From contig NZ_CP133548.1 of the NCBI RefSeq assembly GCF_031198435.1, positions 620,001 through 684,000 on the forward strand: 64,000 bases of DNA, given 5' to 3'. Every line of letters begins with the position of its first letter. Positions within the stretch are counted from its first letter, which is position 1. Positions 1-64,000 of this stretch are shown in pieces. This stretch comes from Pleionea litopenaei. GTDB taxonomy: Bacteria > Pseudomonadota > Gammaproteobacteria > Enterobacterales > Kangiellaceae. Under the pieces are notes generated by a model, which saw only the letters and a program-made list of their open reading frames with translations, was not told the DNA's origin and made no database searches. The translations under genes were made by a program, and so were the position numbers.

Positions 1-215
1 GTGGCAAGCATTAATAATGGTGATATTCCTGCTCCCACAGCTGCCTCAGTGAACGCTACATCAACGGCATCTTTATTCATAAAAAAGCTAGCGGAAACCA
101 GTCCATATATACTGAAGAGCATTGTTGCTGCCAGTAAATCTCTTGAGCGGGCTATATAGATAGACGTAGCCACTAAGATGCACAGTAACGAAATGTTGAT
201 GAAAAGTTCGATGAT
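1..215 (-). CDS. Mrp/Mnh antiporter B-like subunit (DUF4040), partial
   Basis: Membrane subunit of a multisubunit Na+/H+ antiporter, cut by the left window edge (71 codons visible). The reading frame directly follows mnhG and gives a hydrophobic N-terminus followed by conserved segments (IARSRDLLAATMLFS, AVDVAFTEAAVGAGIS) typical of the MbhD/MnhB-N DUF4040 family. A strong GGAGGA Shine-Dalgarno lies at about 225-220, but the only sensibly placed start codon is ATC at 215 or 212. No ATG, GTG or TTG lies in frame between the mnhG stop and a GTG 16 codons downstream. The ATC start is an inference. The family is clear from the sequence. Confidence 0.75.
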   Translation of the reverse strand, partial: MIELFINISLLCILVATSIYIARSRDLLAATMLFSIYGLVSASFFMNKDAVDVAFTEAAVGAGISPLLMLA

Positions 216-228
216 TGTTTCCTCCGCC

Positions 229-558
229 TTACAACTCGTTCTGTTGTTTATCGTTTTCGATAACAACAGGTTTGAGCCCAGCTTTCCAGGCTGCTTTGCC
301 TAAAGCATGACTAGCAGTTGGACTAGTGATTAAAATAAAAAGCAGAATCAATACTAATTTTGCTAGCACTATGCCCCAACCGGCGATCAACATTAGGCCG
401 ACTAGAATCAAACCCGCTGCCAAGGTTTCGGTAACTCCCGCTGCATGCATTCGTGTATAAAAATCTGGAAATCGAATAACGCCTAACGCACCTGAGAAAA
501 TTAGGAAACTCCCTGTTAACAAGCAAAAGCCACTAACAATATTTAATACGAGTTCCAT
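229..558 (-). CDS. mnhG: Na+/H+ antiporter subunit G
   Basis: 109-residue MnhG/MrpG family protein, one of the small integral membrane subunits of the Mrp cation/proton antiporter. Three hydrophobic helices are visible (about residues 5-25, 40-60, 63-82), and the segment GVIRFPDFYTRMHAAG is the family hallmark. The start ATG overlaps the mnhF stop (TAATG), so the two are translationally coupled. Family length is about 100-120 residues, so it is complete. It is known to act only as part of the whole complex, in Na+ export and pH homeostasis. The rest of the operon lies off the left edge. Confidence 0.92.
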   Translation of the reverse strand: MELVLNIVSGFCLLTGSFLIFSGALGVIRFPDFYTRMHAAGVTETLAAGLILVGLMLIAGWGIVLAKLVLILLFILITSPTASHALGKAAWKAGLKPVVIENDKQQNEL

Positions 559-833
559 TAAGACTTTTCCTCGTTATTTGTTCGCTTTGTTATCTCAACG
601 AACCTCAGTATTCCAATGACACTAATAAAATTAATCAGCGCATACGTCAGTGCTATGTCGAGAAAGTCTGGTCGACCAGAGAGAAAGCCAAGTACAGCGA
701 TCAATAAAACAACTTTGGTTCCAAAAAGGTTACCCGCTAGTACACGATCGAATACGCTTGGCCCCTTAAATGCTCTTACTAAAGCCATTGCCATCACGAC
801 AATGAGCGCTATAGTCGTTGTGATTAAAATCAT
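558..833 (-). CDS. mnhF: Na+/H+ antiporter subunit F
   Basis: 91-residue MnhF/MrpF family protein with three predicted membrane helices. The motif RAFKGPSVFDRVLAGNLFGT in the first loop is characteristic, followed by DIALTYALINFISVIGILRF. It sits 8 nt after the mnhE stop and overlaps mnhG by one base, so it is the middle gene of an E-F-G block. Its length is normal for the family. Small-subunit function is known only in the context of the assembled complex. Confidence 0.92.
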   Translation of the reverse strand: MILITTTIALIVVMAMALVRAFKGPSVFDRVLAGNLFGTKVVLLIAVLGFLSGRPDFLDIALTYALINFISVIGILRFVEITKRTNNEEKS

Positions 834-841
834 TGTTCAAC

Positions 842-1309
842 TCACTCTATATCAGTCACTCGTCGATTCATCTCGCCCTCGATTAACTCGTTCATGGCAT
901 CTTTGGTTAAAGCGTGAACAAGCACAGAATTGTTTCCGAGTTCTAAAGACAACGTGCCAGGAGTCAGGTTAATTGAGTTGGCGTAGATAACTCTTCCCAT
1001 GTCAGTCTTCTGTAAAATCGATAAGGTTTTAACTTGTGGCGACACATCAGGAGACGGTTTCCATGCTCGCAAAGCAACATCGATGTTTGACACAATGATT
1101 TTTTTAATAAGCCACAAATAGTAAATGGGTAATTGTGCCGATAAATGTATCGGTTGCGACTCATGGTCAACAAGATCCATTCTGTGTGCAATCCAAACAA
1201 CAAACAAAACAGAAATCACTCCAAAGCCAAGAAACAAAGGGGAGTAGTGTCCGGAATTAACTAACCATATGATGGCTAGCATCACCGCGATACTGATAGT
1301 ATGGCGCAT
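842..1309 (-). CDS. mnhE: Na+/H+ antiporter subunit E
   Basis: About 155-residue MnhE/MrpE family membrane protein, the first visible gene of the antiporter block. Two N-terminal hydrophobic helices are followed by YYLWLIKKIIVSNIDVALRA and a cytoplasmic tail containing TLTPGTLS-like sequence (ANSINLTPGTLSLELG), both family hallmarks. The ATG at 1309 is preferred because an AGAGGT Shine-Dalgarno precedes it by about five bases. A GTG at 1315 would overlap that site. About 80 bp separate it from the convergently placed next gene upstream, so the promoter of this part of the operon is probably between 1310 and 1389. Confidence 0.9.
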   Translation of the reverse strand: MRHTISIAVMLAIIWLVNSGHYSPLFLGFGVISVLFVVWIAHRMDLVDHESQPIHLSAQLPIYYLWLIKKIIVSNIDVALRAWKPSPDVSPQVKTLSILQKTDMGRVIYANSINLTPGTLSLELGNNSVLVHALTKDAMNELIEGEMNRRVTDIE

Positions 1310-1389
1310 AGTCACCTCTCGATTAATGGCTGCTGTTGGATTCTCTTTGGATGTGCAGCAGAAGTTTGAAGTTGCAGGACTAAAATTTA

Positions 1390-1821
1390 TTACTCACAGC
1401 TGTAATCTGCTTTTAAAATGGAGTAGACAACGGAGCTTGCAAGCTGGTGTTGTTTAGCATCGTACTCGACTTCAGCAATTTTCGTTACTAGCTCATTTAG
1501 GAAGCCTTCTGAAGGAACGCAGAACTTAACATTTGCTACTGTTTTAACAGCCACGTCCTTTTGAGGTGCTCGTGTTTTTAAGGCTCGAGTGACAAACTCT
1601 GAGGGTAACTGGTCTTCTTTTACGATATTAGGCGAAGCGTCCAGGTAACCCTGAATATAAGCACCGCACAATTGTGGCACACTTTTTCCAGAAATCAGTT
1701 TGCAAGACTCAATTAGCGACTTTGCAGAGACCGTTTCTGGGCCGAGTGCACTCAGACTGCCACAAATGAAACCGATAAAAACGACTAAAACTTTGCTATT
1801 TCTTACAAATGAGATATTCAT
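1390..1821 (-). CDS. Rap1a/Tai-like exported protein
   Basis: 143-residue protein with an N-terminal signal-like helix (about residues 8-28) and a small cysteine-bearing domain. The pattern CKLISG...LCGAYIQGYLDA...FCVPSEGFLNELVTKIAE...YSC resembles the Rap1a/Tai immunity-protein domain (paired Cys, GY(I/L)xG, a CVP turn, a terminal Cys). Known Rap1a proteins protect against type VI secretion amidase effectors in the periplasm. No T6SS effector gene is adjacent here, so an immunity role is not supported by context and the assignment rests on pattern similarity alone. It is probably transcribed alone and diverges from the response-regulator gene. Confidence 0.55.
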   Translation of the reverse strand: MNISFVRNSKVLVVFIGFICGSLSALGPETVSAKSLIESCKLISGKSVPQLCGAYIQGYLDASPNIVKEDQLPSEFVTRALKTRAPQKDVAVKTVANVKFCVPSEGFLNELVTKIAEVEYDAKQHQLASSVVYSILKADYSCE

Positions 1822-1901
1822 ATCTAGCCACTAAACACATTTATTGAAGACAGTAGAGTTACTCTGCCACCAAACTTGTAATTAATATTGTCAAATATGT
1901 G

Positions 1902-1930
1902 AAATAATGTGCAGTTGATGCACATTATTT
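1902..1930. promoter_or_regulatory. 12-bp perfect inverted repeat upstream of the two-component genes
   Basis: Arms AAATAATGTGCA (1902-1913) and TGCACATTATTT (1919-1930) flank a 5-nt centre. The repeat lies about 70 bp before the response-regulator start, in the gap between divergent genes. No T-run follows, so an operator for autoregulation fits better than a terminator. The binding protein is not identified. Confidence 0.4.
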
Positions 1931-2000
1931 ATTCTTTGATAATGCACTGAAATTGTTATAAAAAATGTGTATAGTTAGTGGGCTAGATGTGAGAGAAGCT

Positions 2001-2717
2001 ATGTCCGAACAAAAAACACGTATTCTCATAACCGATGATGATGAAGATATTTGTGAGTTAGTGTCGCAATTATTGGAAGCCAATAATTTTACCAGTGTGA
2101 CGGCGCACAATGGTGAAGACATGCTCGCCAAACTTGCAGAGTCGCGTATTGATTTAATCCTCCTAGATATCATGCTCCCAGGACGTGATGGTATCGAGTT
2201 ATGCCGCCATCTTCGAGCCGACCCCGATATGCCACCTATTATAATGTTGACTGCCAAAGATGAAGAAATCGACAGGGTAGTTGGCCTAGAAGTCGGCGCT
2301 GACGATTATGTTGTAAAGCCATTTGGAAGCCGAGAATTAATCGCTCGTATTCGAGCTGTGTTAAGAAGAGTTCAGACCCAATCACTTGGCACAAACCGAG
2401 GCTCCTATTACTTTAATGGTTGGGAATTTTTGCCAGCCAGAATGGAGCTCATTGATAGCGAATCTACTGTTACCAGTTTATCTTCAAGCGAAAATGAAAT
2501 TTTATTGGCTTTCGTTAGAAATCCAAAGGTTCCTCTTTCACGAGACAGGCTACTTAGCTTGACTAAAGGCAGGAATAGTAATGCATTTGATCGCAGTATT
2601 GATTCTCATATAAGCCGTTTACGACGTAAACTTAAGGATGATGCTAAAAATCCTGAAACTATAAAAACCGCGTGGGGTTCTGGTTATATTTTTACGCATA
2701 CCGTAGAAATTCGCTAA
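2001..2717 (+). CDS. OmpR/PhoB-family response regulator
   Basis: DNA-binding response regulator of 238 residues. The receiver domain (about 5-120) shows the acidic pocket ITDDDED, phosphoacceptor D56 in LILLDIMLP, T84 in IMLTAKD, and K106 in VVKPF. The C-terminal winged helix (about 140-238) has LSRDRLLSLT, SHISRLRRKLKDD and the wing GSGYIFT. ATG at 2001 was chosen because it aligns with the usual family start and follows GAGA. An in-frame ATG at 1965 would add 12 unrelated residues. The histidine-kinase gene starts 17 nt downstream, so the two form an operon. The signal sensed is unknown. Confidence 0.9.
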   Translation: MSEQKTRILITDDDEDICELVSQLLEANNFTSVTAHNGEDMLAKLAESRIDLILLDIMLPGRDGIELCRHLRADPDMPPIIMLTAKDEEIDRVVGLEVGADDYVVKPFGSRELIARIRAVLRRVQTQSLGTNRGSYYFNGWEFLPARMELIDSESTVTSLSSSENEILLAFVRNPKVPLSRDRLLSLTKGRNSNAFDRSIDSHISRLRRKLKDDAKNPETIKTAWGSGYIFTHTVEIR

Positions 2718-2734
2718 ATTACGCGCGTCTAACG

Positions 2735-4087
2735 ATGAGAAGACTGATTCCAAATAAAATTAAAATTCAAGCCGTTCTATTTTTGAGTGGTGTCTTCGTA
2801 TTTTCACAAGCCGTCAGCTTGCTAATTTATGAACATAACCGTGAACATACCATTTTAATGACTGAAGCAAGTGATCTAGCTGCAAGAATTTCAGGTATTG
2901 TAAGTTTGGCTCAGGAGTTTCCTAGTTCAGAAAGACGAAAAATACTGGCCTCTGCTGAAACGCAGTTTCTTTCTGCATTTCCTATAGTGACGCCATTTGA
3001 TCCTGATTCTTGTTCAAATAATGAATTTTCTCAAGAAATGGAAAATCAGTTGAGGTCTGCGTTTAATGGCATGAAGGACTTTCAATTACAGGTGTGCGTT
3101 AGACCACTGGATGGCATTGCTAGCGTTGTAAAGAAAAACCCGCAAGATGCTCTAGATGTTGTTGTTGTTATCCATTATCCAGATCAATCTTCTTCGATGT
3201 TCCATGCGACCTTACCCGTGAAAAACTCTTTATTTAGCGAAACCGTTGTATTTTACTTAATCGTTTTACTCTTAGTTGGGTTACTACTCGCTTGGATTGT
3301 AATTGTTAAGTTGGTGTCGCCTATAGAGCGGTTAGCAAAGGCTGCAGAGTCGATTGGTAGAGATATAAATTCAAGTCCAATGAATGAAGAGGGCGCAGAA
3401 GAAATACGAGTCGCGGCTCGGTCGTTTAATCAGATGCAATCGCAATTAAAACGATTGATCAATAGTCAGACTGAAATGTTTGCTGCTATTTCTCACGATC
3501 TTAAAACCTCGCTTACTCGCTTAAAACTTCGAGTGGAACAAATCGAGAATAAACATCAACAAGATGGTTTAAATCGAGTTGTGAGTGATATGTCTAACAT
3601 GATTCACTCAATATTAGATTTCATTAGAGGTGATTATAATCGAGAAGATTCTAGAAACGTTGAGTTTAGAGCATTGGTAGAAAGCTTATGTTATGACTTA
3701 AAGGATGAAGGCTTTCCAGTGAACTTTGACTCCAAAATTGATGAGCAAGTATTAAATTGTCGTCCAGTCGCTTTGCGTCGAGGAATTCAAAATATAATAG
3801 ATAATGCTATAAAGTATGGAGAGGCCGCTAATGTTGTCTTAACCTCTGATGGTTCAAATATCATCCTCGAGGTAACGGATAATGGGCCAGGTATACCGGT
3901 GGAAAGTTTAAAAGATGTTGTAAAGCCGTTTTATCGTCAAGAGAAGTCGAGAAATAAGAAGACTGGAGGGCTTGGTCTCGGTCTAGCGATAGCGCAAAAT
4001 ATAATACACTCTCATGGCGGCCAACTTATTCTGAATAATCGAGAAGGAAAGGGGTTGAGCGTTAGAATTATGCTTTCTTGCAATTGA
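2735..4087 (+). CDS. Membrane sensor histidine kinase
   Basis: 450-residue EnvZ/CpxA-like kinase and partner of the preceding regulator. It has TM1 (about 13-32), a roughly 135-residue periplasmic sensor with two Cys (about 93 and 121), TM2 (about 170-192), HAMP (about 190-243), a dimerisation/phosphoacceptor helix with H254, and an ATPase domain with N box IDNAIKYG, G1 VTDNGPGIP and G2 GGLGLGLAIAQ. The H box reads HDLKTSL, so the proline usual in HDLRTPL is replaced by serine. ATG 2735 avoids a long overlap with the regulator gene. The ligand cannot be deduced. Confidence 0.9.
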   Translation: MRRLIPNKIKIQAVLFLSGVFVFSQAVSLLIYEHNREHTILMTEASDLAARISGIVSLAQEFPSSERRKILASAETQFLSAFPIVTPFDPDSCSNNEFSQEMENQLRSAFNGMKDFQLQVCVRPLDGIASVVKKNPQDALDVVVVIHYPDQSSSMFHATLPVKNSLFSETVVFYLIVLLLVGLLLAWIVIVKLVSPIERLAKAAESIGRDINSSPMNEEGAEEIRVAARSFNQMQSQLKRLINSQTEMFAAISHDLKTSLTRLKLRVEQIENKHQQDGLNRVVSDMSNMIHSILDFIRGDYNREDSRNVEFRALVESLCYDLKDEGFPVNFDSKIDEQVLNCRPVALRRGIQNIIDNAIKYGEAANVVLTSDGSNIILEVTDNGPGIPVESLKDVVKPFYRQEKSRNKKTGGLGLGLAIAQNIIHSHGGQLILNNREGKGLSVRIMLSCN

Positions 4088-4159
4088 GCGACTTGGAATC
4101 TTTTTGTAATAGAGCTTTTGAAATAAATAGTTTTTAATATGGACTAAACATTGTATGAC

Positions 4160-4189
4160 TTGCTGCCTCTTGGAGAAAAGAGGCAGCAA
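4160..4189 (+). terminator. Intrinsic terminator after the two-component operon
   Basis: A perfect 12-bp stem, TTGCTGCCTCTT pairing with AAGAGGCAGCAA around a 6-nt loop, is followed by ATTTT. It sits 72 bp after the kinase stop and 20 bp before the end of the convergent yebC-like gene, so it probably ends the kinase transcript. Confidence 0.75.
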
Positions 4190-4209
4190 AATTTTAAACC
4201 ATACTTTTG

Positions 4210-4926
4210 CTAAAAACTGGCGTTATGGTAGACATTTTGTACATCATCTAAATCATTGAGCATATCCATAAATTTTTCGAACATCTCGACGTCATCACCT
4301 GTCACATCCACCGTTGTTTGCGGTACGAATTGTATTTCGTCGACCTCAAAGCTAATGTTTGCAATGCTATCCGATAAAGCCTGCTTCGCTTTAAAGTACT
4401 CTGAATGCGGTGTGAAAACAGTGATATTGCCATCGGCACTTTCGATATCGGTTACATCGACATCAGCTTCCATTAGTGCATCTAGAACACCTTCTTCGTC
4501 TTCACTAGGAAATACAAAAATCGCGCAATGATCAAACATATGACTTACAGTGCCTTGAGTTCCGATTTTGCACTTAGTTTTAGTGAAACATAAGCGAACA
4601 TCCCCAAACGTACGATTAGGGTTATCGGTTAAGCAATCCACGATTACCATGACATTACCGGGACCAAACCCTTCGTAACGAGCAACTGCAAAGTCTTCTC
4701 CGGCTCCGCCTTTCGCTTTATCTAACGCTTTATCAATTACATGAGCAGGTACCTGACTCCGTTTAGCTCGATCGAGCAAGCTTCTTAATGCTAAATTTCC
4801 ATCAGGATCAATGCCACCTGACTTTGCGGTTACATAAATTTCTCGGCTGAACTTACTGTAGACCTTGGCATTCTGGTCAGACGTTTTTGCCATTGATTCT
4901 TTGCGGTTTTGAAAAGCGCGTCCCAT
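4210..4926 (-). CDS. YebC/PmpR-family protein, YeeN type
   Basis: 238-residue YebC/PmpR family protein of the YeeN subgroup, judged by its N-terminus ([16 protein letters not shown], then [18 protein letters not shown]). The three-domain YebC core is visible, with [26 protein letters not shown] in the middle. Family members are known as transcriptional regulators and, in recent work, as ribosome-associated translation factors that relieve stalling. Which applies here is not evident. Length is normal for the family. It stands alone, with no operon partner downstream because the kinase operon converges on it. Confidence 0.88.
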
Positions 4927-5410
4927 AAATCTCTTCTCATGTGTTTAGGCCATAATCCGGGGTATTTTACTTAACAATTTTTCTAGTGTACATAAATTCA
5001 AGTTAGCCCAAATTTTAGGTTAGAAAATAAACAAATAAGAGCTAAAAACCGACTGAAGGGGTCTGATAGTTATCTATTTTATAAAAAATATAGAGTACAA
5101 ACTACTTTAGAAAAACTCTGTAAGACATTGATAAATCTCTATTTACATGCTTTCTTGAGTTTTTGTTTTATTAAGGCTGAAAAAGGTTACTAAGGTGTGA
5201 CCGGATAGTGTTTTAGGTAGCTCTGAGCCGTGAAGTTTACCTACCAAGGATTAAAACTTAGAGTCTAGATAAGTAGGTTTTGTTTGAATTTTGAACACTT
5301 CATTGAAATCATGCATGATTTTTATAGAGTGTTAACCGATTCTCGAAATCTATGCGAGCTCTACGGCACGTTAATCTCAATAGAAAATAAATGAGATTGT
5401 TTTATTAAGT
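4927..5410. other. Intergenic stretch without a recognised gene
   Basis: About 480 bp of AT-rich sequence between the yebC-like gene and the IS481 element. No open frame with a credible start, hairpin terminator or conserved RNA fold was recognised. It contains the upstream region of the yebC-like gene and the left target-site copy (ATTAAGT, 5404-5410) of the IS. Confidence 0.6.
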
Positions 5411-6616
5411 TGTACTAGCTCAGACTTAATCTGACAGTTACCCGTTTTTCAATTGGTGTCTGTCAGTTTAGATTTGAGCTAGATTTTTGTCAGCCCAAAT
5501 TCTCTTACCATCAATTAATGTTTCATTGGGCGTTCGTCCACAACACATTTTTCCTTGATGGGTGCGTTCATTATTGTAGTAAACTATCCATTCGTCCAGA
5601 TCCTTTTGAAGCTCATCCAGTGAACTGTATAATTTCTTCCGAAATGTAACCTGGTAGAACTCGTTCAATATCGTTTTATGGAATCGTTCGCAGATACCAT
5701 TGGTTTGCGGTGACATTGCTTTAGTCTTTGTATGCTCGATGTCATTGATTGCTAAATACAGCTGATAGTCGTGATGTTCAACTTTTCCACAATACTCAGT
5801 GCCGCGATCCGTTAATACTCGCAACATGGGTAACTCATGTTGCTGGAAGTAAGGTAGCACTTTGTCATTAAGTATGTCGGCTGCGGTAATAGGTGTTTTT
5901 GTGGTGTAGAGTTTGGCAAAGGCAACTTTGCTGTAAGTGTCGATGAAGGTTTGTTGGTAAATTCGTCCAACGCCCTTTAGGTTACCGACATAAAAGGTAT
6001 CTTGTGAGCCTAAGTAGCCAGGGTGAGCTGTTTCAATCTCACCACAGGCTTCATCATCATTTTTCTTCTTCTCAAGTGCAGCTATTTGGCTATCGGTCAG
6101 TATGATGCCCTCTTTAGCAACCTTATCTTCCAGTGCCTTCAAGCGCTTCTTAAAGTTTTCTAGGTCATGCCTGAGCCATATCGACCGGACACCGCTCCCT
6201 GATACAAAGACTCCTTTCTTTCGCAACTCGTTACTGGTTCGGTGTTGGCCGTGTGCCGGAAACTCAATGGCATAATTGATAACCGCTGTTTCTGTGGCTT
6301 CATCAACGCGATTTTTAACATTTGGGTTGCGACGGCTCTTGCTGATAAGGGCATCGATACCGCCTTCTTCGACCAGTTCTTGATAGCGATAAAATGTATC
6401 TCGTGATACGCCCATTACCTTACAGGCTTTCGATACGTTCCCGAGTTCTTCTGCTAAGTTAAGTAAACCAGCTTTGTGTTTTATGATTGGGTTGTTAGTA
6501 TGTAGCATGAGAGTTACCTCTATAACGTTCTGATTTAAAGATTCGACACCTTTAATCAAAACGGGTAACTCTCACTTTTTCAAGTTGATGTGTCAGATTA
6601 AGTCGAGACTAATTCA
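5411..6616 (-). mobile_element. Complete IS481-family insertion sequence with 7-bp target duplication
   Basis: A 1206-bp element bounded by imperfect inverted repeats: left TGTACTAGCTCAGACTTAAT, right (reverse complement) TGAATTAGTCTCGACTTAAT, both continuing CTGACA. ATTAAGT flanks it directly on both sides (5404-5410 and 6617-6623), the expected trace of transposition. The transposase inside is intact. The insertion falls between genes and leaves only 66 bp before the GTG of the following haem-protein gene, so it may affect that gene's promoter. A truncated second copy lies at 51869-52471. Confidence 0.9.
5468..6508 (-). CDS. IS481-family transposase
   Basis: 346-residue DDE transposase. 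It has an N-terminal helix-turn-helix (NVSKACKVMGVSRDTFYRYQ, about residues 22-41), a linker and an rve/DDE catalytic core with D in FIDTYSKVAFAKLY, D in VLTDRGTEYCG and E in NGICERFHKTILNEF. The family-typical start MLHTNNPIIKHK is at 6508. Upstream in-frame starts out to 6559 would cross the IS inner end and are less likely. The frame is uninterrupted, so the enzyme is probably active. It catalyses cut and joining of the IS ends. Confidence 0.92.
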   Translation of the reverse strand: MLHTNNPIIKHKAGLLNLAEELGNVSKACKVMGVSRDTFYRYQELVEEGGIDALISKSRRNPNVKNRVDEATETAVINYAIEFPAHGQHRTSNELRKKGVFVSGSGVRSIWLRHDLENFKKRLKALEDKVAKEGIILTDSQIAALEKKKNDDEACGEIETAHPGYLGSQDTFYVGNLKGVGRIYQQTFIDTYSKVAFAKLYTTKTPITAADILNDKVLPYFQQHELPMLRVLTDRGTEYCGKVEHHDYQLYLAINDIEHTKTKAMSPQTNGICERFHKTILNEFYQVTFRKKLYSSLDELQKDLDEWIVYYNNERTHQGKMCCGRTPNETLIDGKRIWADKNLAQI

Positions 6617-6682
6617 ATTAAGTTGTCATTGATTGTTCATCTAGAATGGTTAGCCTTTTGCGCTTTAACTCGGAAATAATCA

Positions 6683-8335
6683 GTGAAGTTCTCAACGACA
6701 TGGATATTTTTACACAGTGGATTATTGATTTCTACTCTAGGGGCTCTTTTTACCGGCCTTCGAATTTCTACTGCACAGCGTGATTATACGTTAGCGTTAT
6801 CTCCGATCCTTCCACAGGGAAATGTTCATCAATTACACTTTTATTTTTCGATATTGTTTTTAGTGTGTTCCCTTGGATTTATATTGGCTTATGGAAAGCG
6901 TTGGGTTTCGAGTATTAAATCAGGTTTACGTTCTTATCACCGGATCGTTACTTTTTTGGGCTTTGTTCTCTTACCATTAATTGCGCTCTCTGGACTTAAT
7001 CGATACTACTCTTGGCTACCTTGGTTTGAATTATGCAATACACACTTTCTACTGGCCATTATTATGGCAATCTATATTGGCTTACATGCTCTGGTTTATT
7101 TTGTGCAGTATGGCAGTAAGCTAATAAAAACTATTTTCACACCTAAACCTTTTGCATATTCAAAACTCTTATGGGTCTTTTTGTTGGCGTTAGGCGGCTA
7201 TTTGTCCATCGTTAAGCTATTTAACGAGACGCCTGATCGACTGTTAACTCAACCGATAACCATTAATACTTTTATTGAAATTGATGGATATGCAAAAGAA
7301 TCTTCATGGAATGAATCGAAACCGTTAAGTTTAATGACTTATGGAGGGCATAATTTTCATGAGGGAATGACGCCTGTAAGCGTGAGAAGCATGTCAAATG
7401 ACTTGGAGCTTTTTATGTATATCGAGTGGAAGGACGACACACCCTCTACTCAACATTTGCCGCTTATAAAAACGGATAACGGATGGAAGGTCTTATCAGA
7501 CGGATTCGAACGATTTGATGAAAGAAAATATTACGAAGATAAGTTTGCAGTGATGATAAGTAACGAATGTGATAAGCCAGTTGCTGGGGTGATGCATATG
7601 GGGGCAAAACCCTTAAATGATAAGCCAGCGAATTGGCATGGAAAAGGATTTCATTATACAGAGACGAATTCGTTAGTTGATATTTGGCATTGGAAGGCGG
7701 TAAGAACAAATGATATGTACCTAGCGGATGATAATTATTTTAGCCGTCCAGTTAATGAGATAGCAGGAAACCGACGATATAAAGGCGGCTACTTAGCCGA
7801 TGGTAAAGAGTCTGGTAGTTATGTTATGAACTGGAAATGGTTTAATTCTGAATCAATTACTCCTAAACGGCTTCCTAAAGACACTGCTTGGCTCGATAAA
7901 TTTCAGCAAGACAAACCTGAGGATCCAACTGTTTCTAAAAATACTCAAGCGCAAGCTCATTTTATCCCAGTTACGAGAAAAAAACATCGAGAGAACAAGT
8001 TTAAGAAAGTAGAAGATAGCTCTGCTGTTGCTTGGGTCATTCCTTGGTTTAGTTTCGAACCTTATAAAATTAAAAATGATAATTATATTCCGGGTACGGT
8101 CATGCCATCTGTAATGTATCGTTCAAATCGATTTGAGGGCGATAGGTCTGATGTTAGAGCAAGAGGCCGCTGGGAGAATGGGCGTTGGCACCTTGAGATC
8201 GCTCGCTCATTAGATACAAAGTCCCAAAAAGACGTTGTCATTAGAGATGGTGTTTGTATTTGGTTTGCTGCGTTCGATCATGCTCAAATAGGGCATACAC
8301 GACATATCAACCCAGTTAAAATAAAATTTTTATAG
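6683..8335 (+). CDS. Membrane cytochrome b / ethylbenzene-dehydrogenase-like haem protein
   Basis: 550-residue two-part protein. The N-terminal about 180 residues hold five hydrophobic helices with histidines placed as in cytochrome b561-like proteins (H11 in WIFLHSG, H in LRSYHRIVTF, H in LCNTHFLL, H in IGLHALVYF). The remaining about 350 residues form a soluble domain beginning ITINTFIEIDGYAKESSWNE and ending ICIWFAAFDHAQIGHTRH-like, resembling the haem-binding gamma subunit domain of ethylbenzene/DMSO-type dehydrogenases. It probably passes electrons between quinone and a periplasmic partner. No molybdoenzyme gene is nearby, so the partner is unknown. The start is GTG 6683 with a weak ribosome site. 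The IS481 element sits 66 bp upstream. Confidence 0.7.
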   Translation: MKFSTTWIFLHSGLLISTLGALFTGLRISTAQRDYTLALSPILPQGNVHQLHFYFSILFLVCSLGFILAYGKRWVSSIKSGLRSYHRIVTFLGFVLLPLIALSGLNRYYSWLPWFELCNTHFLLAIIMAIYIGLHALVYFVQYGSKLIKTIFTPKPFAYSKLLWVFLLALGGYLSIVKLFNETPDRLLTQPITINTFIEIDGYAKESSWNESKPLSLMTYGGHNFHEGMTPVSVRSMSNDLELFMYIEWKDDTPSTQHLPLIKTDNGWKVLSDGFERFDERKYYEDKFAVMISNECDKPVAGVMHMGAKPLNDKPANWHGKGFHYTETNSLVDIWHWKAVRTNDMYLADDNYFSRPVNEIAGNRRYKGGYLADGKESGSYVMNWKWFNSESITPKRLPKDTAWLDKFQQDKPEDPTVSKNTQAQAHFIPVTRKKHRENKFKKVEDSSAVAWVIPWFSFEPYKIKNDNYIPGTVMPSVMYRSNRFEGDRSDVRARGRWENGRWHLEIARSLDTKSQKDVVIRDGVCIWFAAFDHAQIGHTRHINPVKIKFL

Positions 8336-8396
8336 CGTCTATTAGTTTTTTGAAAATTTCAGAATCTCAGTTGAATGCGGCGTTATAGAAAATGGG

Positions 8397-8424
8397 TAAG
8401 AGAATATGGATAAGAGAACATGGA
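8397..8424 (+). repeat. 14-bp tandem duplication in the leader of the DUF1566 gene
   Basis: TAAGAGAATATGGA and TAAGAGAACATGGA stand side by side directly before the start region at 8434. The repeat adds upstream out-of-frame ATG triplets. It may alter initiation or simply be a slippage duplication. Confidence 0.6.
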
Positions 8425-8433
8425 TAAATAATA

Positions 8434-9048
8434 ATGATTAGACGACTTTTTAGCATTCTATTCTTAGCATTACTTATTTTCGTTCTATGCTGGAATCACA
8501 CATTAGAAAACCCAAAGCCAGTTCAATCACGGTACGTTAAGTTTAATAGTCAAGGAACTCGCTTAGGCAATTGGGAGGGGCCGTGGGCTTGCGTTCTTGA
8601 TTCTCATACTGGGCTGCTCTGGGAGGTCAAAACTGACGACGAGTCAATACACGATGGATATTGGACATATTCTTGGTTCTATGAGAACAAGGGGGTTAAG
8701 AACTCTGGCGATTGTTACTTTGAAAACGAGCGATGCGATACAAGTGACTTAATTATAAGAGCCATACAACAAGCTCGGTGTGGAAAAACGAATTGGCGAC
8801 TTCCCACTGCAAACGAGCTTTCGACTTTAGTTATTGAACCTACCGTTCCAGGCTCTCCGTCAATAGCAATTGATTTTTTTCCTCAGACTAAGCATGGAGA
8901 CTACTGGACTGCAGATTCTAGCAAGTTACTTTCAGGGGTTTATAAACATTTAAAAGAGGGCGCTATAGCGATAGATTTCACAGATGGTACGACTAGAACA
9001 ATCCCTTATCGAAATGCCGCATTCGTAAGGCTCGTTTCATCTAATTAA
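8434..9048 (+). CDS. DUF1566 (Lcl C-terminal-like) exported protein
   Basis: 204-residue protein with an N-terminal membrane anchor or signal (about residues 4-21) and a DUF1566 domain. Diagnostic pieces are GLLWEVK early, CGKTNWRLPTANELSTLV in the middle and GDYWTADSS later. Four cysteines fall in the lumenal part. DUF1566 modules occur in cell-surface and collagen-like proteins of many bacteria. The molecular role is unknown. It lies about 100 bp after the haem-protein gene on the same strand, so co-transcription is possible but not required. Confidence 0.75.
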   Translation: MIRRLFSILFLALLIFVLCWNHTLENPKPVQSRYVKFNSQGTRLGNWEGPWACVLDSHTGLLWEVKTDDESIHDGYWTYSWFYENKGVKNSGDCYFENERCDTSDLIIRAIQQARCGKTNWRLPTANELSTLVIEPTVPGSPSIAIDFFPQTKHGDYWTADSSKLLSGVYKHLKEGAIAIDFTDGTTRTIPYRNAAFVRLVSSN

Positions 9049-9217
9049 TCACAATAGCATCCTTTTAAATCTCAAACTATTAACTCAAAAATGGTTACAC
9101 TGAACAAGATCATAAATATGTCACTTAGTGATCATTTTTTACTATTAGAGTAGTCTTTAGATTCTGGATGAGCCGTTTAAAACTCCGGAAAAAACAACTA
9201 TATATCTGGAGGAAAAA

Positions 9218-11716
9218 GTGAGTCATCAAGCTTATCGTAATTTAATTCTTTTATTTTCTTTACTATTGTTTGTTTCTGTTCACGCGGACACAAAGTATCA
9301 TCGTTTAATTTGGGACTCAAACCCATCGCAGCAAGCTACCATCGCCTTTTCTCCAGATGGTGCAAGTCAGTCTCCTTATGTCAGGTTTGGGTATTCTACG
9401 GATCAAAACTCATGGCAAGTCGCTTCGGTAGATTCAACAGAGAATTTTGGTTCTTTAACCAGTCACTTTGTTCGTTTAACAAACTTAAACAGTAACTCTA
9501 GTGTTTATTATCAAGTGTGTGATAACAATGGGTGCGGACAAAGGTTTTGGTTTAGAACGGCTCCAATCGATAACTCTCCCTTTGTTGTTGTCGCTGGCGG
9601 AGATACTCGAACGGGCTGGACTACACGCCGTAAAGGTAATGCATTAATTGCGAAAATAAGACCCTTGTTTATCATGCATGGCGGTGATTTTACCAACGCT
9701 AATAATACGTCAGAAATGTCTGAGTTCTTAAGCGACTGGTCATTAACTTTCTCTAACGATGTGATTAATGGCGAAAGCTATTCACGTATTTATCCACTTG
9801 TGCCTACGCATGGTAATCATGAAGACAATAATTATCGCACACTTTGTCAAGTGTTTGGCGTTGACTATAATCAAGACGGTCAATGTGATCCTAATGATAC
9901 CTTCGGTGCTTTTAATATTTCACCTTTATTAAGGGTGTACACGCTTAACAGCCAGTTTAAGAACAGTGGCTGGTCGTCTTATGCTACAGCCATGAACAAT
10001 TGGTTAGCCAACGATCTCAGTGCTAACGGCGATACAGCAGAGTGGAGATTTTCTCAATATCATAAACCCATGTTTCCTCATTACAGTGGTAAGTCTGAAA
10101 ACCAAATACTATTCGATTGGTGGGCGGATGTGTTTTACGAACACGCTATGAATTTAGTGGTCGAGTCAGACACTCATATTAATAAAATGACTCAGTCAAT
10201 TCTACCAAGTGGTAATAATTTCGTGACGACAACCCAAGGTGGTACCGTTTATGTAGGATAGGGTAGTTGGGGCGCTCCAGCTCGCTCAGCAAATAATCCT
10301 AAACCTTGGACTATTGATTTAGCAAGTATTCAGCAGTTTAAAGTAATTCAAGTAACTGAAAGTCAATTGAATGTTCGCACGGCTCAGTTTGATGAGACTG
10401 CGACAAGTTTAAGCAAAGAGCAGCGGGATGCTGATTCGATTGTTCTGCCAGATAATGTTAATTGGTGGATTGCTAACACTGTCGGTGAAAACTTAGCACT
10501 GATTAAGAATGCGCAATCGCGCAGTGTTATAAAGACCGAAGATTCGAGTGAACAGCTGATCACTATTGCGGTAACGGATGATGCTTTTATATCTGAAACT
10601 CAGTCTTCGTCGAATTTCGACGCTAGTAGTGAGGGCTTGTTAGCGGATGGAAGTGATTCAACGTATGGAAAAATGGATGCTCTAATTAAGTTTGACCTCA
10701 GCGAAATACCAAGTTGTTCTGTGATTACCAAAGCTTATGTCACTATCAACGTTTTTAATAGCTCTTCAGGCAGCTATTACCTGCATCAAGGCAACAATTC
10801 ATGGTCAGAAGAATCCGTTACTTGGTCATCAGTCAGCGGTCAAGGTCATTTAGGAAATATTGTAGGTACCTTTAGTCCATCTTCAACTGGGTCACAAACG
10901 ATTAATCTAAACGCAGCGGGCATTTTATTGATAGAAAGTTGGCTGAGTGGAACTGATAATGATGGTTTTGTTATCACTGCAAATACAACGACCGATGGTA
11001 TTGACTTTGACTCTAAAGAAACAGGTGAGTCACCGACGCTCACTATCGAATATGCAACTGACGACAACTGTAATACACCTCCGCCAACCAATCAGCTGAC
11101 TAATGGCGACGTTGTAGAGAATTTATCGGCTGCGCAAGGAGAAGCATTGTTATTTGAATTTATGGTGCCAGAAACGGCGACCAGTTTATCGTTTACCATG
11201 AGCGACGGAACTGGCGACGCAGATTTATACATTAAATTCGGAACAGCGCCTTCGTCTTCTGATTACGATTGTCGCCCTTATAAGAATGGTAACAACGAAG
11301 AATGCAGTGTCAGCAATATTCAATCGGGTCGATACTATATTATGCTACAAGGATACAGCGACTTTTCCGGAGTCTCTCTTGTTGCGAATTTTACCGAGGA
11401 TTCCAATAATTCAGGAGGGAGTTTTAGTCAACAAAATTTAACCGCAGAACAAGGGCAGTGGAGCCATTTTAACATCAACATTCCCGCTGGTATGAATACA
11501 CTGACGGTATCCATCGACAACGGCAGCGGTGACGCAGATCTTTATATTCGACAAGGTGCACAGCCTACATCCTCGTCTTACACCTGTCGCCCTTATAAGT
11601 GGGGAAATGCCGAAGTCTGCACAGAAAACACACCCACTCAAGGACAATGGTATGTCAGCATATACGCCTATGAGGCATATTCTGGCGTTGACCTACTTGC
11701 AGAGTGGTTACCCTAA
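9218..11716 (+). pseudogene. Secreted purple-acid-phosphatase-like metallophosphoesterase with an in-frame TAG
   Basis: An 832-codon frame, continuous except for one TAG at codon 348 (10259-10261). It starts at GTG 9218 behind a clear GGAGG. Before the stop are a signal peptide, a fibronectin-III-like N domain, and metallophosphoesterase motifs AGGDTR, MHGGDFTN, THGNHED, YHKPMF and ESDTHIN. After the stop the same frame continues GSWGAPARSANN, then a DNRLRE-like domain (about codons 450-620) and two pre-peptidase C-terminal domains, each with GDADLYI and CRPYK motifs. The sense codon was probably GAG or CAG. A nonsense mutation or sequencing error is most likely. Readthrough would be needed for the full enzyme. 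The product would be an extracellular phosphatase or nuclease-like hydrolase. Confidence 0.8.
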
Positions 11717-11730
11717 TTAATCATTCAGTA

Positions 11731-11764
11731 AACCGGCATAAATGAAGCCTATTTTATGCCGGTT
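11731..11764. terminator. Hairpin between the phosphoesterase and the next gene
   Basis: A perfect 12-bp stem AACCGGCATAAA / TTTATGCCGGTT with a 10-nt loop begins 14 bp after the phosphoesterase stop. No T-run follows on the plus strand, so termination would be weak or factor-assisted. Confidence 0.55.
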
Positions 11765-11820
11765 GAAAATAATGCGCAGATGATTTAAGTTGGCTTATCC
11801 GAATTCTTAAGGACCATGCC

Positions 11821-12183
11821 ATGAAATCCACTATCATTTTACTCGGCTTGCTCACGAGTGCATTTGGATATACCTCCGAGATCAAAGATTTACAGAACAC
11901 CTTTGAAAAAAGTCTGTTTTTAGAACCTGTTGTCAATAAATGCAGTAAAAAGTTTAAAGGTGAGTACCGCTCAACCTACAGCGGCTGGATCAATAAAAAT
12001 GTGATGCAAATTGTAGAAGGGCTTGAGCAATTAAAGAAAAGCTCTGGCGGAGAGTTGACTGAAGGTTTGATTATGGCTCAATACGCCGAAAAGATTACCA
12101 AGCTCAATGAAGAGCTTAGTAAACTTTCTGACGAAGAGTTAAAAGCGCGATGTGACGCGGCAATGGAGACTATGTCTTCTTAG
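11821..12183 (+). CDS. Small exported protein of unknown function
   Basis: 120 residues with a cleavable signal (about 1-16, ending SAFGYT) and a helical, charged mature part. Two cysteines (NKCSKKF and ARCDAAM) could form one disulfide. The C-terminal half is rich in Lys/Glu/Leu and probably forms a helical hairpin. An AAGGA Shine-Dalgarno precedes the ATG. No family was recognised. It stands between a terminator-like hairpin and a convergent gene, so it is probably monocistronic. Confidence 0.65.
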   Translation: MKSTIILLGLLTSAFGYTSEIKDLQNTFEKSLFLEPVVNKCSKKFKGEYRSTYSGWINKNVMQIVEGLEQLKKSSGGELTEGLIMAQYAEKITKLNEELSKLSDEELKARCDAAMETMSS

Positions 12184-12226
12184 CTTTTTTAATCTCTTCG
12201 TTTCTTAGACTTAGTATTCTCAATGC

Positions 12227-13264
12227 TTATGAAACTAGCTTTGTCGGCCAACCATGAACATCAAGGTACTCTTTTAAGTTTCTAGGTCGATAGCTAGTAT
12301 CATTGTCCCACCGTTTTTTGACCGAGGAGTGAATTAAGATTTCTCCTTTTTTATGGTCTATAGGACGATAATGTTTCTTTTTAACTCGATAGAAACTACG
12401 GCGAGAATTGTGCAAGGTGGCTAAAGGATTATCTTTAAGATTCTTAACAACATGATTTTCGATTGATAATCCGATTGATTTAGCTTCTTTGATCATCCAT
12501 TTTAAAGACACATCAGAGAGCAAAGAACCATCCTTATCGGGTTTATAACTACCGCCTATATTGCTATGCGCGCCCGTAAACCATACTTGTTTAATATCGA
12601 TTGTTTCCCGTGGATTCCAAATCGTTGGTATAAAGTCTTCTCGATATTCGTCGATGGCCATCGCATGTCGAGCAAATTCTACGTTGCGGCCGATATCGGT
12701 GTCGTAGAATTCATCTTTGTCATCAAACAAGCCTAAAAATGAAATAGGAATACCCATTGCACCGACAGTATCCCAAACGCCGATAAACTTAATGGAGCGT
12801 GAGGGGTGCGAGTATTGCTTTCTAAATGCAATAGATTTCTCACCGCTCGGAGCATAGTCTTTGCTTTTTGATTTATAAATATTGAAAGCTTTTTGAATTA
12901 AGTTTGCGTCTGGGCGTTTTAAGATTCCGCAGTTATTAATCAAGCCACAAAGACAGCGAATGGTATAAGAGCCACGGCTGAAACCGAAGAGATAAATATC
13001 GTCACCTTCAGAGTAATTTTGCACAATATATCGATAATCATCCATCACATTTTTATGTAGACCTTTCCCAGTCGCACCGGCGATCACTTCGTCATGGTAG
13101 GACCCAATACCCCAATCATAGAAAACTTGTTGAGGTGTCCCATCGCTAGCAATGGGACTAATTGATCGGGCGAGCTTTAAGACATTGGTAGGAAAGTCTT
13201 CCTTTAAATTTTTCTCAGGTCGATTCCATGTACCATCAGCGCATACGACAATCCGTTTTTTCAT
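12227..13264 (-). CDS. DUF2235 alpha/beta-hydrolase-like protein
   Basis: 345-residue DUF2235 protein. The N-terminus KRIVVCADGTWNRPEK, the nucleophile elbow YLFGFSRGSYTIR (Ser in GFSRG, about residue 98), VKFIGVWDTVGAMG-like (SIKFIGVWDTVGAMG) and WFTGAHSNIGG (catalytic His region) are the family signatures. Relatives include type VI secretion phospholipase effectors (Tle1 type), but here no VgrG, PAAR or immunity gene is adjacent and no export signal is seen, so it is better called a putative cytosolic lipase or esterase. An AGGAG site precedes the ATG. It converges with the small exported gene. Confidence 0.85.
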   Translation of the reverse strand: MKKRIVVCADGTWNRPEKNLKEDFPTNVLKLARSISPIASDGTPQQVFYDWGIGSYHDEVIAGATGKGLHKNVMDDYRYIVQNYSEGDDIYLFGFSRGSYTIRCLCGLINNCGILKRPDANLIQKAFNIYKSKSKDYAPSGEKSIAFRKQYSHPSRSIKFIGVWDTVGAMGIPISFLGLFDDKDEFYDTDIGRNVEFARHAMAIDEYREDFIPTIWNPRETIDIKQVWFTGAHSNIGGSYKPDKDGSLLSDVSLKWMIKEAKSIGLSIENHVVKNLKDNPLATLHNSRRSFYRVKKKHYRPIDHKKGEILIHSSVKKRWDNDTSYRPRNLKEYLDVHGWPTKLVS

Positions 13265-13550
13265 AATTTTCTCCTAAAGATAACCTTTTACAAAATATAA
13301 CCATCTATAAAAAATATTCTTCTCTAAAAAAATAGTGCTTTCCTAACAGCAGTATTATCCAAAAAATATTGCTATCAAAACAACCAACTTCCTAGTCATT
13401 CATTAGAAACCTTATCGCTAACAATCTGAATAAAGATCTAAGTTCTTTATAGCTACGACTTCGATTATAGCTACGAGATGATTAAAAGACATCCGATATC
13501 TATATTGGAGATTATGGTAGGCGTTTACAGTATCAAAAAATGTTAATCGT

Positions 13551-15017
13551 CTATTCAAATTTTAAAGCAGGATCATCAATTCGACCTTTCTTAAAAATCT
13601 TTACATCGGAAGCGTAACTCCAAGACATAGCCCAAGGGTGTTTATCACCTTGTTTAGGTAGCTGTTCCGCTGAACGTAAAATATACCCAGCGCCAAAGTT
13701 CATCAATGGCATTGTGTTGAGCGACTTGTCTGGTATAGCTTCACAAACGACATAGTCATGCTGTTCCATGAAGTTAAGTAAGCGGCAAAAATATTCACAT
13801 AACAAACCGATTTTTAGGGTCCAAGAAGAGGATGTGTAGCCTACTGCGATGGCAAAGTTAGGCAGTTGACTCAGCAGCATCCCTTTATAGGTGATGCACT
13901 CATTTAATTGTACTGGCGTGTTATTGATTTTCGGTATTAGTCCACCCAATGGTGCAAGATTTAATCCTGTGGCAGTAATAATAATGTCGGCTTCTATTTG
14001 TTCTCCGGAAGAGAGATTGATACCTTTACTCGAGAAACTATCTATTTGATCAGTAACGATTGATGCAGCTCCTTGTGAAATGGCTTTAAAGAAGTCACCA
14101 TTGGGTGCAGCACATAATCTTTGGTCCCAAGGTTCATAAGGAGGGCAGAAGTGTTTATCTACTGGATAGTTCTTCGGTAAGACATCTGAATTAAACTTTC
14201 TTATTAAACGCCTAGCCTGCTTAGGAAAACGCTGACAAAAAGAATAAACCCATTTCTGTTTAGCAATATTAAATTTTCTGGTTAATGCAAAAGCGGCTTT
14301 TTCACTCAAAAGAGGGCGCAATAAACGTGCTATGGGATCTTGTTCGGGAACCGGAAGAATATAGGAAGGTGTTCTCTGTAACATAGTTACATGCGCTGCC
14401 TTTTTGGCCAGTGCAGGCACCAGAGTAACGGCCGTTGCACCACTACCGATAACAATGATCTTTTTGTCTGCGTAATTTAAATTCTCTGGCCAATGCTGAG
14501 GATGAATGATTGGCCCAAGAAAAGCGTCTTGATTCTTAAATGAAGGAGAATAACCTTGGTCGTACCGATAGTAACCCGATGCATTAAAGATCCAACGCGC
14601 GGATATTAGTTTGGGTTGGCTATCTTCATTGGTCTGAAGGGTTATGCGCCAAATTTTCTTTTGACTGTCCCAGTTAAGCTCAATAACCTTATGATTAAAC
14701 CATATTTTTTCTTCAAGGTTATTTTCTTGTGCGGTTTCTTTAATATAGGCTTTTATAGAGGGGCCATCAGCAATCGCTTTCTCTGCTTTCCACGGCTTAA
14801 AATCATATCCGAAAGTGTACAAATCTGAATCTGAGCGAATACCAGGGTACTTGAATAAGTCCCAAGTACCGCCCATATCTGCTCGTGCTTCTACAATGAT
14901 AAATGAGCGACTAGGTGATTTGGTTTGAAGGTGGTAGGCGGCCCCAATACCTGACATACCTGCACCAATGATCAAAACGTCTATTGGTTCGTTGATCGTA
15001 TTCGAGACCTGTTCCAT
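13551..15017 (-). CDS. Flavin-containing (Baeyer-Villiger-type) monooxygenase
   Basis: 488-residue FAD/NADPH monooxygenase. The first Rossmann motif is GAGMSG (18-23), followed by EARADMGGTWD. The fingerprint FLGPIIHPQHWP (about 166-177) matches FxGxxxHxxxWP, the Baeyer-Villiger/FMO hallmark. The second nucleotide motif is GSGATA (191-196), with ATG (ITATGLN) later. Such enzymes insert oxygen into ketones or oxidise soft nucleophiles using NADPH and O2. The substrate cannot be told. It is probably expressed alone. A 13-bp repeat occupies its immediate upstream region and an IS3 element ends 100 bp away. Confidence 0.9.
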   Translation of the reverse strand: MEQVSNTINEPIDVLIIGAGMSGIGAAYHLQTKSPSRSFIIVEARADMGGTWDLFKYPGIRSDSDLYTFGYDFKPWKAEKAIADGPSIKAYIKETAQENNLEEKIWFNHKVIELNWDSQKKIWRITLQTNEDSQPKLISARWIFNASGYYRYDQGYSPSFKNQDAFLGPIIHPQHWPENLNYADKKIIVIGSGATAVTLVPALAKKAAHVTMLQRTPSYILPVPEQDPIARLLRPLLSEKAAFALTRKFNIAKQKWVYSFCQRFPKQARRLIRKFNSDVLPKNYPVDKHFCPPYEPWDQRLCAAPNGDFFKAISQGAASIVTDQIDSFSSKGINLSSGEQIEADIIITATGLNLAPLGGLIPKINNTPVQLNECITYKGMLLSQLPNFAIAVGYTSSSWTLKIGLLCEYFCRLLNFMEQHDYVVCEAIPDKSLNTMPLMNFGAGYILRSAEQLPKQGDKHPWAMSWSYASDVKIFKKGRIDDPALKFE

Positions 15018-15037
15018 TCGTGCTAACTCATTTGTTG

Positions 15038-15070
15038 TTATGGTTTGTGGTTATGGTTTGTGGTTATGGT
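15038..15070 (+). repeat. 13-bp tandem repeat, 2.5 copies
   Basis: TTATGGTTTGTGG occurs twice in tandem (15038-15050, 15051-15063), followed by a partial TTATGGT. It lies 20 bp upstream of the monooxygenase start, within its likely promoter or leader. Confidence 0.8.
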
Positions 15071-15147
15071 ACGTTATACATTATAAAAACCTTGTGAATA
15101 TTTTAAAGGTTTAAACTGACCTTTACCCCAAATAACAGACACAGGTT

Positions 15148-16023
15148 TTAAGCTGCCGACTCTTCAAATATCATCGGGGCTTTATAGTCCAGATGAGAGT
15201 GACGACGCTTTCGATTATAAAATCCTTCGATATATCTAAACAAGCTCATTCTTGCTTCTCGTAGATTGAAGTAATTTTCGAAGTTCACATGTTCGGTTTT
15301 TAATGTGCCAAAGAAGCTTTCAGCAACGGCATTGTCCCAGCAGTTTCCTTTTCGGCTCATACTGATAGTGACGCCAACCAATAACGATTCGAGTTCTTCA
15401 GAAACATACTGGCATCCTCGGTCTGAATGAAAAAGCTTCGGTAAGCAACCTCGACGCGCTTGAGCCATTTTAACCGCATCACAGACAAGCTCCGCTTTCA
15501 TGTGTTCTGCGAGCTGCCAACCGATAACCGCTCGTGAATATAAGTCGATGATAACAGCCAGATAAATCCAACCCGTGCTCGTCGGAATATAAGTAATATC
15601 ACTCACCCAAACTTGGTTGGCTTCTTCAACTTTAAACTCTCGGTTAAGCAAATTATTAGCCACTGGCTTACCATGACTCGAGTCGGTTGTGACAACGAAC
15701 GCTTTAAACTGCTTAGGGTAGATATTATTCTCCCGTTTCAGGCGAGCCACTCGCTTATGATTAACGGGTTCTCCTGATTCCTTCAGCTCCTTCGTAAGCC
15801 TTGGGACACCATAGGTCTGTTCGTTATCGTTAAAACACTCTACAAGCTTGCCGAGCAGGCGTTCATCTTCGATTTGTCGTGCACTCGGAGGCCTACTTCG
15901 CCAATCGTAATAACCCGAATAAGAGACGCCCAGAGCTCGACACTGTAAATAAACATTAAACTCTGGGTGTTCTTCAATAAACTGATATTTTACGCTTGGT
16001 GCTTCGCAAAGTAGGCAGCTGCC
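15148..16023 (-). CDS. IS3-family transposase OrfB, reached by -1 frameshift
   Basis: The frame is open for 291 codons from the slippery site to the stop. It carries an HTH_21-like part (YLQCRALGVSYSGYYDW, QTYGVPRLTKEL) and an rve core with D in VWVSDITYIPT, D in FHSDRGCQYVS and E in NAVAESFFGTLKTE. The internal GTG at 15750 is probably not used, since it would remove the N-terminal region. After A-AAA-AAG (16029-16023) ribosomes slipping back one base read GSCLLCEAPSVKYQF in continuity with OrfA, which makes the active OrfAB fusion. The product catalyses copy-out/paste-in transposition. Confidence 0.85.
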   Translation of the reverse strand, partial: GSCLLCEAPSVKYQFIEEHPEFNVYLQCRALGVSYSGYYDWRSRPPSARQIEDERLLGKLVECFNDNEQTYGVPRLTKELKESGEPVNHKRVARLKRENNIYPKQFKAFVVTTDSSHGKPVANNLLNREFKVEEANQVWVSDITYIPTSTGWIYLAVIIDLYSRAVIGWQLAEHMKAELVCDAVKMAQARRGCLPKLFHSDRGCQYVSEELESLLVGVTISMSRKGNCWDNAVAESFFGTLKTEHVNFENYFNLREARMSLFRYIEGFYNRKRRHSHLDYKAPMIFEESAA

Positions 16024-16268
16024 TTTTTTAATATTTCTTTTTCCTGCCTGAGTTCTGCCACCTCTTTTCTGAGTTGTTTTAATTCCTGCTCTGGCGTAAG
16101 CTCGACTTCTGACGCTAACAATTCACTCCGATACTTGGTGACCCAGCTATAGAGTGAGTTTGGATTAACGCCTAGTTCTTGTGCTATGGAAGCCGTGCTG
16201 CGATCACTTGATATCGCTAACTGAACCGCATCAAGCTTGAATTGTTTAGAATACTTTTTATTTGACAT
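15990..16268 (-). CDS. IS3-family transposase OrfA
   Basis: 92-residue HTH protein: KYSKQFKLDAVQLAI, then the helix-turn-helix STASIAQELGVNPNSLYSW and a leucine-zipper-like tail (LKQLRKEVAELRQEKEILKK) typical of IS3-group OrfA. It binds the IS ends. The 3' end contains the A6G slippery run, followed by a GCAGCTGC stem-like sequence. Confidence 0.9.
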   Translation of the reverse strand: MSNKKYSKQFKLDAVQLAISSDRSTASIAQELGVNPNSLYSWVTKYRSELLASEVELTPEQELKQLRKEVAELRQEKEILKKAAAYFAKHQA

Positions 16269-16417
16269 TTGGATACCTCATTTCTGATATTGTAACTAAG
16301 AAATCTGTATCCGTTAAATTGGGTAAGCCTCAAACGGCTAATACTCCAAACGCTAGTTATGATCAAAGTAGACAGTTAATTTGTAAATAGACAAATTCCT
16401 AAATAGACAATTATTAC

Positions 16418-17179
16418 CTAAACAGAATCAATACCAAATACACCTTTTAATAGAAAACCAGTAGCAAAGGCAAGTGTGGCGGCTGTGCCTCCAATCAAAA
16501 GCGTTTTTAACCCTCCAATCATAATGGGCTTACTGAACAAATGGCTTTTAATCGCGCCAATCCCGAAAAACATAATAGCTGCGAGCGCTGCACTCAATGT
16601 AAATTGGCTTTGCTTTGTCAATGATGTGAGTAGAAAGGGTATTAACGGCATAGCCCCGACAAATACAAATGCTAGAAACGTTGCTAATGCAGCTTTTATG
16701 GGAGAGCGACTGTTCGGGTGTACCTGATGCTCTTCACTTAACATAGTATCAATCCACAGGCGACGGTTAGAACAAATGGTAGAAACAATGCTGTCTAGCG
16801 TAGATCCAGTGAAACCTTTGCTAGAAAATATTTGCCTTACTTCTTCTTTTTCACCATCAGGAACTTTATCGATATGCTCGTTTTCAAGCTGACGTAGCGA
16901 TTGAACTCTTTCTTCTTCAGTTCTTATCGCCTCATAATTGCTGACGGCCATGCTAAAACCATCAGCGACTAAGTTCGCGAAACCTAGGACTACCGCTACA
17001 GGAGGATAGATATTGGCGCCGATAACGCCCGACACGACAGCAAACGTTGTAACACAGCCATCTATTCCGCCAAGTACTGAATCAGCGACTACGTTCGATT
17101 GATTAGGGCGGTTGAGTCGTCTTTGTATTGCGTCTGGTTGATGGTCGTCAATCAGACGTCTCAAGCTTGTTTTTTTCAT
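16418..17179 (-). CDS. VIT1/CCC1-family metal transporter
   Basis: 253-residue integral membrane protein of the vacuolar iron transporter family. SNVVADSVLGGIDGCVTTFAVVSG (first helix, split in this note by its key DGxxT) and the second-helix ANLVADGFSMAVSNY motif are the family signature. A cytosolic helical domain rich in Glu (about 75-130) and three more TMs follow (about 165-190, 195-215, 228-248). Relatives export Fe2+ or Mn2+ from the cytosol. It diverges from the sulfide-detoxification genes across a shared intergenic region of about 300 bp. Confidence 0.85.
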   Translation of the reverse strand: MKKTSLRRLIDDHQPDAIQRRLNRPNQSNVVADSVLGGIDGCVTTFAVVSGVIGANIYPPVAVVLGFANLVADGFSMAVSNYEAIRTEEERVQSLRQLENEHIDKVPDGEKEEVRQIFSSKGFTGSTLDSIVSTICSNRRLWIDTMLSEEHQVHPNSRSPIKAALATFLAFVFVGAMPLIPFLLTSLTKQSQFTLSAALAAIMFFGIGAIKSHLFSKPIMIGGLKTLLIGGTAATLAFATGFLLKGVFGIDSV

Positions 17180-17485
17180 GTTTTATTTTCTAATTCGTGT
17201 TTTCCGTAGATTACTCGATTTTCAGATGAAATATATCAAATTCAAACGATTTAGCTTAGATCAAAGGACTGTCTTTTCGTTTAGTTAACTGGCCTAAAAG
17301 GTCTGACATTAATGGCATGATTTGCCAAGGTTAATGCCAGTTTTGGCAATTGAGTGACCGAATTGTCTGAGACTTAAAATAAAAGATTAAAAATCAACAA
17401 CTTGTAAATGTGTATATCTGGCATAGTTACTGCTATATTAGCTATAGTTAATGTATTAATCGATGAATCGGTAGGAGAAATGAGA
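17180..17485. promoter_or_regulatory. Divergent promoter region with nested TGCCA/TGGCA inverted repeats
   Basis: The gap between the VIT1 gene and the persulfide dioxygenase holds TGGCAT (17313) paired with ATGCCA (17334) and TGCCAA (17323) paired with TTGGCA (17343). These are two interlocking inverted repeats within 36 bp. They could be an operator for a dimeric regulator. The repeats look unlike the BigR/SqrR sites known for sulfide genes, and no regulator is encoded nearby. Confidence 0.35.
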
Positions 17486-18382
17486 ATGTCAGTGAATGTT
17501 CAGCCAGAAGTCACTAGCTTTTATGATAAAGCAACGAACACACTCTCTTATGTGGTAAAGGATCCTCAGTCACGACACTGTGCCGTCATAGATTCAGTGT
17601 TAGATTTGGATTATCCGTCTGGAAACATCACTTACACCAGCGCTGATCAGATCATCGAACACATAGTGAGTAACCAATTGGAGTTAGAATGGATTATTGA
17701 ATCTCATGTTCACGCCGATCATCTTTCAGCAGCGCCGTATATTCAAGAAAAACTGGGCGGTAAAATTGGTATCGGTGCACAAATCACTGTTGTCCAAGAG
17801 GTATTCGGAAAGTTATTCAACGAAGGCACGAAGTTTCAACGGGATGGAAGTCAATTTGATCGACTATTTTCAGACGGCGATTCCTACACCATCGGCTCGT
17901 TAGAAGGGAAGGCTATTCATACACCAGGTCATACACCCGCGTGTATGACTCATGTTATTGGTGACGCTGCCTTTGTTGGAGATACTCTATTTATGCCAGA
18001 CGGTGGTACTGCTCGAGCAGATTTTCCTGGTGGTGACGCAAAAACGCTCTACCAATCTATTCAGAAAATTTTGAGTTTACCTTTAGATACTCGAATTTTT
18101 GTATGTCATGACTACCAACCAAACAATAGAGAGTTAGCCTTTGAGACCTCTGTAAAAGAGCAGCTCCATTCAAATATTCATCTTAAAGGCGGCGTATCAG
18201 AACAAGAATTTGTTGTGATGCGCGAGCAAAGGGATAGCACCTTAGGAATGCCACGGTTAATTTATCCTTCACTTCAGACCAATATGCGAGCGGGTCACTT
18301 TCCTGAGTCAGAAGATAACGGAGAAGTATACCTAAAGGTTCCTATTCGTGGCTTAGTTAAATCCGTTCAAAATAAAGATTAA
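17486..18382 (+). CDS. Persulfide dioxygenase-like metallo-beta-lactamase-fold protein
   Basis: 298-residue MBL-fold protein of the ETHE1/Blh persulfide dioxygenase type. The HVHADH motif (H74, H76, D78, H79), TPGHTPACMTHVIGD, GDTLFMPDGGTARADFPGG and FVCHDYQP supply the mononuclear iron ligands and the clade-typical loops. ETHE1-type enzymes oxidise glutathione persulfide to sulfite in H2S detoxification. ATG 17486 was chosen because AGGAG (17473-17477) lies 8 nt ahead. Upstream in-frame starts give an unrelated hydrophobic stretch. The DUF442 gene follows 35 bp downstream. Confidence 0.88.
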   Translation: MSVNVQPEVTSFYDKATNTLSYVVKDPQSRHCAVIDSVLDLDYPSGNITYTSADQIIEHIVSNQLELEWIIESHVHADHLSAAPYIQEKLGGKIGIGAQITVVQEVFGKLFNEGTKFQRDGSQFDRLFSDGDSYTIGSLEGKAIHTPGHTPACMTHVIGDAAFVGDTLFMPDGGTARADFPGGDAKTLYQSIQKILSLPLDTRIFVCHDYQPNNRELAFETSVKEQLHSNIHLKGGVSEQEFVVMREQRDSTLGMPRLIYPSLQTNMRAGHFPESEDNGEVYLKVPIRGLVKSVQNKD

Positions 18383-18417
18383 ACGCATTCATTTGCAATA
18401 GACTCAGAAGGTACTTT

Positions 18418-18759
18418 ATGAATATTACTAAGCTGAATAGCCAAGTAAGTGTTTCAGGTCAACTCGATGTATCTATGCTTGATGAACTCGTGAAGCAAGG
18501 TGTTGAGGTGATTGTTTGTAATCGGCCAGATAACGAAGAAAGCAATCAAATAAGCGCTGCGATTTTAGCTGATGCTGCGCTTTCGCGATCACTTGAGTTC
18601 TATAATATTCCTTTTGGCGCTCAAGGCCCAACCAAAGAGCAAGTTCATGAGTTTGCTAATCTTCTCAAAACGGAGAAGACGATTCATGCATACTGTAGAA
18701 CTGGAAATCGCTCAAGCAATTTATTCAATGCAGCGACTCAGCTAATGGATCAAATGTAA
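18418..18759 (+). CDS. TIGR01244/DUF442 phosphatase-like sulfur protein
   Basis: 113-residue DUF442 domain (dual-specificity-phosphatase fold). The P-loop YCRTGNRSSNL has the CxxxxxR core, and the family motif VIVCNRPDNEE is present. In many bacteria this domain is fused to, or sits beside, the persulfide dioxygenase (Blh), and it is thought to act in sulfur transfer or thiol chemistry. Its position here between the dioxygenase and a SulP transporter supports membership in the same sulfide-handling operon. It is complete. Confidence 0.85.
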   Translation: MNITKLNSQVSVSGQLDVSMLDELVKQGVEVIVCNRPDNEESNQISAAILADAALSRSLEFYNIPFGAQGPTKEQVHEFANLLKTEKTIHAYCRTGNRSSNLFNAATQLMDQM

Positions 18760-18780
18760 TCAAGGTTGTCTCAAAGACCC

Positions 18781-20505
18781 ATGAAAAACTTGTTAAATTG
18801 GTTTCCAGTATATAAGCAATTACGCGTTTATAGCAGAGCAAAGGCCATCGCTGACCTTAACGCAGCCGTGGTTGTCTCTGTGATGTTGATTCCGCAATCG
18901 CTAGCGTATGCCATACTCGCGGGATTACCACCACATCTTGGTTTGTACGCAAGCGTCGTCCCCATTGTCGTTTACTCTCTATTAGGTTCGAGCACTGCTC
19001 TTGCTGTTGGGCCGGTTGCCATTGGCTCAATAATGACTGCTACCACCTTAGCGACGGTCACATCACAAGGACTGATAAATTATATAGACGGAGCCATCGT
19101 ATTGGCGCTTTTATCCGGATTGTTTATGTTTATTTTAGGTCTATTGCGCTTTGGTTTCGTTGCTAACTTTCTCTCTCATTCAGTGATCAATGGATTCATT
19201 ACAGCGTCAGGTATTATTATTGCGGTTAGTCAGATTAAACATTTGCTGGGTGTAAAAGTATCTGGACACGCCTTCTTTGATATTTTAAATCAACTCTATC
19301 ACTCGTTTACTCAGATTAATTTTATAACTCTTGCATTAGGAGGCGGTGCGCTTATCTATTTGTTTGTTGCGCGTAAATATGCAGCCTCTTTTCTCGCTAA
19401 ACTTGGCGTTAATCAATCGCTCGCAGCCGTGCTTGCAAAGATGGCACCGGTAATCGGGGTTATGCTTACGACACTGATAGTTGCGGGATTTTCTTTGAAC
19501 AGTCAGGATGTCGCTATTGTTGGTGAGATTCCTAAAGGTATTGCAAATTTCGGCTTACCTGATGTGACGCTCGATGCTATACAAGCGCTAATTCTACCAG
19601 CAATTTTTATTTCTTTAATTGGGTATGTTGAAAGTATCTCGGTAGGGAGAACCTTGGCAGCGAAGAGAAATCAAAAGATTGATTCAAACCAAGAACTAAT
19701 CGGGTTGGGAAGTGCAAATATAGCATCTGGGCTTGCTGGCGCATTTCCGATTACGGGTGGCTTTTCACGGTCCGTAGTTAATTTCGATGCCGGCGCTGAA
19801 ACTCAAGTAGCTGGTCTATTTACTGCCGTTGGTATTGCTCTAGCGGCTTTATTTTTGACACCTTATCTATATTACTTACCCATTGCAATGTTGGCATCGA
19901 CCATAATCATAGCCGTCTTATCTTTGGTTGATTTTAGTGTATTAAAGCATGCATGGAAATTTTCCAAGAGTGATTTTTACTCGGTTATGTCTACGATTCT
20001 TATCACTTTGGCATTTGGAGTAGAAGTTGGAGTGGCTACAGGGATTATTGTATCGATTGCCCTGTATTTATATAAAACGTCGCGACCTCATATTGCCCAA
20101 ATCGGATTAATTCGAGGAACCGAGCACTTCAGAAATATTAAGCACTTTGAAGTCGAGGTTCACCCCCATGTAATTTCCCTACGTATTGATGAAAGTCTAA
20201 TTTTTTCTAACGCGATTTACTTAGAAAATCACATCTTAGATCTCGTCAATAAGTCACTTGAAACTAAGCATTTGATTCTGCATTTGGGCGCGGTTAACTC
20301 AGTTGACCTTACCGGTATGGAGATGCTAGAAGACATTAACACGCAGCTAAAAAATAAAGGTATCCTACTGCACTTAAGTGATGTAAAGATTCCTATTAAA
20401 AAGCTACTGAGAAAATCTGGATTTTTAGATTTGTTAACCGGAGAGTTGTTTTTAAGTCATTATCAAGCGTATCAAAAGATCTCGAGTTTGAATGATGCTA
20501 TTTAA
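18781..20505 (+). CDS. SulP-family inorganic anion transporter with STAS domain
   Basis: About 574-residue SLC26/SulP transporter with multiple TM helices across residues 20-430, the signature LNAAVVVSVMLIPQSLAYA region and NIASGLAGAFPITGGFSRSVVNF, then a cytosolic STAS domain (about 440-560, with HLILHLGAVNSVDLTGMEML). SulP proteins carry sulfate, bicarbonate or related anions. As the third gene after the persulfide dioxygenase it probably handles sulfite or sulfate from sulfide oxidation. ATG 18781 is used. A TTG at 18766, next to AAGG, is the alternative and would add five residues. Confidence 0.88.
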   Translation: MKNLLNWFPVYKQLRVYSRAKAIADLNAAVVVSVMLIPQSLAYAILAGLPPHLGLYASVVPIVVYSLLGSSTALAVGPVAIGSIMTATTLATVTSQGLINYIDGAIVLALLSGLFMFILGLLRFGFVANFLSHSVINGFITASGIIIAVSQIKHLLGVKVSGHAFFDILNQLYHSFTQINFITLALGGGALIYLFVARKYAASFLAKLGVNQSLAAVLAKMAPVIGVMLTTLIVAGFSLNSQDVAIVGEIPKGIANFGLPDVTLDAIQALILPAIFISLIGYVESISVGRTLAAKRNQKIDSNQELIGLGSANIASGLAGAFPITGGFSRSVVNFDAGAETQVAGLFTAVGIALAALFLTPYLYYLPIAMLASTIIIAVLSLVDFSVLKHAWKFSKSDFYSVMSTILITLAFGVEVGVATGIIVSIALYLYKTSRPHIAQIGLIRGTEHFRNIKHFEVEVHPHVISLRIDESLIFSNAIYLENHILDLVNKSLETKHLILHLGAVNSVDLTGMEMLEDINTQLKNKGILLHLSDVKIPIKKLLRKSGFLDLLTGELFLSHYQAYQKISSLNDAI

Positions 20506-20542
20506 TTGCAAGAGAAAGAATAACTAGGCTTAAGCTAAAACA

Positions 20543-22672
20543 TTACTGAAAATTATACTCAGCGCCAATAAATAGCTCCTGCTGTTCCTTTACGATACCT
20601 TTATCAAAGATTCGGTTGATAGAGGTAGGATTATAGATCGTTTCATTGAATAGGTTTTTGACTGCAAGATTCATTGATAATGCAGATTCTTCTTGAAAGG
20701 TTAGTCGCCAGTTTAAGTTGACCAAGGTATAACTCTTGGCTTTGAGTCCATAACGAGAGCCGAGAGCTACTTGTTCGGTCGGCGTAGCTTGGGTAGTATC
20801 TGGAATCCATTGACTTTCTGTTGAGTCCATTGACTCAATATAGAGCCCTAAAGAAGAGAAGTCGGATGTTTTGAAACTGCTTTTAATTTTCAACATATAG
20901 TCTGGAGAAAAACCTAACGCAATATCTTTATAAAACGGCGTTTTGTTCTGGGCGTCATAATAAGCGAAATCGGCTTGAATTAAAAAATCTTGGTTTGGTT
21001 GGTATCGAATGCCTAACTCTACGCCATTAGTGGTAATCTTTCCGATATTGTCAAAGTCGATTAACCATGTATTGTTCACAAAGTCGAATCGACCGCTAAT
21101 TAAATCATACAATTCATTCCTAAATATAGAGCTTCTAAAATAGAAGTTCGTTGAACTGTGCTCATAGATAAGTTCGACGGAACGAATTCGTTCTGATTCT
21201 AAGGAATTCGATGTATTAAGATTTTCACCTACACTGGCTTCTTTCGATCCGCTACCATAGATGAACTTAATTAAGTTCTTTTGATCGATGTAATGGGTCA
21301 TTGAGAATCTAGGCAATACGACTAAATCGGTATTATCAACAGGGATAATTTCTTGATTATTTGGATCGTCTACGGTTCTATCGTAGTTTAGTACTAAATC
21401 GTAGTAGCCGTTCCTTTCTAATCGTATTCCTCCAGTAAATTCCCAGTCATTATTGATGTTATAAAACACGTTTGAATAAATACCAAAGTAAGAGAGGCTA
21501 TAGTCTTCATCTAAATCGTACTCCCAATTAATTAAACCGTCTTGTGGGTAATCATCAATAGCGAAATAGTCGCCTCTGGCCCAACTTATTCCATTAATGA
21601 CTTTAAGATCGCTAGAAGGAGAGTATACAAAGTCTAAGTTGAGTCTTTGAGTTCGGTTTTTACTGTGATTATTGGAGTAGTAATCCGCAAATAAGAACTC
21701 TTCATCCAAATGGTAGGCGTAATCTAAAAAGTCGAGTTGCAGCGTACTATGCCACGATTTGTTAATATCGAAACGTCGCTCAATTCGACCTGCATTTGAC
21801 GTGTTTTCTGCAATAGATCCATTGCCCACACCAGGAATAGCATCCACCACGCTATTTTTCGCGTTAAGATGCTTTAGCAAAAACTTGGTGGTGGGTGTTG
21901 TAAATACCAATTGAAAAAAGTTAGAGCGATGATGCGTGGCTAGTTCATCTTGCGGACTTAAACCTATCGCAGAAAGTATGGATGTGTCGCTCATCAGGTC
22001 CGAAAAAGGTACTGAAGGTCCATTTTTGTTTTTTAGAGAAACCGTTGCTTTGTAGCTAAATGCATCGGAATGATCGTTAATTGTCCAGGTGACGCGATGA
22101 CTGTGTTGGCTGGCTGTGACCGACACTTTCTCGTTTTTTGGTTCTATCTCGTCAAAGGTAATGATATTAATAGCGCCTAAGAAAGCCATATTTCCATAGG
22201 TCACCGACATAGGACCTCGAATCACTTCAATGCGTTTTATACTTTCAATTGGTACACCGATGCGCTCAAGCGGAATACCCGAGGCTCCTAGACTCTTTTG
22301 ATCCATCCCGTCGATTAATAAAACCATTTCACTAAAATACCCAACGGAATAATTACCTCGCACACCATAATTTAGCGATCCAAACCAGGCATGGCTATCG
22401 GTCTTGTAGATTCCAATGACCGATGAGAGAACTTCATCGATTGATTGGTATCCCATTGTTGCAATTTCAGCTGCGGTGATCACGTCAACACTGGCGGGTA
22501 CGCGTTTTGATTCTTGCGCATAGCGGCTATACGAAGTAACGGGAATATTGAGGAGCTCATCGAGTGAGAGATCCGTTAGCTTTTCAGTACTAACATCTGC
22601 TAAGAGGTTAGTCATTCCTACCATAGATAATGCCGCACATATTGGCAAAAGACCGCTAAATCCGTATCTCAT
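20543..22672 (-). CDS. TonB-dependent outer-membrane receptor
   Basis: 709 residues. A signal peptide is followed by LTDLSLDELLNIPVTSYSR, the plug domain (about 50-170, with VDVITAAEI, VLLIDGM and VIRGPMSVTYGN) and a beta-barrel ending in EYNFQ. TonB receptors import siderophores, vitamin B12 or other scarce ligands. The substrate is not deducible. The 38-bp gap to SulP is convergent. About 300 bp upstream separate it from the divergent exported protein at 22970. No Fur box was recognised with confidence. Confidence 0.9.
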   Translation of the reverse strand: MRYGFSGLLPICAALSMVGMTNLLADVSTEKLTDLSLDELLNIPVTSYSRYAQESKRVPASVDVITAAEIATMGYQSIDEVLSSVIGIYKTDSHAWFGSLNYGVRGNYSVGYFSEMVLLIDGMDQKSLGASGIPLERIGVPIESIKRIEVIRGPMSVTYGNMAFLGAINIITFDEIEPKNEKVSVTASQHSHRVTWTINDHSDAFSYKATVSLKNKNGPSVPFSDLMSDTSILSAIGLSPQDELATHHRSNFFQLVFTTPTTKFLLKHLNAKNSVVDAIPGVGNGSIAENTSNAGRIERRFDINKSWHSTLQLDFLDYAYHLDEEFLFADYYSNNHSKNRTQRLNLDFVYSPSSDLKVINGISWARGDYFAIDDYPQDGLINWEYDLDEDYSLSYFGIYSNVFYNINNDWEFTGGIRLERNGYYDLVLNYDRTVDDPNNQEIIPVDNTDLVVLPRFSMTHYIDQKNLIKFIYGSGSKEASVGENLNTSNSLESERIRSVELIYEHSSTNFYFRSSIFRNELYDLISGRFDFVNNTWLIDFDNIGKITTNGVELGIRYQPNQDFLIQADFAYYDAQNKTPFYKDIALGFSPDYMLKIKSSFKTSDFSSLGLYIESMDSTESQWIPDTTQATPTEQVALGSRYGLKAKSYTLVNLNWRLTFQEESALSMNLAVKNLFNETIYNPTSINRIFDKGIVKEQQELFIGAEYNFQ

Positions 22673-22969
22673 ATTGAACTATAGTGTGTTTTCGCTAGGG
22701 TCTTTTCAGTATAGGTCTTCGTATCCATTACGCTAGCTTTTATTTCAATTTCTTCCTACTTTAAACCAATAAATTCAGTAGCTTAATATGAGTTTTCTAA
22801 AGAAATTATTGGTTCTATATCGCTAAAACAACGGTGATTTTCGTTTACTGCGGTCTGTAAACTGTGCCGGAAAGGCCACATATTGGTTCTATTTTGGCTA
22901 TTATTTAATCAGGTGTTAATCAATCACTGTATATGGATGTCAGTGTTCAAACTAACAAGGGAGCTGCTC

Positions 22970-23809
22970 ATGAAAGTCTTTGTTTATGTATTACTCGTTA
23001 TTCCGCAATTCATCTTAGCGAAAACCGCAATTACTGAAAGTACGAAACCGGTTATTCTATCGACTGGAGGGCTGTGTCATGGGCCTGGTTCATCTTGGCG
23101 CGAAGATGCTAAATATTATGAGAAAGATTATAGCGACTACTACGAATGCTTTGTGGATGGTGGTGAAATCTCAGTATCTGACAGTCGTCGAGAAATCGTC
23201 GTTCAAGCGTACAAAAGAGCCGCAGCATCGACAGAGCGCGTGAACTCGGCACCATCAACAACTGATGTGATAGAAGTGGTTGCGAAAGCCAGGGAAGAAC
23301 AAAAACAAGAAAGCAAGTTTCTAGGACTCGATTGGGGACTTGCCATTGCGTTAACGTCGCTCAACGGCGGAGATATTATAGATGAGGTGTCTATTGAAAC
23401 TTTGGTTGAAAATGGGAACGATGTAAGTCGAGTACGCGTTAATCGATCGAGTCAGTACGATGTCGAGCTTATGTTGGAGTTCCACAAGTTTATCTTTAGA
23501 CATGAAATTTCCATCGACGATGAGTACTCAAGAACATGGGGCCACGGACCTTTTGTCTCAATAGGGCTAACGGGAACGGAAGGCAAAGAGCCCTTGGATA
23601 CATTCGCCTTGGGTTGGATGGCAGGAACCAGAATCTCCGGAGAAGAAGGTTCATTTAACCTAGGAGTCGGCTGGTATCGAGACAGCCAAGTTGCCCGATT
23701 ACGTAATGGCGTCTCTGACGGTGATATTACAAATTTTACCAACCCCGATGACCTGTTAAAGATAACCGATGATACAGGTTGGATGATCATTTTTTCAGCC
23801 AGCTTTTAG
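22970..23809 (+). CDS. Exported protein of unknown function
   Basis: 279 residues with a signal peptide (about 1-18, ending ILAKTA). The N-terminal part has two Cys (GGLCHGPG, YYECFVDG) and many Tyr. The C-terminal about 170 residues alternate hydrophobic and polar residues with Gly-rich strands (FALGWMAGTRISGEEGSFNLGVGWYRDS) and end in IIFSASF, as in an outer-membrane or beta-barrel protein. The start is ATG 22970 behind GGGAG. An in-frame ATG at 22883 adds an unlikely leader. No family was recognised. A porin-like barrel is a guess. Confidence 0.6.
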   Translation: MKVFVYVLLVIPQFILAKTAITESTKPVILSTGGLCHGPGSSWREDAKYYEKDYSDYYECFVDGGEISVSDSRREIVVQAYKRAAASTERVNSAPSTTDVIEVVAKAREEQKQESKFLGLDWGLAIALTSLNGGDIIDEVSIETLVENGNDVSRVRVNRSSQYDVELMLEFHKFIFRHEISIDDEYSRTWGHGPFVSIGLTGTEGKEPLDTFALGWMAGTRISGEEGSFNLGVGWYRDSQVARLRNGVSDGDITNFTNPDDLLKITDDTGWMIIFSASF

Positions 23810-24040
23810 TAACCAGTAGGAGTCGAAAGCAAAGGTTTGCCATTTACAACAATTTTCTATAGATTGAGATAATAATAACGGAAATTGATGGGTTTGTATG
23901 AATAGACAGGTCGCGAATGGTTTAAACTATCGAAACTTGTTCTGTTTTAAAGGATTGATCAAGCATATCTCTGTTTATGCCTAGATTCCTCGAGGGTAAG
24001 AAAAGTCTAACTAAAAGGGTTAGCTGACTAGTCGAAGTCA

Positions 24041-24078
24041 GTGTAAGAATAAATATAAAGTGTAAGAATAAATATAAA
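24041..24078 (+). repeat. 19-bp tandem duplication at the alpha-2-macroglobulin start
   Basis: GTGTAAGAATAAATATAAA is present twice head to tail (24041-24059 and 24060-24078), ending 9 bp before the ATG at 24088, with AGG between. It spaces or duplicates part of the promoter/leader of the lipoprotein gene. Confidence 0.85.
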
Positions 24079-24087
24079 AGGTAATCC

Positions 24088-27000
24088 ATGAAACTTTATT
24101 CTAGAGTGTATCTTTGTCTCTTTTTTTTAATGCTTTCAGGCTGTAGCCATTTAAAGCCGGCTAATGATTTAAACTCTAAATCAGTTGAAATGAATAACTG
24201 GAAAAGCGCGATCGTTAAAAACGACTCTACAGATATTCCTGAGGTTTCCTCGGTAAAGGATGATATCAATTTATATGGTACATCGATAGAATTTATCTTC
24301 TCTCAGAATATGCAACGGGTGTCGCCAGAAAGTATTCGTTATGAGATCTCCCCAAGTGTACCTTGCGAATGGCAATGGAATGATCAAAGGCGGTTAGAAT
24401 GTGTTTTGGAAAGTGGTCTTGTCGTAAAGCCAGCTACGAAATATACATTAACCTTAATCGATGGCTTGTATAATAGTGAAGGAGTGCGGTTAAAGCCATA
24501 TAGTTATGAATTTGAAACTCCTCGTCCTGAAATAAGTTATATAAATATCGAATGGTCTAGCCCAACACTCCCAATAATTACCGCAAATTTTAATCTCAGT
24601 GTTGAAGAGAGCAGTTTAGTGGATGCACTTTACTTAGAAGATGAGTCAGGTAAAAAAGTAGCTCTCACAGTATCGAAAATAGACATTCTAGATGGCGATC
24701 ATGAAAATGAAGTTTGGAATAAAGATAGTCGCTGGAAACTTACAACAACGCGTACTTTGTTACCGGACACACTTTACGCTTTAAAACAAACTGGCGGCAT
24801 TCGTACGCCTCTTGGTGATTTAGTATCTTATAAAACAAATGACGAGAATGAAAGGCACCGTTTTAAAACCTATGGCGACTTTGAATTTCTTGACTTTACT
24901 TGTCGAGAGAAACGTGATTGCCCGCCAAATCGCTCTATAGCTTTAAATTTTTCAGCACCAATAAATAGCAAGGACGTGGAAAAATGCAAGGTCGAATTAA
25001 AGTCACAAGGGGTGAATTTAGAGCAAGGAGCTTGGTATGTTAAGCAGCCTGAAAATATTGTTGTTACCACAACTTTCTCACGTTTGACAAAACGATTAAC
25101 TTGTCTTGAATCGATTAGAGATATTTTCGGAAGAAAGCTAAACCCAAAGAGACCTATCTTAATTACCACCGGTGATTTCGCATCAACGGATTTCAATCCC
25201 TTTTATTATGAAACCGTCACCAAGAGCGAAGAACTCAAACTTTATCATTATTCTCTAAATAATCCTTTTCTTACCTTTGAAGTTGATGAATTAGACTTTA
25301 AGAAGGTAGAGGGTTCGTCTGTAATAAAAAATCAAAAAATTGGTTTATCAAGTAACGATAATAAAATGCAAAAGGTAAATCTAATATCTGAGCCATTAAA
25401 GCACGCGAACAGCATCGGAGGAGTCGTTCGTACAAGTAAAAAATCTTGGGACGAAAGTCATGTTTTTGTCCAGAAAAGTAATTACAATGCCATTGTTGTT
25501 CAAGGGTCAGAAGACACACTTGTTTTCTTATCAGACATTAAGACAAATAAACCAATCAGCAATATGAAGTTCAGCGTCAGCCCTGATTTGAATTTACGCA
25601 AGAGAGACTCTGTTAATCTTACAAGTAAAACTGATATGTTTGGTATTGCTAAATTACCAAGTTTACTTTCAGAAGAGAAGTATAAAGATAGTTCTCGACT
25701 TTATTTTACTCTCGATAACGGAGAGAAATTTGCAGTTTTACTCCGTAATAGTTTAAGTAAAACTTTATTTAAGGATGAAGATGACTACGATGAATTAGAT
25801 AGTGAAAGGGTGTTTTGGGGTGTTCCCGACAAGCCTTTATATCGTTCAGGAGAAAAGGTAAAGTTTGTTGGCTTTCTACGAAAAATTAATGGTTCAAAAC
25901 TGCAGATCACAGAATACCCTGATTCACCCTTGCTATACGTATATGGAGATAATAACGACTGCGATGAATATCGCTGCAATTCATTTTATATAAATAAAAA
26001 ACTTGAAATTGATGAGTTTGGCCGTGTTAGCGGTGAGTTTACCATTCCAAAGTCAGTACTTAACGGTACCTATACAATTTACTTAAGTGATGGTGAATTC
26101 AATGCATATATCGATAGTCAGCTGAATTTTGAGATTTCTAACTTTAAACCTAAAAAACTGAATGTAACGGTTAGCCCACTGGTAAAAGGCACTCTCACTA
26201 GCAAGCAATTTAAAGTTCTTACAAAAGCTGAGTACTATTCAGGAGGTCCCTATAAAGACGCTGAAAGTGAAGTTGCTGTTGTTCTTGAGGCTCGTAAATT
26301 TAAACCAAGTGATAAACGCTTTCAAGAGTATATTTTTTCACCCAATTCATCCTATCGTGCAAGATTTGAGCCTGCGTCTCATTATTACAGTGGAGGCAAG
26401 CTCAACTCAAATGGGCAGTCAGTTGCTACATTAGAAATACCGAATAGCGAAATAAATTACGGTGCCGTGAGCTTAATGAGTACGGTATTCACTGATGAGG
26501 GTGAAAGTGTTTTAAGTAGACCAAAAACATTTGATTATTCCAAAAAGAGCTATTATGTAGGCATTAAAAAGCTGAAGTGGTGGTTACCCATCAATGAAGA
26601 AATTGAACTCAATTCACGAGTGGTTAACCTCGATGGAGAAGAGGTAAGTGGCGTTGCCGTTAAGTATTTTACTCAAGAATCGAGTGGTTTTTTTAATAGG
26701 CGCGATAATTCGGATGCTGCGTCGAAAAAAGTTGAGATAGATTGTCTCGTAAAAACCAATGGGTCAAAACAAAACTCAGCAACAGACCTGAATGTCATCA
26801 GTGCGAATACATGTGTTTTCAAAGCTCAGCGAAAAGGCCTGTTAAAATTAATTGCAGAGATAACCTACCCAGATGGCACTACGCAATCTTCATTTTCAGA
26901 GCATTATTTCTTTGAAGATAGTTCTCTAAATGATGATGTTGTGGTTAATGCAGAAAAAATTGAACTAAGTATTGGTGAGCGCGCAAAGCTGGAGTTAAGG

Positions 27001-29757
27001 CATGGTTTTAAGGATGCTTCTGCATTAGTTGTGATCCATCGATCAAAAATAATTGACTATTGGTGGCAGCCATTAAAATCAGGAATAAGTAAATTAGAAA
27101 ACGATATTTCTGAGGAGCTAGCGCCTGGGTTTAATATGACAGTGTTTGTTAACTATGGCGATCTATCAGTGGTAAAATCAACTAAGAACGCTAACTTTGC
27201 TCCAGTGGTTAGTCAGCGATTTAAGGTGCAGCCAAAAAAGAAAGCGCCAATAGTCAAGATAGAGAATAGTGTGGATGAGTATAAACCCGGCGAGACCATT
27301 AAGATAAAACTCATCAATCATTCTGATAAGAAAGCAACGGTTGCATTAGCTGTTGTCGATGAAAGCATATTAGAACAGAAGAATGACAATCAATATTATC
27401 GCTATGATAAGTCTTATTATGGTTCAGTCGAACTGGGTTGGTCTAACCCAAGTTTTTATGAGCTTGCCAGCTCACTATATTCATCTAATCGTCTAGAAGA
27501 AAGCTTTATTAGTAATATAAAAGCATATGACGCCTCAGAGATGATTACAATCACAGGTTCAAGAATTAAGCGAACAGCTATTATACCGTTTCCTCCAGAT
27601 GAGTCTGTCATTCTAAATGATAAAAAGTCATTAAGTCGTCACCAAATAAAAGATGGATACATTGATTTAGCTAAATTATCCAAAATCGACCTTAAGAGTA
27701 TTAGACGCCTCTTTAGCGACTCAGCTTTCTGGGATTCAAATATTCAAATAATGGGGAATGCCGATACTGAAGTTCAAGTTACATTGCCCGATAATTTAAC
27801 CCGTTGGAAAGTCATTGCTATTTCAACTGATGAAAGCGGAGATATTTATAGCGATACACACTCGTTTCGTACAGCCAGTAATATCGAAGTACATGCCGAA
27901 ATGCCAGGGCAGTTAATAGAAGGCGATGAGCTTGTTTTTCAAGCAGAATTCTTGTCTAAGCTTAAAAAGCAAGTCGTTGTGAACTTTAATGCTTTTGCCA
28001 AAATGATGTCTGAAAAACTGACTCTTAATAAAAATGAGTTGACATTCAAACAGGTTAAACCTTTCAGTCGACATAAAATAAGTCTTGATCTATCTACAAA
28101 GGCTATTGGTGAATTAGGAGTATTATCCGTTGCACGGAGCAATGAAGTGAGAGATGCGTTGCTGCTAACAACAAATGTTTACTCGAAAGAGCTAAAGCGT
28201 AAAGTATCAAAATATTCATTATTGCCTGACGATAACCAGTTTAGCCTCGAAGTTCCTAACGACTTCTCAAGCAAAGAGGCTAGAGTCCTCTTCAATTTAT
28301 CCGGTAGTCGTATGTCAAGTTTGAATAGTACCTTTGAATATATGAGAGAATATCCGCATCAATGTTGGGAGCAAAAGTTGAGCCGAGCTATCGTTGCAGC
28401 TATAGAAAAACAATACAGTGATGCGTATGAAAAAGAACTTAACGCCATCTTATCTAATGCTATCGATTCAGTCGCTGATTTTCAAAGCGAAGATGGTGGG
28501 ATGTCGTTTTTTGGCAACTCATCATCTACTGTCAATACCTATTTAACTGCTTTTACATTCAAACAAGTTAACTACTTACAGGGCTTAGGTTATGATTTTC
28601 CCGAATCGAAAATTGCAGCACTAGAACGATACTTGTTTAATAAGCTAAAGCATCAAAAAGATTTGTCGATAGAGCACGCTATAATCATTGTTAATGCGCT
28701 TAGCTCAGCATCAAACAATAAAGCGTTTATTAAGCCTTACATCGAACCTCTAATGGCTAGTTTTTCTGAATTAGATATCTATAGTCAAAGTCTATTGATT
28801 GAGACTATCTCTGAATACCAAGAATTAAGCGGTCAGCTTGAAAAGATTATGAAGCAATTTCTGGCTGAAACATTAGTTACTGATAAGAAACGCACCTTTA
28901 CAACGAATAAGAGACTGCCTTGGAGCTATTATTCTTTTACCAATAAAACTTATTGTGCAGCAATTTCTGCGCTTTCAAAAGCAAACGCAAATAAAAAGAC
29001 GGTTAATCAACTCGTTAACTCGGTTTTAGAAATGAAACGAGAGAAAAAGGGAGACTTTGGTAATACATTAAGTAATGCTTATTGTAGCAAAGCCATTGAT
29101 TCTTACGTATCAAAGTACGAACAAAAGGGAAAACTTGGTGAATACTCGATTCGCTTCCAAAACAATGAAATTCAGCTTAATGCTTTAGCACAAAAGGCTC
29201 ACTCTCAAATCAATCTCGATGAGCCACTGGACATAACCGTGAACATGAAAGAAATGGGGACAGCCTACCTAACAACGATGTTAGAGTATTCATTTGATGG
29301 TTCTACTGCAAAGCAGATCTCCAATGGGTTTGCACTGCATCGAGAGTACTCAATATTTAAGGATGGGAAGTGGATAAATACCGACAATGAAAAATTACGA
29401 CAAGGAGAGATTGTAAAGGTAACTCTAAATCTAAATAACCCCGTTCTACGGCGAAATATTGCACTAACTGACTCCTTGCCAGGTACATTTTTTGCACTGG
29501 ATGAGAATCTTGCATTATCCGCGCCGAGAGAGTTGTATGAAAGTCTGATTAATAATTACTACTTTAATGAGAAACAATATTCTGTTCGAAATGTAAAGTT
29601 TTACGCTGACTTTCTTCCAGCTGGGACGTACACAATTGAGTATCTAGTAAGAGTAACTCACAAAGGATCCTTTACTGCGCTATCAGCTAAAGTTGAGGAA
29701 ATGTATGATGATGATGTTTTTGCAACATCAAAACCAGACATTGTCGATGTAAAATAG
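24088..29757 (+). CDS. Alpha-2-macroglobulin-family lipoprotein with thioester
   Basis: 1889-residue bacterial alpha-2-macroglobulin (YfhM/YfaS type). It has a type II signal with lipobox LSGC (lipidated C19), then serial MG domains. An A2M domain sits around residues 1210-1310 (FWDSNIQIMGNADTEVQVTLPDNLTRWKV), followed by the thioester CWEQ (C1426-Q1429) in an alpha/alpha toroid (about 1400-1640) and a receptor-like C-terminal domain. Such proteins trap proteases that enter the periplasm. Genes of the YfhM class usually accompany pbpC, which is absent here. An unusual segment at about 1152-1164 reads MITITGSRIKRTA, like the N-terminus of TonB receptors. A 19-bp repeat precedes the start. Confidence 0.92.
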   Translation: MKLYSRVYLCLFFLMLSGCSHLKPANDLNSKSVEMNNWKSAIVKNDSTDIPEVSSVKDDINLYGTSIEFIFSQNMQRVSPESIRYEISPSVPCEWQWNDQRRLECVLESGLVVKPATKYTLTLIDGLYNSEGVRLKPYSYEFETPRPEISYINIEWSSPTLPIITANFNLSVEESSLVDALYLEDESGKKVALTVSKIDILDGDHENEVWNKDSRWKLTTTRTLLPDTLYALKQTGGIRTPLGDLVSYKTNDENERHRFKTYGDFEFLDFTCREKRDCPPNRSIALNFSAPINSKDVEKCKVELKSQGVNLEQGAWYVKQPENIVVTTTFSRLTKRLTCLESIRDIFGRKLNPKRPILITTGDFASTDFNPFYYETVTKSEELKLYHYSLNNPFLTFEVDELDFKKVEGSSVIKNQKIGLSSNDNKMQKVNLISEPLKHANSIGGVVRTSKKSWDESHVFVQKSNYNAIVVQGSEDTLVFLSDIKTNKPISNMKFSVSPDLNLRKRDSVNLTSKTDMFGIAKLPSLLSEEKYKDSSRLYFTLDNGEKFAVLLRNSLSKTLFKDEDDYDELDSERVFWGVPDKPLYRSGEKVKFVGFLRKINGSKLQITEYPDSPLLYVYGDNNDCDEYRCNSFYINKKLEIDEFGRVSGEFTIPKSVLNGTYTIYLSDGEFNAYIDSQLNFEISNFKPKKLNVTVSPLVKGTLTSKQFKVLTKAEYYSGGPYKDAESEVAVVLEARKFKPSDKRFQEYIFSPNSSYRARFEPASHYYSGGKLNSNGQSVATLEIPNSEINYGAVSLMSTVFTDEGESVLSRPKTFDYSKKSYYVGIKKLKWWLPINEEIELNSRVVNLDGEEVSGVAVKYFTQESSGFFNRRDNSDAASKKVEIDCLVKTNGSKQNSATDLNVISANTCVFKAQRKGLLKLIAEITYPDGTTQSSFSEHYFFEDSSLNDDVVVNAEKIELSIGERAKLELRHGFKDASALVVIHRSKIIDYWWQPLKSGISKLENDISEELAPGFNMTVFVNYGDLSVVKSTKNANFAPVVSQRFKVQPKKKAPIVKIENSVDEYKPGETIKIKLINHSDKKATVALAVVDESILEQKNDNQYYRYDKSYYGSVELGWSNPSFYELASSLYSSNRLEESFISNIKAYDASEMITITGSRIKRTAIIPFPPDESVILNDKKSLSRHQIKDGYIDLAKLSKIDLKSIRRLFSDSAFWDSNIQIMGNADTEVQVTLPDNLTRWKVIAISTDESGDIYSDTHSFRTASNIEVHAEMPGQLIEGDELVFQAEFLSKLKKQVVVNFNAFAKMMSEKLTLNKNELTFKQVKPFSRHKISLDLSTKAIGELGVLSVARSNEVRDALLLTTNVYSKELKRKVSKYSLLPDDNQFSLEVPNDFSSKEARVLFNLSGSRMSSLNSTFEYMREYPHQCWEQKLSRAIVAAIEKQYSDAYEKELNAILSNAIDSVADFQSEDGGMSFFGNSSSTVNTYLTAFTFKQVNYLQGLGYDFPESKIAALERYLFNKLKHQKDLSIEHAIIIVNALSSASNNKAFIKPYIEPLMASFSELDIYSQSLLIETISEYQELSGQLEKIMKQFLAETLVTDKKRTFTTNKRLPWSYYSFTNKTYCAAISALSKANANKKTVNQLVNSVLEMKREKKGDFGNTLSNAYCSKAIDSYVSKYEQKGKLGEYSIRFQNNEIQLNALAQKAHSQINLDEPLDITVNMKEMGTAYLTTMLEYSFDGSTAKQISNGFALHREYSIFKDGKWINTDNEKLRQGEIVKVTLNLNNPVLRRNIALTDSLPGTFFALDENLALSAPRELYESLINNYYFNEKQYSVRNVKFYADFLPAGTYTIEYLVRVTHKGSFTALSAKVEEMYDDDVFATSKPDIVDVK

Positions 29758-30028
29758 TCGATAGCGCTTTGGTCTTAAATGCTCTAGTAAGTAGCCGATG
29801 ATTTAGTTCTGTGTAGCAAGAGTTTAGATTTGGCTTAATCGTTGGTCGAAGTTTACTATAGAATCTTAAGTACCGATTTTGATTGTTGCGTTTGAATCAG
29901 TTGAGAGCTTATTTTTTTGAGCTAATAAAGACTTGTCTCGATTAATGTTCAAGCAACACTTTAAAGTGCTATATGTAAGTGGCAGGTGTATTGTTCAACC
30001 TTAAGATGGTTAATTAAAAGGTTTATTT

Positions 30029-30982
30029 ATGATAGGTAATTGGTTAAAGAATATATCTTTAAGTTTAGTGTTATTTAATTTCGGTAACTTGTATTCGGAA
30101 TCATTGCCCAGTGCCTTTCATAATAATTTGATTCATCTCAAACCCGTGCTTGTAGATGGGCATCAATTGACATTGTTCACAGATACCGGTGGTGGTTGGA
30201 ATGCGATATCGACGGAGCTAGTGACTAAGTATCAATGGAAAGTTGCTTTAAAGCAAGCCGACGAAGGTAAGTTAGAACTCGTAGAAATGCCTTCTTTTAG
30301 AGAAGGGAAGGCTATCCCCAAAGGGGATTTCAATAACTTCTTCGAAGGTAAACTGCTTAAGTTAGATCAGGAAAAATTTGATACATTTAATGCTGATATC
30401 GATGGCTTTTTGGGAGCACGTTGGCACGCTGGAAAAATAATCGATTTTAATTACCGAGATCAATCAATAAGTATTTATACACAGCTTCCCCCTGAGATTA
30501 ATAGTTCGTCAATCGTTCACCTCGGTTTTCAAAAGAATGAAGAAGGGTCATATACTACGGCGTTTCCTCGCGTAACAATTGAAGTTGCAGGCAAAAAACT
30601 CGAAATGCTTTTTGATACAGGGGCTACGGCATTGCTTTCTAAAGAAGCTCAAAAGATATTAAAGTTCGACGATGCAAGAGTCGCAACATCATTTATAGCT
30701 GGTTCAATATTTGACGGGTGGACTAAAGAACATCCGGACTGGACCGTTATAGCTAACGCTTGTTCATACTCCAGGGCATCCATGATAAAAGTACCAGTAA
30801 TCGTTATCGGCGGTAAAAACATTGGCCCTGTTTGGTTTACACGTCGCCCAGATAACAGTTTCTATCAATATATGTCAAAATATATGGATAAGCCTATTGA
30901 TGGCGCCTTAGGAGGCTCGGCCTTACAATACATTAGAATCGTTGTCGATTACCCTAGAGAGCTTGCTTATTTAATTGAATAA
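30029..30982 (+). CDS. Exported retropepsin-like aspartyl protease with two DTG motifs
   Basis: 317 residues with a signal peptide (about 1-23) and two catalytic-type motifs, FTDTGGG (D52) and MLFDTGATALL (D196), each followed by a hydrophobic glycine (DGFLGA, GALGGSAL) as in aspartic proteases. One chain with two lobes suggests a pepsin-like internal dimer instead of the single-lobe retropepsin homodimer. The N-terminal lobe has DTGGG in place of DTGA/S, so its activity is uncertain. It lies 270 bp after the alpha-2-macroglobulin gene on the same strand. A functional link between protease and protease trap is possible but only inferred. Confidence 0.7.
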   Translation: MIGNWLKNISLSLVLFNFGNLYSESLPSAFHNNLIHLKPVLVDGHQLTLFTDTGGGWNAISTELVTKYQWKVALKQADEGKLELVEMPSFREGKAIPKGDFNNFFEGKLLKLDQEKFDTFNADIDGFLGARWHAGKIIDFNYRDQSISIYTQLPPEINSSSIVHLGFQKNEEGSYTTAFPRVTIEVAGKKLEMLFDTGATALLSKEAQKILKFDDARVATSFIAGSIFDGWTKEHPDWTVIANACSYSRASMIKVPVIVIGGKNIGPVWFTRRPDNSFYQYMSKYMDKPIDGALGGSALQYIRIVVDYPRELAYLIE

Positions 30983-31102
30983 ACGGTATGGCACTGTAAA
31001 CCTCAGCCCAAGCTAACAGCCAAGCATAGAATTTCTTCACACTAACCATCTTAGATTCTATTTTAATTTTTGAACGAGTGTTGAGCTAGCCTGGAGAATT
31101 CT

Positions 31103-31603
31103 ATGAATAACACTTTATTTTCATTGCTTCTACTGTGGTTGACTATCGCCTCTGGGAGCGTACTTTCAGACGCTAATTCAAGTCAATGGAATGAGGAGCA
31201 GTTAGCGATTATTGAACTTAACCGTTGGTTGCCGTTAAGCTTAGATAAAGAAGGCTTTAATGCCTTTTCTGAATACTTTCATCCTGAATACACCAATTGG
31301 TATATGAAAGGTGACAAACAGTCTCTGGTCGATCGTGATGAATATCTATCAAGAGTGAAAGCCTGGCATGATCAAGGAAACTATGCAACGAAAAGTGAAG
31401 TAACACCGATATCTATAGAGGTTTTCTGTGATATTGCTTATATTCGCTTCATTCAAGTAGAGCATTTTGCTCATAAAGAAAAAGAGCCGACAATGTTTAT
31501 TGGGCAATTTGCAAGCCTGCTAAAGAAACATAATGGACAATGGAAAATGTATCGCACGTCCTTTCAGGAACGTTACCGAGGGCCATTGAAGAATAGTGAG
31601 TAA
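31103..31603 (+). CDS. SnoaL/NTF2-like exported protein
   Basis: 166 residues. A signal peptide (about 1-22) is followed by an NTF2/SnoaL-like fold: AIIELNRWLPLSL, FSEYFHPEYTNWYMKGDK, and closing strands FIGQFASLLKKHNGQWKMYRTSFQERY. Members are ketosteroid-isomerase-like cone proteins with varied small-molecule roles. The function here is unknown. GGAGAA lies 8 nt upstream of the ATG. Confidence 0.7.
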   Translation: MNNTLFSLLLLWLTIASGSVLSDANSSQWNEEQLAIIELNRWLPLSLDKEGFNAFSEYFHPEYTNWYMKGDKQSLVDRDEYLSRVKAWHDQGNYATKSEVTPISIEVFCDIAYIRFIQVEHFAHKEKEPTMFIGQFASLLKKHNGQWKMYRTSFQERYRGPLKNSE

Positions 31604-31698
31604 GTTTTGTAGTAGAATAACGCTATGGTTAAGGTCAGATACTTGAATTGGTTGTTAGATTATTGAGTATCTCTTGAGAGATTCATTAAGGTTTTACA

Positions 31699-32304
31699 TT
31701 GAACTATACGCTATGCGATGAAAAGCTGAATAACAAGATTGAAATTGGTAAGAAAATAAGAGTCATTGGGTTCGATGATGCTCCCTTCAATAAATCAATC
31801 GACACACGGGTTAATCTAACTGGTGTCGTATGCGCTAATAGCCAATTTGAGGGTATGCTGTGGGGTGAAGTTACACGAGATGGACTTGATTCAACCGCAG
31901 CGATACTTCATTTATTGAAAGAAAGTAAATTTTTACCGCAGTTAGATGCGATATTGTTTGATGGCATCGCGTTTGGTGGTTTTAATATTTTAGATATTCA
32001 CCATATATCGCAGAGTTTCAATCTTCCATGCATTACCGTGATGCGTCGTGTTCCAGACTTTTCAAAAATAAGTAACGCGTTAAAAAACCTTGATGATTAT
32101 GACGTTCGTTGGTCGCTTATTCAGCAGGCTGGTGAAGTCTTTGAAAATGCTCCCTTTTACTTTCAAGTTGCAGGCGTTAGCAGCAATATAGCCTACAAAG
32201 TTTTACAAAAAGTGACCGTGCAAGGTAATGTGCCAGAGCCATTAAGACTCGCTCACTTAATCGGATCGGCTGTAAAAACAGGTCAAAGCAGTAATCGAGC
32301 ATAA
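31699..32304 (+). CDS. DUF99-family (endonuclease V-like fold) protein
   Basis: 201 residues of DUF99, a family related in fold to endonuclease V: RVIGFDDAPF (Asp at strand 1), VNLTGVVCANSQFEGMLWGEVTRDGLD, DAILFDGIAFGGFNI and LPCITVMRRVPD. DUF99 is common in archaea and patchy in proteobacteria. The reaction is unknown, and the acidic residues at FDD and FDG could hold a metal. The start is TTG 31699 with AAGG about 10 nt ahead, since no ATG is in frame nearby. It is preceded by the SnoaL-like gene by 95 bp. Confidence 0.75.
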   Translation: MNYTLCDEKLNNKIEIGKKIRVIGFDDAPFNKSIDTRVNLTGVVCANSQFEGMLWGEVTRDGLDSTAAILHLLKESKFLPQLDAILFDGIAFGGFNILDIHHISQSFNLPCITVMRRVPDFSKISNALKNLDDYDVRWSLIQQAGEVFENAPFYFQVAGVSSNIAYKVLQKVTVQGNVPEPLRLAHLIGSAVKTGQSSNRA

Positions 32305-32759
32305 TAGAGTAACCTAATTGCATCTATATACTTATGGTCAATTTTTTATTACGAATAAAATCAAAACTGATATCAGGCAACCTATTTAATGCTGTCAAAA
32401 AAAATGAATAAATGAGTCTTTCTTCATTTACCCACTTCTGTTCTAGAATCTATAGAAAGTTAACTCCTTTTAAAATCACCTTATGAAGTGAGAGCTGATT
32501 CCTTACTTTCGATAATTTAGAGCTGGCTTTATCTGTTTTTTAAACCTGTCTGATTATAAATCATTCACTTAAACATAGAACTGTCCGAAAAATAACATCT
32601 GATGTCCGATTAACGATAATTGCTTGTCCTTTGTAAACTATATCATTAGCAGCTCATTCTAAATGAGCATATTCTGCCCATTTAAGAAGTTCTTAAATCT
32701 TAAAGGCTGAGAAATTAGCTAGTGTTTCAAAAGAAAAGCGACATCTAATAGGAGTTCAA
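32305..32759. other. Intergenic stretch without a recognised gene
   Basis: 455 bp of AT-rich sequence. No credible open frame or strong hairpin was found. A loose inverted repeat (AAATGAGC / GCCCATTT near 32660) is the only structure noticed. The last bases carry AGGAG before the next start. Confidence 0.5.
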
Positions 32760-33908
32760 ATGTACAAACACATTACATGTGCATTATTTTTGTTTATTTT
32801 ATTAACGCTCTCTTCGAGTGCGATAGGGAAAAAACTCTATGAGTTTAAAGGTGATCGAGATTTATACATTTGTAATGGCTGTACTTTTGACCAGATGGAA
32901 GAAATGATCGAAGAGAAAAATCCGATTCTAATTTTAGATAAGCCTAACCCATTTCCATCGCAGCCATTTATACGCGAATTTACAGTACATATTATGGACG
33001 TAAAGAGGGAAAATTTTATTCGTTATAATGTAGAACATAATCGCGCTGTTAATGGTTGGTTATATTATCATCGACTTTCAGATATTGAAGCTCAAAAGCC
33101 AACATTTAATATGATTAAAAGTGACTATTTGATGAAAATGGCTACTTTTAATAGCTTAGTTTCAGCTAGCGCTAAGCAGAGCGATGAAGAAGAATCAGTT
33201 TGTGAGTCTTACGGTGGTCCAAATTTTGGCTTGGATAGTGTTTTTGACACAGTCGGCACAGCTTTCGACAATGCAGAGTTGAATGATTTACGTGCGGGCT
33301 ATGCAAATCAAATTTCTCAAAACCATGATGATTGCTTATTATGTAATACAACTGGTTGGAGTGTTTCTACACCATGGTTTGGAGCAGGCTTAAACTACAG
33401 AGATCATGCCGAGTCATGGCAAAGAGAGTTTCCGGATGGTACTGTTTATTACCAATTTAAGCCAAATGCAACCGATGGAAACATTTTCACTATAAATTTA
33501 GAACGAAGTACTTTTGAATCAAGCCAAATCTTAGGTCGAGGGCAGGTTGTTTCAAACGTGACTTTCAATTTATCACAATTTTTTAGCATGGAGAATGGTG
33601 TACCCGTCTTAAACGAAACATTTCCTACCATTGGAAATGCTTGTATCTTAAGACAGCTAATGGAAGCATTGGAACAACGCGGTTATGAAGTCAATGTTAA
33701 TGGAAATGGTCAAGCTGGTTGGCCTTTTGATATCAACGGCAACTATCAAGGATGCGCTGGCGCTCAAGGATACCCAACGTACGTTCGAGTAAGGTTGTGG
33801 CCTACTGGCTGTGTAAAGACCGGTGTTCATGTTACCTGTACTTGGGGGAGGTCAGTGATTCCTGTTGCACATCAAGGCCCAGCGGATCTATGTGAAGCAT
33901 TTTTATAA
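32760..33908 (+). CDS. Cysteine-bearing exported protein of unknown function
   Basis: 382 residues with a signal peptide (about 1-23, SSSAIG). The mature protein has paired cysteines (YICNGCTFDQ, DCLLCNTTGW, NACIL, GCAGAQG, TGCVKTGVHVTC). CNGC and CLLC are CxxC pairs, as in thioredoxin-like or metal-binding sites, but no thioredoxin fold was recognised. The C-terminal part is Gly/Asn rich and reads as beta. AGGAG stands 6 nt before the ATG. No family was identified. A monocistronic gene is likely, since a hairpin follows. Confidence 0.65.
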   Translation: MYKHITCALFLFILLTLSSSAIGKKLYEFKGDRDLYICNGCTFDQMEEMIEEKNPILILDKPNPFPSQPFIREFTVHIMDVKRENFIRYNVEHNRAVNGWLYYHRLSDIEAQKPTFNMIKSDYLMKMATFNSLVSASAKQSDEEESVCESYGGPNFGLDSVFDTVGTAFDNAELNDLRAGYANQISQNHDDCLLCNTTGWSVSTPWFGAGLNYRDHAESWQREFPDGTVYYQFKPNATDGNIFTINLERSTFESSQILGRGQVVSNVTFNLSQFFSMENGVPVLNETFPTIGNACILRQLMEALEQRGYEVNVNGNGQAGWPFDINGNYQGCAGAQGYPTYVRVRLWPTGCVKTGVHVTCTWGRSVIPVAHQGPADLCEAFL

Positions 33909-33919
33909 ATATCTATCTA

Positions 33920-33940
33920 AAGGCGACCTTGTGTCGCCTT
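33920..33940 (+). terminator. Short hairpin after the Cys-rich exported gene
   Basis: An 8-bp stem AAGGCGAC / GTCGCCTT with a 5-nt loop lies 12 bp after the stop codon. The T-tract is poor (ATGGTT), so it is a modest terminator candidate. Confidence 0.5.
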
Positions 33941-34121
33941 ATGGTTAAGAATTTGGTAGGAATTGACGGATTTATTCGAAACAAAAATTGATGTTTGTGA
34001 ATAAACAACTAACATTATGATTTGCAGATTCTTAATGGGATTTTTATTATGAGTACACCCATCATTGCTGGCGTTGTGGTTGTAATTGTTATTGTTTTGG
34101 TCATTTCTATAATGTCGAAAA

Positions 34122-35426
34122 GACCCTGTAAATTATTCTGTGTAACTGCCAGTTCAAACATAGTCATCTAAGCGGCCATCAAATACAATCATAAAATGAT
34201 TTAAGGCCGCTTTCCAATTTCTAATAGGCATAGTCCATTTTTTCGAAGCGTCCATAATCGCTAGATAAACCACTTTTTTGGCGGAGTCATCTGATGGAAA
34301 GAGCTTTCGCTTCTTAATCGACTTTCGAATCACACTGTTGAGCGACTCAATGGCATTGGTCGTATAAATGGCTTTGCGTATTTCAGGCGGATAATTAAAT
34401 AACGTATTTAGATTGTGCCAATGAGTTTTCCAGGAGCGACTGATTTGCGGATACTTATCGTCCCAACGCTCAGAGAATTGCTCTAACGCAAGCAGCGCAT
34501 CTTCTTCAGTGGCTGACTGATAAATGCGCTTTAAATCCGCTGTCACGGCCTTGTAGTCTTTCCAGGGAACATAGCGAACGGAGTTTCGAATCATGTGCAC
34601 TATACAAAGCTGTACTTGCGTTTCGGGATAAGCCGAGTTGATAGCGTCAGGAAACCCTTTTAAACCGTCAACACAAGCAATGAGAATATCTTTAACTCCT
34701 CGATTTTGAAGCTCAGTTAAAACGTTGAGCCAGAATTTAGCCCCCTCGTTTTCTGATAACCACAAGCCTAAAAGCTCTTTTTGGCCTTCCATAGTGACGC
34801 CTAGCGCCAAGTAAACGCACTTGTTGATGACTTGTTTATCTTGCCGAATTTTTAGCACGATACAGTCCAGATAAACGATGGGGTAAATTGAATCTAGTGG
34901 GCGTGACTGCCATTCAATGACTTGCTCAATAACTGCATTGGTGACTTTTGAAATCAATGTGGGCGAGACGTCGGCATCATACATGTCTTTGAACGTGGCT
35001 ACGATTTCTCGAGTCGTCATCCCTTTGGCGTAAAGGCTCAGGATTTTCTCGTCCATCGTAGTGAAGCGAGTTTGCTGCTTCTTGACTAACTGGGGTTCGA
35101 ATGTGCCTTGCCGGTCTCGTGGCGTTTCAATTGAGAGTGGGCCATCTTCGGTAAGAAGCGTTTTCGGTGTATAGCCGTTCCGATAATTATCAGAATCTGA
35201 CTGAGCGTGTCTTTCATAGCCCAGATGCTCATCAAGCTCTGCATTCAAAGCGGTTTCGACAGTGACCTTCGTCAGCATCTGACGAAAGTCATTTAACTCT
35301 TCTTCAGTCTTTATGCCTTTGGCTGCTTTACGAGCCCAGGCTTCAACCTCTTTCTTGTCCATAGGTCTATCATCTCCTATTCAATAGGTTAATAATAGAC
35401 AGTTACACAGAGTTATTTACAGTCTC
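34122..35426 (-). mobile_element. IS256-family element, copy A, complete with 8-bp target duplication
   Basis: 1305 bp. Inverted repeats are left GACCCTGTAAATTATTCTGT and right (complement) GAGACTGTAAATAACTCTGT, both continuing GTAACTG. GTCGAAAA flanks both ends (34114-34121, 35427-35434). The transposase is intact. Copies B (39004-40087, decayed) and C (50564-51868, complete) are in the same orientation, so recombination between A and C would remove about 16 kb including the TIR and SIR2 modules. Confidence 0.92.
34154..35362 (-). CDS. IS256-family (mutator-type) transposase, copy A
   Basis: 402 residues, the normal family length. DDE residues are visible in [28 protein letters not shown] and [16 protein letters not shown]. 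The CxxH-type motif [16 protein letters not shown] lies between the second D and the E, as in mutator transposases. It is identical in deduced protein to copy C. The enzyme makes circular intermediates by copy-paste. Confidence 0.95.
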   Translation of the reverse strand: MDKKEVEAWARKAAKGIKTEEELNDFRQMLTKVTVETALNAELDEHLGYERHAQSDSDNYRNGYTPKTLLTEDGPLSIETPRDRQGTFEPQLVKKQQTRFTTMDEKILSLYAKGMTTREIVATFKDMYDADVSPTLISKVTNAVIEQVIEWQSRPLDSIYPIVYLDCIVLKIRQDKQVINKCVYLALGVTMEGQKELLGLWLSENEGAKFWLNVLTELQNRGVKDILIACVDGLKGFPDAINSAYPETQVQLCIVHMIRNSVRYVPWKDYKAVTADLKRIYQSATEEDALLALEQFSERWDDKYPQISRSWKTHWHNLNTLFNYPPEIRKAIYTTNAIESLNSVIRKSIKKRKLFPSDDSAKKVVYLAIMDASKKWTMPIRNWKAALNHFMIVFDGRLDDYV

Positions 35427-35498
35427 GTCGAAAAAGAAACCCGAGTAAATAGCGCGTATCATTCAGAAACAGATAGTTCAAAAAAAGCAATCCATTTA

Positions 35499-36022
35499 TT
35501 AAGCACTTTGCTTATTACCGAACCATCGTTTCCACCAAGGTGCGTCAGCCTTTTGAATAAGCTCCTTATTTGAAGCGAGCGCCTTAGGTTCAATACCGAG
35601 CGCACATACTTGAAGCAACTCATCAATCAACGGCACAGTAAACTCATAAGGATTAAACTGGCGAATACCATGTTGCTGTATCACGTTGAGTAAGTTCTTT
35701 TCGATAGCTAAGTTGAGTATTTCATCGACCAGTCCTCAAAAAGTCGGCGCTGTATTTGAACGTTCAACAGAATTTGAACATCGCGATGACGCTGATCTTG
35801 AGAAATCCGTTGCAGAGTTGACTTTACGGCTGATTCATCACCCTCAAGACATTGAAAAAAGTAGCCATCACCATAATGAAGGACGCCTCCAACAGCAATT
35901 CGCGAATTATTTCTGCGAGATTGCAAAAGTATTCTAGCAACCTCTGACTCAATGCCTCCTTTAATGTCTGTTTTAAAGGTCGCTGTACTGGCGTAAGTGA
36001 GCCGAATTAATTGATTCTGCAT
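35499..36022 (-). pseudogene. BLUF-domain blue-light sensor, frameshifted
   Basis: Reading from ATG 36022 (GGGGAAAG ahead), the BLUF domain is MQNQLIRLTYAS, then ARILLQSRRNNSRIAVGGVLHYGDGYFFQCLEG and FEDWSMKYS, where the FAD-binding Tyr (LTYAS), Asn, Gln (FFQCLEG) and the semi-conserved Trp (DWSMKY) are present. At about 35717 the frame hits TAG two codons later. In the next frame the family C-terminus continues (NLAIEKNLL, then NPYEFTVPLIDELLQ) to 35499. Adding one C at the break restores KYLNLAIEK, the expected sequence. It is a short stand-alone BLUF protein, probably inactivated by a 1-nt deletion, unless the deletion is a sequencing error. Confidence 0.8.
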
Positions 36023-36183
36023 ATCTTTCCCCAAAGCCTTCTGGTCCTCAGCAATTTACCCTCATGCTTGTACGATTGAGATGGATAGTTAGATCATATA
36101 AAAGACGATTCGGGCGGTGAAGTTGAACTTAAAAAAGAAAAGGTCGTTTTCGTGTCCGGTAACAATAGGAGCGGTATCTTAAA

Positions 36184-36211
36184 AAGGTGAACCTTTGTTA
36201 AAGTTCACCTT
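36184..36211 (-). terminator. Intrinsic terminator of the XRE-membrane gene
   Basis: On the minus strand a 9-bp stem AAGGTGAAC / GTTCACCTT is followed by five T. It begins 29 bp after the stop of the gene at 36240. Confidence 0.7.
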
Positions 36212-36239
36212 ATCCTTTCGATAATGTCGGCTTCTTATA

Positions 36240-37229
36240 TTAAGCCTTGGCTTCGTCTTTATTCAATAACTCCATCAAACCGAGCAAAGCAACGAACAAT
36301 ACAGCGCTGACTGGCCAAATTATCCAGGTTACTCCCCAGTTCATGGTCCATAGGCTCCAACCGATAAATATGGCAGTTACCAGTGGCCAATAGAAAGCTG
36401 CAAACTTTTCTGCACGTTTAATTCGCTGACTCTTTGCACTGTTCGATTGGCTATCTTGCAATATCTTGCGATAGGCTTCGTATTCTGCAGACACAGGAAT
36501 GATGATGAATAACCCCAGTGCAACCATTGCTATGGTCAGAATCAACGTCATCAAAACAACGCTGGAGCTTGAATAGAGCATACTACTCACTAGTAGTGGC
36601 GCTGCAGAGAAGATGAAAAGAGCAATGCCTATCGTTAATTTTAGATTATATTGAGGTCTTGAAGTGCTTAGCTTCTCATTAATTGCACCTTTTACGCCGT
36701 AGGCCAACTCATAGGCATCTTCATCAATCGTACTCGTATCTGACTCATACTGATTGGTTCTTACAAAAAAACTAATGCCGATTGCTACCAGCATTAAAAT
36801 CAAGGCGATGCCTGCGGCGACTGCCAACCTTATATCCAGATCAACTTGGCCACCTTTGGCGAATGCTATTAGCGCCAACAGTGGAATAGGGGAGCCAATA
36901 CACAAGAGAATGCCTTTAGCGACTAGTTTCGCCATATCGATTTTACACTTAACATAGGTTATGGCCTGCTCGAGACTCACCTGTACAGCATTGGTCTCTA
37001 AATGATTGTTATTGATAGGATCGGTCGGTTCAATCTCATCCTTTAGTAAGTAGTCTGTCGAAACACCAAATAAACCCGCGAGCAAGATAATCTTGTTGAG
37101 GTCTGGAATGCTGTTGGCGCTTTCCCATTTCGAGACTGACTGCCTAGAGACGTCAAGCTTTTCAGCTAAATCTTCCTGTGACCAGCCGACTTGCTTTCTT
37201 AATCTAACTATTTTTTCAGATAAAATCAT
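36240..37229 (-). CDS. XRE-family HTH regulator fused to a multi-TM membrane domain
   Basis: 329 residues. The N-terminal XRE helix-turn-helix (about 5-62) reads IVRLRKQVGWSQEDLAEKLD, VSRQSVSKWESANSIPDLNK. The C-terminal part has six hydrophobic helices (about 105-125, 130-150, 195-215, 220-245, 280-297, 300-320). This DNA-binding-plus-membrane layout is frequent in Firmicutes and rarer in Gammaproteobacteria. The protein may sense membrane state while bound to DNA. Targets are unknown. It stands alone, with a terminator behind it. Confidence 0.8.
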   Translation of the reverse strand: MILSEKIVRLRKQVGWSQEDLAEKLDVSRQSVSKWESANSIPDLNKIILLAGLFGVSTDYLLKDEIEPTDPINNNHLETNAVQVSLEQAITYVKCKIDMAKLVAKGILLCIGSPIPLLALIAFAKGGQVDLDIRLAVAAGIALILMLVAIGISFFVRTNQYESDTSTIDEDAYELAYGVKGAINEKLSTSRPQYNLKLTIGIALFIFSAAPLLVSSMLYSSSSVVLMTLILTIAMVALGLFIIIPVSAEYEAYRKILQDSQSNSAKSQRIKRAEKFAAFYWPLVTAIFIGWSLWTMNWGVTWIIWPVSAVLFVALLGLMELLNKDEAKA

Positions 37230-37570
37230 AATCGCTTCTTTTATTGTCCATTGGAGCCATCAATCTTAAGAAACCCTTTAGTTGCAGGCCATCAAGCGGA
37301 GTTGGTAACTTGTCAACCAGCGGTTGCGTTTGCCGATTTAGGGGTAATATGGTTGTATTTTGTACGATTTATACACAACAGAGTATACCTTATTGTATTT
37401 TGATTCCGGGCATTTTTTCATATCAAATAGTCTAGAAAATTTAACTGACAAGTCCATAAAACTATGAGTATGGACGCCCATCGGAACCTAAGCTTAAAGC
37501 CATGATTAAGGACACCCATCGGTTTCAGCACTTAGATTTTAGAAGCTGCTAGAGTGAGTCAGCAATAGGT
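37230..37570. other. Intergenic stretch with a 13-bp near-direct repeat
   Basis: 341 bp. No gene was recognised. It contains the promoter region of the XRE-membrane gene and two copies of GGAC(G/A)CCCATCGG (37472-37484 and 37510-37522). The last three bases (GGT) are the left target copy of the IS3 element. Function of the repeat is unknown. Confidence 0.5.
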
Positions 37571-37578
37571 TGTACTGG

Positions 37579-38452
37579 TCAAGTCCAACCGGACACTTTC
37601 TTTAGAGAGTTTTCATAGTTAATTGGCGATAAATCACCGTTACTAGAATGCAGCCTTTCGAGGTTGTAATACTTCATGTAAGCTGCGACATCTTTTTTCA
37701 TGTGTTCTCTGGTTGGTTGATGGACTTTTAAAATCCAGTCGTGCTTTAAACTACCAAAGAATCGCTCAACCACAGCATTGTCCCAACATGCGCCAACGTC
37801 ACCCATGCTAGCCCCTCATATTGTAACTGGCCAGCAATTTTCGATAGTGATTGCTGGTATATTGAGAGCCGCGGTCACTATGAAATACGCAGCCTTTACT
37901 CGGCTGCCTCAAGTTATAGGCTTTCATTAACGCCTTGCTCACCAAGTCAGTCGTCATGCGTTTATCAATATGCCAGCCGACAATTCGTCTGGAATATAAA
38001 TCCATGACAACCGCCAAGTACATCCAGCCTTCACCAGTCTTCAAATATGTCACATCACCGGCCCAAACTTCGTTCGGAGCAACTGGATTGAAGTTTTGAT
38101 TAAGCAAGTTATCAGCAACCGAATCGCTGTGTTTTCTTTTCGTTGTTACCTTATAAGCCAATCTTTGCGTCACAAATAGAGACAGTTCTTTCATTAATCG
38201 ACTGACTCGCCATTCGCCAATTTCAAAACCTTCCTGGCGAAGTTTTTTTGTCATTTCTCGACGCCCAAGACTCTGCCTACTCTGCTCAAATAAGCGTTTC
38301 ATTCGATTCTTGATACGCCATTCATCCACATCAAATACGGGCTTTTCTCGATGCTTCCAGTCATAAAATGCTGATTTACTGACGTTTAGCAAGCGACAGA
38401 GCATTCTGACAGGATAGTGACAGGCTTCTGACTCAATAAACTCATACTTCAC
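37579..38452 (-). pseudogene. IS3 OrfB split by a 1-nt frameshift, copy 1
   Basis: The first part (38452-37808, 214 residues) starts at GTG overlapping the orfA stop and carries HTH_21 and two catalytic Asp (VWAGDVTYLKT, FHSDRGSQYTS). It ends at TAG in SYNMRG-stop. The second part, 75 residues from ATG 37806, holds the catalytic Glu (NAVVERFFGSLKHDW). Removing one T (the A at about 37811 on the plus strand) fuses them as RGSMGDVGACWD, the usual family sequence. AGGGG stands 6 nt before the second ATG, so a split, translationally coupled transposase is conceivable. The break is identical in copy 2. Confidence 0.85.
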
Positions 38453-38739
38453 TTCATTTCTTTTGCAAAGTATTGGCTGGCTTTTTTTAAAATCTCTTTT
38501 TCCATACGCAATTCTTTATTTTCTTTTCGAAGACGTAATAGTTCGGCTCTTTCATCTTCCGAAATAGAGCTTTCGCCTGCATCTGATTCTAGCTTTTCTT
38601 TCCAGCGATATAGCATATTCGTCGTAATTCCTAACGATTCAGCTGCTTTTGACACCGAATATCCCTGCTCAGTAACCAGAGCTACCGCATCTTCTTTAAA
38701 GCTTTGATCAAACTGTCGTCTTGACCTATTCTTGCTCAT
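38449..38739 (-). CDS. IS3-family OrfA, copy 1
   Basis: 96-residue helix-turn-helix protein (RRQFDQSFKEDAVALV, YSVSKAAESLGITTNMLYRW) with a coiled-coil tail ending LKKASQYFAKEMK. The 3' end has an A7 run that could also allow -1 slippage, and the stop overlaps a GTG start for orfB (GTGA). Confidence 0.9.
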   Translation of the reverse strand: MSKNRSRRQFDQSFKEDAVALVTEQGYSVSKAAESLGITTNMLYRWKEKLESDAGESSISEDERAELLRLRKENKELRMEKEILKKASQYFAKEMK

Positions 38740-38865
38740 CGGTACACCTCAATAAGTTAATCTAATTATCTCTTATTTAAGTGTCCGGTGTCATTAAACC
38801 ACTACAGGTGTAATTGTCATATATCTTAAGATTCGATAGGCAGCTGTAAAGTATAGGGTGTCCTA

Positions 38866-38893
38866 AAGAAGGCTCGCTTAAGAAGGCTCGTTT
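38866..38893 (+). repeat. 14-bp tandem repeat between two insertion sequences
   Basis: AAGAAGGCTCGCTT is followed directly by AAGAAGGCTCGTTT. It lies in the 197-bp strip between IS3 copy 1 and the truncated IS256 copy B. Nothing else was recognised in that strip. Confidence 0.7.
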
Positions 38894-39003
38894 GCTATCC
38901 ATGTTGATAATTAAGATATTGTTGGTAAGTCCCCAAGAGGATGTTTTATTATAAATGGTAATGAGATAAGGCAAAATATAGGAACAGGAACGCTAGTATG
39001 GGT

Positions 39004-40023
39004 ACACTGTTGAGCGACTCAATGGCATTGGTCGTATAAATGGCTTTGCGTATTTCAGGCGGATAATTAAATAACGTATTTAGATTGTGCCAATGAGTTT
39101 TCCAGGAGCGACTGATTTGCGGATACTTATCGTCCCAACGCTCAGAGAATTGCTCTAACGCAAGCAGCGCATCTTCTTCAGTGGCTGACTGATAAATGCG
39201 CTTTAAATCCGCTGTCACGGCCTTGTAGTCTTTCCAGGGAACATAGCGAACGGAGTTTCGAATCATGTGCACTATACAAAGCTGTACTTGCGTTTCGGGA
39301 TAAGCCGAGTTGATAGCGTCAGGAAACCCTTTTAAACCGTCAACACAAGCAATGAGAATATCTTTAACTCCTCGATTTTGAAGCTCAGTTAAAACGTTGA
39401 GCCAGAATTTAGCCCCCTCGTTTTCTGATAACCACAAGCCTAAAAGCTCTTTTTGGCCTTCCATAGTGACGCCTAGCGCCAAGTAAACGCACTTGTTTAT
39501 CTTGCCGAATTTTTAGCACGATACAGTCCAGATAAACGATGGGGTAAATTGAATCTAGTGGGCGTGACTGCCATTCAATGACTTGCTCAATAACTGCATT
39601 GGTGACTTTTGAAATCAATGTGGGCGAGACGTCGGCATCATACATGTCTTTGAACGTGGCTACGATTTCTCGAGTCGTCATCCCTTTGGCGTAAAGGCTC
39701 AGGATTTTCTCGTCCATCGTAGTGAAGCGAGTTTGCTGCTTCTTGACTAACTGGGGTTCGAATGTGCCTTGCCGGTCTCGTGGCGTTTCAATTGAGAGTG
39801 GGCCATCTTCGGTAAGAAGCGTTTTCGGTGTATAGCCGTTCCGATAATTATCAGAATCTGACTGAGCGTGTCTTTCATAGCCCAGATGCTCATCAAGCTC
39901 TGCATTCAAAGCGGTTTCGACAGTGACCTTCGTCAGCATCTGACGAAAGTCATTTAACTCTTCTTCAGTCTTTATGCCTTTGGCTGCTTTACGAGCCCAG
40001 GCTTCAACCTCTTTCTTGTCCAT
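39004..40023 (-). pseudogene. Decayed IS256 transposase, copy B
   Basis: The frame starts at 40023 as in copy A, but an 11-nt deletion between two CTTGT repeats (at about 39497) shifts it after KIRQDKQV. The original frame resumes as [10 protein letters not shown], and the sequence is lost after [10 protein letters not shown]. All three catalytic residues are coded in the fragments. No functional enzyme can be made. Confidence 0.9.
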
Positions 40024-40087
40024 AGGTCTATCATCTCCTATTCAATAGGTTAATAATAGACAGTTACACAGAGTTATTTACAGTCTC
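39004..40087 (-). mobile_element. IS256-family element, copy B, truncated
   Basis: 1084 bp matching copies A and C from the transposase start side. The right inverted repeat is intact and ends at 40087, but the left 220 bp, including the last about 60 codons and the left repeat, are missing beyond 39004. Foreign sequence follows at the break. It is immobile on its own. Confidence 0.9.
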
Positions 40088-40140
40088 TATGTGTTATTCT
40101 TGAGTCAATTCTATATTAAAGGCACTCGTCCTTAAAGACT

Positions 40141-40176
40141 ACCGGTTAGCAAGAAATTAGCTTTCCACTAACCGGT
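40141..40176. terminator. Hairpin downstream of the exported gene at 40223
   Basis: A 9-bp stem ACCGGTTAG / CTAACCGGT has an 18-nt loop and is followed by ATCTTTT on the plus strand. On the minus strand, after the exported gene, only short T runs follow. It may serve as a bidirectional terminator. Confidence 0.5.
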
Positions 40177-40222
40177 ATCTTTTATACCATCTAACTCTTT
40201 TGCAAGTAGATATGTCTATTTA

Positions 40223-40762
40223 TTAACTTTTTTCATTTTGAGGAAACTTACAATGACCAGTGTATTGCGCTAAGGCATTTCCACGCTCATCTAATCCTGT
40301 ACCAGTAACTTCAAGTTCGCATTTAAGCATTGAGCCAGCTATCCGTCGTGTAAGGAATACTTTGCCATAGGTTTCACCGGTATTTAAGTTGACCTCGAAA
40401 CGAAAACGATTGTCGACAATCATCGTCGGTTCCGAATCAAGTATGGTACCGGAAAATACTTGAATGCCACTGTTTACCAGAGTTCCCTTATTGAAGTCAT
40501 AAGTACTTGTTGGATGATAGAGTATTCTTCCTATAATATCTCCGTTCAAATCAATTGTTTCAGTAGACTTAGTAATTTTTCCCACTTCAGTGAATAGCGT
40601 ATTGTGCAGTATCACGTTGTCAAAATAGTGTATTGCCGTTCCTTCAACTTTTATGTAATGAGCTTTCATTTCCTTACCATGAGCTGGGCTTAATATAAAA
40701 GCAGTTATTAGCGTTATAGTTGAAAACATCTTCATTTTTGTTATTTTTAATTGAAACATCAT
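40223..40762 (-). CDS. Exported protein of unknown function
   Basis: 179 residues from ATG 40762, with AGAAGGA ahead. In-frame starts further upstream would run into the shared promoter region. A signal peptide (about 10-28, ending SPAHGK) is followed by a beta-rich domain: HYIKVEGTAIHYFDN, FSGTILDSEPTMIVDN, FRFEVNLNTGETYGKVFLT, LKCELEVTGTGLDE and GHCKF at the end. Two Cys (LKCEL, GHCKF) could pair. The repeating strand pattern resembles small calycin-like barrels, but no family was recognised. It diverges from the HTH/TPR regulator across phased repeats. Confidence 0.6.
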   Translation of the reverse strand: MMFQLKITKMKMFSTITLITAFILSPAHGKEMKAHYIKVEGTAIHYFDNVILHNTLFTEVGKITKSTETIDLNGDIIGRILYHPTSTYDFNKGTLVNSGIQVFSGTILDSEPTMIVDNRFRFEVNLNTGETYGKVFLTRRIAGSMLKCELEVTGTGLDERGNALAQYTGHCKFPQNEKS

Positions 40763-40820
40763 CAATTCCTTCTCGTTGTAGAACCTATACAAGATGATAA
40801 TCCGTTGATTTTTCAATAGA

Positions 40821-40860
40821 AATAGACATAATAGGTCATAAGGTGACATAGCGTGACATT
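40821..40860. promoter_or_regulatory. Four 10-bp-phased GACATA-like repeats, candidate operator
   Basis: AATAGACATA, ATAGGTCATA, AGGTGACATA and GCGTGACATT follow each other exactly every 10 bp between the divergent genes at 40762 and 40887. Spacing of one helical turn puts all copies on one DNA face. They are a plausible cooperative binding site for the HTH protein encoded 27 bp downstream. Confidence 0.45.
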
Positions 40861-40886
40861 ATTAAGGAACAATAGGTCAATGAACA

Positions 40887-42521
40887 ATGAAATTGTCCGA
40901 TATGACTGAAAATATGACAAAGCTTGAGTCTTGGAAGGCGATTGCCAATTATGTCGATAAAAGTGTAAGAACGGTTAGGCGCTGGGAAGAACAAGAGGGC
41001 TTACCAATACATCGACAACTGCATCAAAGCGGCGCTAGAATATTCGCCTATCAACATGAAATCGATCAATGGTTAGTTAGTCGCACTAAAACTAATAGCG
41101 TCAGTGTGTTTGAGTCTAGCTCTACTCAACGCATTAAGCTTATTCTAATTCCGCTGAAATTAACCACAGACGATACTGAGTTATTATTTATACGCGATGC
41201 TATATGCGAAGATCTTATTGCTGACTTATCTACATTAAACTCACTTTCTGTGATTAGTTTTAGCTCTGTACAAAACATTGTTACGGATTCCACGCCTGAC
41301 CAAGACGCGCTGGCCTATATAAAACCCGACTTTCTAATTGAAGGAAGCTTAGCGATAACTAAAGAAGAGTATCGCATAAATCTTCGACTCGTTAGAACAG
41401 AAGACTCAAGTATTATTTGGTCCTCTCGAATATCTAGTTTAAAAGTCAATCTAAAAGAGCTTCAGCAAGCGCTTGCATATAACATTTTACGTGCATTAAA
41501 TATCAATACTGAAAATCTTGGCTTTAATGGTAGTTCTTCTTCCTGTATTGATAACCAAGCAGCATGGGAATTGCTACACAAAGCGCGGCAAGAATCATTA
41601 AAATGGCATCCACAAGCGATAGATTTCGCGATAGAACTTCTTCATGAGGCACTTCTGTTGACCAATAATGCCGGGCTTATAAAATCTTCACTAGGGAGAG
41701 TCTATCTACAAAAGCGAGAAGCGGGGATTGATGTAACCGAGTTGCCATTACAGAATGTAGAAAATATTATTAGAGAACTCGAAAAATCAGATCCTGACAC
41801 TTTCTTTACAGAGCAGCTAAAAGGTTGGTACAACTACGCAACAGGAAGTGTTTTTGATGGAATAAAACACTTAAGAAACTCTTTGGATGCTCGTCCTTTT
41901 GACCCTGACACACTTGGATTGCTGGCTAACTGTTACTTAATAACTGGCCAAAATGAACTTGCCCAGCCTTTAATACGTGAATTATTAATAATCGATCCAT
42001 TCACACCATTAAGTATTTGTTTACCAGGATGGGCTCATATTCTCCGAGGAGAGCACCCAAAGGCTCTTCCATATTATAAAAAAATGTTCGAGCTTGAACC
42101 ACAAAATCCACTTTCAAGACTCTTTTATGTTTGGGTATTGGTTCTTAATGGATTATCAAAAGATGCCTGCATAATATGCGATGGTTTTAATCAAGAACCT
42201 AGTAGTTTTTTTCCAATGCGTCTCGCTTGCGCCATTGCAAATGGAGCATCCAAGAAGGGCGATAGCCTCCTGATTTTAACCGAAGAAGAAAAGAAAGTTG
42301 CTCATTCCGTAGAAATGTATGCTCGTTTTACCGCCTTTGCTTTTGCAGCTCAGAATAACTTTAAAGAAGGAATCTATTGGCTGAATATTGCTGTAAAACT
42401 TGGATTTTGTGATTATAGGTTTTTAGTAAGTTTTGAAATATTCTTTAAAAATATACAGGATTTAGACGAGTTTAAGGAAGTTGTAAGCGTAATGAAGCAG
42501 CGTTTTTCGACTAAAACTTAA
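40887..42521 (+). CDS. HTH / TolB-like / TPR regulator
   Basis: 544 residues. The N-terminus is a MerR-like excisionase HTH (LESWKAIANYVDKSVRTVRR, WEEQEGLPIHR, about 12-60). A FlgO/TolB-N-like domain follows (about 85-205: LIPLKLTTDDTELLFIRDAI, IKPDFLIEGSLAIT, INLRLVRTEDSSIIWSSRI), then a TPR-like helical region to the end. This layout is common for one-component regulators related to CadC or adenylate-cyclase-type sensors, here without a TM helix. It probably regulates itself and its neighbours through the phased repeats upstream. The TIR-TPR gene starts 34 bp downstream, so co-transcription is likely. Confidence 0.72.
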   Translation: MKLSDMTENMTKLESWKAIANYVDKSVRTVRRWEEQEGLPIHRQLHQSGARIFAYQHEIDQWLVSRTKTNSVSVFESSSTQRIKLILIPLKLTTDDTELLFIRDAICEDLIADLSTLNSLSVISFSSVQNIVTDSTPDQDALAYIKPDFLIEGSLAITKEEYRINLRLVRTEDSSIIWSSRISSLKVNLKELQQALAYNILRALNINTENLGFNGSSSSCIDNQAAWELLHKARQESLKWHPQAIDFAIELLHEALLLTNNAGLIKSSLGRVYLQKREAGIDVTELPLQNVENIIRELEKSDPDTFFTEQLKGWYNYATGSVFDGIKHLRNSLDARPFDPDTLGLLANCYLITGQNELAQPLIRELLIIDPFTPLSICLPGWAHILRGEHPKALPYYKKMFELEPQNPLSRLFYVWVLVLNGLSKDACIICDGFNQEPSSFFPMRLACAIANGASKKGDSLLILTEEEKKVAHSVEMYARFTAFAFAAQNNFKEGIYWLNIAVKLGFCDYRFLVSFEIFFKNIQDLDEFKEVVSVMKQRFSTKT

Positions 42522-42555
42522 TTTGTTTGTGGTACTCTAAAAAGAAATCTACACA

Positions 42556-45267
42556 ATGGAATGCAAAAACATGTCAAAGGATTCGACGCAATACCACGCA
42601 TTTATATCCTACCGTCATACTGACAATGTAGAACAAGGTCGTCAATGGGCCTCATGGCTTCATCAGGCAATCGAAACCTATGAAGTCCCTCAAGAACTTG
42701 TTGGACAAAAGAATGCTTTTGGAGAGACCATTGCTGAGCAGATATATCCTGTGTTTAGAGATGAGCAGGAGTTATCTGCAGACGCTGATCTAGCGACCGC
42801 TATAAAAGATGCGCTCGAGCGGTCCCGTGTTCTAATTGTCCTTTGCTCACCCAATTCGTGTGAGTCGAAGTACGTTGCAGATGAGATCGAATACTTTAAG
42901 CGGCTTGGACGTTCGAATCGTATATTGGCAGTAATTATTGATGGAGAGCCTAATGCTAGTTGGGATGAACGCAAGCAATCTCAAGGGTTTCACGCTAAAG
43001 AAGAGTGTTTTCCTCTACCACTTCAATTTGTCTACAACGATTATGGAATACGCACCAACGAAAGGTCTGAGCCTATCGCTGCAGATTTTCGGCTAACTGA
43101 CTCAGGAAATAATAAGGTACAAGGTTGGACATCGCCACAAGCCTATCGAGTCGAGCTTGAGCAAAACTCAAAGCTAAGCAAAAAGGAAATAGCTAAAGAA
43201 GTTCAACAGTATGAACAGCAGCACCGCGATATGTTGCTTAAAATTATTGCTGGAATCTTAGGTGTCTCTTTTGATCAGCTAAATCGCAGAGACAAGTCTT
43301 ATCAATTACAGCTTGAAAGGAAAAAGGCCCAGCGTTTACGTCGTTGGCTCTCAGCGGTAACAGTATTGGCTATTGTCGCGGTAGGGACCGGTGTATTGGC
43401 TTTTTATCAGCAACAAGTAGCGGTAGAGCAGCGTGATAAAGCTGAGGCCTTGTTAGGGGAAGTTCGAGAAAACCTGGAATTTATGAACTACGACTTACGC
43501 GATGTCCTCATGCGATATGCACCGACGAAAGAACGTGTAAAAGTGATGAAGAGGATAGATGCGCTTAGCGATGTATTGCTATCCCAAGCGGAATCACTAA
43601 CGCCCGATGATAAATTAGCTCTAATCGTCGTGTTATTACAAAAATCAGATGTCATTCTTAAAAGCCAAAATCAAAACCCTGAGGAGTCTTTACCTCTAAC
43701 ATTGAAGGCGCTCGATCTTAATAAACAATTGTTTAAAGAATTCCCCGACAATAAGCGGTACTTGAGCCAACTATCGATCACTTATGAAGCTTTAGGTTTA
43801 GCAAAGGAAATTTTGGGTGATACGCAAGCTGCTAAATTTAACTATTTATCCAGCTTAAGGATACTTAACAACCTTTTAAAGGAAGAACCAAAGAATGCGC
43901 GTCACTTGAAGAGCATATCTATTACCTACGAACACATAGGAGAGGTTGATTCGTTACTTGGAAGTACAGACAGCGCATTACGTAATTTTAAAAAGAGCTT
44001 AGAAGCGCGAAAGCTTATAACTCAGTTAAAGCCGGAGAACTCAGAGTATCAGAGATTACTGTCGGTTTCATTTGAAAAAATAGCCGATATCAAAAAGCTA
44101 ATTGGTGAGCTAAATGCAGCTTTAGAATTGTACCAACAAGGCTTAGATATTCGACATTCCTTAGCAGAGCAAGATCCAGATAATTTGGCACTTAAATTTA
44201 GTGTGTCTATCGCTCACTCAAAACTTGCTAGTGTTTATTCGCTATTGGGAAAAACTTCTGAGGCGTTCGGTCATTTAAATAAAAGCAAAGATATTCGCCA
44301 GTTTCTAGTTAACCAAGATTCAACCAATACGGAGTTTCTTCGCTATTACTCCATAGCCATTGAACAGCTAGGGCAGTTTGAATTAGACAGAGGTAATGTC
44401 GCAGTTGCTCATAGCGCATTTAAAGACAGTCTAAATCAGGTCCTAACGCTCGTAAAACTCGCCCCCAATAACACAACCTACCAACGCGATCACTTGGTCG
44501 CTAATATTAAGCTAGCCAATAGTTTAATCCGTAATGGTAACGATGATGAGGCGTTTCAGCTCTATCAAGAATCATTAAAGATTGCCAAGTTGCTAGTTGA
44601 ACGCGACGCTTCCAATATAGCTTTCTTGGACGATTTATCCAGTACACATAGTAGAATGGGTAATATTTATGTGATGCGAGAGCAATACAATCTCGCGATG
44701 GAGCACTATCAAAAAGCTCTAGACATTAACCAACAAATTGCCAATGGAGATATGAGTAACTCGAAATATCAACGAGGTCTTTTTGTGGCAAATTTGAAGA
44801 TTGGAAATGTTCTGTTAAAAACTGGGAAGGGGCGTCAGTCATTGCGTTATTATCAATCTGCACTTTCTATTGCACAACAACTTGAGTTAAAAGATAAAAG
44901 TAATATCGAATCAAAGAACGACCTTTCCATTGCGCTTTCAAAGTTAGGCGATGCGTATATGTTTATTAAGGACTATTCATCAGCATTAGGTATTTATCAA
45001 AAATGCCTACAAGTTGACAAGGAAGTTGTCGCTTTGGATGGGAGTATCACTAAGTATCGTCTTAGTTTGGCAATAACTTATTGGAGGCTTTATGACGTTT
45101 ATCGAGAGACTAAGGATATTGATAGAGCGATTTCTATGTTAAAGAAGGCCAAGGAAGAGCTCATTATTGTAGACAGCATGGGAGGCCTATCAATTAAAGA
45201 AAGGCCATTTATTTATAAGGCCAAAGAAATTATTGAAGAACATGAGAGTAAGAATAAAAGTGGCTAA
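42556..45267 (+). CDS. TIR-TM-TPR protein
   Basis: 903 residues. The TIR domain (about 12-135) has YHAFISYRHTDN, PVFRDEQELSADADL, VLIVLCSPNSCESKYVADE with the NADase-type Glu (about E110), and ILAVIIDGEPNAS. A linker leads to one TM helix (about 265-285), then about 600 residues of TPR-like repeats, with motifs such as ALELYQQGLDIRHSLAEQDP. The cytosolic TIR and TPR parts would lie on opposite sides of the membrane. Bacterial TIR enzymes cleave NAD+ or make signalling nucleotides. This one could be a defence or stress effector. The start is 42556, with ATG 42571 an equal alternative. Confidence 0.85.
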   Translation: MECKNMSKDSTQYHAFISYRHTDNVEQGRQWASWLHQAIETYEVPQELVGQKNAFGETIAEQIYPVFRDEQELSADADLATAIKDALERSRVLIVLCSPNSCESKYVADEIEYFKRLGRSNRILAVIIDGEPNASWDERKQSQGFHAKEECFPLPLQFVYNDYGIRTNERSEPIAADFRLTDSGNNKVQGWTSPQAYRVELEQNSKLSKKEIAKEVQQYEQQHRDMLLKIIAGILGVSFDQLNRRDKSYQLQLERKKAQRLRRWLSAVTVLAIVAVGTGVLAFYQQQVAVEQRDKAEALLGEVRENLEFMNYDLRDVLMRYAPTKERVKVMKRIDALSDVLLSQAESLTPDDKLALIVVLLQKSDVILKSQNQNPEESLPLTLKALDLNKQLFKEFPDNKRYLSQLSITYEALGLAKEILGDTQAAKFNYLSSLRILNNLLKEEPKNARHLKSISITYEHIGEVDSLLGSTDSALRNFKKSLEARKLITQLKPENSEYQRLLSVSFEKIADIKKLIGELNAALELYQQGLDIRHSLAEQDPDNLALKFSVSIAHSKLASVYSLLGKTSEAFGHLNKSKDIRQFLVNQDSTNTEFLRYYSIAIEQLGQFELDRGNVAVAHSAFKDSLNQVLTLVKLAPNNTTYQRDHLVANIKLANSLIRNGNDDEAFQLYQESLKIAKLLVERDASNIAFLDDLSSTHSRMGNIYVMREQYNLAMEHYQKALDINQQIANGDMSNSKYQRGLFVANLKIGNVLLKTGKGRQSLRYYQSALSIAQQLELKDKSNIESKNDLSIALSKLGDAYMFIKDYSSALGIYQKCLQVDKEVVALDGSITKYRLSLAITYWRLYDVYRETKDIDRAISMLKKAKEELIIVDSMGGLSIKERPFIYKAKEIIEEHESKNKSG

Positions 45268-45303
45268 CATACCCTCGAACTGTACACCGATATACGTATT
45301 TTA

Positions 45304-46152
45304 GTGCACACCTCAGAATTGACTCAAAATGGATTAATTATTGGACTATCGCATCATTATCGTTCAAATATTGAGCTATTATTATCTTTCAAATGTTCCA
45401 ATATAAAGACGTGTAATGGTCAATCTAAGCGAAAAGACGGCAAATATTTTTTAACGAATGTTGAGCCCGGCGGTCTTTTTCAAGGAAAACCGCAGCGAAA
45501 CCTCCGCTTTCCGATCCAGCATGTGCATATCGATTTCGATCGCATGATGGCCAAACGGCCACAATTGCTCGCGACAATTGATGAGATGCCGAGCTATCTA
45601 CTCAAGCCTGAGGTGTTCCGACTGCTCAGCCGCGAGACTGATCCCATGTACCGGCTGATCCTCGATCTGATGTGGTCCACCGGTGCCCGCGTATCCGAAG
45701 CCCTCGCTTTAACGCCAGCGAGCTTTATCCACGATGGCTATGATTTGCAGGTGGTGTTATCCATACTCAAGCGGCGCGGCCGACCGAAAAAGACTGCCGT
45801 GATCCGATCACCCAAACGCTACATTCCGATCTGGGATCCTGTGCTGCAGTCGCGCATTCGCGAGTATCTCTTTGCGCGAAGGTTAAACCAAACCGATCGG
45901 CTCTTTCCGATCTGCCGCCAGACGGTAAACCGCCATATTAAGAGGCTTGTAGAAGAGGGCGGGGGCGCGCCGTTTCGCATCTCCAGTCATACTCTTCGGC
46001 ACAGCTTTGCAATACACTTGATTTTACATGGACGACCGTTAAAGTATGTCAGTCAGCTGTTGGGGCATCGCTCGATTGAGAGCACGGAAATTTATACCAA
46101 AGTGTTAACCAATGACGGTGCGCATTTTATGGAAGGGGTGGAGTTTCATTAA
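45304..46152 (+). CDS. ResD-like plasmid tyrosine recombinase
   Basis: 282-codon frame. From about residue 60 on it matches the family of plasmid resolvases like F-plasmid ResD: LMWSTGARVSEALAL (Arg I), SHTLRHSFAIHL (HxxR), LGHRSIESTEIYTKV (His/Trp position and Tyr nucleophile). The GC content visibly rises from about position 45430 to 46150 compared with the AT-rich surroundings. The first about 45 codons are AT-rich and unlike the family, and no better start is in frame, so the N-terminus may be a junction with older sequence. Such recombinases resolve plasmid multimers. Its presence suggests captured plasmid DNA. Confidence 0.75.
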   Translation: MHTSELTQNGLIIGLSHHYRSNIELLLSFKCSNIKTCNGQSKRKDGKYFLTNVEPGGLFQGKPQRNLRFPIQHVHIDFDRMMAKRPQLLATIDEMPSYLLKPEVFRLLSRETDPMYRLILDLMWSTGARVSEALALTPASFIHDGYDLQVVLSILKRRGRPKKTAVIRSPKRYIPIWDPVLQSRIREYLFARRLNQTDRLFPICRQTVNRHIKRLVEEGGGAPFRISSHTLRHSFAIHLILHGRPLKYVSQLLGHRSIESTEIYTKVLTNDGAHFMEGVEFH

Positions 46153-46217
46153 AAGAACGCGAATGGATGTTCATTAGCGAAGAGACAGCTCTAGATGGTG
46201 TGTAAAACTTTAAAGAA

Positions 46218-46487
46218 ATGTTCAGTAGAATCTTTTACTACAAAACATATTTCTTAGGAAATTCCATTAACGCTGACAATGGTCATGTACTCATCACTTT
46301 GAATGGCAAGCTGGTTAAATTCGGTGGAGAATTCTCAGGCTTTGAAGATGTTGATAATGACGGTATTAAGGATTTTCTCTTTACGAAGAGTTATCGGGTA
46401 AATATCATTCAGAGTCAAAGTACACAAAAAAGCTGCTTAAATTGGCTAATGGTGATCTTCAGTAATGCTTTGATAGAATATAGATAA
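46218..46487 (+). pseudogene. Fragment with an FG-GAP/VCBS-like calcium motif
   Basis: An 89-codon frame with GFEDVDNDGIKDFLFTKSYR, a DxDxDG-type loop, after which the frame becomes odd (VNIIQSQST). Reading one base over gives KYHSESKYTKKLLKLANGDL and a stop, which looks more protein-like. The stretch is thus probably the frameshifted remnant of a larger repeat protein. The N-terminus is unclear. Evidence is weak. Confidence 0.3.
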
Positions 46488-46640
46488 AACTCTCTATAGG
46501 AGAGAGCAAAGTATTTACCCTAACAGAGCTCGATGCAAAGGCTTTAGGCGTTTTTCAGCAGGTTAGTTTGGCTGCAGTCTGCTAAAAGAGGAGTCTCAAA
46601 CTTGATTTGCACATTAAACTAACAGAAATGGTCATAAAAA

Positions 46641-47570
46641 ATGGAAAGAGTTCCTCCTTTACGAGAAATTTTTGATCCTCCTGACGAAATAGTCCAAGCA
46701 GCCTTGAATGGTGATCTCGTTTTTTTTGTAGGTGCAGGTGCATCTAGGCTTCTTGGTTTACCATCTTGGACAGAGTTAGCTACAAAAGCTCTTGATGACT
46801 TACGAAAGAATGACCATTTAAATTACTCAGAAATTGAGCAGCTAAAAGGCTTGGATGCCAAGAAGCAATTGTCAATTGCATACTCAATTGCTGAAGATAA
46901 CAAGTATCATTTAGACCTTACTAAGCATCTTGTCGGTAAAACTGAAGGAGATTGTATTTATAAAGCCATTAATGATATCGGCTGTTCTTGCGTAACAACA
47001 AACTACGACGAACTATTGGCACCTCGTTTCGTAGACTCAAAAGATGGTTCTGCAACAGCAGCACCAGTAAACCGAGTATATGACAGAGAGAAGTTTTTCG
47101 CGAAACTGTTAAATGAGCCTGGTACAGTCGTACATTTACATGGTGCAATTAGTCAACCTAAAGGAATGATAGTTACGACTAAGGACTATCTCGAGCATTA
47201 CGATCATGAAAATGTCAAAGAGTTTCTCGGAGAACTATTTGCAAAAAAGACTATCTTATTTCTTGGATACGGTCTGGAAGAAGCAGAAATATTAGAGCAT
47301 ATATTAAGAAGGGGATCTGTAACGCAGACTCATGATAGAAGGCGCTTTGCATTACAGGGTTTTTTTCTGAGTCAGAAACCACTATATGATAATCTTCATA
47401 CTTATTATAAGAAGTCATTTGGTGTACACCTGCTAGGCTTTGTCCGCGATCATGAAGATTACAAACGCCTTGAGGCAATAATAAAATCCTGGGGAAGCCA
47501 GATTGTAGTAAGAAAGCCACCATTAGCTGTTGATAATGATTTTATGGATGAGGTTCTTGCTAGTGAGTGA
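46641..47570 (+). CDS. SIR2-family (NADase-like) protein
   Basis: 309 residues forming a SIR2-like domain. It has the nucleotide-binding GAGAS (31-35), TTNYD (119-123), HLHG (165-168, catalytic-type His167) and GYGLEE (209-214). It lacks the CxxC zinc pair of deacetylase sirtuins, as defence-type SIR2 proteins do. Known relatives (ThsA of Thoeris, DSR1/DSR2, SIR2-HerA, SIR2-APAZ) destroy NAD+ on phage detection and kill or arrest the host. Its stop overlaps the start of the next gene by 8 nt, so the two are translated together. The start ATG 46641 has no strong ribosome site. Confidence 0.88.
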   Translation: MERVPPLREIFDPPDEIVQAALNGDLVFFVGAGASRLLGLPSWTELATKALDDLRKNDHLNYSEIEQLKGLDAKKQLSIAYSIAEDNKYHLDLTKHLVGKTEGDCIYKAINDIGCSCVTTNYDELLAPRFVDSKDGSATAAPVNRVYDREKFFAKLLNEPGTVVHLHGAISQPKGMIVTTKDYLEHYDHENVKEFLGELFAKKTILFLGYGLEEAEILEHILRRGSVTQTHDRRRFALQGFFLSQKPLYDNLHTYYKKSFGVHLLGFVRDHEDYKRLEAIIKSWGSQIVVRKPPLAVDNDFMDEVLASE

Positions 47571-50394
47571 ATTATCGGCAAAAGAGCTAGATTTAATGCA
47601 ACGCATTGAAGAGAAGGTTGAGTTACGCCCTCTATTTTTCCGTAAAGTAAAGGGCTTAAAATGGTTCGACCCTCTCGCGGAACGGGGCTACTTTAGCCCA
47701 GAAGCAAACCCAAAACCTGTGCCGGCTAAAGAAGAGGGGTATGTTAATATACCATCTTGGCCCGTTGTTGATTATCTTGTGAAGACAGCCCCAGAACTTG
47801 CTGATAAGAAAAATCTAGAATATGTAGAAAAGTATCTTCATGTTCTTGTAAATGTTACAACCTACGCTAAGAAGAATAAAGTAAGCAATTACCATACTTG
47901 GTGGCAATTTGCTGAAATAATCTCGCTAATACCACATAACTCAATTCCAATCGAAAGTATAGATATTGTCGATTACTGGTTAGACGACAAATATGAATGT
48001 GGACTTGTTGCACAGGTCGTTGGAGCTAAGTGGTTGCCAAAACTGCTGCAAATAAATGACGACCATGCTTTAAAGCTAGCAAATAAAATTATCGAGTTTC
48101 TATATAAAGTTATATTTATCGAGCGTGAACACGAGGAGAAAGGCAAGCTGGATGCCTCATTCAGATTCGACTATTATCACGCTAAAGAAATTACGGAGCG
48201 AACAGCTAAGCTAGCAGGTGAAAAACTAGGTTTAGATGCCATCAAGATATTTGATGCCTTCTTATCAAATATACTAGTTCAACTTAATAGTGATTTATGG
48301 TCATCTCTCTGGCAACCTGCTATCGAAGACCATGAGCAAAATAAGTACCGAGATGATGCAAAAAATATTTTGATCAAGGCGTATCGTGATTCGATGGATG
48401 GTTACATTCATACCACCCCTAATGAAGCCTCAAAATATGTTAAAAGCATGCTTGCGTCTGAATATCAAACTATTCAAAGGATAGCGATTTACATAATCGG
48501 TAGAAATTATCACTTATTTACGGATGTTGTCGACCAACTACTGGATGTAAAATATTTGGATAGTAACTATCAACATGAAATGTGGCATTTTTTAAACAAG
48601 TGCTATCCGAATTTTACAGATTCCAATAAAGAAAAAGTTCTGGAATTGATATACGGGATAGCGAGTTATGATGATGAGGGTGAACTCCATGCGGGTGCAT
48701 CAGCCTACAATAAAGCCATTTGGCTTTCAGCTATAAAAGAGTATGGTGAGAGGGAAGCGAACCTCTATTTTGAAAGTACAAAAATAGCGAAAACAGAACC
48801 AGAGCATCCTGATTTTTCGAGTTATATGTCAGTAGGATGGAGTGGGCGGAAATCACCTAAGACCATAGAAGAGTTGCAAGCACTATCATTTGATGAACTT
48901 GTTCAGGAATTGAAGAATTACAAAGATTCAGATGCGTTTAACGATCACGGTTTAGAAGAACTAGCAAAGGTCTTTAAGCAGCTAGTTAAAAATGAGCCAC
49001 TTAAGTATTATCTAAATTTAAATAAATTCATTTATCTTGATTTCGCATATATTTACGAGCTTATTGAAGCTTATAGGAATTTATGGGAAGACAAGAGTAA
49101 ATTTCCATGGGATGAAATATGGGAAAAGCTACTGGAATTCTGCTCGAATGTTATCGAACAAGACCGATTTTGGGACCCTGAGAATGCAAAACAGAGAGAG
49201 TCATTTGTTGCTAACCGACATTGGATAATAAGTAGTATAGGGCGATTTATAGAGGCAGGTACAAAAACAGATCAACATGCATTCGATGAGAAACATTTAT
49301 CAGACGCAGAAAAGATACTTACATACCTATTAGAGCGAGTGAAAGGTAGCGAATATAAAGTTGATAGTGACGCTGTCTCGATTTCTATTAATAGTCCTCG
49401 TGGGCATTGTTTAAATGCGCTAATTAATTTGACGTTACGTTCATGCAGGATTTCAGATAAAAAGAACAATAATGATCACTCTATGGTTTGGTCGAAATTT
49501 GCGCGTTATTACGATTCAGAGCTGGGCCGTTCAGATTTAACAGAACCTGAATACGAATTTGCCACACTGGTAACGAACTATTTGCCTAATTTCTTATATA
49601 TGTCAAAACCATGGGTGCTTGAAAATCTCAACAGAATATTTGATCAGAACAATTATTTAAAATGGTTATGTGCTATGCAGGGATATGCTTATGTTGGGAC
49701 GATATATCAGGAGATTTATGGGTATCTAAGAATGCACGGAGATCTATTAAAAGCTCTTGATGATGACAATATTAGAAACAGAATAAAAGAGAAGGCTATT
49801 CAAAATATTGCTGTTGCCTATATAAATAACTTTGAGTCTTTTGAGGAAACAAATAGCCTCATCAATACATTAATTGAAAGGAACAACCATGAAGAGATAA
49901 ACCATTTAATATGGTTTATTGGAAGTTTCAGGAAGAAAGGCGATGATAATTTAAAGAATAAAGTTTATGAGTTGTGGCCAAAAATTCTAGAAAATATCGA
50001 TCTATCGACAAGGCATGGGCGAAGGATGGCCTCAAAACTATGCGACTGGACAGTATTTGTCGATCAGATAGACGAAGATATACGACGGCTACTCCTTACA
50101 ATAGCACCATACTCTGATGAGTCGCATAATTCGTATACAATATTAGAAAGTATTTCGGAAATTAGTGAAACGCAACCATTCGAAGCCTTTGAAATTTGGA
50201 TGAAGATTTTAGAAGGCTCCACACCAGATTATCCAGAAGAAGCAATTAGAAGTATATTTACTAATTTACTTAAGAAAGGCTCTGAAGGCTTGAGAAAAGC
50301 TAGACAAGCAGAAAGCGAGTATCTTAAGAATGGCAATGTTAGACCTTCTCTCTGGTTAAGAGAAATCAGGCAAGAAATGTTGTCAATAGATTAA
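47563..50394 (+). CDS. Large helical partner of the SIR2 protein, function unknown
   Basis: 943 residues, almost wholly alpha-helical by composition, with irregular 30-40-residue helical units as in HEAT/ARM-type scaffolds. No P-loop, helicase motif, nuclease motif or TM helix was found. Marked segments are YVNIPSWPVVDYLVKTAPEL near residue 60, ALSFDELVQELKNYKDSDAF near the middle and INSPRGHCLNALINLTLRSC in the C-terminal half. The start is GTG 47563 with GAGG 9 nt ahead, overlapping the SIR2 stop (GTGAGTGA). The gene pair looks like a split form of single-chain SIR2 defence proteins, with this subunit as the likely sensor or regulator. That role is inference from gene order. Confidence 0.75.
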   Translation: MSELSAKELDLMQRIEEKVELRPLFFRKVKGLKWFDPLAERGYFSPEANPKPVPAKEEGYVNIPSWPVVDYLVKTAPELADKKNLEYVEKYLHVLVNVTTYAKKNKVSNYHTWWQFAEIISLIPHNSIPIESIDIVDYWLDDKYECGLVAQVVGAKWLPKLLQINDDHALKLANKIIEFLYKVIFIEREHEEKGKLDASFRFDYYHAKEITERTAKLAGEKLGLDAIKIFDAFLSNILVQLNSDLWSSLWQPAIEDHEQNKYRDDAKNILIKAYRDSMDGYIHTTPNEASKYVKSMLASEYQTIQRIAIYIIGRNYHLFTDVVDQLLDVKYLDSNYQHEMWHFLNKCYPNFTDSNKEKVLELIYGIASYDDEGELHAGASAYNKAIWLSAIKEYGEREANLYFESTKIAKTEPEHPDFSSYMSVGWSGRKSPKTIEELQALSFDELVQELKNYKDSDAFNDHGLEELAKVFKQLVKNEPLKYYLNLNKFIYLDFAYIYELIEAYRNLWEDKSKFPWDEIWEKLLEFCSNVIEQDRFWDPENAKQRESFVANRHWIISSIGRFIEAGTKTDQHAFDEKHLSDAEKILTYLLERVKGSEYKVDSDAVSISINSPRGHCLNALINLTLRSCRISDKKNNNDHSMVWSKFARYYDSELGRSDLTEPEYEFATLVTNYLPNFLYMSKPWVLENLNRIFDQNNYLKWLCAMQGYAYVGTIYQEIYGYLRMHGDLLKALDDDNIRNRIKEKAIQNIAVAYINNFESFEETNSLINTLIERNNHEEINHLIWFIGSFRKKGDDNLKNKVYELWPKILENIDLSTRHGRRMASKLCDWTVFVDQIDEDIRRLLLTIAPYSDESHNSYTILESISEISETQPFEAFEIWMKILEGSTPDYPEEAIRSIFTNLLKKGSEGLRKARQAESEYLKNGNVRPSLWLREIRQEMLSID

Positions 50395-50563
50395 AACTAA
50401 AGAAAGACCTCTTTCGGGGATAATCTGATATTGAGAAAAAATCAAGACGCTGAATAACTAAGTGTTTCTAAGGAAAATTATTCGCTTTCGATTACAGCTT
50501 AAACTACATTATCCGTGATATGGGGCTTCAACTATAAAGTGGATTAGTCTGAACTCAGACAAA

Positions 50564-51868
50564 GACCCTGTAAATTATTCTGTGTAACTGCCAGTTCAAA
50601 CATAGTCATCTAAGCGGCCATCAAATACAATCATAAAATGATTTAAGGCCGCTTTCCAATTTCTAATAGGCATAGTCCATTTTTTCGAAGCGTCCATAAT
50701 CGCTAGATAAACCACTTTTTTGGCGGAGTCATCTGATGGAAAGAGCTTTCGCTTCTTAATCGACTTTCGAATCACACTGTTGAGCGACTCAATGGCATTG
50801 GTCGTATAAATGGCTTTGCGTATTTCAGGCGGATAATTAAATAACGTATTTAGATTGTGCCAATGAGTTTTCCAGGAGCGACTGATTTGCGGATACTTAT
50901 CGTCCCAACGCTCAGAGAATTGCTCTAACGCAAGCAGCGCATCTTCTTCAGTGGCTGACTGATAAATGCGCTTTAAATCCGCTGTCACGGCCTTGTAGTC
51001 TTTCCAGGGAACATAGCGAACGGAGTTTCGAATCATGTGCACTATACAAAGCTGTACTTGCGTTTCGGGATAAGCCGAGTTGATAGCGTCAGGAAACCCT
51101 TTTAAACCGTCAACACAAGCAATGAGAATATCTTTAACTCCTCGATTTTGAAGCTCAGTTAAAACGTTGAGCCAGAATTTAGCCCCCTCGTTTTCTGATA
51201 ACCACAAGCCTAAAAGCTCTTTTTGGCCTTCCATAGTGACGCCTAGCGCCAAGTAAACGCACTTGTTGATGACTTGTTTATCTTGCCGAATTTTTAGCAC
51301 GATACAGTCCAGATAAACGATGGGGTAAATTGAATCTAGTGGGCGTGACTGCCATTCAATGACTTGCTCAATAACTGCATTGGTGACTTTTGAAATCAAT
51401 GTGGGCGAGACGTCGGCATCATACATGTCTTTGAACGTGGCTACGATTTCTCGAGTCGTCATCCCTTTGGCGTAAAGGCTCAGGATTTTCTCGTCCATCG
51501 TAGTGAAGCGAGTTTGCTGCTTCTTGACTAACTGGGGTTCGAATGTGCCTTGCCGGTCTCGTGGCGTTTCAATTGAGAGTGGGCCATCTTCGGTAAGAAG
51601 CGTTTTCGGTGTATAGCCGTTCCGATAATTATCAGAATCTGACTGAGCGTGTCTTTCATAGCCCAGATGCTCATCAAGCTCTGCATTCAAAGCGGTTTCG
51701 ACAGTGACCTTCGTCAGCATCTGACGAAAGTCATTTAACTCTTCTTCAGTCTTTATGCCTTTGGCTGCTTTACGAGCCCAGGCTTCAACCTCTTTCTTGT
51801 CCATAGGTCTATCATCTCCTATTCAATAGGTTAATAATAGACAGTTACACAGAGTTATTTACAGTCTC
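50564..51868 (-). mobile_element. IS256-family element, copy C, complete, without target duplication
   Basis: 1305 bp with the same ends as copy A. The left flank ends CAGACAAA, while the right flank TTAGGCTC is the interior of a truncated IS481 copy, so no target duplication exists. This implies a deletion or recombination at its right end. The transposase is intact. Confidence 0.92.
50596..51804 (-). CDS. IS256-family transposase, copy C
   Basis: 402 residues, same deduced protein as copy A, with D, D, E in [15 protein letters not shown] and TNAIESLN. Being intact in two places, either gene can drive movement of all three elements with intact ends. It stands 200 bp beyond the end of the SIR2 module. 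Confidence 0.95.
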   Translation of the reverse strand: MDKKEVEAWARKAAKGIKTEEELNDFRQMLTKVTVETALNAELDEHLGYERHAQSDSDNYRNGYTPKTLLTEDGPLSIETPRDRQGTFEPQLVKKQQTRFTTMDEKILSLYAKGMTTREIVATFKDMYDADVSPTLISKVTNAVIEQVIEWQSRPLDSIYPIVYLDCIVLKIRQDKQVINKCVYLALGVTMEGQKELLGLWLSENEGAKFWLNVLTELQNRGVKDILIACVDGLKGFPDAINSAYPETQVQLCIVHMIRNSVRYVPWKDYKAVTADLKRIYQSATEEDALLALEQFSERWDDKYPQISRSWKTHWHNLNTLFNYPPEIRKAIYTTNAIESLNSVIRKSIKKRKLFPSDDSAKKVVYLAIMDASKKWTMPIRNWKAALNHFMIVFDGRLDDYV

Positions 51869-52471
51869 TTAGGCTCACAAGATACCTTTTATGTCGGTAA
51901 CCTAAAGGGCGTTGGACGAATTTACCAACAAACCTTCATCGACACTTACAGCAAAGTTGCCTTTGCCAAACTCTACACCACAAAAACACCTATTACCGCA
52001 GCCGACATACTTAATGACAAAGTGCTACCTTACTTCCAGCAACATGAGTTACCCATGTTGCGAGTATTAACGGATCGCGGCACTGAGTATTGTGGAAAAG
52101 TTGAACATCACGACTATCAGCTGTATTTAGCAATCAATGACATCGAGCATACAAAGACTAAAGCAATGTCACCGCAAACCAATGGTATCTGCGAACGATT
52201 CCATAAAACGATATTGAACGAGTTCTACCAGGTTACATTTCGGAAGAAATTATACAGTTCACTGGATGAGCTTCAAAAGGATCTGGACGAATGGATAGTT
52301 TACTACAATAATGAACGCACCCATCAAGGAAAAATGTGTTGTGGACGAACGCCCAATGAAACATTAATTGATGGTAAGAGAATTTGGGCTGACAAAAATC
52401 TAGCTCAAATCTAAACTGACAGACACCAATTGAAAAACGGGTAACTGTCAGATTAAGTCTGAGCTAGTACA
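51869..52471 (+). mobile_element. Truncated IS481-family copy (transposase 3' half and one end)
   Basis: The sequence equals the complement of 5411-6013 of the complete IS481 element. The frame is open from LGSQDTFYVGNL at 51869 to the stop at 52414, holding the catalytic D in VLTDRGTEYC and E in NGICERFHK but missing the N-terminal helix-turn-helix and about 165 codons. The element ends with the intact repeat whose complement starts TGTACTAGCTCAG, at 52471. The left half was lost where IS256 copy C now abuts. An ATG at 52022 is internal and not a real start. Confidence 0.9.
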
Positions 52472-52570
52472 CCTTACTTCTAAGGCAAATAGCGGACAAA
52501 ATGAATGAACTTTATTGACGATCGAATATCAGCTACGACATCTGATTCCAGCTTATCAATAGTAACGGGC

Positions 52571-53026
52571 TTACCCTAGTTTTCTCAGAGCATCCCCAAT
52601 TTCTTCCTCGGGTGGTTCTTCGTAGATAAGCGTAGTTGAAGGGTTTACATGACCAGCAATCTTTTGAGCGACCTTTACCGATCTCTTCTGTTTGTGTATC
52701 ACATCGGTAATCACGGTTCGGCGACCACTGTGCGAGCTTGCTTTTTCTATACCAGCCCAGTAACGAAGCATCAAAGCCATATGCTCTTGAAGTGTATTTG
52801 GAGAATACGGTCCACCTTTCTGAGTGATAAAAAGAGGTGAGGAAGGGGAGAGAGAATGCTCCTTCTCCAATCGAAAAGTCAAATATTCCTCGAGTGCTTT
52901 TCGAAGCTCAACATCCACCAAAGGTAAGTCTCGTGACTTTCCTTTGTGCTTTTTAACGTCCGGATAGAACTCTTTCGGATCGATTTCCGCACCAGCTTTA
53001 GCCAATTTCTCTATCTGGCGCACCAA
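52571..53026 (-). pseudogene. C-terminal remnant of a tyrosine integrase
   Basis: About 151 codons matching the C-terminal catalytic half of a site-specific recombinase: KKHKGKSRDLPL, SSHSGRRTVITDVIHK (HxxR), QKIAGHVNPSTTLIYEE (His and Tyr nucleophile). The N-terminal half with the first Arg is missing, and a stop lies about 9 codons upstream of the first TTG. The break is about 30-60 bp from the tnpT stop, where the metal-resistance transposon could have its left end. Not functional. Confidence 0.75.
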
Positions 53027-53103
53027 TTTGAGGGTTGGCCGGGATTACGATCAAATGCAGCCACTTCGCTTGTAACTGATTGAATTACAGTTCTTTTTTA
53101 TCT

Positions 53104-54090
53104 TCAGGATTTGCCGGATTTAGCCGAATCCTTTAACAAGCGAAGCTCTGTTTCCAGTTTAGTATTTTCAAGCTCTAAATCACGGATCTTTTTGGATTCC
53201 AATACGAGCTTTTGATCTAACGTAGTCCTTAATTTCGCAGTCTCAGCTTTTTCATTTTCAGTACGTTCCAGTTTTAACAGTGTTTGATTCAGTTCTTGCT
53301 TTAGATTATCTGTTATTTTGCAGAGTTCTTTTACCTTGTCTTCAAGCTTGTGATTATCCTTTTGTACGGCTCTTAATTCGGTGACTAATCGACTGTTATC
53401 TTTATTAAGTTGAGTAATGTCGGTTTGTTTTATCACTAACGTTTGATTTAGCTGACGCAGTTCACTTTGAAGTTGTTGGATCTGCTGTTCGTGTTGACGT
53501 TGCTCCTGTTCCCTCTGCACTTTCACCGACTCCCGATAGTGTACCAAGCTGTCCCGCGCATGTTGGTGATTGTCTTTTAAAGTGACTATTTGACTGTCTT
53601 TTTCTGCAAGGACAGCTTGTAATTTTTGAGTTTCAGATTGTTCATTCAGGAGCTTTGATTCTACTTCTGTAGCGTGTTCTTTCGACTTGGTGATTTCGCT
53701 CTTTAGTATTTCAATTTCACTTTTCGCGGACTCAAGTTTCTGCGATTTAACTTTCTCAGTTTCCATTAACTCTCGATTTGAAACCTTGAGTTCGTCTACG
53801 GTCGCTTTGTGTGTCGATTCTGACTGCTTAACAATGTCATGGGCTTCCTGGTGCAACTTGGCCGCGAGTTTTGCGATCAGCTCTTTGATGCCACTACTGA
53901 GCAGAGCTTCATCATCGAGTCGTACACTATCTTCTGATTCAATATCTTTCAGATACCTGGATATGGTGGTCTTCGAACCTGTATTACCCAGCTCTACTCG
54001 TATGGCATCTATGGATGGGTTAAGCCCTTTACTCATAAGGGTTTGACGAGCTTTCTCAACATCATGTTTTGTTATACCAGAACGTGCCAT
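53104..54090 (-). CDS. tnpT: TnpT-like coiled-coil DNA-binding protein
   Basis: 328 residues. The N-terminal KfrA-type DNA-binding domain (GITKHDVEKARQTLMSKGLN, TGSKTTISRYLKDIE, about 5-55) is followed by a very long coiled coil (about 70-325) rich in Gln, Glu and Leu. In Tn4651-type Tn3 transposons TnpT is the accessory protein that, with the tyrosine recombinase TnpS, resolves cointegrates at the site between them. Here it is divergent from tnpS across 189 bp, the expected arrangement. ATG 54090 has AGAGG ahead. A KfrA-like plasmid protein is the alternative, but the neighbour argues for TnpT. Confidence 0.8.
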   Translation of the reverse strand: MARSGITKHDVEKARQTLMSKGLNPSIDAIRVELGNTGSKTTISRYLKDIESEDSVRLDDEALLSSGIKELIAKLAAKLHQEAHDIVKQSESTHKATVDELKVSNRELMETEKVKSQKLESAKSEIEILKSEITKSKEHATEVESKLLNEQSETQKLQAVLAEKDSQIVTLKDNHQHARDSLVHYRESVKVQREQEQRQHEQQIQQLQSELRQLNQTLVIKQTDITQLNKDNSRLVTELRAVQKDNHKLEDKVKELCKITDNLKQELNQTLLKLERTENEKAETAKLRTTLDQKLVLESKKIRDLELENTKLETELRLLKDSAKSGKS

Positions 54091-54279
54091 AGGAGCCTCT
54101 GTGATTATTTGATACTGTAATACGTAATATGTATATCCATACTATATTCGCATTGTTTGATGTACAAAGACAACATAAATCTGACATTGAATAATAGATA
54201 ATTATCACATGTTAGGTAGATATTTGGGTATAATCGAAACCAAATTGGTACGAAAAGCGGATTTACTCAGGACATTTAA
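54091..54279. promoter_or_regulatory. Candidate resolution site (rst) and divergent promoters
   Basis: 189 bp between divergent tnpT and tnpS. It contains short imperfect inverted repeats (GTTTGATGTACAAAGAC around 54156-54172, ACCAAATTGGT around 54239-54249) of the size expected for a tyrosine-recombinase core. In Tn4651 the recombination core lies in this gap. The exact core here cannot be fixed by eye. Confidence 0.5.
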
Positions 54280-55197
54280 ATGGCCGGCACCAACAACATT
54301 AATAAGTACATTAGCGCAGCGACCCGAGAGAACACGCGCCGCAGTTATCAAAGTGCGATCGAGCATTTCGAAGTGACTTGGGGCGGACTTTTACCAACAA
54401 CCGCAAACGGATTGGCTGATTATCTAGCGCATTATGCCGAATCGCTAAGCTATAACACACTCAAACAACGAACTGTGGCCATCGGCCAGTGGCACCAAGA
54501 TCAGGGACTTCCTGATCCGAGCAAGACTCCGTTGGTCAAAAAGGTACTCAAAGGGATTCGTGAGCTGCACCCAACACAATCAAAGCAAGCTCGTCCGCTA
54601 CACCTGGAAGCGTTGGAGCAAGTCATCGCGCATTTAGAAAGTCACATTTCAGCTGACCCAAAAGATTTATTGAGAGCCTATCGAGACAGGGCTTTATTGC
54701 TAATTGGTTTTTGGAGAGGATTTCGTAGCGATGAACTCTGTCGTTTACACTTTGAAAATATTGAAACTGCGAATCACGGGATGAAACTCTTTCTGCCGCG
54801 TTCGAAAGGTGACCGGCACACACTAGGTCGATATTATTTTACACCAGCCTTACAGAAGCTTTGTCCGGTAAATGCCTTCGAAGACTGGAGGCAAGTTTCT
54901 GGTTTGAGCAAAGGGCCTATCTTTGTGGGAGTGACTCGTTGGGGAAGTTTAAAGCAAGATGCACTACATCCTAACAGTGTGATACCAATCATCCGCAAAG
55001 CTTTCAAGGACGCACAGTTATTAGAGCCAGAATCTTACTCATCACATTCATTAAGACGTGGTTTTGCTTCTTGGGCTGCATCTAACGACTGGAACACAAA
55101 AGAACTTATGGAATATGTAGGTTGGAAAGACCTAAAGTCAGCAATGCGTTACATTGAAAGCAATGCAAGTTCGAACTTATTTTTAAGTGCGTCGTAA
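54280..55197 (+). CDS. tnpS: TnpS-like tyrosine recombinase
   Basis: 305 residues: an N-terminal SAM-like core-binding domain (about 5-90: ENTRRSYQSAIEHFEVTW) and a catalytic domain with Arg in FWRGFRSDELCRL, HxxR as HSLRRGFA, Trp in YVGWKDLKS (replacing the usual His) and Tyr in MRYIESN. It resembles TnpS, the cointegrate resolvase of Tn4651/Tn5041-like transposons. ATG 54280 has AGGA about 8 nt ahead. It precedes the metal-efflux passenger genes, which are on the opposite strand. Confidence 0.82.
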   Translation: MAGTNNINKYISAATRENTRRSYQSAIEHFEVTWGGLLPTTANGLADYLAHYAESLSYNTLKQRTVAIGQWHQDQGLPDPSKTPLVKKVLKGIRELHPTQSKQARPLHLEALEQVIAHLESHISADPKDLLRAYRDRALLLIGFWRGFRSDELCRLHFENIETANHGMKLFLPRSKGDRHTLGRYYFTPALQKLCPVNAFEDWRQVSGLSKGPIFVGVTRWGSLKQDALHPNSVIPIIRKAFKDAQLLEPESYSSHSLRRGFASWAASNDWNTKELMEYVGWKDLKSAMRYIESNASSNLFLSAS

Positions 55198-55302
55198 TTA
55201 AAATATTAGAGATATTTTAATGTCAGGATTTTTTATTAAATTTAATTAGATACAAGCGAATTAGTTAAAGTAAGCGCTTTTTACTTACAGAGCTATAACG
55301 AG

Positions 55303-55671
55303 CTAATCTTTATCATTTTTTGCTTTTTGGATAATGTTTGCGAGATTGGGATCGATTCTCATAGGTTTGAGCGGACTAACATTACTTCCGCCCGTGTTAC
55401 CTTCTGGAACTCCTTTAACAGCAGTTAAGAGAGCTGCGCCTATAAGTCGAATTACCTGCCCCCAAACTTCTCGAAAATCTTTTTGTTTGATACCCCACAC
55501 TAACATTAGATAATGAACCTTGATATGCCAATAGGTTGAAGGTTGGCCCAATACATGAGCATTTTCAAGAAAGGAAAACGCTTTGTCAAAATGCCCTTTT
55601 TTTTGCGCCTCCAATGATTTAGCAATTTCCCTCTCTACAAAGGGACCAATATTTCTTCGATAACTAGTCAT
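55303..55671 (-). CDS. DUF3703-family protein
   Basis: 122 residues: SYRRNIGPFVEREIAKSLEA, FSFLENAHVLGQPSTYWHIK and a hydrophobic segment LIRLIGAALLTAVKGVPEGN. DUF3703 proteins commonly follow heavy-metal efflux genes or mercury/cobalt transporters. The conserved HVLGQP and PEGNTGG are present. The role is unknown, though the His residues and context suggest metal handling. It is last in the czc operon, 100 bp after czcA with a hairpin in between, so expression may be reduced. Confidence 0.8.
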   Translation of the reverse strand: MTSYRRNIGPFVEREIAKSLEAQKKGHFDKAFSFLENAHVLGQPSTYWHIKVHYLMLVWGIKQKDFREVWGQVIRLIGAALLTAVKGVPEGNTGGSNVSPLKPMRIDPNLANIIQKAKNDKD

Positions 55672-55735
55672 AGAAACTTACTCTTATTATTCGTTCCGCT
55701 AAATTATTTCATCAAATTAATTTTAAAGTGAAGTA

Positions 55736-55759
55736 CGGGCAGAATTAAACTTCTGCCCG
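55736..55759 (-). terminator. Hairpin between czcA and the DUF3703 gene
   Basis: A 9-bp stem CGGGCAGAA / TTCTGCCCG has a 6-nt loop. On the minus strand it is followed by TACTTCACTTT, not a clean T-run, so it may attenuate more than stop transcription. Confidence 0.5.
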
Positions 55760-55771
55760 CAAAACTACTTA

Positions 55772-58891
<3,120 letters not shown>

Positions 58892-59809
58892 CTAATGTTC
58901 ATGTTCCGCTTCGGATTTTTCGATGTCGGCTTTTATTAGGTAACTGTTGGTGCTGACGTATTCCTGCCCCTCTGACACACCTGACAGCACTTCGACGAAA
59001 TGATTGTCACTGCGTCCAAGCATGAGAGGTACAAAGTGATATTCATCCCCAGCTTTAGTAAAAACACCTATTTTACCGCCCAGGGTTTGAAGCGCTTGTT
59101 TCTCAACCGTTAGTTCCGCTTGAAATTGCTCGATAATAATACGTCCCTCAACCAATAAACCTGGCGTCAGATTACTTGATTGGTTATTAATTTTTACGCG
59201 CGCTAATAAAAATGGCTTGTCTAAGACAGGAATAACATGGGAGATGGTGCCGTTCAATTCGAATCCATTTGCCTCAATCAACACAACTTGTCCGTCACGA
59301 ACCTTAGTTTGTTGTGATGGATATATTCGAAATTCAGCCCATAGCGTCTCGAAATTGGCGATAGAAAACAGTATTTGATCTTGTGTGACTTCACCGGTAT
59401 TGGCATGGCGCTGAATAACCGTTCCTGATATGGGCGCTTTCACCGTATAGTTATTCAAGCTTTCGTTAGACTCGATCTTAGCCAACAAATCGCCTCGATT
59501 GACCCGATCTCCTATCGATTTCTTGACGGATTTAATTAACCCTGAATAGCGCGCACGAACATGGCTCAACTGCTCAGGCCCGGTTGCCAGACTGCCGTAA
59601 ACTATAACGCTTCGGTTTACAATGTTTGAAGACGCTATCGCAGTTTCAATACCAACGTTTGAAGCCATTTCCTTGTCAATTTGGGTTGATTGATCGTCGT
59701 CGTGTTGTCGCTCTTTATCATGCTCGTGCTGCCCACTAGCTATGACAATCGTCGACACAAACAGTAATAGGCCTGACAAAAACAGACATAAAATATTGCG
59801 TTGTTTCAT
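58892..59809 (-). CDS. czcB: Efflux periplasmic adaptor (membrane-fusion protein)
   Basis: 305 residues with a signal peptide (about 1-25), a His/Asp-rich N-terminus (HEHDKERQHDDDQ) and a His-rich C-terminal end (EAEHEH), probable metal-binding patches. Lipoyl/barrel-sandwich parts are visible (ARYSGLIKSVKKSIGDRVNRGDLLAKIES, ..KAPISGTVIQRHANTGEV). It is short for CzcB (usually above 380), which implies a minimal hairpin. It links the RND pump to the outer-membrane channel. AGGATAATCATA precedes the ATG, and it is 18 bp from czcC. Confidence 0.88.
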   Translation of the reverse strand: MKQRNILCLFLSGLLLFVSTIVIASGQHEHDKERQHDDDQSTQIDKEMASNVGIETAIASSNIVNRSVIVYGSLATGPEQLSHVRARYSGLIKSVKKSIGDRVNRGDLLAKIESNESLNNYTVKAPISGTVIQRHANTGEVTQDQILFSIANFETLWAEFRIYPSQQTKVRDGQVVLIEANGFELNGTISHVIPVLDKPFLLARVKINNQSSNLTPGLLVEGRIIIEQFQAELTVEKQALQTLGGKIGVFTKAGDEYHFVPLMLGRSDNHFVEVLSGVSEGQEYVSTNSYLIKADIEKSEAEHEH

Positions 59810-59827
59810 TATGATTATCCTGTCGAT

Positions 59828-61123
59828 TTATCGATGTGTTTTACGCGAATAGCCATAGTCAGCTATGGACTCTGCTGTGAGTTGCTCGATGATCACCTGA
59901 TTGATCAAAGCAGAACGCGCCGATTCGATAAGTTGTTTTTTTGCAGCAAGAAGTTCCTGTTGAGCCGCGATAAAGTCTTGATACTTTAAGCGGCCTCGTT
60001 CATAAGCATCTCGTGTAAGTGCCAGTGCATTTTCGAGAACAGGAATCACAGCTTCACTTAATTTCCGGTAAACCGTGATGTGTTGCTGCCGTTGGGAAAA
60101 GGCGTTGAATACTTGTTCATGTAAGGCAAGTAAATGATCCGTTCGTCGATAGGCAACGGAATTACTTTCTGCCAATGCAGCGTTAACTCGGCTCTTATTC
60201 CTACTCTCACTGAACAGAGGCATGGAGAATCCCGCTGTCAGTGATGTATCCCTACTGTCCTGAGCGCGCTTTACTCCCAATTGCCAAGAGAAATCGGCTT
60301 GATTCTCAGTTTTCGCCAATCGGATTTCCGCTTGTTTTAGCCGCATTTCACTGGCAAAAACTTGCAAAGAAGGAGAACGCTTCACTTTCTCAAACAACGT
60401 ATCAAAGCTAAGGTCGCTACCAAACGCATACAAGTTACCTTCAAGCTCAAAATCTTTGCGCGATGTATCGCCCCAAAAACGCGCGAGCGCCACTTGTTGG
60501 CGTAGCAACTTTTGTTGCAAGCTGAGCTCTTGAACCTGCGACTGCACCAGCTGAGCCTTGGCTCGCATGACTTCGGCATCCGAAGCCGCGCCGCGTTCAG
60601 CTCGCTTTTTTACTACCTTGTAGAATGATTCCGCAAGCTTGATAGCTTCTTTAGAAAGTCGAAGCTCCTCTTGAGTCCCTAAAGTTTGAATAAACCTCAC
60701 TGTCACTTCACCAAGAATATCAAGCGTTTGCGCTTGTTGCTCAAACTTGAAACGCTCCAAACGCGCATCCATCACTGATAATCGTGATTGACGTTTATCG
60801 CCCAACTCAATCACTGAGGATAATGCGACGGTGATCTCAGCGTTGTTCTCGCCCTGAGCATTACCGCTCCCAGCGATGTTCTCAAGGTCTACACCGAACT
60901 CTACCCCTGGCTTTAACTGACTGGTCTCCCGAAGTGACTCCAAGGTTTGCCGTTGAAAATCAAATTGGTGTAGCTGAGGATTTTGCTCCAGCGTTTTTTG
61001 TAGAACCGATTTTAATGTCAGGCTCTGTTTTGGTGACTTGAAAGTTTCAGTGCCACCATCATTTGCCCACGCACTGCCTACCGCACAGGCGAGCAAAAAT
61101 AGAGAAACGATAGGTTTCTTCAT
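59828..61123 (-). CDS. czcC: TolC-family outer-membrane efflux channel
   Basis: 431 residues: a signal peptide (about 1-20, SAWAND), then two OEP repeats rich in long helices (QTLDILGEVTVRFIQTLGTQEELRLSK, AALAESNSVAYRRTDHLLALHEQVFNAFSQRQ). The characteristic RAERGAASDAEVMRAKAQL is present in the first coil. It forms the trimeric exit duct of the CzcCBA system. GAGG lies 9 nt before ATG 61123. It is first of the three pump genes, 75 bp after the small His-rich protein. Confidence 0.9.
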   Translation of the reverse strand: MKKPIVSLFLLACAVGSAWANDGGTETFKSPKQSLTLKSVLQKTLEQNPQLHQFDFQRQTLESLRETSQLKPGVEFGVDLENIAGSGNAQGENNAEITVALSSVIELGDKRQSRLSVMDARLERFKFEQQAQTLDILGEVTVRFIQTLGTQEELRLSKEAIKLAESFYKVVKKRAERGAASDAEVMRAKAQLVQSQVQELSLQQKLLRQQVALARFWGDTSRKDFELEGNLYAFGSDLSFDTLFEKVKRSPSLQVFASEMRLKQAEIRLAKTENQADFSWQLGVKRAQDSRDTSLTAGFSMPLFSESRNKSRVNAALAESNSVAYRRTDHLLALHEQVFNAFSQRQQHITVYRKLSEAVIPVLENALALTRDAYERGRLKYQDFIAAQQELLAAKKQLIESARSALINQVIIEQLTAESIADYGYSRKTHR

Positions 61124-61197
61124 AAAAGTACCTCATGAATAAACTGACTAGCTGTCCAAAGAAAAACACTTTGGCCTGGTAAAAGTAGAATTACTGT

Positions 61198-61578
61198 CTA
61201 GCTTATTGGGGGAGGGTTATCTTGTGACGGAGTGATAGAAAGATAAGTGTTTCGATAACCGAACTTTTTGTCGCGCGAACTGGAAGAAAATAAGTTTTCA
61301 TTGACGTTTGGAAGATAAACTTGTGCAACGCCATGGCAATGACAACAGTGATGACAGTCAAATTTATCTAACTTGGCTTGCAGGTTACTTGTCACCTTCA
61401 GCTCATCGGGTGAAGAGTTGTTGGATTGTTCGTGAGAGTGCTCAAAAGTAAGGTGTTCACTGCCAGATTGATGAAATTGATGGGAATCCCATACTCCAGC
61501 GACCGATTGCAGTGCAACCAAAAGCATTAATATGTAGGCAAAGTTATGTCTTCTCATCAACTGATACTTAGTAATCAT
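61198..61578 (-). CDS. His/Cys-rich exported protein of the czc operon
   Basis: 126 residues: a signal helix (about 10-28), then HQFHQSGSEHLTFEHSHEQ and the cluster FDCHHCCHCHG, ending NPPPIS. The Cys/His density suggests binding of soft metal ions in the periplasm. Such small proteins often lead CzcCBA operons in Gammaproteobacteria. It is the promoter-proximal gene behind the MerR-type operator. The exact start (61578, or ATG 61557) is not certain. Confidence 0.72.
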   Translation of the reverse strand: MITKYQLMRRHNFAYILMLLVALQSVAGVWDSHQFHQSGSEHLTFEHSHEQSNNSSPDELKVTSNLQAKLDKFDCHHCCHCHGVAQVYLPNVNENLFSSSSRDKKFGYRNTYLSITPSQDNPPPIS

Positions 61579-61693
61579 TCATATTATTTAGCGAAATATA
61601 GACTAACAAAATTCGCGATGGTTTCAATTTATGTCACTCTTTAAATGACTATTAGATTATCTATCACCGGGCTCTTGAGCCTATACATCCATA

Positions 61694-61724
61694 AGGATAA
61701 ACTCTATAGTAACTATAGAGTCAA
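61694..61724 (-). promoter_or_regulatory. MerR-type promoter and operator of the czc operon
   Basis: A 21-bp palindrome, ACTCTATAGT A ACTATAGAGT (61701-61721), lies between -35 TTGACT (61724-61719) and -10 TATCCT (61699-61694) read on the minus strand. The spacer is 19 bp. Overlong spacers with an operator inside are the hallmark of MerR-family (CadR, PbrR, CueR) activated promoters. It drives the efflux operon, and the regulator reads away on the plus strand, 19 bp from the palindrome. Confidence 0.85.
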
Positions 61725-62084
61725 GGTTTTTTGAGTACATTTATGAAAATTGGTGAACTGGCAGAACGTTCAGGCTGCTCCATTCAAACCATTCGCTACT
61801 ATGAAAAGCTGCATTTGCTTCCCGCGCCTAGCCGCAGCAAGGGCAATTTTAGACTGTATAAGAGCGACTCATTAGAGCACCTTAAATTCATTAAACGATG
61901 TAGAGACTTAGATTTAGCGCTGACTGAGATAGGTCTGTTAATGAAAATCAAAGCCAAGCCTGAGCTTGAGTGCGATAGCGTAAATCGAATAATTGATACA
62001 CACCTGGAGCGAGTGGAATCTAAAATTGCTGAGTTTAAGCAACTGAAATCACAGCTAGTAAACCTAAGAGATACTTTGTACTGG

Positions 62085-62958
62085 TCAAGTCCAACCGGAC
62101 ACTTTCTTTAGAGAGTTTTCATAGTTAATTGGCGATAAATCACCGTTACTAGAATGCAGCCTTTCGAGGTTGTAATACTTCATGTAAGCTGCGACATCTT
62201 TTTTCATGTGTTCTCTGGTTGGTTGATGGACTTTTAAAATCCAGTCGTGCTTTAAACTACCAAAGAATCGCTCAACCACAGCATTGTCCCAACATGCGCC
62301 AACGTCACCCATGCTAGCCCCTCATATTGTAACTGGCCAGCAATTTTCGATAGTGATTGCTGGTATATTGAGAGCCGCGGTCACTATGAAATACGCAGCC
62401 TTTACTCGGCTGCCTCAAGTTATAGGCTTTCATTAACGCCTTGCTCACCAAGTCAGTCGTCATGCGTTTATCAATATGCCAGCCGACAATTCGTCTGGAA
62501 TATAAATCCATGACAACCGCCAAGTACATCCAGCCTTCACCAGTCTTCAAATATGTCACATCACCGGCCCAAACTTCGTTCGGAGCAACTGGATTGAAGT
62601 TTTGATTAAGCAAGTTATCAGCAACCGAATCGCTGTGTTTTCTTTTCGTTGTTACCTTATAAGCCAATCTTTGCGTCACAAATAGAGACAGTTCTTTCAT
62701 TAATCGACTGACTCGCCATTCGCCAATTTCAAAACCTTCCTGGCGAAGTTTTTTTGTCATTTCTCGACGCCCAAGACTCTGCCTACTCTGCTCAAATAAG
62801 CGTTTCATTCGATTCTTGATACGCCATTCATCCACATCAAATACGGGCTTTTCTCGATGCTTCCAGTCATAAAATGCTGATTTACTGACGTTTAGCAAGC
62901 GACAGAGCATTCTGACAGGATAGTGACAGGCTTCTGACTCAATAAACTCATACTTCAC
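62085..62958 (-). pseudogene. IS3 OrfB split by a 1-nt frameshift, copy 2
   Basis: Same frame organisation as copy 1: 214 residues from GTG 62958 to TAG (two catalytic Asp), then 75 residues from ATG 62312 carrying the catalytic Glu (VVERFFGSLK). The identical break in both copies shows that it predates the last duplication or transposition, so the element moved, or was moved by a relative, with the break already present. Confidence 0.88.
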
Positions 62959-63245
62959 TTCATTTCTTTTGCAAAGTATTGGCTGGCTTTTTTTAAAATC
63001 TCTTTTTCCATACGCAATTCTTTATTTTCTTTTCGAAGACGTAATAGTTCGGCTCTTTCATCTTCCGAAATAGAGCTTTCGCCTGCATCTGATTCTAGCT
63101 TTTCTTTCCAGCGATATAGCATATTCGTCGTAATTCCTAACGATTCAGCTGCTTTTGACACCGAATATCCCTGCTCAGTAACCAGAGCTACCGCATCTTC
63201 TTTAAAGCTTTGATCAAACTGTCGTCTTGACCTATTCTTGCTCAT
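62955..63245 (-). CDS. IS3-family OrfA, copy 2
   Basis: 96-residue helix-turn-helix protein, same sequence as the orfA of copy 1 (SKAAESLGITTNMLYRW, and LRLRKENKELRMEKEILKKA-like coil). Its stop overlaps the GTG of orfB. Confidence 0.9.
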   Translation of the reverse strand: MSKNRSRRQFDQSFKEDAVALVTEQGYSVSKAAESLGITTNMLYRWKEKLESDAGESSISEDERAELLRLRKENKELRMEKEILKKASQYFAKEMK

Positions 63246-63442
63246 CGGTACACCTCAATAAGTTAATCTAATTATCTCTTATTTAAGTGTCCGGTGTCAT
63301 TAAACCACTACACTTGTTCGAATACTCATAAAGCAAAATATTGCGGAATTTTGAAGCAATTGTCTAAAAATCAGTAAATATCAAAAAAATTGCTCTGACT
63401 GTTGTGCTAACAGCATTACCTTAAAAAGAATAAAAAATTGCA

Positions 63443-64000
63443 ATGACAAGCATCTATGAAACCGCCTACCCAAGATTTAAATTAAACCTCTCCGAAAAAG
63501 ACATCAAAGAGGTTTATACACCGACCCCGGAAGAGCTTGAGTTAATTAATCGCCACGCCCATCAAACGATGGGCAAGTTGGGTCTGTTAATTAACTTGAA
63601 AGTCGTTCAACGCCTGGGCTACTTTGTTTCGGTCAAAAGCATCCCCAAAGCCATAGTTCAACACCTGGCAGTCTGCATTAACTTAAAACGCATTACGCTT
63701 TCCCAACTCACTCAATACGATCGTTCAGGCGCTAAACAGCGTCACATGAAGATCATCCGATCGCACCTTAATATTTTACCGTTTAATAAAACCGCCAAAA
63801 CCTTAGTTGAACAAATCTCAACAAAAGCAGCGAAAACCAAGAATGAATTGGCAGATATAGTGAATATCGTGATTGAAGAATTGGTGCGGCATCGCTTCGA
63901 ATTACCCGGATTTACCACCTTATTAAAAGCAGCCAAACAAGCAAGGCGTCAGATTAACAATCAGTGTTATCAATCCATTTACGAAAAGCTGACTGTCCAA
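63443..64000 (+). CDS. tnpA: Tn3-family transposase TnpA, N-terminal part
   Basis: 186 codons of an open frame that runs off the right edge. MTSIYETAYPRFKLNLSEKD, IKEVYTPTPEELELINR, LLINLKVVQRLGYFVSV and SIPKAIVQHLAVCINL form the DUF4158 N-terminal DNA-binding domain of Tn3-superfamily transposases (about 1000 residues when whole). The catalytic DDE core is outside the window. It starts 65 bp after the MerR regulator remnant. With tnpT/tnpS to the left it defines a Tn4651-like transposon carrying the czc genes. The terminal inverted repeat would be beyond 64000. Confidence 0.85.
   Translation, partial: MTSIYETAYPRFKLNLSEKDIKEVYTPTPEELELINRHAHQTMGKLGLLINLKVVQRLGYFVSVKSIPKAIVQHLAVCINLKRITLSQLTQYDRSGAKQRHMKIIRSHLNILPFNKTAKTLVEQISTKAAKTKNELADIVNIVIEELVRHRFELPGFTTLLKAAKQARRQINNQCYQSIYEKLTVQ

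Follow-up and report, generated by a model that had tools for sequence, protein, structure and literature searches.

A predicted two-gene relative of the defence-associated sirtuin DSR1 in Pleionea litopenaei

The gene pair and its surroundings

The window analysed here—64,000 nucleotides of Pleionea litopenaei contig NZ_CP133548.1, positions 620,001 to 684,000—carries two overlapping genes on its plus strand. Gene 1 (46641..47570, +) starts with ATG and encodes a 309-residue protein with a lone SIR2_2 domain, a predicted NADase effector from its Pfam and PADLOC matches; gene 2 (47563..50394, +) starts with GTG and encodes a 943-residue helical, HEAT-like protein, a predicted sensor from PADLOC and hhalign comparisons. 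The genes share 8 nt, GTGAGTGA (47563..47570, +), just as the original prediction had read them, and gene 2 is read in frame +1 with respect to gene 1. A Shine-Dalgarno-like GAGG, read directly from the letters, stands inside gene 1 (47550..47553, +), 9 nt 5' of the gene 2 GTG. The frame of gene 2 is open further upstream; a TTG at 47530 would give a protein of 954 residues.

The mobile-element neighbours that had been predicted are present. As context, a tyrosine recombinase gene lies just upstream (45304..46152, +; Pfam Phage_integrase, E 5e-23) and a Mutator-family transposase gene, which we take to be of IS256 type, lies just downstream (50596..51804, minus strand; Pfam Transposase_mut, E 6.2e-120); a KfrA_N gene (53104-54090) and a second tyrosine recombinase gene, found by Pfam scan (54280-55197), complete the set. 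A gene for a TIR-TPR protein (42556-45267, +; Pfam TIR) is also located upstream of the pair.

Gene 1 carries Pfam SIR2_2 (E 2.3e-18) as the sole match to this family in the genome, and at E 1 or better Pfam gives SIR2_2 alone, with no second domain. Each of the motifs reported earlier (GAGAS, TTNYD, HLHG, and GYG) was found. The catalytic residues of DSR2 are an N, Y, D, and H of its SIR2 domain, according to the portion of PMC11263360 that treats them, and these align to N121, Y122, D123, and H167 of gene 1, which are intact and invariant in all five copies described below; the protein is thus predicted to be an NAD+ hydrolase. ThsA is the best match among sequences of solved structures, slightly ahead of DSR2, and on PADLOC models of other systems gene 1 scores 53 bits for LmuA, 53 for ThsA, and 47 for PDC-S25. 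Foldseek had been suggested as a check on both proteins: for gene 1 a weak model (mean pLDDT 53) matched the SIR2 domain of DSR2 first with ThsA almost tied; for gene 2, whose model is also weak, the matches are generic solenoids, with no DSR2 among the 50 listed.

For gene 2 there is no Pfam family above cut-off, no P-loop pattern, and no ATPase family, and its maximum 19-residue hydropathy is only 1.21, which argues that it has no transmembrane-like segment; the original description of a protein devoid of P-loop and membrane motifs therefore holds. Its all-helical character likewise agrees with the predicted structure, which is essentially all helix at low confidence (mean pLDDT 62.6, pTM 0.40). 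Compared with sequences of solved structures, gene 2 gave nothing in one search and a single chance-level row (E 0.7) in the other. Both genes are under purifying selection, with dN/dS values (NG86, against the Dasania copy) of 0.21 in gene 1 and 0.23 in gene 2.

Five copies of the pair and their distribution

Five pairs were found: those of the window, Dasania, Sneathiella, a Vibrio plasmid, and genome G1422. Conservation of the pair across genomes had been proposed as a check, and the same two-gene split is found in all five, at the same domain border and with an identical frame difference; by identity, each of the two proteins is closest to the window's in Dasania, then in G1422, then in Sneathiella, and most distant in Vibrio, and the split persists in separate assemblies at identities as low as 38%. 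The overlaps are 8, 8, 8, 8, and 14 nt, and a Shine-Dalgarno-like site precedes gene 2 in every copy—GAGG in four, AGGA in Vibrio. The open frame shared by the two genes spans 44 nt in the window and Dasania copies, 29 in G1422, 11 in Sneathiella, and 8 in Vibrio, the last two being cut short by a stop codon in the frame of gene 2. Because five pairs are broken at one border and in one frame, and two have a shared frame too short for a frameshift fusion, the two-gene split is genuine and not an artefact.

The DNA held in common with the Dasania copy (86.4% identity; blastn of L002 against the window) runs from 46547 to 50490 (+), that is, the pair with about 95 nt per side; beyond these limits blastn at E 1e-5 detected no further shared DNA in the 14.8-kb locus. 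On the Vibrio plasmid the pair adjoins a SIR2-HerA pair (PADLOC SIR2 E 1.1e-49, HerA E 1e-180).

The pair looks rare in the genomes sampled. Patterns built from the window's gene 2 alone, which reach close relatives only, matched four stretches in genome contigs, and two of these (Dasania and Sneathiella) encode a relative. Plasmid searches with gene 2 returned two records, Vibrio and Natronorubrum, and the Vibrio gene 2 used as query found only itself. No relative was seen in viral contigs with queries A1, A2, A7, A6, and the Vibrio protein; phages yielded no relative of gene 1 or gene 2, and a DNA-level search of E. coli genomes yielded no copy. Query A1 was found in 1 of 394 genomes of the order and 1 of 369 of the class, each time the window's own genome. 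The PADLOC Dsr1 model PDLC04166 is present in 3/3 known carriers; it matched 2 of 398 genomes of the phylum (the window's own, and G016 by SIR2 only), 2 of 385 genomes of the class to which the Sneathiella genome belongs (Sneathiella and G1422), and 2 of 23 in a further set (G1422, and G1473 by SIR2 only). These samples overlap between searches and count the window's own genome where it was drawn; in one sample nothing matched, and its 0/78 for PDLC04166 is no sign of absence. Read by eye, the G016 protein joins SIR2 to an NTPase-like stretch. Among the literature matches listed, no description of a two-gene DSR was recognised.

Kinship to DSR1 and to other helical sensors

PDLC04166, a model of 1227 positions, covers both proteins in order, with gene 1 at 8-286 (186 bits) and gene 2 at 308-1213 (487 bits), and the two-piece pattern is repeated in Dasania, Sneathiella, the Vibrio plasmid, and G1422. 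The SIR2 match in Sneathiella extends beyond the gene 1 stop. We also compared the proteins with a single-chain DSR1 set, assembled from the 5 of 295 genomes matched by NF041818; three complete chains (1257, 1269, and 1258 aa) were used, and G264 (402-aa frame) and G044 (~390-aa frame) were omitted as short. Aligned by hhalign, the five gene 2 proteins match these three chains (90.5%, E 1.4e-6, 414 collinear columns), with reversed and eight column-shuffled controls at E 0.099 or worse; the match is restricted to the middle of gene 2, residues 225-695. Gene 1 compared with the same set gave E 3.5e-12.

Other measures place the pair at a distance from standard DSR1. NF041818, the NCBIfam Dsr1 equivalog with a cut-off of 1400 bits, gives gene 1 just 25.9 bits and gene 2 no match, so the pair falls far under the curated cut-off; in the window's genome this model finds nothing at E 1e-20. 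The other two PADLOC Dsr1 models match weakly and on gene 1 (32 and 19 bits), below its LmuA, ThsA, and PDC-S25 scores. Just one of the three single chains matches PDLC04166, through its SIR2 part alone, and no single-chain PDLC04166 protein was found in the genomes searched—such a branch is only implied by the length of the model. In a SIR2 tree the split group is a single, long-branched clade (branch length 2.25), placed beside DSR1 with weak support (69/72).

By these profile comparisons the pair is best described as a split two-gene relative of DSR1. DSR1 has the same order of parts, the SIR2_2 domain first and the helical half second, and both halves are profile-related to the pair; however, it is one gene in the three chains examined, whereas the pair is two genes in all five copies. 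Since NF041818 is not reached, and DSR1 is counted among single-gene systems in the part of PMC10973363 that lists them, the pair should not be called a standard DSR1. The original claim that no known SIR2 architecture fits was thus too strong, because PDLC04166 covers both proteins and gene 2 is profile-related to DSR1; the companion statement, that a database hit to a named system would refute it, came true in part.

Comparison with other systems sharpens this assignment. DSR2 of Bacillus subtilis resembles the pair in its catalytic N/Y/D/H and perhaps in its HEAT-type helical half, and its SIR2 domain is the best fold match to gene 1, ThsA nearly tied; however, it is a single chain, and sequence searches linked gene 2 to no solved structure at a significant level. 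SIR2-HerA (Nezha) is, like the pair, a two-gene system, with a SIR2 enzyme that depends on its partner (PMC11559045, in part), but that partner is a HerA P-loop ATPase and gene 2 has no such features. SIR2-STAND and Avs systems join an NTPase module to the sensor; the pair has none, though haloarchaeal kin of gene 2 carry a P-loop. Thoeris SIR2 proteins have a C-terminal SLOG-type ligand domain; ThsA shares a related SIR2 domain with gene 1, on which Pfam shows no further domain. A TIR partner conserved with the pair was not seen in the two loci compared, the window, with its upstream TIR-TPR gene, and Vibrio, where none is annotated.

The haloarchaeal kin are five plasmid P-loop NTPases (from Natronorubrum, Haladaptatus, Haloferax, Halapricum, and Halocatena) whose C-terminal halves match gene 2 over nearly its full length, residues 12-933 (hhalign E 3.2e-30). 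Their heads carry the P-loop; 4/5 weakly resemble Avs4 or PDC-M54A there, no SIR2 match is among those listed, and N-terminal transmembrane-like segments occur in 3/5. Given this match, gene 2 looks like a portable sensor module. A broader proposal, to which we give somewhat less than an even chance, is a family of portable sensors of ~940 residues with varied heads—fused SIR2 in DSR1, separate SIR2 here, and fused P-loop NTPases in haloarchaea—that may act in trans, as the existence of a free-standing form suggests.

Proposed mechanism and its alternatives

We consider it likely that the pair is a mobile anti-phage module of two genes, in which a defence-associated sirtuin of DSR1 type is divided at the border of enzyme and sensor, with gene 2 switching gene 1 on. 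Sensing in DSR2 falls to the C-terminal part, and when a SIR2-only protein was assayed alongside, NAD+ was degraded only by the full-length wild type together with the tail tube protein (both from the relevant part of PMC10973363). By analogy, gene 2 would form a long helical solenoid that keeps gene 1 inactive within a complex; on recognising and binding a phage product it would activate the SIR2 NAD+ hydrolase of gene 1, and the drop in NAD+ would halt phage growth. The 8-nt overlap and the internal ribosome site may couple translation of the two genes. The earlier suggestion that gene 2 is the likely sensor beside its SIR2 partner is supported.

Several other explanations would place the two halves in a different relationship. 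A DSR1 gene broken by a recent frameshift or assembly error would also leave one profile collinear over both pieces, yet the split recurs in 5/5 pairs, down to 38% identity and in separate assemblies, with purifying selection on both genes; given that conservation we reject this reading, whose probability is negligible. Programmed +1 frameshifting, yielding a fused DSR1-like chain of ~1250 aa, could draw on the single relative frame of all five pairs and on the 44 shared open nucleotides in the window and Dasania (29 in G1422). Such fusion is nevertheless very unlikely, two pairs sharing just 8 and 11 nt, and no common slippery sequence was evident by eye while a start codon follows GAGG or AGGA in every copy. 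A toxin-antitoxin-like arrangement, with an active NADase (gene 1) restrained by a dedicated inhibitor (gene 2) whose loss or displacement in infection frees the enzyme, would suit separate overlapping genes that encode a small enzyme and a bulky partner. Antitoxins are usually small, however, and gene 2 is large; moreover, the helical half of DSR2 is an activator-binding sensor, and SIR2-only DSR2 left NAD+ undegraded (PMC10973363, same part). We regard this arrangement as improbable.

Kinship to DSR1 could also be only apparent, an ordinary SIR2_2 enzyme and a widespread helical sensor module having been joined independently of DSR1 to serve the same function. The SIR2 domain of the pair shows no preference for the two canonical PADLOC DSR1 models over LmuA or ThsA, the grouping of DSR1 with the split clade is weak, and the helical module matches the haloarchaeal NTPases (5 rows) better than DSR1 (3 rows), which makes it look portable. 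Against this, a Dsr1 profile whose length implies a single chain covers both halves in order, and the SIR2 tree, weakly, sets DSR1 beside the split group; on balance we judge a separate origin rather unlikely. A TIR gene on the same strand, ending 1.4 kb before gene 1, suggests a Thoeris-like circuit in which the TIR-TPR protein takes part. Yet gene 1 has no Pfam domain other than SIR2_2, a recombinase gene intervenes, the DNA common to Dasania begins only at 46547, and no TIR gene is annotated near the pair at the Vibrio locus; this circuit is unsupported and very unlikely.

A DSR1-type SIR2 enzyme with a helical sensor is already known, and the two-gene form is a variant of that architecture. 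In DSR1 and DSR2 both parts lie on one chain, so either can be studied alone solely by truncation; the natural split offers enzyme and sensor as intact proteins, and would allow direct tests of whether the sensor inhibits or merely activates, of the binding ratio, and of sensor exchange. Such pairs may be overlooked or mislabelled by defence finders that seek a single long Dsr1 protein. The archaeal NTPases with the same module suggest which part of DSR1 senses. If the portable family is real, several effectors could in principle be served by one sensor, and the sensing part would be common to DSR-type and Avs/STAND-like systems.

The two-gene split

The window carries two adjoining genes on the forward strand, placed exactly as the original prediction had them: gene 1 (46641-47570) encodes a 309-residue protein with a single SIR2_2 domain (Pfam), and gene 2 (47563-50394), overlapping it by 8 nt, encodes 943 residues counted from a GTG start. 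A sequence scan found neither a P-loop nor a TM-like segment in gene 2, and no Pfam family passed its cut-off there; the predicted structure of gene 2 is helix almost throughout, in a weak model (mean pLDDT 62.6, pTM 0.40; alignment of three rows).

Including the window, we found five split pairs—the others are in Dasania, G1422 (a genome of the same class as Sneathiella), Sneathiella, and a Vibrio coralliilyticus plasmid. In that order, identity to the window is 82, 45, 43, and 38% for gene 2, and 85, 63, 56, and 51% for gene 1; gene 2 diverges faster, and the relatives rank identically for both. The break falls at the SIR2/helical border in all five pairs, the overlap is 8 nt in four and 14 nt in the fifth, the relative frame is identical throughout, and GAGG (AGGA in Vibrio) precedes every gene 2 start. 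Between the window and Dasania, dN/dS is 0.21 for gene 1 and 0.23 for gene 2. The two-gene split is old and real. A fused product made by frameshifting is very unlikely; in Sneathiella and Vibrio a stop in the gene 2 frame lies right before the start, leaving 11 and 8 shared nt, and a frameshift therefore has almost no room. The component parts are already known; a two-gene DSR arrangement was not found among the open-licence literature matches listed.

Kinship to DSR1 and to haloarchaeal NTPases

Gene 1 and gene 2 match the two halves of one profile, PDLC04166, a PADLOC model of 1227 positions named Dsr1: gene 1 matches positions 8-286 (186 bits) and gene 2 positions 308-1213 (487 bits), collinear and non-overlapping. 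A model this long implies that the branch has single-chain members; none was found in the searches made. Against the curated NCBIfam Dsr1 equivalog NF041818 (cut-off 1400 bits), gene 1 reaches only 25.9 bits and gene 2 has no match. For a direct test of kinship, single-chain DSR1 proteins were collected from the same order as the window, where NF041818, run at E 1e-20 against 295 genomes, hit five of them, one above the cut-off. Two short frames were excluded, leaving three complete chains—L024 (1257 aa, above the cut-off), L027 (1269 aa), and L031 (1258 aa). All three match both other PADLOC Dsr1 models, and one matches PDLC04166, through its SIR2 part alone. On G264 contig 22 (4373-5515; L025 and L029), matches to DSR1 1-153 and 1033-1262 adjoin each other in frames of 402 aa, as if a DSR1 gene had lost its middle.

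The split pair either descends from DSR1 or was assembled separately from the same parts. Profile-profile comparison of gene 2 (five sequences) with single-chain DSR1 (three) aligned 414 collinear columns at 90.5% probability and E 1.4e-6, placing gene 2 225-695 on DSR1 585-1041, with reversed and eight column-shuffled controls at E 0.099 or worse; gene 1 matches the SIR2 part of single-chain DSR1 at E 3.5e-12. The LmuA and ThsA models score higher on gene 1 than the two canonical Dsr1 models do. In a 15-row SIR2 tree the split group forms a single, long-branched clade (100/100), with DSR1 adjoining at weak support (69/72).

Gene 2 also found (tblastn, E 1e-8) a 1510-aa Natronorubrum plasmid protein, whose helical half matched 10 plasmid records, all haloarchaeal. 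We examined five proteins, Natronorubrum and four chosen from the other nine records; a P-loop pattern is present in all five, TM-like stretches close to the N-terminus in three, and every C-terminal half is hit by PDLC04166 (64 to 135 bits). Against these five, the gene 2 profile gave E 3.2e-30 (12-933 to 574-1496) and the single-chain DSR1 profile E 9.2e-9, with reversed controls at E 0.39 and 0.59; the Natronorubrum sequence alone matched gene 2 (E 3.3e-12) and left DSR1 unmatched (E 0.11). Judging by sequence comparison, the whole of gene 2 is thus one module, which occurs in three settings: joined to SIR2, encoded separately from it, and as part of a P-loop NTPase. The haloarchaeal plasmid proteins (L005, L038, L039, L040, and L041), each a P-loop NTPase head with a DSR1-type helical half, are possible undescribed Avs-like defence proteins.

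Mobility and surroundings

The split pair travels as a unit. The DNA common to the window and Dasania (46547-50490) covers the pair and some 95 nt of flank on either side; the rest of the fetched 14.8-kb Dasania locus has no further match to the window at E 1e-5. In the window a tyrosine recombinase flanks the pair on one side and a Mutator-family transposase on the other, and the Vibrio coralliilyticus copy is plasmid-borne, adjoining a SIR2-HerA pair (L004 2229-5242, reverse strand, 1.8 kb away). The G1422 neighbors are, by eye, ordinary transport and metabolic genes, with one LysR regulator (Pfam); mobile context is therefore not visible at every copy. The split pair looks rare among the sampled genomes.

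What appears by eye to be the same Mutator-family transposase occurs three times in the window (34154-35362, 38949-40023, and 50596-51804), two copies of 402 aa and one broken, and a KfrA_N protein flanked by two tyrosine recombinase genes forms a plasmid-like integration module at 52571-55197. A 903-aa protein (42556-45267) with a TIR domain, a hydrophobic-looking stretch (by eye), and many TPR repeats could be a sensor or defence component in its own right; another TPR protein (40887-42521) lies upstream on the same strand. Elsewhere, a SIR2 gene (L036 1480-2367) flanked in a row by DUF262-type and GHKL-ATPase-type genes (by eye) is possibly another SIR2 system.

Proposed mechanism

The DSR2 catalytic pocket comprises N133, Y134, D135, and H171 (PMC11263360); all four are kept in gene 1, as N121, Y122, D123, and H167. 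PMC10973363 describes the helical part of DSR2 binding phage tail tube protein, followed by NAD+ hydrolysis by the SIR2 part; in the assay reported there, which included a SIR2-only protein, NAD+ was degraded only when full-length wild-type DSR2 was combined with tail tube protein. By analogy, gene 2 would act as the sensor and gene 1 as the executor: the two proteins would bind each other, gene 2 would sense a phage protein, and the NAD+ level would drop.
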